The notes under the pieces are model-generated. The model worked only from the letters and a program-made list of their open reading frames with translations, searched no databases and was not told the origin of the DNA. A stretch of 23,768 nt of DNA from a virus: the IMG/VR virus record IMGVR_UViG_3300047310_000475, positions 1 to 23,768 of that record, one strand, 5' to 3'. How positions within the stretch are numbered: the first letter of the stretch is position 1; every line of letters starts with the position of its first letter. Shown here in pieces: positions 1 through 23,768 of the stretch. Made by a program: the position numbers and the translations under genes.

Positions 1-74
1 GTGAAACGCCTCCGTGCGGGCCGTTTCGCGCCTCCGATGCGCGGTGAGTCAAGCCCTATGATAGCAAAATATTT

Positions 75-105
75 GTTACGGCCGACCTGCCATGTTGGCA
101 GTAAC
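75..105. repeat. Nested inverted repeat next to an AT-rich patch
   Basis: The perfect palindrome CTGCCA-TGT-TGGCAG occupies 87-101. An outer pair, GTTAC (75-79) and GTAAC (101-105), brackets it with an asymmetric bulge. The palindrome lies immediately right of an AT-rich patch (about 58-78) and just left of the repeat array. It could be an operator or part of an origin; no function can be assigned from sequence alone. Confidence 0.6.
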
Positions 106-107
106 GG

Positions 108-353
108 ACTCGCGGACAGTCACGGACAGAGTCACGGACACCCCTTTTGCGTGTTTAGTCACGGACAGATGATTTTCTCCTGTCCGTGACTGTCCGTGAC
201 TCGGTGTCCGTGACTCTTAGCGTTGTGGGGCACAAGGTTATAGCGGCGCGTCTATTGAGTCACGGTCAGAAGTCACGGACACCAATGGAGTCGCGGACAG
301 GAGTCACGGCCAGCCCGGGGATGTAAGTACCATCCCCGGGTCTGTCCGCGACT
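108..353. repeat. Array of twelve short repeats in both orientations (consensus AGTCACGGACA[G/C])
   Basis: The exact 10-mer GTCACGGACA occurs at 119-128, 131-140, 158-167 and 272-281. Its exact reverse complement occurs at 181-190, 191-200 and 205-214. One- or two-base variants occur at 109-118, 259-268, 290-299 and 303-312 (forward) and at 343-352 (reverse). The copies form larger symmetric pairs: 157-168 with 180-191 is a perfect 12-bp inverted repeat with an 11-nt spacer, and 130-142 matches 203-215 over 13 bp. Irregular spacing, mixed orientation and short unit length argue against CRISPR. The pattern fits iterons for a replication initiator, arm-type sites of a recombinase, a centromere-like site, or a multi-site operator. 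Confidence 0.9.
314..340. other. Perfect 10-bp hairpin inside the repeat array
   Basis: The arms CCCGGGGATG (314-323) and CATCCCCGGG (331-340) are perfect complements around the 7-nt loop TAAGTAC. A forward array repeat abuts the left arm (301-312) and a reverse copy abuts the right arm (342-353), so the whole 301-353 unit is an extended palindrome. No T-run follows, so it is not a standard intrinsic terminator. A protein-bound cruciform, a recombination core or an RNA structure are all possible. Confidence 0.75.
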
Positions 354-422
354 ACCTGCCGACCTCCCGCCTCCATGGGCCGACCGGGTCAGTAACTTTC
401 CGCTTGCAATCCTGAAAAATAA

Positions 423-463
423 CCCGAGGTGTTGGGGGAGCCGGCGCAGCAAGCGCCCTCGGG
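423..463 (+). promoter_or_regulatory. Two-stem fold in the leader of the first gene
   Basis: An outer stem pairs CCCGAG (423-428) with CTCGGG (458-463). It encloses an inner stem GGCGC (443-447) / GCGCC (453-457) with loop AGCAA. The fold lies 60 nt upstream of the start codon at 523 and well before its Shine-Dalgarno sequence. Similar gene-free, hairpin-containing gaps precede the small terminase and the major capsid protein, which suggests a shared use such as transcript stabilisation or processing. That role is inferred. Confidence 0.4.
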
Positions 464-522
464 GATCCGCGGTGCACAGGGAGTGCCCGCGAAGCTGTCA
501 ACGCGCAGGGAGGTGCGGTGCG

Positions 523-1320
523 ATGATGCGGAACATTCGCGGTCTGATCGTTGGGGCGGTTCTGACCGCCGCAGTCGCAGCGCTCTTCGCTGGCTTCACG
601 CCGGGCATCGCGCACGCTCAGGGTGGCGCGGCGTTCTACATCAAGCGCGTTCCGCTCGTCGCAGCGAGGAACTCGAACCTCGCCGACAATCCCTACGTCG
701 CGACCAATCCCGGGCAGACGGCGTATACGAGCTCGCTGCTGAACGGCTGGCATGGCGCGGCCGCATCGGGCACCACCGGCATCGGTGCGCTCGGCACGAT
801 GGACACGACCGCCGCGATCGACGTGCGCGAGCACTGGTTGAAGACGCGCGTGGTCTATCTCCAGGCGCCGCTCGTCGCGGACCTCGCCGATTCCACGTTC
901 TTCGGCACACTGAAGCTCACGAGCACCGCATCCACGATCGACACGGTCACGATCCAGCGCGACGTATCCGTCGACGGGATCACGTGGACGGTGGTGGACT
1001 CGATCGCCGGCCACGTCATCTCCGATACCGCGCCGATCTTCCAGCAGAGCCAGACGCTCGACTCGACGCGCGTCATCATGCCTGCCTCTGGGAGCGTGAC
1101 GGCCTACGGTGCGGGATGGGACGTCTACCCGTTCGGCCCGAAGACCGGCGTTACGGCGCTCGCGCTCGAGGGCGTCAACTTCATTCGCTTCCGCATCCAC
1201 ATGACGCCTGGCGACTACGCCGCGGCAGGTGCGACTGGCGGCATCCGCGGCACGTTCGAGTTCCCCTCGGCCGACTCCAATCCCTACCTGCCGGCTCGAG
1301 CGGTCCCAGCACAGCCGTAA
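523..1320 (+). CDS. Exported beta-rich protein of unknown function
   Basis: This 265-aa protein was not recognised as a named family. The start at 523 is chosen because AGGGAGGTG (506-514) sits 8 nt upstream and because it gives a clean signal peptide; an upstream in-frame ATG at 472 has neither. The N-terminus has a basic Met-Met-Arg-Asn-Ile-Arg segment, a hydrophobic core (residues 7-25) and a likely signal peptidase I site after Ala32 (Ala-His-Ala/Gln). The mature part is rich in Thr, Ser, Asp, Gly and Val, with alternating hydrophobic residues typical of beta-sandwich proteins, and has no obvious catalytic motif. It precedes the terminase genes and resembles the 19932-20666 protein in size, composition and signal-peptide style. 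It could be a virion decoration protein, an exported moron product or a surface protein. Confidence 0.75.
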   Translation: MMRNIRGLIVGAVLTAAVAALFAGFTPGIAHAQGGAAFYIKRVPLVAARNSNLADNPYVATNPGQTAYTSSLLNGWHGAAASGTTGIGALGTMDTTAAIDVREHWLKTRVVYLQAPLVADLADSTFFGTLKLTSTASTIDTVTIQRDVSVDGITWTVVDSIAGHVISDTAPIFQQSQTLDSTRVIMPASGSVTAYGAGWDVYPFGPKTGVTALALEGVNFIRFRIHMTPGDYAAAGATGGIRGTFEFPSADSNPYLPARAVPAQP

Positions 1321-1477
1321 CGCGGTCCAGCATCTCTCGTGCGGCGGCGGGTTGATCTCCTTGGGGCCCGCCTCGGTGGTTGGTGACCGCACGCGCGAGA
1401 CGGCGGGCCGAGCGTCGTGAGGGTGGCAGCGCCACAAGTGGCCGCGCCCCTCGGCACTTGACTTGAGGAGCAGCGAA
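1321..1477 (+). promoter_or_regulatory. Structured non-coding leader before the terminase genes
   Basis: This 157-nt gap has no credible gene. Three helices are visible in order: GGCCCGCC (1365-1372) with GGCGGGCC (1402-1409); GTGGC-AGC-GCCAC (1423-1435); and AAGTGGCCG (1436-1444) with CGGCACTT (1452-1459), the last with one bulged base. The Shine-Dalgarno sequence GAGGAG (1465-1470) follows at once. In an operon where most genes overlap, a spacer with stacked hairpins suggests an RNA-level signal or a promoter region. No promoter hexamers are convincing. Confidence 0.45.
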
Positions 1478-1846
1478 GTGGGCAGGGGCGGTCCGGGCAG
1501 CCAGAAGACGCGGTTGATCGGCAAGGAACAGCTGGACGGAGTGCGCCAGGCGAAGAAGCGGCTCGCGGTGGCACTCCAGCGACACGGCATCCGCTGGGTC
1601 GAACGGATCATCGAGGCGGGCCCGGCACAGGTGGTGGCGTCGAACCAGAAGGACAGGCCGCGCGAGGCGGTCAGCGAGTTCGAGATGAGCGAGTCGAGGC
1701 AGCTTTTCCAGTGGGCGATGACGTTCGCAGCCGATCGCGGTGGCGGGATGCCGAGGCAGACGGACGTGCAGGTCGCAGCCGGGACGGAAGGCGTACCGGA
1801 GATCACGGTGAACATCGTCGGGCACGCAAGGCCGACTGACACGTAG
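1478..1846 (+). CDS. Putative terminase small subunit
   Basis: This 122-aa protein lies directly upstream of the large terminase. That position, its size and its charged, helix-prone composition make it the best candidate for the small terminase subunit, which recognises the packaging site and delivers DNA to the large subunit. The GTG at 1478 is chosen because GAGGAG (1465-1470) sits 7 nt upstream; TTG at 1463 is an alternative. The N-terminal half is basic (Lys/Arg-rich, about residues 8-35). A segment around residues 80-90 (Phe-Gln-Trp-Ala, then Ala-Asp-Arg-Gly-Gly-Gly-Met-Pro) resembles the Ala-x-x-x-x-x-Asp-Arg-x-x-Gly-x-Pro pattern often seen in small phage packaging proteins. No helix-turn-helix could be defined by eye, so the call rests largely on synteny. 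Confidence 0.6.
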   Translation: MGRGGPGSQKTRLIGKEQLDGVRQAKKRLAVALQRHGIRWVERIIEAGPAQVVASNQKDRPREAVSEFEMSESRQLFQWAMTFAADRGGGMPRQTDVQVAAGTEGVPEITVNIVGHARPTDT

Positions 1847-1864
1847 CCTACAGCGGGGTGCGGC

Positions 1865-3409
1865 GTGTGGCATGTCGCAGCAAGGATGCTGCTGGTGGTG
1901 ATGGCCACGATGGCCAGTGACGCCGCATCCCCGCCTGTCCGTATCGCGCACGTCCTCGAGCCGGAGAACTACGCCCAGGAGCGCTTCTGGCTCTCGACCG
2001 CTCCGGTGCGGCTCCTGTCCTCGCGCGTCGGCCGCGGGAAGACCTGGGTGGTATGCGCCTCCGAACTGGTGAAGGCGCTGCAGCTCCCCGGGCTCCGCTC
2101 GGCGCTGACACGCCTCGAGCGTGCGAGCATGGAGACGACCACGCTCCAGAGCTTCCGCGAGCTGGTGATGGAGACGGTCCCCGGTCTCTGGGAGCGCGGC
2201 TGGTCGGAATCGAAGTCGGTGCTGACATTCCCGCGCACCCAGTGCGACGTCTGCTCGCGCGTCCACCAGTCGGAGATTCATGTATTCGGCTGGAAGGATC
2301 CGGGCCGGCAGTTGTCGGCCGAGTTCGGGAGCATCGCGGTCGACCAGGCCGAGCAGTTGGACCTCTCGCACTACACGATCGCCAAGACGCGGCTCCGGCA
2401 GAACAACCTCTGCGTCAACAAGCGCGCGGAGAAGCTGGGGCTCAACCCGCGGCAGATGTCGCTCGCCTGTAACCCGGAGGATTCCGAGCACTGGATCGCG
2501 CGCACGTTCGACCCGGATGCCGGCATGCGGATCGTCAACGACGAGAAGGGCCGCCCGCTCTGCGACGTGATCCTGTCCTCGTTCAACGACAATGCGCAGC
2601 ACCTGCCCGAGGGCTATCACGACGACCTGGAGACCCTGAAGGGCTCGGTCTTCTACGACCGCCTGGTGCTCGGCAAGTGGGCGCGCGCCGAGGGGCTGGT
2701 GTTCCCGATGTACGACCCGAAGATCGTAGTGCCGGCGCCGGCGGGCTGGGCGGAATGGGGCGGGTATCCCCCGGCCGACTGGCCGCGCTGGCGCGGGATC
2801 GATTTCGGGTACCGGAACCCGTTCGTCTGCCTGTGGTTGGCGACCGCGCCGGATGGGACCGACTGGCTCTACCGTGAATGGTCGCGCTCCGAGATGCTGG
2901 TCGAGGACCACGCGCGGAAGATCTGCCAGGTCGAGCACGAGGAACTGGAGGCGCTCCGGCATTGCCGTGCGCTCTCGGACAATCCTGCGCAGGCGTTCGC
3001 GATGAAGCCCTACCTCGAGGGCCTCAACGTCCGCGGCAGCTTCGCCGACCACGACGCCGAGGATGCTGCGACTCTCGCGCGCCACGGCGTGCGCACCGTC
3101 CCGGCGCGGAAGGACATCGACAACGGCATCAAGGCGGTGATCGCGTCGTTGAACTTGGACAAGTTCCGCATCGTCCAGGGTTCGCTCGTCGCCGAGAACG
3201 CGCTCGAGGTGAGCTTGAAGCTCCCGACCTCGCTCCCGAAGGAACTGTCGCGCTACACCTACCAGAAGCTGGTCGAGCGCTCGCGCAACCCGAACGACGC
3301 CGCGAAGGAGAAGCCGGTCGACGCGATGAATCACCGCATCGACGCGCTCCGCTACGTGCTCTATTCGCGCAGCGTGACGCCGCGGCCGTCTGTGTGGGTG
3401 GCGGCGTGA
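1865..3409 (+). CDS. terL: Terminase large subunit (packaging ATPase and nuclease)
   Basis: This 514-aa protein is the motor that pumps DNA into proheads and cuts the concatemer. A Walker A-like loop, Ser-Arg-Val-Gly-Arg-Gly-Lys-Thr, lies at residues 53-60. A Walker B-like strand, Ser-Ile-Ala-Val-Asp-Gln-Ala-Glu, lies at 156-163; it has Gln at the position where Glu usually follows the Asp. The RNase H-like nuclease half shows Asp313 in Gly-Ile-Asp-Phe-Gly-Tyr, Asp372 in Leu-Ser-Asp-Asn-Pro, and Asp486 and Asp493 in a C-terminal Asp-x6-Asp helix. These match the usual metal-binding acidic residues. Length is normal for the family. The start is uncertain: GTG 1865 has a nearby GGGGTG, but ATG at 1886, 1901 or 1910 is also possible, since the first 20 residues are not family-like. 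The stop overlaps the next start (GTGA). Confidence 0.93.
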   Translation: MWHVAARMLLVVMATMASDAASPPVRIAHVLEPENYAQERFWLSTAPVRLLSSRVGRGKTWVVCASELVKALQLPGLRSALTRLERASMETTTLQSFRELVMETVPGLWERGWSESKSVLTFPRTQCDVCSRVHQSEIHVFGWKDPGRQLSAEFGSIAVDQAEQLDLSHYTIAKTRLRQNNLCVNKRAEKLGLNPRQMSLACNPEDSEHWIARTFDPDAGMRIVNDEKGRPLCDVILSSFNDNAQHLPEGYHDDLETLKGSVFYDRLVLGKWARAEGLVFPMYDPKIVVPAPAGWAEWGGYPPADWPRWRGIDFGYRNPFVCLWLATAPDGTDWLYREWSRSEMLVEDHARKICQVEHEELEALRHCRALSDNPAQAFAMKPYLEGLNVRGSFADHDAEDAATLARHGVRTVPARKDIDNGIKAVIASLNLDKFRIVQGSLVAENALEVSLKLPTSLPKELSRYTYQKLVERSRNPNDAAKEKPVDAMNHRIDALRYVLYSRSVTPRPSVWVAA

Positions 3410-3549
3410 GCCGACTCCTCATCGGCCCTGGCGTCCTTCTCTTCGTCGTCATCGTGGCTTGGTTCTGGGCCTCGCTCATCCTTCGCCGCTGCGATTGCCC
3501 GGTCTGCCAAAGGGTGCGGGAGCTTCGCGCGAGGGGGCCAATCGAATGA
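3406..3549 (+). CDS. 47-aa single-pass membrane protein with a cysteine cluster
   Basis: The gene starts at GTG 3406 by a 4-nt overlap with the large terminase stop. The product has a short N-terminus, one hydrophobic span (about residues 9-26), an Arg-Arg stop-transfer pair, and then Cys29, Cys31 and Cys34 (Cys-x-Cys-x-x-Cys), followed by a basic tail. The cysteines could bind metal or form a disulfide. No family is recognised. It is the first of a run of four coupled mini-genes. A holin role is conceivable from size alone but is not supported by location or sequence. Confidence 0.6.
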   Translation: MSRLLIGPGVLLFVVIVAWFWASLILRRCDCPVCQRVRELRARGPIE

Positions 3550-3776
3550 GCAAGTGCGGGAAGTGCGGAGGTGAGGGCCACAACGCGCGCTCGTGCAAGG
3601 GCGATGGCGCTGCTATTCCGGCCAAGGCGCCGAAGGTGAAGAAGGCTGCCAAGGCGAAGTCGGTTTCCTCGATGACCGTGACCGAGTCGCTGATCCAGCG
3701 TCGCGACGCTCTCCAGCGCGAGCTGACGACGATCACGCGCATCCTCGGCGACCTGAAAGACGTGGGGATCGAGTGA
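3546..3776 (+). CDS. CCHC zinc-knuckle mini-protein
   Basis: This 76-aa protein starts at ATG 3546, overlapping the previous stop (ATGA). Residues 4-17 hold Cys4, Cys7, His12 and Cys17, an exact Cys-x2-Cys-x4-His-x4-Cys pattern with the Gly-His spacing of retroviral nucleocapsid-type zinc knuckles. A Lys/Ala/Pro-rich linker (about 20-40) and a heptad-like helix (about 43-72, Leu/Ile/Arg-rich) follow. The family knuckle binds single-stranded nucleic acid; here RNA or ssDNA binding is inferred, and the helix suggests oligomerisation. Its place right after the terminase points to a role in packaging or late gene expression. The fold is likely; the role is open. Confidence 0.75.
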   Translation: MSKCGKCGGEGHNARSCKGDGAAIPAKAPKVKKAAKAKSVSSMTVTESLIQRRDALQRELTTITRILGDLKDVGIE

Positions 3777-3976
3777 GCGTCATGCTCCGCACCGTTCGCT
3801 GCGACCGCGGCCCGATGGATGGGGCGGAGATCGCTGTTCCCGCAGCCACGCAGTTGCCGGAGACGATCAGCTTCCCGAGCGCGGTGATGCTTCGGCGCGA
3901 CTATTACCGGCTGGTCGAGGAAACGGACGGGCTGGCGCGCTATGAATACGAGCGCAGCGGCACGGTGGTCGCGTGA
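3773..3976 (+). CDS. 67-aa conserved-type phage protein of unknown function
   Basis: Starts at GTG 3773, overlapping the preceding stop (GTGA); ATG 3782 is an in-frame alternative. The product contains Cys-Asp-Arg-Gly-Pro-Met-Asp-Gly near residues 10-17 and ends with a Tyr-Arg-Leu then Tyr-Glu-Tyr pattern. This general pattern (a Gly-Pro-x-Asp-Gly turn, then a Tyr-rich strand) recurs in small uncharacterised genes between the terminase and portal of other phages, as recalled from family knowledge rather than searched. No catalytic motif is visible. It is clearly part of the coupled mini-gene run. Confidence 0.6.
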   Translation: MSVMLRTVRCDRGPMDGAEIAVPAATQLPETISFPSAVMLRRDYYRLVEETDGLARYEYERSGTVVA

Positions 3977-4272
3977 GCCGGATCGGGGACGCCATCCTCG
4001 CCTGCGCGGTGAGTTGGGCGATGGTCGTGCTCATCGCACTGACGCTCACGGCGTTCGGCTGCGGCCCGTCCTACAAGGGCGCGACCGCCCCGGCGGCACT
4101 CGCGGTGGCAGACGCCGACACGGTCCGCCTGATGGTCTGCGGAGACCAGCCGGTAGCGTGCCTGTCGGCCGATGACGCCGCAGCGCTGGCGCCGACCTGC
4201 CCGGAGCCCGACACGCTCCTGTGTGTCCGGGCGCTCGTCATCGCGTTCCACGTGAAACGAGGCGATGAGTGA
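3973..4272 (+). CDS. Small exported or lipoprotein-like protein
   Basis: This 99-aa protein starts at GTG 3973 (GTGA overlap). A hydrophobic stretch (residues 8-28) ends in Ala-Phe-Gly-Cys30-Gly-Pro. That could be a weak lipobox, with Cys30 lipidated, or just the end of a signal anchor; the -3 residue is not the usual Leu. The rest is Ala- and Asp-rich with further cysteines, consistent with a periplasmic or outer-membrane-facing domain held by disulfides. A spanin-like lipoprotein was considered, but there is no partner and no lysis context. Function unknown. Confidence 0.6.
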   Translation: MSRIGDAILACAVSWAMVVLIALTLTAFGCGPSYKGATAPAALAVADADTVRLMVCGDQPVACLSADDAAALAPTCPEPDTLLCVRALVIAFHVKRGDE

Positions 4273-5234
4273 AGCGCGTTCTCGTGGTGACGCCCTGGTC
4301 GGGCGGCTTCGTGGATGTGCAGCTGGGCCTGCTGCGCGGCGCCGGTCACGACGTCCGGGTGCTCCGGCTTACCGTCACGGCCGGCCCGCGCTGGTGGGTG
4401 GTTGCCTGTGCCCTGCTGCAGGCCGCGTTCTACCGCGGGCCCAGGTCGTACAGAGTCGGGGCTTGGGCGGAGGTGGTTCATGCCTACGGTGCATGGCCGG
4501 CGGGGCTCGCCGGGCACTACCTCTCGCATAACTGGAACGTGCCGCTCATCATCCACGAGCACCTCTCGCCACCGGAGCGCCTCCGTCGCCTGCCGCTGGC
4601 GGCGGCTGTGCTCGAGGATTGCGACCGTATCCTCTCGCCGAGTGAGGGGCACGCCGCGGAGGTCTCGCGCATCGCCGGAGGGCGGCACGTCGAGGTGGTG
4701 CCGAACCCGGTGGTCACGGAGTTCCGCGACTTCAAGATCACGACCGGACCGCCCCGCGTCGTCTGCCTCGGCCGCCTTGAGGGCCAGAAGGGTTTCGACC
4801 GCCTGGCATTGGCGAGCCGGTATTACGAGCCGGCGACCTTCTACTTCATCGGCGCCGGATCGCAGGAGAAGGGGCTGAAGTCGCTGGTCAATGGGAACGC
4901 GGTCTTCGTCCCGCCGGTCGATCATGCGGACGCCATGCGCTGGCTCCGGAGCGCCGACGTGGTCGCCTGCCCCTCCCGCCATGAGAGTTTCGGGCTGGTG
5001 GCCGCCGAGGCCGCAGCGATGGGGAAACCGGTCGTGGCGACGGATGTCGGCGTCCATGCCGCGGTCGCGACGGAGCTGGTGCCGCAGACTGCCGGGCCTC
5101 GGGAGTGGGCGGCGGCGCTGAAGCGCGCCTCGTTCGCTCCGCGCCTGCCGCGCCTGGTTCCCGGTAGCGCCCCGGAGGCGTTCGTCGCCGCCATGGGCCG
5201 CGCCTACGAAGTCCAGCGCGGAGGCGATGAGTGA
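4269..5234 (+). CDS. GT-B (GT4-like) glycosyltransferase
   Basis: This 321-aa protein is a probable retaining glycosyltransferase that moves a sugar from a nucleotide donor. It starts at GTG 4269 by GTGA overlap. The N-terminal Rossmann half begins Lys-Arg-Val-Leu-Val-Val-Thr-Pro. The C-terminal half has Gly-Arg-Leu-Glu-Gly-Gln-Lys-Gly-Phe-Asp from residue 168 (the GT4 nucleotide-sugar region) and the family Glu-x7-Glu pair at Glu239 and Glu247, inside Ser-Arg-His-Glu-Ser-Phe-Gly-Leu. No membrane segment or signal is seen, so it should act in the cytoplasm. Lying between terminase and portal, it could glycosylate capsid or tail proteins, phage DNA or host surface glycans. Acceptor and donor cannot be read from sequence. 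It appears intact. Confidence 0.88.
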   Translation: MKRVLVVTPWSGGFVDVQLGLLRGAGHDVRVLRLTVTAGPRWWVVACALLQAAFYRGPRSYRVGAWAEVVHAYGAWPAGLAGHYLSHNWNVPLIIHEHLSPPERLRRLPLAAAVLEDCDRILSPSEGHAAEVSRIAGGRHVEVVPNPVVTEFRDFKITTGPPRVVCLGRLEGQKGFDRLALASRYYEPATFYFIGAGSQEKGLKSLVNGNAVFVPPVDHADAMRWLRSADVVACPSRHESFGLVAAEAAAMGKPVVATDVGVHAAVATELVPQTAGPREWAAALKRASFAPRLPRLVPGSAPEAFVAAMGRAYEVQRGGDE

Positions 5235-7456
5235 ACCTCGGCTCGCGCCTCTCCTCGGCGATCGGCACGCTGTTCGGATTCCCCAAGTCGACGGACGGCG
5301 GCGTCATGCCGAACTTCCGGCCGACGCTGATCGGGAAGCCCTACTACCTCGACCCGATCATCTGGGACCACGCCAAGGCGGTGAAGCTCGTCTCGACCAT
5401 CCGCGCCTGCATCCTCCGGAAGTCGAACGACATGGCCGCCCAGCCGGTGGTGATCGAGAAGGAGACCTCGGCGGGCTGGGAGCCGGTCAAGCGCGACAAG
5501 GGCAACATCATGGACGTCTGGCACGGCGGGAACCCTCGCCAGACCGGGCGCGAGGTGATCCGCGACTACCACGCCAACTTCCTGACTCACGGCAACGCCT
5601 ACATGGTCGCGGAGACGTTCGGCTTCAAGGTGCCGAAGGAGCTGTGGGTGATGCCGAGCCACCTGGTGCGCGTGATCCCGGGCGAGCGCCGCATGCCGGC
5701 GGCCTACATCTTCAGCCGCGGCGGCAGCACGGGCGGCGGCTCTTCCGGGCTCTTCGGCTCGATGGCCGTCGCGATCCCGGCCGAGAACGTGATCCCCTGG
5801 CACGACTACCAGCCGGAGGACGAGCCGATCGGCGTCTCGCCGCTGGACTCGATCCAGCTCCAGTACGAGACGCGCTACGACCTGATGCGGCTGTTCCAGA
5901 AGGTGATCCGCGCCGGTGGCGTGGGCGCCGGCTACTTCTCGGTGCCGCAGCCGGCGAACGGCGTGCCGGTTGTGATGACCGCGGAGGAGAAGAAGGCCGT
6001 GGGCGAGCAGCTGAAGCTCATGCGCCAGAAGTTCGACGTGCCGACCATCCTCGACATGCTGCACTTCGAGAAGATGGGGCTGACGATGTCCGAACTCCAG
6101 TTCGTCGAGAACATGCGCATCGCGGACGCCGACATCTGTCGCGCGCTCGGCGTGCCCCCGTGGCTCGTCAACATCCGCGAGACATCGAGCGGGACGGGGC
6201 GCACGGGCGACCTGGCGCAGGCCGAGGAGCGCGGCTACTGGCAGAACCTCCGGACCGAACTCGAAATGCGCGACGCCCTCCTGACCGAGAAGCTGGGGCC
6301 GATGTTCAAGGAGGACAACATCCGCTTCCGGACGGACTTGGCGAACGTGCCGGCGCTGAACCAGCCGCTCCTGAACTCGGCGCAGCAGATCGTGGCGCTG
6401 ACCGGGCGGCCGGTGTTCACGGTGAACGAGATCCGCACGCTCTCGGGCCAGCCGCGGATCGAAGACCCGAGCGCGGACGAGTTGGCCGAGCAGAAGACGG
6501 CGGCGCCGTTCGGGCAGCAGGACCAGACCGGCGAGGTGGCGGGCGATGGGGCGAAGACCAAGCCGGCGGACACGAAGCCCGCTCCCGAGCCGGGCTCGAA
6601 GGCGAAGCGCCTGATCGACACGCCCGAGCGGACCATGCGCTGGCGGAAGCAGGACAAGCTGATGAAGCGCTACGAGCGGAAGTTCGCCGCGGCGTTCGTC
6701 GGGCTGATCCGCGACCGGAAGAAGAAGCTCCTCTCGCGGCTCGAGGCGGGGGCGCTCCGGGCGTTGAAGGGGAAGCGCACGATCGACCTCGAGGAACTGT
6801 TCGCCCCCGAGCCTGACGACGAGGCGAACATCCACGCGATCTACGAGAGCCTGATCGCCGAGCGAGGTGCCGAGGCTGCGCGCGAGATCGCGCTCGAGCT
6901 CGAAGTCAACCTGAAGACGCAGACGGTCGCCCGGTTCATCAAGATCCGCGAGAACTACGGGCTGACCGGCTCCATGGATACGCTGATGCAGGAAGTGCGG
7001 GCGACGCTCGCCGAGGGCGTGACGCTGAATGAGTCGCTCTCGCAGCTGACCGCCCGCGTCGCCGAGAAGCTGGACGAGGCAGAGCAGGGTCGCGCGTTGA
7101 CCATCGCGCGCACGGAGACGCTCTCGGCCTACAACTTCGCCGGCGTCGAGGCATGGCGCCAGTCGGGCGACGTCGAGGAGCTGGAATGGCTCTCGGCGAG
7201 GGATGAGGCCGTGCGCCCGGCGCACGCCGATGCGGATGGCGAGGTCGCCGGCATCAACGATGGCTTCGACGTGGACGGCGAGACGCTCGAATACCCGGGC
7301 GACCCTAACGGCTCGCCGGAGAACGTCATCAACTGCCGCTGCGTGGCCATCCCCGTCGTCTCCGAGCGCGCCATGCGCCGCCGCGGGCTCGAGGTCTACT
7401 TCCCGAGCAAGAACGGGCACGCGAAGCCGACGAACCGGCTGGCGGGGGTGCTGTGA
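5231..7456 (+). CDS. Portal protein fused to Mu F-like head morphogenesis domain
   Basis: This 741-aa protein combines two head proteins. Residues 1 to about 420 match the HK97-type portal layout, the ring at the capsid vertex through which DNA passes: an early Ile-Arg-Ala-Cys-Ile helix, Thr-His-Gly-Asn-Ala-Tyr near residue 120, and Gly-Val-Pro-Pro-Trp-Leu near 310. A charged linker with Lys, Pro and Asp (about 420-480) leads to a basic helical segment and then a Mu F-like domain (about 570-720) with Ala-Arg-Thr-Glu-Thr at 626-630 and the hallmark Asn-Cys-Arg-Cys at 701-704. In many phages these are separate genes. The start at GTG 5231 overlaps the glycosyltransferase stop. No frameshift or truncation is seen. 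Confidence 0.92.
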   Translation: MNLGSRLSSAIGTLFGFPKSTDGGVMPNFRPTLIGKPYYLDPIIWDHAKAVKLVSTIRACILRKSNDMAAQPVVIEKETSAGWEPVKRDKGNIMDVWHGGNPRQTGREVIRDYHANFLTHGNAYMVAETFGFKVPKELWVMPSHLVRVIPGERRMPAAYIFSRGGSTGGGSSGLFGSMAVAIPAENVIPWHDYQPEDEPIGVSPLDSIQLQYETRYDLMRLFQKVIRAGGVGAGYFSVPQPANGVPVVMTAEEKKAVGEQLKLMRQKFDVPTILDMLHFEKMGLTMSELQFVENMRIADADICRALGVPPWLVNIRETSSGTGRTGDLAQAEERGYWQNLRTELEMRDALLTEKLGPMFKEDNIRFRTDLANVPALNQPLLNSAQQIVALTGRPVFTVNEIRTLSGQPRIEDPSADELAEQKTAAPFGQQDQTGEVAGDGAKTKPADTKPAPEPGSKAKRLIDTPERTMRWRKQDKLMKRYERKFAAAFVGLIRDRKKKLLSRLEAGALRALKGKRTIDLEELFAPEPDDEANIHAIYESLIAERGAEAAREIALELEVNLKTQTVARFIKIRENYGLTGSMDTLMQEVRATLAEGVTLNESLSQLTARVAEKLDEAEQGRALTIARTETLSAYNFAGVEAWRQSGDVEELEWLSARDEAVRPAHADADGEVAGINDGFDVDGETLEYPGDPNGSPENVINCRCVAIPVVSERAMRRRGLEVYFPSKNGHAKPTNRLAGVL

Positions 7457-7818
7457 GCCGAGCGAAGACCTATCGGACGACGGCCGCCCATTTCGCGATC
7501 TTCAAGCGCGAGGTCGAGCGCTGCGTCAAGCGCTGGGGCATCACCGAGTGGCGGCTGCATGTCCTGCACGAGGGTGAGCGGCATCCCGAAGCGAGTTTCG
7601 CATCCGGCGAGGAGAGCCGTGGCGCGGCTATCCGGATGAGCCGGACGTGGCAGAACAAGCCAACGGCGGCGGAGATCAAATGGACCGCTCGCCACGAGGC
7701 CACGCACTTCCTGCTGGCCCCGCTCTACGACGCCGCCACGTCCAGATATATCTCGCAGGCGAAGATGATAGAGGCGAACGAGTCGGTCTGCGAGCGCGTG
7801 GAGAAGCTCCTGCCATGA
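7453..7818 (+). CDS. Small zinc-metallopeptidase-like protein (HExxH)
   Basis: This 121-aa protein starts at GTG 7453 (GTGA overlap with the portal fusion). It has His81-Glu82-Ala-Thr-His85, the zinc-binding HExxH helix, preceded by Lys-Trp-Thr-Ala-Arg. A C-terminal acidic helix includes Glu107, Glu110 and Glu114; Glu110, 25 residues after His85, is a reasonable third ligand as in gluzincins. The size suits the minimal catalytic domain of SprT- or M78-like proteins, but no exact family is claimed. A role in virion maturation or in cleaving a host protein is inferred only from location. It is followed by a coupled zinc-ribbon gene. Confidence 0.72.
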   Translation: MSRAKTYRTTAAHFAIFKREVERCVKRWGITEWRLHVLHEGERHPEASFASGEESRGAAIRMSRTWQNKPTAAEIKWTARHEATHFLLAPLYDAATSRYISQAKMIEANESVCERVEKLLP

Positions 7819-8006
7819 GAACGCTCGAGCGCGGCTCGCGCCTCGCGAAGGACGGCAAGCGGACCATGCTGGTGCGCTGCCCGAACATGGCGTGCCAGGC
7901 GGACGTGGTCGTGAACCTCAACGCGGACCGCGCGCATTGCAGCTACTGCGGGAACGACTGGCCATGGGGCAAGACCGCGCTCCTGCGCGGGACTCGGAGG
8001 GCGTGA
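7815..8006 (+). CDS. 63-aa zinc-ribbon protein
   Basis: Starts at ATG 7815 by ATGA overlap with the metallopeptidase-like gene. Cys22-x4-Cys27 and Cys42-x2-Cys45 form two knuckles separated by a short beta segment, the layout of a rubredoxin-like or zinc-ribbon fold; Arg-Cys-Pro-Asn and Tyr-Cys-Gly-Asn are the typical surroundings. No catalytic domain is attached. Zinc ribbons of this size usually mediate protein or nucleic-acid contacts. Its partner is unknown; coupling to the HExxH gene suggests they work together or are at least co-translated. Confidence 0.7.
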   Translation: MRTLERGSRLAKDGKRTMLVRCPNMACQADVVVNLNADRAHCSYCGNDWPWGKTALLRGTRRA

Positions 8007-8008
8007 AG

Positions 8009-8752
8009 GTGGAAAAGCAGCTGATCCGGCGCGTGACGGGCGGGAAGTTCGAGAAGCGCGCGAACCTAGAGGTCTCGGACGTGGACCTGGGGCTGATCGC
8101 GCAGCAGGTGCCGGACGGCTTCTCCGCTCCGACCGCGACCGACGTCTACACCGCCTCGGCGCTCGTCTGTAACGACCTGATCGACAGCTATTCGACCCGG
8201 TTCACGCTCACGGCCCTCCAGCAGATCGTGCAACTCCTGCCGGGCGCCAACGTGATGCGGAACCACAACGAATACGCCTCCGATGACCTGCCGATCGCCC
8301 GCTGCTACGCGGCCGAGCTGGTGCAGCAGGCGGACGGCTGGTACGTGCGCGCCAAGTTCTACTGGGAGCGCGGGACGGACTGCGGCGAGGAGATGGGGCG
8401 GAAGATCGCGCTCGGGATCTGGCGCGAGGTATCGCTCTCCTGGTGGATGCGCTCGTTCACGAACTCGGTCACAGGGACCGACTTCGACGACGCGCCGGGG
8501 AGCTACGCCGGGCAGGAACTGCCGGACGGCCAGACGGTGGTCGGTGTGATGGACGACGTGGTCGAGGTGAACGAGTTCTCGGTCGTCGCCCGCGGTGGGC
8601 AGTTGAACACGAGCATGAACCCGGCGAACCGGAAGGACGGGATGCCGGACGTGCTGGAGCTGGTCTCCGCAGCGCGCGCGAGGGCGAAGCAGCCGCAGCT
8701 GCCCGATCCGCGCGAGGCGTGGGGGCCGTTGTGGATCGAGGGAGCAGCGTAG
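8009..8752 (+). CDS. Prohead (capsid maturation) protease
   Basis: This 247-aa protein is a diverged S78-type prohead protease, which trims scaffold or capsid N-termini during head maturation. GTG 8009 is chosen because GGAGGG (7996-8001) is about 7 nt upstream; GTG 8003, which would overlap the previous stop, is too close to that site but possible. His86 in Met-Arg-Asn-His-Asn, followed about eight residues later by Pro-Ile-Ala-Arg, matches the family's His plus Pro-x-Gly-Arg strand. Ser142 in Glu-Val-Ser-Leu-Ser-Trp matches the catalytic serine strand. A later Val-Val-Glu-Val-Asn-Glu-Phe-Ser-Val-Val strand matches the family's last core strand. It sits directly before the capsid gene, as usual. 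Confidence 0.82.
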   Translation: MEKQLIRRVTGGKFEKRANLEVSDVDLGLIAQQVPDGFSAPTATDVYTASALVCNDLIDSYSTRFTLTALQQIVQLLPGANVMRNHNEYASDDLPIARCYAAELVQQADGWYVRAKFYWERGTDCGEEMGRKIALGIWREVSLSWWMRSFTNSVTGTDFDDAPGSYAGQELPDGQTVVGVMDDVVEVNEFSVVARGGQLNTSMNPANRKDGMPDVLELVSAARARAKQPQLPDPREAWGPLWIEGAA

Positions 8753-8902
8753 AGCGGTAGCAGTCCGTGGTGCGGTCATGCCCCGCGCCTGGAGTCGAGA
8801 GCCGGAGAGAAACCGGCACAGGTGCGCCCCGTCTGGGGCGTGGGGCTAGCGGGCACGGGACAGGATGTCCCGAAGGCCAGCACACACGGAGGTGTGGGAA
8901 AG
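8753..8902 (+). promoter_or_regulatory. Hairpin-rich leader of the major capsid gene
   Basis: This 150-nt gap holds three consecutive hairpins: GCCGG (8801-8805) / CCGGC (8813-8817); CGCCCC (8825-8830) / GGGGCG (8835-8840) with loop GTCT; and CGGGACA-GGA-TGTCCCG (8856-8872). The Shine-Dalgarno GGAGGT (8888-8893) follows, 9 nt before the start codon. No known riboswitch or ribozyme core was recognised. The position suits transcript stabilisation, RNA processing or translational control of the most highly expressed structural gene; that is an inference. Confidence 0.5.
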
Positions 8903-10465
8903 ATGCCGAAGGTCGAGTTCAAGCACACGGGCAAGCCTCAGAATCAGCAGGAACTGGTCGAGCACATCGAGGACATCCGCTCGGCGGTGCTGGCCGGCGG
9001 CACGGCGACGGACGAGGCGCTCGAGCGCGTGGCCTCGGACCTGAAGGCCGGCTACGAGTCGGTGGACGAGGCGAAGAAGACGCGCAAGCGCGTCGACGAG
9101 CTCGAGGAGATGGTCAAGGTTCTCCACGAGTCGGGCCGCGTCCACGGCGACGACAAGATCGAGCGGCAGCTCCGCTCGCTCCCGATCGTCCACAAGGTCG
9201 AGAAGGACGAGGACTTCCGCGGCAAGATGACGCCGCCGGGCTTCAACCTGATGGCCCTGTCGCGGAAGGAACTGAAGCTCTACCTCTCGGGCGAGGCGCT
9301 CGAGTGGGCGATCCGGTTCCGGCGCCTGAACAACATGGCGCGCTCGGCTCACGACGTCATCTCGCTCCTCTGCGAGGAGAAGCCGGAGCGGCGCGAGGCG
9401 TACAACCGCGCAGGCGGCATCAAGGGCCTGCCGCTCTGGGGCGCGCTTCAGGAGTGCTACAAGCAGGGCGCTCGTGCGCTCTCGACAGGCGGCGCCGCGA
9501 CCGGCGCCGAGTGGATCCCGACCGGCTACTCGGCGGAGAAGTTCGACGACGTCCGCGACCTGCTGGAGCTCGCGAACAACTTCCGCTGGATCCCGATGCC
9601 CATGAACCCCTACGTCCTGCCGACGTTGATCGGGTTCATGAAGGCATACGTGATCCCCGAGGCCAACAACAACACGCTCGGCTCGAACACGATCTTCACG
9701 GCGAGCGACTTCACGACCGCGAACCGGACGATCACGGCGAAGAAGCTCGCCACGATCTCCTACTTCTCGCCCGAAGAGGAGCAGGACAGCATCATCCCCC
9801 TGCTCCCGACCTACGACGAGGAGCAGAACTACGCGCAGGCGGTGGGGCTCGACCAGGCGGTCCTGAACGGGCAGCTGACGTCCACGATCGACACCGGCGC
9901 GGTCCCCGCCTCGACGGATCCGGCCGGCAACTTCGACGGGCTCCGCTGGGCGGCGCAGCAGGTGGGCGGGCAGGTCGACCTGTCGGCCGGCCTCACCCCC
10001 GAGAAGCTCGCGGCCATGATCCAGGCGATGGGCAAGTACGCGAACCCGCGTGACTGCAAGTACGTGACCGGGTACGTGGGCCTGGCGAAGGCGCTCGTGC
10101 TGAAGGACGGCAACGGCAACCTCGTCTACCTGACGAGGGAGCACGCGGGTGAGGCGGCGACGCTCTTCACCGGCACGGTCGGCGTCCTCATGGGCTACCC
10201 GCTCGTCATCGCCGGCGTCTACCCGGGCAACATGAACGCGAACGGGATCATCGACGGCGCGGTGACCACGAAGACGGGGATCCTGCTCGTCAACACGCGC
10301 CCGTGGATCGGTGGCAACCGGCTCGGCATCGAGGTCGATGTGGACCGCAGCGAGCGGTTCTCCTACGACCAGGTGGGCATCCGCTCGAAGCAGCGCGTGG
10401 CTTTCAAGTCGCTGCTCGTGCCGTCAGCCGCGAAGCCGTTCGTGATCGCCGGAGTCGGCCTCTAG
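8903..10465 (+). CDS. Major capsid protein (HK97 fold)
   Basis: This 520-aa protein forms the icosahedral shell. The start at ATG 8903 is supported by a strong GGAGGT 9 nt upstream. Residues about 10-95 are charged and heptad-like, the coiled-coil delta or scaffolding region normally removed by the prohead protease encoded upstream. The remainder has the HK97-type order: a Gly/Ala-rich entry (Gly-Gly-Ala-Ala-Thr-Gly-Ala-Glu-Trp-Ile-Pro), a long spine-helix region, a Gln-Ala-Val-Leu-Asn-Gly segment typical of the protein's middle, a Leu-Met-Gly-Tyr-Pro-Leu-Val turn, and a late Glu-Val-Asp-Val-Asp-Arg-Ser-Glu-Arg-Phe strand. Length is on the large side for an HK97-type capsid but normal with a fused scaffold. 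Confidence 0.93.
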   Translation: MPKVEFKHTGKPQNQQELVEHIEDIRSAVLAGGTATDEALERVASDLKAGYESVDEAKKTRKRVDELEEMVKVLHESGRVHGDDKIERQLRSLPIVHKVEKDEDFRGKMTPPGFNLMALSRKELKLYLSGEALEWAIRFRRLNNMARSAHDVISLLCEEKPERREAYNRAGGIKGLPLWGALQECYKQGARALSTGGAATGAEWIPTGYSAEKFDDVRDLLELANNFRWIPMPMNPYVLPTLIGFMKAYVIPEANNNTLGSNTIFTASDFTTANRTITAKKLATISYFSPEEEQDSIIPLLPTYDEEQNYAQAVGLDQAVLNGQLTSTIDTGAVPASTDPAGNFDGLRWAAQQVGGQVDLSAGLTPEKLAAMIQAMGKYANPRDCKYVTGYVGLAKALVLKDGNGNLVYLTREHAGEAATLFTGTVGVLMGYPLVIAGVYPGNMNANGIIDGAVTTKTGILLVNTRPWIGGNRLGIEVDVDRSERFSYDQVGIRSKQRVAFKSLLVPSAAKPFVIAGVGL

Positions 10466-10481
10466 GCCAGTAGATCGCAGA

Positions 10482-10518
10482 GGGCGGGTTCGGCGCGGCA
10501 TGGGCGCCGGACTCGCCC
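10482..10518 (+). other. 15-bp stem-loop just after the capsid gene
   Basis: The arms 10482-10496 and 10504-10518 pair along 15 positions, 13 of them Watson-Crick and two G-U wobbles, around the 7-nt loop GGCATGG. It starts 17 nt after the capsid stop. No T-tract follows, so a standard intrinsic terminator is unlikely. The wobble pairs suggest that RNA, not DNA, structure is selected. Protection of the capsid mRNA 3' end or partial attenuation of downstream genes is plausible. Confidence 0.65.
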
Positions 10519-10551
10519 GAAGCGGTTCCCACAGGAATCGGAGGGCGAGTC

Positions 10552-10731
10552 ATGCCGAAGGTGCGAAACGTCAGCCACGGGATCTACGCGGACGGGAAGC
10601 TGTTCGTGGAGCCCGGGGAAGTGATCGAGGTGAAGGAAGAGCAGGCGAAGTACCTCTGCGACGAGCAGACGGCCGGGAAGTTCGAGCGCGTCGTGGACGA
10701 GAAGCCCGCTGCGGCCGGGGGCGCTCGGTAG
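10552..10731 (+). CDS. 59-aa small head-region protein
   Basis: Starts at ATG 10552 with GGAGGG (10540-10545) 6 nt upstream. The product is short and charged, with a beta-like N-terminus (Tyr-Ala-Asp-Gly-Lys-Leu-Phe-Val-Glu-Pro-Gly-Glu), a Lys/Glu helix around Glu-Glu-Gln-Ala-Lys-Tyr-Leu, and a flexible Pro/Ala/Gly tail. Genes of this size between the capsid and first connector are common and often encode small accessory head proteins; no specific family or function is claimed. It lies 3 nt before the next gene's start. Confidence 0.6.
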   Translation: MPKVRNVSHGIYADGKLFVEPGEVIEVKEEQAKYLCDEQTAGKFERVVDEKPAAAGGAR

Positions 10732-10734
10732 CGA

Positions 10735-11580
10735 ATGCTCTTCCAGACCCCGCACGCATTCATCGATACGGCCCAACTCATGGCGCGCATGAAGCGCCTG
10801 GAGGGCGCCGAGGACGACATCGAGCAGCGGCTGCTCGATGCGGTGAATGCGGCTACCCACTGGATGGAGCGGACGACGCGCCGGCGACTCCGGGCGCGGA
10901 ACTACCGGACCGCGGTGACGATCTCGGGGTCCGCCTCGAACGCCGATGCCACGGTGACCATGGCGACGGCGCTCGCGCGGGTGGGGGACGACGTCATCGG
11001 GGTCGGGATCGAGCCGGGCTCGCAGGTGCTGAGCATCACCGACAGCGGGCATCTTGAACTGACGCGGAACGTGACGGCGGCTATCAACAACGGCAGCCTG
11101 ACATTCGGCTCGATGCCGCTCTCGATCGACGTCTCGCGGAACCTCGAAGCCTACTCGCCCTACGTGCGCGGGCAGTCGCAGATCTGGCTCCCGGAGCATC
11201 CGCTCGTCACCGTCTTCGGGCTCTACTCGCTCGACCTGGACGGGAACCGGACGGCGCTCGATACGACCGGCGCGCGGTTCGACTACGCGACCGGCCGGAT
11301 CATCCTGACGCACGACATCTTCACCTCCGGGCGGCTGGAGATCCAGGCGGAGGTGCGGGCCGGCTACACGCCGCCGACCGCGACCGATCTCGGGAACGAC
11401 GCATGGTACTCGCTGGAAGCGATCGCGTTCCGGGCGGCAGAGATCTACTTCATGGACGCGCTCAACATCCGCGGCCGGGTGGACAGCCTGAACGCTGGGG
11501 GCGCCTCGGCTAGCTTCGGTGCGGCCTCGATGCCGGCGGACCTGATTTCGGCGATCACGCCGTTCTGCCGGAGGTGGTGA
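10735..11580 (+). CDS. Head-tail connector (adaptor, gp6-like) with an inserted domain
   Basis: This 281-aa protein probably forms the ring that docks under the portal. The N-terminal helix region, with Leu-Leu-Asp-Ala-Val-Asn-Ala-Ala and Thr-Arg-Arg-Arg-Leu near residues 34-52, matches the family's first helices. The later Leu-Pro-Glu-His-Pro-Leu-Val-Thr-Val segment and the C-terminal Ala-x-x-Tyr-Phe helix fit the rest. It is longer than a minimal connector because residues about 62-128 form an extra beta-rich module, with Gly-x-Gly-Ile-Glu-Pro-Gly-Ser-Gln-Val and Leu-Glu-Leu-Thr-Arg-Asn-Val-Thr. Similar Gly-Ile-Pro-x-Gly-Thr modules recur in phage structural proteins. ATG 10735 follows the previous stop by 3 nt. 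Confidence 0.75.
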   Translation: MLFQTPHAFIDTAQLMARMKRLEGAEDDIEQRLLDAVNAATHWMERTTRRRLRARNYRTAVTISGSASNADATVTMATALARVGDDVIGVGIEPGSQVLSITDSGHLELTRNVTAAINNGSLTFGSMPLSIDVSRNLEAYSPYVRGQSQIWLPEHPLVTVFGLYSLDLDGNRTALDTTGARFDYATGRIILTHDIFTSGRLEIQAEVRAGYTPPTATDLGNDAWYSLEAIAFRAAEIYFMDALNIRGRVDSLNAGGASASFGAASMPADLISAITPFCRRW

Positions 11581-11581
11581 C

Positions 11582-12226
11582 GTGATCGGCGTCGCGGTCT
11601 CCGGGGCTGAGAAGGTGCTCGCGAACCTGAACCGGGCGGTGGCCGAGGTCCGCAGTCAGGGCGAAGCGTCCATGCGCGAGGCCACGCTGTTCGTGCGCAG
11701 GCTCCTGACGCTGGAACTCACGGGCCCCGAGTCGCGCGATGCCTTCTGGGGGAAGGTCGGCTCCAAGGGCATGGGCCTCTCGGTCAGGAGCGGGAAGACG
11801 CGCGCGAGCCTGACGCCCGGGACGCGGGTCTACCGCGAGGGGACGACTGTCGTCGGCGTCATCGGCTCGGCCGAGCCGCACCTGAAGCTCCACGAGGACG
11901 GCGCCACGGTCTCCGGGACGAGCCCCAAGGGCTATCTCCGCATCCCGACAGCCGCGGCGCAAACGCCTGCCGGGGTGGACCGCTACAGCGGCCGCTCGGC
12001 TCGCGACATCCCGGGCGCGTTCATCCTGAAGAGCAAGACCGGGAACCTGTGGATCGCGCTCCGGAACGGGAAGCGCGGTGCGCTGACGCTCCTCTATCTC
12101 CTGAAGAAGTCGGCGACCCTGCGGCCGCGGCACATCTTCGCGCGCGTGCGCGACCAGGCGCAGCCCGAGGTCGTGAAGATCACGGATGAGACGATCTCGG
12201 CGATCGTTCGGAAGGCGAACACGTGA
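11582..12226 (+). CDS. Tail-completion / HK97 gp10-like protein
   Basis: This 214-aa protein lies between the connector and the tail terminator candidate. GTG 11582 is preceded by GGAGG (11570-11574), 7 nt away. The first 60 residues are a helical Ala/Arg/Glu segment. A beta-rich core follows, containing Gly-Ser-Ala-Glu-Pro-His-Leu-Lys-Leu-His-Glu-Asp-Gly near residue 100; this resembles the ending seen in HK97 gp10-type proteins (a residue pattern like Tyr-x-x-x-Glu-x-Gly). The C-terminus has a Pro-Arg-His-Ile-Phe-Ala-Arg-Val helix, again usual for the group. The role, closing or completing the neck and tail, is inferred from order and pattern. Confidence 0.65.
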   Translation: MIGVAVSGAEKVLANLNRAVAEVRSQGEASMREATLFVRRLLTLELTGPESRDAFWGKVGSKGMGLSVRSGKTRASLTPGTRVYREGTTVVGVIGSAEPHLKLHEDGATVSGTSPKGYLRIPTAAAQTPAGVDRYSGRSARDIPGAFILKSKTGNLWIALRNGKRGALTLLYLLKKSATLRPRHIFARVRDQAQPEVVKITDETISAIVRKANT

Positions 12227-12711
12227 CCGCGCGCAACCAAGCGATGATGAATCGCGTCGCGGACGCGCTGCTCCTGAACCTGCAGGCGATCGGGAATCCG
12301 AGCGCCACGCTCTCGTGGCTCACCTCGCCCAAGACGGCGCAGCGGGGCTTCTCGGTCGATCTCACGGCGTTGGCGAAGCCGGGCATCTTCCTCTTGTCGC
12401 AGGGCTGGGGCCCGAACGAACCGATCATGCTGATCGGCGGGAACCTGACAGCGCGCGTCGAGGCGAAGTTCACGGTCCTCTGCGTGATCGACAGCCCGAT
12501 GCTGAGCCGAGACGCCGAGCAGCGATTGAACAACCTCGCCTCGGACGTCATCAACGCGGTCTACCTCGACTACCAGCTCGGCACGCTCCTGGACAGCGGC
12601 TACCTGACGGTCACCGGCTACCAGCCGCAGGTCGAGCTGTCGAACAACTCATGGTCGGTCGCCTCGGTGGACGTACTGGCCACATGGCTCTGGGACACGA
12701 CGAACCCGTAG
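12223..12711 (+). CDS. Putative tail terminator protein
   Basis: This 162-aa protein starts at GTG 12223 (GTGA overlap). Its place, between the gp10-like gene and the tail tube, its length, and its alternating helix-strand pattern suit the tail terminator that caps the tail tube and joins it to the head. The C-terminal half has successive strands (Leu-Thr-Val-Thr-Gly-Tyr, then Val-Ala-Ser-Val-Asp-Val-Leu-Ala-Thr-Trp-Leu), as in tail terminators. There is no diagnostic motif, so the call rests on gene order. Confidence 0.6.
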   Translation: MTARNQAMMNRVADALLLNLQAIGNPSATLSWLTSPKTAQRGFSVDLTALAKPGIFLLSQGWGPNEPIMLIGGNLTARVEAKFTVLCVIDSPMLSRDAEQRLNNLASDVINAVYLDYQLGTLLDSGYLTVTGYQPQVELSNNSWSVASVDVLATWLWDTTNP

Positions 12712-12749
12712 GCAATGAGCGCGGCGCTCGCCGCGGGGAGGAGTAGAAC
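12712..12749 (+). promoter_or_regulatory. Hairpin and strong ribosome binding site before the tail tube gene
   Basis: A small stem GCGGC (12721-12725) / GCCGC (12730-12734) with loop GCTC is followed by GGGAGGAG (12736-12743), 6 nt before ATG 12750. This is one of the few non-overlapping junctions in the operon and has one of the strongest Shine-Dalgarno sequences, consistent with independent, high-level translation of the abundant tube protein. Confidence 0.5.
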
Positions 12750-13739
12750 ATGGCTTCGCCAGGGATTGGCGCCAAGAGCTACCTGCAGTGGGGCCGCGAG
12801 GTCACGTGGGCCACGGTGGCTGTGGCGACCAAGCGCATCGGCATCCTGAGCCAGAACTTCGAGCAGGTGGTGACGCAGGTGCCGGACGCCACGCTGACCG
12901 GCTCAATCATCCAGCGCGGCATCATCAACGTGGCCGAGAAGTGCGTCGGCACGGTCGAAGCCTACATGACCTACAACGAGCTGATGATGTTCTGGGACGG
13001 CGTGATGGGCACGGCGACCTACGGCTCGAACGGCGGCGTGGACACGGGCGCCAACCCGTTCAGCCACACGTGGGCGACCGAGAAGGAGTTCTACAACTCG
13101 TTCACGCTTGAGCTGATCGAGGGCAACATCCCCTCGACCAAGTGCCAGCGCGTGCTGGGCGCCAAGGTGAAGATGATCACCGTCTCCGGCGACGCGGGCG
13201 GCATCGTCAAGGTCAAGATCGACTTCGTCGGCCAGAAGATGCAGACGAACCAGACGCCGACCGGAGCGCTCTCCGCCGCGGCCCCGATCCTGACGCTGAC
13301 CTCACACGGCGTGAGCATGACCGATGGCAGCGCGACGGACGCCGCGGCCGACATCGTCATCAAGCACTTCGAATACACGATCGAGGCCGGGCTCGACGAC
13401 AGCCGGTTCGACTGCTCCAGCTACTACATCCTGGAGCCGATCCGGAACGGGGTCTCCAAGGCCACGATCAAGGTCAACAAGGAGTTCCGCACGAAGTCGG
13501 CCATGGATGACTACATCGCCGGCACGCTCCGCACGCCGATCCTCAACCTCGTCCGCGATTCGAACTACGAGCTCGACTTCAAGATCGACAGCGCGGTCGT
13601 GAAGAAGGCGAAGAGCGACGTCAACGGCTTCGGCATCCTCTTCGAGGAGGTCGAACTGGAGTCGATCGAGAACGTGTCGGGCGGCAGCCATGGCTGCGTC
13701 GCCGTCATCAAGAACATCCAGGCCACCATCACCACCTAG
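12750..13739 (+). CDS. Major tail (tail tube) protein
   Basis: This 329-aa protein is the expected tube subunit. It has the Gly-Ala-Lys-Ser-Tyr-Leu-Gln-Trp-Gly-Arg-Glu N-terminus typical of tube proteins of this class, many beta-strand segments (for example Val-Lys-Val-Lys-Ile-Asp-Phe-Val-Gly near residue 155), a polar loop-rich middle, and a second beta domain with Phe-Glu-Tyr-Thr-Ile-Glu-Ala near 210. Two duplicated beta-barrel-like halves are likely. The position just before the chaperone pair and tape measure is diagnostic. The start is certain (GGGAGGAG at 12736-12743). Confidence 0.85.
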   Translation: MASPGIGAKSYLQWGREVTWATVAVATKRIGILSQNFEQVVTQVPDATLTGSIIQRGIINVAEKCVGTVEAYMTYNELMMFWDGVMGTATYGSNGGVDTGANPFSHTWATEKEFYNSFTLELIEGNIPSTKCQRVLGAKVKMITVSGDAGGIVKVKIDFVGQKMQTNQTPTGALSAAAPILTLTSHGVSMTDGSATDAAADIVIKHFEYTIEAGLDDSRFDCSSYYILEPIRNGVSKATIKVNKEFRTKSAMDDYIAGTLRTPILNLVRDSNYELDFKIDSAVVKKAKSDVNGFGILFEEVELESIENVSGGSHGCVAVIKNIQATITT

Positions 13740-13747
13740 GAGGCAGC

Positions 13748-14248
13748 ATGTCCGCCACGGATGGCAAGACGAGCCCGGCGAGTGACTTCGCCGCGCCCGA
13801 GACGAAGCTCTTCGACCTCCCGCGCCCCGGGGCGGGCGGGAAGGTGCTGACTGTACAGATCCGCACCGTCCCGCCGATCGACCTCATCACGGCCATGGAG
13901 GGCGTTCCGGAGCTGAACCAGGCGCCGGTCCCGGACCTCTCGGGGACGGCGACACCGGCGAAGAGCTTCGAAGCCATGCGGCAGGTGCTGCTCGAGCAGG
14001 AGGCGCCGCAGCGAAAGATCGTGGCGCTCGCCGTGCTCGACCCCGTCTTCACGTTCGAGACGCCTCCCGAGGCGGGCAAGGCGCCGTGGCGGAACCTACA
14101 TAGCGACAACCAACTCGCCCTGATCGCAGAGATCATGGACTTCTCGGGCTTCTCGAAGAAGCCGGCGCCCGTAGCGACCGCCCCAGCGACGCCGGCGGAG
14201 GCGGCAACGGCGTCGGCCGAGTCGTTTCGCGGAGTGGCTCCGGAGTGA
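13748..14248 (+). CDS. Tail assembly chaperone, G-like (unshifted product)
   Basis: This 166-aa protein starts at ATG 13748; GGAGG (13739-13743) overlaps the tail tube stop. Its place between tube and tape measure and its organisation (a globular N-terminal part of about 130 residues followed by a Pro/Ala-rich linker) match lambda G-type chaperones, which bind the tape measure during tail assembly. The unshifted stop is TGA 14246-14248. A second coding segment without a start codon follows in the +1 frame, so a minority of ribosomes probably make a G-T fusion of about 255 residues. Confidence 0.78.
   Translation: MSATDGKTSPASDFAAPETKLFDLPRPGAGGKVLTVQIRTVPPIDLITAMEGVPELNQAPVPDLSGTATPAKSFEAMRQVLLEQEAPQRKIVALAVLDPVFTFETPPEAGKAPWRNLHSDNQLALIAEIMDFSGFSKKPAPVATAPATPAEAATASAESFRGVAPE
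14225..14228 (+). promoter_or_regulatory. Candidate +1 ribosomal frameshift site (TTT C)
   Basis: In the chaperone frame the codons read TCG TTT CGC. A P-site tRNA-Phe on TTT can slip one base forward onto TTC (14226-14228), also Phe and its preferred codon, then continue with GCG GAG TGG. Any shift must occur between the +1-frame stop TAG at 14172-14174 and the 0-frame stop at 14246. CGGAG (14230-14234) and CTCCG (14238-14242) could form a small downstream hairpin. A -2 shift at another site would reach the same frame and cannot be excluded. Confidence 0.6.
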
Positions 14249-14516
14249 CGGCTATCGGGGACAGCGGGCGGCAGCCCTCGCGGACGAGCTCTGGGAGATC
14301 GCCAGGCTCCCGCGGCTGCCGCACGAGGTCATCCCGGGCCTAGAGGCGCTGCCCAAGTTCAAGGCGTACCAGCTGGCAAGGGAGATCTACAGGGCGAGGA
14401 AGCGCTGGCGGCAGCACTGGGTCGAGGAGCTGCTGAAGAGCATGGACGAGAAGAAGGATCCGATGGGCGTGGGGCGCGTGATCGCGCTCCTCGGGGTGGG
14501 CGAGGTCGGGAGGTAG
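14226..14516 (+). CDS. Tail assembly chaperone, T-like extension (made only by frameshift)
   Basis: Reading from TTC 14226 gives Phe-Ala-Glu-Trp-Leu-Arg-Ser-Asp-Gly-Tyr and a further run of about 86 residues, ending at TAG 14514-14516. The segment is helical and charged, with Trp-Glu-Ile-Ala-Arg-Leu-Pro and Trp-Arg-Gln-His-Trp-Val-Glu-Glu, as expected for the C-terminal T domain that binds the tape measure. It has no ATG, GTG or TTG at its front, the next upstream in-frame stop is at 14172, and the other frames here are not protein-like. It is thus best read as the extension of the upstream chaperone. Joined product: about 255 residues (13748-14227 plus 14229-14513). It ends 4 nt before the tape measure start. 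Confidence 0.7.
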   Translation, partial: FAEWLRSDGYRGQRAAALADELWEIARLPRLPHEVIPGLEALPKFKAYQLAREIYRARKRWRQHWVEELLKSMDEKKDPMGVGRVIALLGVGEVGR

Positions 14517-14520
14517 TCGG

Positions 14521-16092
14521 GTGGCGAACGTCATCGAGATCCTGATCCAGGCGAAGGACCAGGCGACCGCGGTCATGGCGAACGTCTCGAAAGAGGCGTC
14601 TGGCCTGAACGCGACCCTCGCCCAGTTCGGCGGCACGGGCGGCATCGCCCTCGCCGCAGCCGCCGGGATGGGCACGCTCGCTCTCGCCGGCGCCGAGCTC
14701 GCGAAGCACTACTCCGAGACCGCCCGGCAGGTGCTGAACGTCTCTAACGTCTCGGGCGTCTCGACCGTCAACATCCAGGCGATGCAGCGGGCGGTGGTGA
14801 ACGCCGGCGGCTCCGCCGAAGAGGTCGGCCTCGCCTTCCGGCGCCTCGCCGTCGGGGTCGAGAACAACAAGGCGGCGCTGGCGGCGCACAACATCACGGC
14901 GCGCGACACGTGGGGCGCGATGTTGCAGGTGGCCGACGCCATGGAGAAGGCGAAGACCGGGATCGAGCGCTCGGCGCTCGCGACGACCGCCTTCGGTCGC
15001 GGTGGGTCCGGGTTCGTGGCCGTCCTCTCGCAGGGCTCGAAGGCGCTGCTCGCATTCCGGGACGAGATGGTTCACCTGGGCGTCGTGATGAGCGATTCGC
15101 AGCTGCAGAAGTTCCTGCAGCTCCACGAGCGGATCGACCAGCTGAATGCCTCCATGGAGGCGATGAAGCTCCAGCTCGCCTCGTTCATCGTGCCGCTGAT
15201 GCTCAAGTTCTTCGAGGTGGTCGAGGCCATCCGGATCCGGGTAGCGCTGCTGGTGCCGACCGTCTCACTCCTGAACGACACGCTCGATGCACTGAGCGAG
15301 AAGTTCAACAACGCCTTCGCCGGCTCCAAGTCGCACGAGGCGATGGACCGCGTCAAGCAGGACGCCATGGCCATGGCTGCCGCGGTGGTGAAGGCGGACG
15401 CGGACATCAAGGCCGCCAAGGCGTTTGCGGCGCTCTTCACCAACGTCGGGCAGGGCGATGCGGGGGGCGCGGGCGGAGCAAGTTCCGGCGACCTCGGCGC
15501 CACGCTCCGCTGGCAGAACCGCGGCAGCACTTGGGGCACGAACCAGGGCACGCTCGGACAGGGCCCCGGGCAGCTGATGATGCAGATCGGCCCGATGGTG
15601 GACAAGGCGAAAGAGCACCTGATGACCTTCCGCGAGCTGATGCTGCGGGTCGCCGGTGATATCACGCAGGCGTTCAACACGATCGGCCAGTCGCTCTCGA
15701 ACAGCATCCTCGGCGTGTTCATGAACCTGACGAACCGGGCGCAGACCTTCCGGACCGCTATGGTCACGATCTTCGATGGCATCCGGGACGGCATCCTCCA
15801 GGCGATCGGAGAGATCGTCGCAGCCGCGGTGACGCGCGCGTTCCTGAAGATCCTCGGCATCGTGCTCTCGAGCGTGACGGGGAATCCGTTCTTCGCGGTC
15901 GCAGGCGGGGCGCTGCCGGGCGGTGGTGGTCCCGTGGGCGTGCCAGGCGCGAACTCGACCTCCGGCGGCGGCGGGAATACCTACATCATCCAGACGATTT
16001 CGGCGAAGGACGTCCTCTCCTCGCTGATCGATCCACGCGGGCAGATGCGGAGTGCCAACTCGCGGCTCTCCGAGATCGCGGCGGTGAGCTGA
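14521..16092 (+). CDS. Tape measure protein
   Basis: This 523-aa protein sets tail length and passes out of the tail tip with the DNA. GTG 14521 has GGGAGG (14508-14513) 7 nt upstream. It starts with the family-like Val-Ile-Glu-Ile-Leu-Ile-Gln-Ala-Lys-Asp and is mostly helical and Ala-rich. There is a hydrophobic patch at about 38-62 and a longer one near 430-470 (Ile-Leu-Gln-Ala-Ile-Gly-Glu-Ile-Val-Ala-Ala-Ala), which are common in tape measures and may insert into membrane. A Gly-rich, flexible C-terminus follows. At about 0.15 nm per residue the tail would be roughly 75-80 nm, short for a siphovirus. Order after the chaperones and before the distal tail gene confirms the call. Confidence 0.88.
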   Translation: MANVIEILIQAKDQATAVMANVSKEASGLNATLAQFGGTGGIALAAAAGMGTLALAGAELAKHYSETARQVLNVSNVSGVSTVNIQAMQRAVVNAGGSAEEVGLAFRRLAVGVENNKAALAAHNITARDTWGAMLQVADAMEKAKTGIERSALATTAFGRGGSGFVAVLSQGSKALLAFRDEMVHLGVVMSDSQLQKFLQLHERIDQLNASMEAMKLQLASFIVPLMLKFFEVVEAIRIRVALLVPTVSLLNDTLDALSEKFNNAFAGSKSHEAMDRVKQDAMAMAAAVVKADADIKAAKAFAALFTNVGQGDAGGAGGASSGDLGATLRWQNRGSTWGTNQGTLGQGPGQLMMQIGPMVDKAKEHLMTFRELMLRVAGDITQAFNTIGQSLSNSILGVFMNLTNRAQTFRTAMVTIFDGIRDGILQAIGEIVAAAVTRAFLKILGIVLSSVTGNPFFAVAGGALPGGGGPVGVPGANSTSGGGGNTYIIQTISAKDVLSSLIDPRGQMRSANSRLSEIAAVS

Positions 16093-16892
16093 TGGGCAAC
16101 ACGCTGATCGGGCTCACGAGCGTCGGGGCGAGCGCCAACCTCGTCGAAGCGGCGACTCTGAAGAACGGCACGGGCGGCGGTGCGCCGGCGCTTGCCGAGA
16201 TCTCGCCCTACGCCATGTCGAACGCGCTCACCTCGGATCGCTACACGCTCTGGAAGGGCCCGGGCGGGCTGGGGACGGTCGAATACGACCTCGCATTCAG
16301 CGGCAACAAGACGGTGACGGCGGTGGCGATCCTCGGGCTCCGGCTCGCGGCCGGCTCGTCCATCACCGGGCTAAACGTCTACTCGGCGGCGTCCGCCTCC
16401 GGCTACCCCCCGGGAGCATGGACGCTCCAGTCCGCCCTCTCGGGGCCGATCGTGGCCCCGTCCGTGCGCGACATCGGAGCGGTGATCGCGTCGGTCTCAC
16501 ACCGCTACTGGCGATTCGAGTTCGTCAACCCGAGCGACTTCTTCACGGTCGGGCACCTCTGGGTCGGCAATCCGACCGACTTGGGTTACGTCCACGGGCC
16601 GGGCGGGATCTATGCCCCGTTCCGGAATCGCCTCGAGACGCCGATGCCCTCCGGGGCGGTCGTGCTCGCCGACCTCGGAGACCCGGGCGCCGACTTCACG
16701 CTCCCGTGGCCATCGGTCCAGACCGCTCTCCGTACCAAGCTCCTGACGATGCAGGCCACGGCTGGCTCGTTCCTGCTGGTGGACGCGGACGGCAACTTCT
16801 TCGAGGTCTACGCCAAGGGCGGCCGCGTCCAGACGCAGCGCGACTTCTCGACGCTATTCAGCGCCAACATCGAACTCTCGAGGATGCCGTGA
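16092..16892 (+). CDS. Distal tail / tail tip beta-sandwich protein
   Basis: This 266-aa protein starts at ATG 16092, which shares one base with the tape measure stop (TGATG). The central part has the sequence His-Arg-Tyr-Trp-Arg-Phe-Glu-Phe (from residue 137), then Phe-Phe-Thr-Val-Gly-His-Leu-Trp-Val-Gly. This Tyr-Trp-x-x-x-Phe then Ile/Val-Gly-x-Leu-x-x-Gly pattern recurs in tail-tip proteins with a discoidin- or jelly-roll-like fold. Position directly after the tape measure is that of the Dit family, which forms the hexameric hub at the tail end. The C-terminal domain is beta-rich without a recognisable motif. Confidence 0.68.
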   Translation: MGNTLIGLTSVGASANLVEAATLKNGTGGGAPALAEISPYAMSNALTSDRYTLWKGPGGLGTVEYDLAFSGNKTVTAVAILGLRLAAGSSITGLNVYSAASASGYPPGAWTLQSALSGPIVAPSVRDIGAVIASVSHRYWRFEFVNPSDFFTVGHLWVGNPTDLGYVHGPGGIYAPFRNRLETPMPSGAVVLADLGDPGADFTLPWPSVQTALRTKLLTMQATAGSFLLVDADGNFFEVYAKGGRVQTQRDFSTLFSANIELSRMP

Positions 16893-19891
16893 GCAGCCCG
16901 GCGACGGCGGCGTTCCTCACGGCGTGGCGGCAGTTCCCCGCCGCGCGCTGCACGTTGGCCCGATTCGATCTGACGGTGCCATCGTCCCTGACGATCCGCT
17001 ATGGCACGACTGAGGTGCACACGCCTGACGGCAATACGTGGCAGCTCGGGCTCGCCTGCGAGCCGCTCCGGCATGCGATCAATTACCTCGACCCGGGCGT
17101 CTCCCCGGCGGACGCGACGGTGCGGCTCGCCAAGCGCCGAGACGCCTCGCAGTCGTCGGGCACGATCCACGACCTGCTGCATCAGTATCTCTTCCAGAAC
17201 GCCACGGTCACGATCTACCTCTGGGTGGACGAGGCGCGGCTCGGCCTGCCCGTCACCCTCGCCTTCTCGGACGCGCTGCAGGTGTTCCAGGGCGTGGTCT
17301 CGCGCCCGGCGGAGGAGGATGCCACCGGCGTCAGCTTCTACCTGCTGCAGGACCAGAGCTGGAACAAGCAGACGCCTCCCACGGTCGTGGACAAGACCTC
17401 CTACCCCAACTCGCCGGACGTCTCGCAGGGCCTGCCGATCCCTGTGATCTACGGGGCGCACCTCTCGCCGCCGATGCGCTCGCCGTGGACCTCGTCCTAC
17501 GGGTCCAAGAGCAAGCAGGAGGACTCGGGGGCCGGGCTCGGCGTGGTGCCGCTCATCCTCGTGGATGCCGGCGTGGGGGCGGCCTCGGTCAAGCTGGTGG
17601 GCGCCTCGCATGCGCTGACGAAGCTCCTCGACCGGACCAACGGCATGTCCACGTTCCTTGTGGGCGAGAGCACGCTGGACCCGCTCGACACGGGCGGCGT
17701 GACGGAGACGCTCGGGGCGTCCGAGTCCTACCTCTCGATCGCGGATGAGAACGCCATCGCTTATGCCGCGGTGATCCCGATCGACGTGCGGGCGACGGGC
17801 GCCAACACGGCGACCAACCCACGCCGCGCCATGGACGTGTTCGATGAGACGACGTTCGCGAGCATGGATCAGGCGACGACCACGGGCATCCTCCAGCTGA
17901 TCCTCCCGAACCTCTCCCAGCTGGGACACATCGAGTCGGTGCAGGCGCTGGTCGCCTATACCGGGAACGCCGCGAACGCGAACAACATGCGCGTCAATGC
18001 GTTCACCCCGGGCGTCGGCGCCGGCGGCTTTGCACCCGCCACGTGGGCCGCGACGGGGACCACGCCGGTCGTCCAGACCGTGACCTGGCCGACCAACTAC
18101 TACGACCAGACGTGGCAGTTCGGCGGTGGGGCCACGACGTGGGACATCCGCGTGGACTTCGTGGCCGGCGCCGCCAATAAGGCGAGCATCCACTGGGTGG
18201 CGCTGGTGGTGAAGTACCGGCCGCAGCGGAGCGTGGTGACCCCCGGGAACCAGATCCTCACGGTCGCGCTCGGCGGCGCGAGGAAGGTGCAGATCCCCAA
18301 GGGCCCGCTCTTCGGGGGAACGGTCGTCAATGTCCCCGCAGTCTTCCGGCTCGACGGCCAGTTCTACTCGAACCTGAAGGGCTACGCCGACACGGTCGGA
18401 GGCGCCTTCACGGGCTCGGCCTCGGCGCTGATCGAGCGGCCGCCCGACATCCTGAACCACTTCCTCCAGACCTACGGGCTCGTCTCGGCCGGGAATGTGG
18501 AGACCGGCGCGGGGAACACGGGCAGTTTCGTGGACGCGCGCGACACGCTCCGGAACGCCCAGCCGAGTGACTTGAAGCTCGCCTGCTGGATCGGCGACCG
18601 CTCGACCGTCCAGCGCGTGCTCCAGGCGATGGCCCAGCAGTCGGGCATGTGCGTCTACTGCGATCGCTTCACCAATAAGTGGCTGGCCTTCGTCTGGAAG
18701 ACCGGGGCCACGCCCGACTACGGCTACACGCTCTCGTGGTACGACCTCGCCAGCTTCTCGGCTGAGGAGACGAGCGTGGTCGACGTGCGCCACGCGCTGC
18801 GCGTCAAGTACGGATACGACCGCTACAAGTCGAAGACGCTCTACGAGGCGTTCGTCAACTCGGGGGCGAGCGGGCAGGGCACGAACCTGCCGACCATCCG
18901 CGACCAGCGGCTCGTGGTCGACGGGACGAACCACGACCTCGACTTCAACGAGGGCGGTGTCCGCCATGTGACGCTCGACTCGGCGACCTACGCGCCGATC
19001 GACCTCGCGGCGAACGCGCAGGGCAAGATCCGCGCGCTCGGCGGGGCCATGGCCGACCATAGCGTCGGCTTCGGGTTCTCGGTCAAAGCGGCGTACAACG
19101 ACACGTTCGGGGTCAGGGTCGCCGGCACGCCCTCCACGATCACGTTGAACGCCGCCGACTACACGGCGGAAGGCTTCGCGACCGAACTGGCGCGGGCACT
19201 GAATGCCGCGGCGGTCGGGCTGACGTTCGCCTGCTCCTACTCGCATTCGACCAACAAGTTCACGCTCTCGGCGAACGGCAACTTCCAGGTCGACTACACC
19301 GCGTTCGCGACGGAGGCCGTGGGCATCTTCGGCCAGCCGCTCGGCTCGCTGCCGGCCGCGGCTGCGACCATCACGGCTTCGATCGCGCGCTACGGCGACC
19401 GCTTCTGGTTCCTCTCCTCCACGATCGCCAACTATCTCTGGGCGAGCGGGGCGAACCAGGCGACGTGCTGCGCGGACCTGCTCGGCTTCCCGCGCACCGA
19501 CACCGGCTTCGTCACGACCTCGGCGGCGACCTATGCCCGCGGCGACCGCGAGCGGATCGCTGCGACCTACGAGGGCTACTACGGGCCGAAGGAAGAGCAA
19601 CCAATCACGGCCGACTGGGTGCGCGACGAGACGACCGCGGTGGAGCTCCGGAACCGCATCTTCGACCTGACCGCGCGTCCTCGCCCGCAGGTGCGCTTCT
19701 CCTCGTTCCGCATCCCCGACGTGCGGGTGATGTCGGTGATTGATTTCCAGAGCGACCTCGATGCCGTGGTCGCGTATCCGAAGTACGGGAGCGACGGCTC
19801 CTGGGTGGGTAAGCCGATGCGGGTGCTGGAGGTGGTACAGAACCTCGGCCCCGCCTATCACACGGAAGTGGTGGCCATCGGGGCCGAGTAA
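16889..19891 (+). CDS. Tail hub / tip attachment protein (1000 aa)
   Basis: This 1000-aa protein starts at GTG 16889 by GTGA overlap. Location after the distal tail gene and length indicate the central tail hub that joins the tail to receptor-binding parts. The N-terminal 140 residues are beta-rich, with an early Tyr-Gly-Thr-Thr-Glu-Val-His strand and a later Phe-Gln-Gly-Val-Val-Ser-Arg segment as in hub domains. The region around residues 570-620 (Val-Leu-Gln-Ala-Met-Ala-Gln-Gln-Ser-Gly, then Tyr-Cys-Asp-Arg-Phe-Thr-Asn-Lys-Trp) is similar to the core of gp27/Tal-like hubs, where a helix is followed by a strand reading substrate. Near residue 750 a Tyr-Thr-Ala-Glu-Gly-Phe-Ala-Thr-Glu-Leu helix begins a likely inserted domain. 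No peptidase or lysozyme motif is visible. Confidence 0.75.
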   Translation: MSSPATAAFLTAWRQFPAARCTLARFDLTVPSSLTIRYGTTEVHTPDGNTWQLGLACEPLRHAINYLDPGVSPADATVRLAKRRDASQSSGTIHDLLHQYLFQNATVTIYLWVDEARLGLPVTLAFSDALQVFQGVVSRPAEEDATGVSFYLLQDQSWNKQTPPTVVDKTSYPNSPDVSQGLPIPVIYGAHLSPPMRSPWTSSYGSKSKQEDSGAGLGVVPLILVDAGVGAASVKLVGASHALTKLLDRTNGMSTFLVGESTLDPLDTGGVTETLGASESYLSIADENAIAYAAVIPIDVRATGANTATNPRRAMDVFDETTFASMDQATTTGILQLILPNLSQLGHIESVQALVAYTGNAANANNMRVNAFTPGVGAGGFAPATWAATGTTPVVQTVTWPTNYYDQTWQFGGGATTWDIRVDFVAGAANKASIHWVALVVKYRPQRSVVTPGNQILTVALGGARKVQIPKGPLFGGTVVNVPAVFRLDGQFYSNLKGYADTVGGAFTGSASALIERPPDILNHFLQTYGLVSAGNVETGAGNTGSFVDARDTLRNAQPSDLKLACWIGDRSTVQRVLQAMAQQSGMCVYCDRFTNKWLAFVWKTGATPDYGYTLSWYDLASFSAEETSVVDVRHALRVKYGYDRYKSKTLYEAFVNSGASGQGTNLPTIRDQRLVVDGTNHDLDFNEGGVRHVTLDSATYAPIDLAANAQGKIRALGGAMADHSVGFGFSVKAAYNDTFGVRVAGTPSTITLNAADYTAEGFATELARALNAAAVGLTFACSYSHSTNKFTLSANGNFQVDYTAFATEAVGIFGQPLGSLPAAAATITASIARYGDRFWFLSSTIANYLWASGANQATCCADLLGFPRTDTGFVTTSAATYARGDRERIAATYEGYYGPKEEQPITADWVRDETTAVELRNRIFDLTARPRPQVRFSSFRIPDVRVMSVIDFQSDLDAVVAYPKYGSDGSWVGKPMRVLEVVQNLGPAYHTEVVAIGAE

Positions 19892-19931
19892 CTCGCCCGG
19901 CAGGGGTCCGGGGGAGACGGAGGTTGCAAGG

Positions 19932-20666
19932 ATGCGGAAGCAGATCAGCAGGATGCTGGTGGGCGCGCTGTTGGCGCTCGGCATTACGGCCCCGGTGGCC
20001 CGTGCGCAGGAGGCGGTCGGGGACGGCGCGAAGACCTCGCTCGTCGGCGTCAAGATGTCCGGCGTCGCGCGGACCGATTCGACCGGGCACGTGGTCTTCG
20101 TGGACTCCTCGGGGCGCATCTACACGCTGGAGCAGAACCCGGCGATGGACGCGAACCTCACGTTGAACGTGCTCACCAACGCCGCGCTCGCGGTGGGGGT
20201 GGCAGACTCGAACGCCGCGCCACTCGACACGCACCGGATGCGGTTGGGGATGCTCTGCATCAAGGCATCGCCCTCGACGGGGGCCGGCAACATCAACCGC
20301 TTCGCGATCTCGATGCGGCTCCAGCTGAACGGGAACACCGACTCGCTCTCGACCATGTGCATCTATCCATACGGCCAGAGCACGATGGGCGTCTCGGCGA
20401 CCGGGGCGGACACGACCGACTGCGGCCATCTCCTCGCGGGCTCGACCTCGGCGCCATGGTCCGGAGAGTTCGTGGTCACCTACGACCGCAACCGTGTCGG
20501 CCCGAACGGAAGCTCGGCGCTCTTCTTCTACCCGAACGGAATGGCCATCCCGCTCGCCAACTTCTTCGGGCGCGATGTCTACTCTCCGTCGACGACCTTC
20601 CGCATCCGGAACCTCTCCGGGCCCACGTGCGCGGTGACGCTAACGCTCGTCGGGACGCCTCTCTAG
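19932..20666 (+). CDS. Exported beta-rich protein with a Sec signal peptide
   Basis: This 244-aa protein starts at ATG 19932 with GGAGG (19919-19923) 8 nt upstream. The N-terminus is a textbook signal peptide: Arg-Lys-Gln, hydrophobic residues 8-21, and Ala-Arg-Ala25/Gln26 as cleavage site. The mature part is Asp/Thr/Ser-rich with alternating strands and a few cysteines, resembling the 523-1320 protein in style. No family is recognised. Being right after the tail hub, it could be a tail-tip, fibre or receptor-binding component, but a Sec signal is unexpected for a protein assembled in the cytoplasm; an exported moron product is equally likely. Confidence 0.72.
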   Translation: MRKQISRMLVGALLALGITAPVARAQEAVGDGAKTSLVGVKMSGVARTDSTGHVVFVDSSGRIYTLEQNPAMDANLTLNVLTNAALAVGVADSNAAPLDTHRMRLGMLCIKASPSTGAGNINRFAISMRLQLNGNTDSLSTMCIYPYGQSTMGVSATGADTTDCGHLLAGSTSAPWSGEFVVTYDRNRVGPNGSSALFFYPNGMAIPLANFFGRDVYSPSTTFRIRNLSGPTCAVTLTLVGTPL

Positions 20667-22816
20667 TGGGCGGCTCGTTCCGGAGGCTCGCCGCCAAAGC
20701 GTGTCTCGTCGCCATGCTCTCCGGCGAGGCCGCGCAGGCCAAGACCTACGACATCATGGTCGTGGTGCCGAATACCCTTACCCCGAATGCGAACTACGGC
20801 GCCAACCAGATGCAGGACTGCGCCCTGCGCACGAACAACTCGCTCTGCAAGGTCCTTAACTGGGCACATGCCAACTACAGCACGATCGAGAGCAGCAAGC
20901 TGCGGGGCGAATGGGCTCGAACCGGCATCTTCGGACGCGGCACGGTGACGGCCGGCGTGGCCGAGTGGGCCGACACGGCCCGCTGCGTCATCTTCGCGCC
21001 GTTCGTTGGCGGTCAATCGGCAGTGTTCCGGACGCGCGTCGACTCCATCATGCACACGACCCGCGGCGGCCCGCAGATTCCGTGGTTCTGCATACTGGAC
21101 AACTCTTCGGCGCCCAACGGGTCGGTTGGAAACGCCGCTTGGTTCGATGATGCAGCGACGGTGTCCACGCGCTGTTCGACGGGAGTCGTAGGCATCAACC
21201 TGTCGGTGAGCGGCCGCACGCTCTGGCCTTATCTTAAGTCGGACCCGACCGTCCGCTGGCCGTTCCTCTCCTACTCTGCGCCATACGAGCGGAATCCAGC
21301 TCAGGATCCGGCCGGCGGCATTCGCGTCGTCGTCGGCGGAGCGCAGCCCAACTTCATCAACACATCGGCATCGCAAGGCGGCGTGAACGAGCAGTTCCCG
21401 AGCGGATCGCACACTCTGGACGACCCGGGGGTCAATCTCGGCGCGGACTCGGTGTACGTATGGGACCGCCTGTGGCGGAACCTCGACTGCTGTCCCGGAG
21501 CCAAGACCCAGACCTTCGTCTCGATCGCCGGCCTCGGCTTCTTCAACAACGACTCGACCATCAACATCAACCCGGACGCGACGAACGCCGGCATCCCGGG
21601 CGAGTACGGGCTCGACCTCCTTCTCGCTGGCATGTGCCACTTCGATTCGCTGACGCTGGCTCTCTACGGTCGGCGCCTGCTCTTCGGCGGCATGACCTCG
21701 ACCCGGAAGGTCGCGCTGACGATCAACGGCGGCTTGGTGCGGAGTCTCCGCTACTACGGCGAACGCCCCGGGATCCAGCCAAGCGACACGGCCAGCTTCT
21801 ACTCGACGCTCGATTCACTACATAAATACAACATCCCCTGCGTCTTCGGCGTGAACGTCGATTCGGCCGGCGCCTACCCGCGGGACGTCGCGAAACTGGC
21901 CGCCTGCACTCCGGCGCGCTTCACGCCGCAGGTCTGGACGGGGATCCTCGACACATCGAGCACGCGGAACCTGAACTATCGGTTCAACGACATCTTCGGG
22001 CGGTTCAATAACCGCACGTTCGTGGGCGACGGCTCGGGCGTCGGGAAGGACTCGTCCATCGCCTCGAAGCTCCTCCAGGCGAGGACGGTCACCGACTCCC
22101 TCTGGCCGGGGCGCGTCGCCGACTTCGTCATCGCGCCCGAGGACGACTACTCACCGAAGCAGATGCGCGCAGGGCAGAGCGCGGCGGCCGGGAAGCCATC
22201 CTATTCGGACTCCATCCTCTACGCGATCACCAAGGCGAGGTTCCACGGACTCCAGACCGATGGCCGCTACACGGACGCCACGGCACGCAACAACAACACG
22301 AACCCACGTGGATGGTTCACGCAGTCGGGGATCTACAAGAGCGCGGTCGACAGCAGCAAGGTCAAGGTGCTCGCCCACGCCGGCTACCAGTTGAGCGGCG
22401 GTATGGCGTGGGGATGGAGCGATCGCGACAGCGTGGCGCCGTTCGACTCCTCGCTCTTCGGTCGCGTGGAGATCCCGCGCGTCATCTGCGGGATGTGGGA
22501 CATGGTCGGCGTCTACGACGGCGACGTGCACCCGAACCCGGGCGCGGCCGAACTCCAGAAGACATACGTCTGGAGGGACGTCCAATACCGCTTCGAGGAC
22601 GTGCAGGACCCCGTCTTCGGCTACAGCGCGTTCGCCCATTACGCCAACTGCCGCGTGATGCGCCTCGACTGCTCGGACCTCTCCGGGCGGCAACCCGACC
22701 CGGCACGCACGGGCTGGCTCCAGATCAAGGGCATCAACGACTGGATGAAAGCCTGCAACATGCTTCTCGGGAAGACGCTCGTCCAGTGGGACTACCCGGA
22801 GAACGTGCTCCCGTGA
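20666..22816 (+). CDS. Large exported protein, possible NodB-like barrel
   Basis: This 716-aa protein starts at GTG 20666, sharing one base with the previous stop (TAGTG), with no Shine-Dalgarno, so it is probably coupled. A short signal peptide (Arg-Arg, hydrophobic core to about residue 19, Ala-Gln-Ala25/Lys) is likely. The first 330 residues look like an alpha/beta domain with many Trp, Tyr and Cys, unrecognised. From about 348, Val-Ala-Leu-Thr-Ile-Asn354-Gly-Gly, then a helix and Lys-Tyr-Asn-Ile-Pro-Cys-Val-Phe, resembles the start of a polysaccharide deacetylase (NodB) barrel, where the usual Asp-Asp-Gly is replaced by Asn-Gly-Gly. It may therefore be a non-catalytic or divergent glycan-binding relative. 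Neighbouring a putative glycoside hydrolase, it may act on capsule or peptidoglycan. Function is not firmly assigned. Confidence 0.6.
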   Translation: MGGSFRRLAAKACLVAMLSGEAAQAKTYDIMVVVPNTLTPNANYGANQMQDCALRTNNSLCKVLNWAHANYSTIESSKLRGEWARTGIFGRGTVTAGVAEWADTARCVIFAPFVGGQSAVFRTRVDSIMHTTRGGPQIPWFCILDNSSAPNGSVGNAAWFDDAATVSTRCSTGVVGINLSVSGRTLWPYLKSDPTVRWPFLSYSAPYERNPAQDPAGGIRVVVGGAQPNFINTSASQGGVNEQFPSGSHTLDDPGVNLGADSVYVWDRLWRNLDCCPGAKTQTFVSIAGLGFFNNDSTININPDATNAGIPGEYGLDLLLAGMCHFDSLTLALYGRRLLFGGMTSTRKVALTINGGLVRSLRYYGERPGIQPSDTASFYSTLDSLHKYNIPCVFGVNVDSAGAYPRDVAKLAACTPARFTPQVWTGILDTSSTRNLNYRFNDIFGRFNNRTFVGDGSGVGKDSSIASKLLQARTVTDSLWPGRVADFVIAPEDDYSPKQMRAGQSAAAGKPSYSDSILYAITKARFHGLQTDGRYTDATARNNNTNPRGWFTQSGIYKSAVDSSKVKVLAHAGYQLSGGMAWGWSDRDSVAPFDSSLFGRVEIPRVICGMWDMVGVYDGDVHPNPGAAELQKTYVWRDVQYRFEDVQDPVFGYSAFAHYANCRVMRLDCSDLSGRQPDPARTGWLQIKGINDWMKACNMLLGKTLVQWDYPENVLP

Positions 22817-23768
22817 GGCGCATCGCAGCCATCATCCTGGTCCTCGGCCTCTTCGCCGGCAGCGCGAGCGCGGCCCACAACTACCCGGGCGTCGCCTGCT
22901 ACGCTGCAATCAAGGGTGGAGGCTGGCCGCTCGTCAACGCCGATGGCTCGATCAACATGGGCGAGGCGAGGGCGTTCGCCAAGTTCGATTTGATCACCGT
23001 GAACGTGACGCCGGCCTTCGACCTCCGGCCGGGACTCCTCGACACGCTCTATGCGCTGAATCCGAACCTCAAGATCGTCGGCTACGACGTCTACGGTCAG
23101 TCGTTCTTCTACGCCACGCCCGGGACGATCTACAAGGCGCTCTGGGACGCTGTCAATCGCACCGTCGGCGGCATCGAGGGCCTGCTCTACGGTACGGACG
23201 GCGTCCTCTTCGCGGGCGTCAGCACGCCGTGGCCCAACTTCGGGAACGCCACGATCGCGACGACGCTCGATTCGGTCTGGACGACGTCGGTGCTCGCGCC
23301 GGCGAAGGGGAATGGCGCATTCCTCGATACGTACGACGCGCTCTCCTCGGGGCTCAACAGTGCCACCGGATTCCATCCGGACGTTGTGCGCGCCGGCTTC
23401 GGCGGGAACGGCGCGTTCGACAATGCGCGCACCGCGGCCGTGGTCACGAACGCCGCACGCCTCCACGCCGTCCCGGTCCGCAGCGGCGCGACGCCGATCG
23501 TCATCGGGAACGGCATCGTGGACAGCGTCACCGCCCGGGCCAACTGGGGCGGGATCATGTTCGAGAACTGGTGCAACGCCATCAGCCCGATCGACAATGC
23601 GCTGAACCAGTACGAACACGCCGGGCCCTACGCATGGATCGCGAGCTATCCCGGCACGGGAGGCGTCCCGGCGGTTCCACTCGCGGACGACCTCACCGAG
23701 TACGACGCCGCGCATTGCAAGCAGATGCGCTTCGGTCTCGGCTGCTCGTGTCTCGGAGATGGGTTCGC
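22813..23768 (+). CDS. Putative glycoside hydrolase-like protein, exported, 3' end missing
   Basis: This reading frame starts at GTG 22813 (GTGA overlap) and is open to the window end, giving 318 residues so far. A clear signal peptide (Arg-Arg, residues 4-16 hydrophobic, Ala-Ser-Ala20) is followed by a repeating strand-helix pattern typical of a TIM barrel: Phe-Asp-Leu-Ile-Thr-Val-Asn near residue 57, Lys-Ile-Val-Gly-Tyr near 85, Gly-Ala-Phe-Leu-Asp172-Thr-Tyr, and Gly-Ile-Met-Phe-Glu251-Asn-Trp. The Asp at one strand end and Glu at a later one, with these surroundings, resemble the hypothetical glycosyl hydrolase group GHL15 and relatives. Catalysis is inferred. It may break down host surface polysaccharide during infection or release. 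The stop codon and any C-terminal domain are outside the window. Confidence 0.62.
   Translation, partial: MRRIAAIILVLGLFAGSASAAHNYPGVACYAAIKGGGWPLVNADGSINMGEARAFAKFDLITVNVTPAFDLRPGLLDTLYALNPNLKIVGYDVYGQSFFYATPGTIYKALWDAVNRTVGGIEGLLYGTDGVLFAGVSTPWPNFGNATIATTLDSVWTTSVLAPAKGNGAFLDTYDALSSGLNSATGFHPDVVRAGFGGNGAFDNARTAAVVTNAARLHAVPVRSGATPIVIGNGIVDSVTARANWGGIMFENWCNAISPIDNALNQYEHAGPYAWIASYPGTGGVPAVPLADDLTEYDAAHCKQMRFGLGCSCLGDGF

Follow-up and report, generated by a model that had tools for sequence, protein, structure and literature searches.

A repeat array downstream of a DnaB-like helicase gene is a probable iteron replication origin in a group of uncultured phages

Introduction

A dense cluster of short repeats, present in both orientations, lies at the left edge of the structural operon of an uncultured phage (IMG/VR record IMGVR_UViG_3300047310_000475), and raises the question of what function it serves. 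The entire record of 23,768 bp was analysed (hereafter the window) and is classed as linear, which places the array at a truncated left edge. An initial annotation, made from the letters alone, had proposed an iteron origin, a recombinase attachment region, a centromere or a multi-operator switch. The data presented here confirm that the array is a real, selected, cis-acting element. It is probably the iteron replication origin of the phage, with its copies most likely bound by the putative initiator helicase encoded upstream.

Genomic context

Two sister records (L016 and L010, ~94% identical), recovered by pattern search, reach past the left edge of the window and supply the upstream genes missing there. 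Their order is a tyrosine integrase gene, one further gene, a RusA-like resolvase gene, a DnaB-like helicase gene and then the array, with ~0.25 kb between the end of the helicase gene and the first copy (L016). Downstream, the first gene is followed by those for the likely small terminase, the large terminase, the portal and the capsid (Table 1). A glycosyltransferase gene, unusual in a structural operon, is present between the terminase and portal genes (window 4269-5234), and a sister phage (G001) carries a gene for a 534-aa DNA methyltransferase, located between those for SSB and the integrase (L029:6082-7683). The window and G001 share overlaps at both ends, implying a circular map of ~40.6 kb; this composite joins two sister genomes ~91-94% identical and served for skew alone. 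A DNA search of window positions 1-1500 against the phage collection gave no matches, and a helicase alignment search of genome contigs gave no confirmed relative.

Organisation of the repeat array

The 12-mer AGTCACGGACAG occurs 13 times at ≤3 mismatches within positions 100-353 and is absent from the rest of the window at ≤2 mismatches. Nine copies are forward and four reverse, and single copies are without dyad symmetry. The cluster reported in the initial annotation is therefore real, while its count of twelve copies in ~245 bp is replaced by 13 and its left limit moves from 108 to 100; the right limit of 353 stands, with the array closing there in a nested hairpin (289-353). The inverted pair 157-168/180-191 is perfect, as had been claimed, and the pair recorded as 130-142/203-215 is likewise perfect and extends to 128-142/203-217. 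An AT-rich 25-mer at the left edge of the array opens Table 1.

Seven exact copies of the 10-mer GTCACGGACA are present, on the forward strand at 119, 131, 158 and 272 and on the reverse strand at 181, 191 and 205, in agreement with the four forward and three reverse copies originally listed. One-mismatch copies number four within the array and one elsewhere in the window (3673). At ≤1 mismatch the window holds 12 matches against 2.4 expected, a number reached in none of 100 shuffles. Local shuffles of 61-420 (n=2000) gave at most three copies of their commonest 10-mer, compared with the seven observed, which bears out the view that chance is not the cause. Whole-window shuffles also yield seven copies of some 10-mer, so that the best-10-mer count does not discriminate at that scale and the case against chance rests on clustering. 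The exact 10-mer was found nowhere else in the three sister phage records, where the array alone carries it, and it is thus not scattered through them as an ordinary repeat would be.

The array folds as single-stranded DNA far more strongly than shuffled sequence (z -8.9), which is not separate evidence because inverted copies produce such folding. No Rfam family scored above cutoff; at E≤1 the matches were eukaryotic microRNA models alone, far under their gathering scores, as is expected of inverted repeats. A T-run terminator was not found at the array. The right block runs on to 353, its four forward copies being followed by the separate GC-rich hairpin and then by one reverse copy.

Table 1. 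Features of the array and of the adjoining genes in the window.
Feature	Position	Strand	Remarks
AT-rich stretch at left edge of array; candidate strand-opening element	54..78		25-mer, 28% G+C, joint lowest of window; partly diverged in sister
Left block: copies of AGTCACGGACAG, forward at 100, 108, 118, 130, 157, then reverse at 180, 190, 204	100..216		Nested inverted repeats
Perfect 15-bp inverted repeat, left arm	128..142	+	Partner at 203-217
Perfect 12-bp inverted pair of copies (157-168/180-191)	157..191		Around 11-nt AT-rich loop
Spacer of ~40 bp separating the two blocks	217..256		Spacer of similar length at L024:4258-4301
Right block: forward copies at 258, 271, 289, 302	258..313	+	
GC-rich hairpin CCCGGGGATG-loop-CATCCCCGGG	314..340	+	Without T run
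Final reverse copy	342..353	-	Perfect pairing with copy 289-300; hairpin lies between the two
CTTGCAATCC, 3' of array; candidate part of late-operon promoter	403..412	+	Conserved in sister and L024 (CTTGCAATC in L054)
First gene 3' of array	472..1320	+	Signal-like N-terminus; homologue in L054
Likely small terminase subunit	1463..1846	+	Position ahead of large subunit; no family match
Large terminase subunit	1865..3409	+	PHROG 2, E 2.9e-20

Conservation of the array

Between the window and its sister, 2 of 148 bases within the copies differ, compared with 13 of the 86 other non-stem bases of the array (Fisher p 6e-5). The GC-rich hairpin is unchanged in its stem (0/20) and altered at six of the seven loop positions, and in the gene that follows, 17.9% of third codon positions differ. 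The copies and the hairpin stem are near-unchanged while intervening bases, loop and third codon positions drift, which argues that they are under selection.

The array has a counterpart in L024 (record G003), a lineage with terminase 62-63% identical, where it occupies the matching place (4144-4402), 3' of the helicase gene, from which a single small ORF separates it. Its layout of two blocks, converging copies, spacer and hairpin is retained, and L024:4144-4257 repeats the order of parts of the left block, with the word itself changed to GTCTCGGACA, GACTCGGACA or GTCTCGGTCA. The region is therefore present in related phages, its absence from which had been named in the initial annotation as evidence against it. 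In the more distant L057 (identity 43% for portal, 35% for large terminase and 24% for helicase), the gap directly 3' of the helicase gene contains an inverted repeat of 22 nt (91% complementary) together with a small number of ACGAAC(AAAG) repeats; the five occurrences of ACGAAC do not reach significance by k-mer count (p 0.067), and these repeats lend weak support. No helicase gene was found in four further related records, all of which are fragments. Most contigs recovered by a two-copy pattern search were rejected, having no comparable array, and several proved to be coding or tandem repeats in other backgrounds.

Base composition and strand skew

Genes run one way throughout, yet the cumulative GC skew has its minimum at or near the array, or the gap corresponding to it, in three lineages, a check that the initial annotation had suggested. 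The distance from this minimum to the array centre is 1.1 kb in the sister composite and 1.3 kb in G003, and in L057 the minimum falls at 4320, inside the gap. Block-permutation tests of location gave 0.060 (composite), 0.025 (G003) and 0.027 (L057), each of them modest and the lineages homologous. At four-fold degenerate sites of genes on one strand, the 5.5 kb upstream has a skew of -0.33 and the 15 kb downstream one of +0.06, a pattern given by both lineages tested (composite and G003). Early genes give way to late genes where the skew changes, and codon usage or transcription could contribute to the change. In each of four records (window, G001, G003 and L057), the 300 bp of lowest GC includes at least part of the array or, for L057, of its repeats.

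The upstream helicase as candidate initiator

The helicase contains DnaB N-terminal, AAA_25 and C-terminal HTH domains, and its gene precedes the array or gap in L024 and L057 also; in L024 the HTH match falls below the Pfam cutoff. The full-length model (two sequences) is poor (mean pLDDT 38), and the C-terminal part alone was relied upon. For residues ~423-487 the model gives, at fair confidence, helices and then two strands, a fold that recurs when the last 76 residues are modelled on their own (mean pLDDT 79). Many winged-helix proteins are among the best Foldseek matches of the domain, which are weak (best E 8e-3), and the models predict that it is a winged helix.

In SaPI and SCC elements, the helicases (Rep and Cch2, respectively) use C-terminal domains to bind iterons located immediately 3' of their own genes (PMC7581432). 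The present array also lies directly 3' of a helicase gene whose product has a predicted C-terminal DNA-binding domain. Because the SaPI and SCCmec domains recognise iterons downstream of their own genes, the DnaB-like helicase just upstream is, by analogy, most likely the binder of the array, acting via its C-terminal winged helix. The HTH regulator of the phage or the small terminase is a possible binder instead.

We infer that replication starts at the array, with binding and loading of the helicase proceeding as follows. The asymmetric copies of 10-12 bp would serve as iterons, with one winged-helix domain probably occupying each, and the two converging blocks would gather helicase on either side of the 40-bp spacer. 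Bound helicase may help to melt AT-rich DNA within the array or next to it, and helicases would be loaded for replication.

Comparison with known origins

The array has the clustered short word, linked helicase gene and AT-rich element of an iteron origin, together with a change in strand composition that is confounded by the early/late boundary. Its copies (nine forward, four reverse) are not one-way direct repeats, unlike classical direct-repeat iterons. One-way order is typical of plasmids, and we know of no requirement for it in iteron origins; mixed orientation is thus a difference and not a defining failure.

The origin of SaPI Rep is similar in having short iterons directly 3' of the initiator-helicase gene, with DNA binding attributed to the C-terminal domain (PMC7581432), and differs from the present case, in which the predicted binder has DnaB-N and AAA_25 domains, the element is a whole phage, and word and host are other. 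In SCCmec, repeats and possible hairpins similarly occupy the gap after the helicase gene, between cch2 and ccrC, and the isolated Cch2 C-terminal domain binds these repeats (PMC7581432). That system has three AAGTG iterons, each of 5 nt, with a CCPol-MP primase as partner, whereas here there are ~13 copies of 12 bp and no such partner was identified. Phage lambda likewise has 4-6 iterons beside AT-rich DNA, which are inside gene O and bound by its product, in contrast to the non-coding array in both orientations described here (PMC7466680). The PLE satellite also depends on a non-coding repeat region for replication of a phage-related element, but its iterons are semi-palindromic and bound by a RepA_N initiator, not a helicase (PMC7145576). 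The array is most likely an origin of this already known type, in an unstudied phage group.

Alternative functions

Of the options raised initially, the iteron origin is favoured by the position after the helicase gene, the skew minimum, the lowest GC, the selective conservation and the other word in relatives. No positive evidence emerged for the attachment region, the centromere or the multi-operator switch, with the reservation that an operator role may still apply. A cluster of operator or activator sites, through which a phage regulator bound to the copies would control a late (structural) operon promoter near 400, is an unlikely sole function. The array ends ~120 bp ahead of the first late gene, and the CTTGCAATC(C) element is conserved between them (window 403-412, L024:4430-4439 and L054 ~45-55), with a single occurrence in each of the three records counted; among the gene products of the phage are also an HTH regulator and a small protein that is possibly a winged helix. 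Set against this, individual copies lack dyad symmetry, 13 sites across 250 bp would be unusual, no sigma-70-like promoter was found and the skew minimum is left unexplained. Control of the late operon may coexist with an origin.

Binding of the array by the small terminase subunit, as a pac- or cos-like packaging site, is improbable and gained no positive evidence. The terminase genes are 1.1-1.5 kb downstream and some known pac sites contain repeated boxes, but another gene intervenes, on the other flank of the array the close neighbour, in L016 and L057, is the helicase gene, and here too the skew minimum has no explanation. Less probable still is an attP site whose core would lie in the 217-256 spacer, with arm-type sites to either side. 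Placed on both sides of a spacer that has a small inverted repeat, the two blocks do resemble P and P' arms, and a tyrosine integrase gene is present upstream; that gene ends ~2.6 kb before the array, however, with three genes between, and the 295-aa integrase shows SAM-like and catalytic domains only, without an N-terminal arm-binding domain. The conserved 22-bp core of the spacer had no exact match in the genome contigs, a set that possibly does not include the host. A partition site (centromere) of a plasmid-like prophage is very improbable: clustered asymmetric repeats are compatible with one, but the proteins scanned, which cover a subset of the genes, included none recognisable as ParA/ParB-like. 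Mycobacteriophage-type stoperators are ruled out by the confinement of exact copies to the array rather than genome-wide, and a DnaA-dependent oriC by the absence of any DnaA box at ≤2 mismatches of TTATCCACA in 1-480.

Variation of the iteron word

For the probable origin, the comparison of lineages raises the speculation, tentative at present, that the phage family keeps one origin site 3' of the helicase gene and swaps the iteron word from lineage to lineage, with the winged helix changing together with the word. If this is true, lineages with swapped words are a natural series for tracing the evolution of initiator-helicase specificity. The locus provides a candidate origin and a candidate initiator for a group of uncultured phages that has no close relatives in the collection of phages searched, and the combination of a repeat array 3' of a helicase gene, a GC-skew minimum and lowest GC offers a recipe for finding origins in such phages.

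The 10-mer of the window is also tandemly repeated inside genes of two unrelated contigs (L003:12751-12780 and L009:4271-4301), and these genes match replication-initiation or primosomal protein families, which lends side support to the origin. The repeats are possibly iterons embedded in an initiator gene, and the word shared with the window may reflect convergence. In another viral contig the 10-mer is tandemly repeated at L011:116-135. Repeats of the GTGTCACGGACACNAGT type recur in short ORFs as DT-rich peptide repeats, in L013 at ~4600, 6990 and 9630 and in L014 at ~4820.

Follow-up and report, generated by a model that had tools for sequence, protein, structure and literature searches.

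To our knowledge, nearly all frameshifts studied in tail chaperone genes are of the -1 type. A +1 event was called the unusual form in the original prediction for the locus described here, and rightly so, its precedents being HSTV-2, reported as very likely +1 (PMC5009743), and the HF1 group, for which Dyall-Smith and colleagues put forward TTT-CGC as the site of a +1 shift in 2020 (PMC7230728). UUU_Ynn is especially +1-prone in bacteria, as stated in PMC5009743 with reference to Fu and Parker 1994, and UUU_C with a CGN codon in the A site is a predicted +1 class in eukaryotic viruses, represented by PA-X (PMC3498833). G/GT chaperone production by frameshifting, including +1 at UUU_CGC, is already a known or proposed kind. 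We read the present locus, with a probability of about 0.92, as a lambda G/GT-type tail assembly chaperone pair with a +1 slip at TTT_C, where the long tail-building helper protein would almost certainly be made by a one-base forward slip.

Two overlapping frames between the tail tube and tape measure genes

The window, that is the whole stretch of DNA analysed (23,768 bases of a soil virus recorded in IMG/VR, 67% G+C), carries the late module of a tailed phage: terminase, portal, capsid, adaptor, tail tube, chaperone locus and tape measure. Two overlapping ORFs lie between the tail tube and tape measure genes (Table 1), the position expected of a G/GT pair, and relatives show the same arrangement of tube, two ORFs and tape measure. 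No sheath gene was recognised among the window proteins scanned, despite the tube gene. The strong AGGAGG ahead of the chaperone gene suggests that the host is probably bacterial. Further upstream, portal protein and a Phage Mu F-like head morphogenesis domain form a single 741-aa ORF (window:5231-7456), and a group 1 glycosyltransferase gene (window:4269-5234; Pfam PF13692, E=1.8e-21) lies between terminase and portal, inside the head-packaging module.

Table 1. Features of the putative chaperone locus and its neighbours (window coordinates)
Feature	Coordinates	Strand	Evidence or remark
Major tail tube protein, upstream neighbour	12750..13739	+	Pfam Phage_tube_2 E=2.6e-17; PHROG 290 E=9.8e-23
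Zero-frame ORF, putative short tail assembly chaperone (gpG-like), 166 aa	13748..14248	+	position; relatives; low-confidence model with Foldseek matches
Candidate shift site TTT_CGC, P-site UUU to UUC, A-site CGC	14225..14230	+	identical in 8/8 distinct family sequences
Zero-frame stop TGA	14246..14248	+	7 codons after TTT
+1-frame extension (putative gpT-like), 95 aa + stop	14229..14516	+	start codon absent before 14442; selection; relatives
Tail tape measure protein, downstream neighbour, GTG start	14521..16092	+	PHROG 8462 tail length tape measure protein E=5.9e-13

The zero-frame ORF starts at ATG 13748, with AGGAGG just before it, and ends in GAG TCG TTT CGC GGA GTG GCT CCG GAG TGA. The second frame lies at +1; bounded upstream by TAG 14172-14174 (open from 14175), it runs to TAG 14514-14516 and reads, after TTT C, GCG GAG TGG CTC CGG AGT GAC (A-E-W-L-R-S-D). 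The coordinates first given for the upstream TAG, for the zero-frame TGA (14246-14248) and for TTT C (14225-14228) were all found correct. The segment had also been described as lacking any start codon, which holds for the first 71 codons of the extension, where ATG, GTG and TTG are absent, and fails beyond them, the first ATG/GTG codons occurring at 14442, 14463, 14469 and 14478. Initiation at 14442 or later would lose the most conserved part of the extension. We propose that the gpT-like extension is produced only as a fusion after the shift.

Neither the zero-frame ORF nor the extension had a match in Pfam or PHROG. The two parts were folded separately. The AlphaFold model of the short form was weak (mean pLDDT 56); its named Foldseek matches were mostly tail assembly chaperones, with E values of about 0.02-0.04, and one uncharacterised match reached 9e-4. 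The T part gave a helical model (pLDDT 73) for which Foldseek returned no match. The pair is identified as putative tail assembly chaperones from gene order and G/GT architecture.

Conservation of the site and the frame under selection

Viral contigs were scanned for relatives of the T part, the chaperone, the tube and the head-tail gene lying upstream. The resulting family set comprises eight distinct sequences (the window, L003, L005, L007, L008, L010, L022 and L060); identical or near-identical copies were also found and were not counted as distinct. No relatives were obtained from INPHARED by tblastn with both parts, nor from GTDB genomes searched by T and tube. A pattern-scan match in L054 was rejected as chance, lying on the antisense of a large gene.

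Conservation of the site in relatives had been put forward as a check, and TTT CGC was present at the same place and in the same frame relation in all eight sequences. Around it, much varies: the preceding codon is TCG, ACG, GAC or GAG, any of TGA, TAG and TAA may serve as zero-frame stop, which falls at the seventh codon after TTT in seven sequences and at the sixth in L060, and both proteins diverge while TTT CGC stays invariant. Downstream identity among the eight ranges over 49-100%, and between contigs the +1-frame proteins share 49-88% identity. Identity of the T part to that of the window goes from 85% down to 49%, so that the site is retained in no fewer than three deep lineages. Immediately after it, FAxWL is conserved in the family. 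TTT itself is rare: outside the site, the eight sequences use it for 11 of the 355 Phe codons (~3%) in their tube, chaperone, T and tape measure genes, and it accounts for 2 of 149 in 13 window genes, one of the two being the site itself.

Selection was estimated as dN/dS by the Nei-Gojobori method for pairs of family sequences, each frame separately. Upstream of the site, values were 0.09-0.62 in the zero frame versus 0.60-3.4 in the +1 frame, the latter being higher in every pair. Downstream, the +1 frame gave 0.16-0.58 and the other two frames 0.84-4.3. This pattern indicates that the coding frame under purifying selection switches from zero to +1 at the site. The open +1 frame, 113 codons long, is by itself unremarkable at 67% G+C; in these comparisons it is conservation, rather than frame length, that goes beyond chance.

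A distant relative, L027 (tube 24% identical), carries at the same gene position an A-run (TCA AAAAAAAAA) allowing a -1 shift (L027:5024-5640). It therefore seems that the shift changes direction over evolutionary time, with the two-product design retained.

Direction of the proposed slip and its signal

From the frames, site conservation, selection and gene order, which were read from the sequence, we infer slippage, its rate and the functions of both products as follows. Most ribosomes would translate 13748-14248 into the 166-aa short chaperone. In a minority, Phe-tRNA on UUU 14225-14227, with CGC awaiting in the A site, would slip +1 onto the better-matched UUC; having skipped one nucleotide, these ribosomes would stay in the +1 frame (...AESF-AEWLRSDGY...) and yield a fusion of 255 aa. 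If the roles resemble those in lambda, the tape measure protein would be coated by the short form, and tail tube subunits would be brought in by the extension. TTT is the sole zero-frame codon in the overlap whose +1 neighbour (TTC) is read by the same tRNA, and the UUU to UUC move gives tRNA-Phe a perfect, stronger pairing. CGC is a common codon in window genes, which weakens the argument of a slow A site. At the level of sequence, the window has UUU_C in the P site, CGN in the A site and a predicted +1-frame product. The original prediction, that tRNA-Phe makes a programmed +1 move off UUU onto UUC, finds support in the comparative evidence.

A -2 shift, as in phage Mu and several haloarchaeal records, would reach the same frame and had been left open by the original prediction; moreover, the later GenBank chaperone features of HRTV-14, -15, -25 and -27 (L036, L038, L041 and L042, respectively) are labelled 'putative programmed translational -2 frameshift'. 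However, tRNA-Phe would then need to pair two bases back with CGT, ACT or AGT in the family, or AGT, AAT or CCT in the haloviruses, and it pairs with none of the family triplets. Since the codon ahead of TTT is variable, there is also no selection for -2 pairing, and we regard such a shift as very unlikely. Independent initiation of the T-like segment, or stop-restart, would have to use a non-standard start codon. ATC and CTC codons do occur in frame, and termination-reinitiation is common in phages, but no start at a conserved position was seen near the zero-frame stop in any relative, ATG, GTG and TTG being absent before 14442 in the window. FAxWL right after the site is conserved, and this explanation, which does not account for the invariant rare TTT, appears scarcely credible. 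A single metagenomic contig might also carry an error, such as an indel from assembly or sequencing, or the gene might have decayed. The relatives refute this: seven other distinct sequences, which come from several metagenomes and are 49-85% identical, show the same frame relation, and both frames are under purifying selection. The switch of selected frame excludes assembly or sequencing error as well as decay, and the chance of such an origin is practically nil.

Stimulatory signals for the +1 slip were sought in the family sequences. No conserved RNA structure was found directly 3' of the site, the 73 nt after it folding no more stably than shuffled sequences (z -0.4 to +1.4). A hairpin 57-117 nt after TTT was strong in L007, L008, L010 and L022 (z -3.1 to -5.5) and absent from the window, L003 and L005; confined to one clade and with little covariation, it may act as a stimulator in that clade or may result from codon choice. 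A GGAGG-like stretch about 25-30 nt upstream was rejected as an internal Shine-Dalgarno, its distance being too great for the prfB type. An Rfam search gave a single sub-threshold match, which was set aside. With no stimulator found, the signal seems to be UUU_CGC itself, of the influenza PA-X type.

Comparison with described frameshift systems

A close likeness is with the Hafunaviridae (HF1, HF2, HSTV-2, HRTV-5, -14, -15, -25 and -27), which share with the window the overlap between tube and tape measure, the +1 frame and a TTT CGN near the zero-frame stop. HSTV-2 reads AAG TCC TTT CGC AGA GAC GGG GGC GGC GAG TAG, i.e. UCC_UUU_CGC; TTT CGC stands at the corresponding place in HRTV-5, -14, -15 and -27, HF2, Serpecor1, Hardygib1 and the IMG/VR sequences L032-L034, and TTT CGT in HRTV-25. 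No annotated +1 chaperone was found in phiCh1 and Salgado, which were also compared. The Hafunaviridae are contractile-tailed archaeal viruses, whereas the window virus has a tube, no recognised sheath and a likely bacterial host. Homology was not detected by hhalign between halovirus and window-family G and T parts (probability 0.9 and 0.5%), so that the same signal either converged or was inherited from before similarity was lost. The zero-frame peptide at the site is A-x-x-F-R in the window (14216-14230) and in L029 and L036-L043 (AESFR, AEDFR, AKSFR, AKKFR); common to the window family and the haloviruses, it possibly reflects a nascent-peptide or linker constraint. The -2 label on HRTV-14, -15, -25 and -27 is probably a mis-annotation, since their TTT CGN site permits re-pairing at +1 only, which suggests that the haloarchaeal '-2' records merit re-examination as +1.

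Phage lambda gpG/gpGT resembles the window in gene order and in a short chaperone with a low-frequency fusion ahead of the tape measure, but slips by -1, the window using a proposed +1 slip on UUU_C. A -2 shift takes phage Mu gpG/GT into the same relative frame (PMC3498833); pairing in the window permits only +1. Listeria PSA, A118 and A500, and SPP1, also use a +1 slip in phage tail genes; there it occurs at CCC_UGA or CCC_UAA, a Pro codon beside a stop, in the major tail protein and not in a chaperone pair. UUU_C in the P site and CGN in the A site are shared with influenza A PA-X (UCC_UUU_CGU) and related +1 sites of RNA viruses; a further likeness is that no 3' structure was found in the window family. 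PA-X, however, belongs to eukaryotic translation, and in the window family the E-site codon is not conserved. HSTV-2, like PA-X, has UCC before UUU_CGN. Mutation of this UCC in PA-X lowered and did not abolish the shift (PMC3498833), so the E-site UCC is not an essential feature of the class.

In the literature compared, no bacterial tail chaperone was found to be reported with UUU_CGN; the sequences of the 350 annotated forward sites of the SEA-PHAGES data (PMC10885494) stand outside this comparison, and bacterial priority is therefore not claimed. For annotation, when a -1 site is missing, TTT CGN should be sought close to where the ORF separating tube and tape measure genes ends. Tentatively, and at somewhat less than even odds, UUU_CGN may be a recurrent, self-sufficient +1 signal of tail chaperones, arisen independently in bacterial and archaeal viruses or descended from a very old ancestor, and acting on both ribosomes with no RNA structure. 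A second unrelated UUU_CGN family suggests that a signal of four to six bases suffices to set a two-protein ratio in prokaryotic viruses, as in PA-X. Taken together, the comparisons support well the view that the window represents a sequence-unrelated new family, probably of bacterial viruses, of a rare known kind and not a new mechanism.
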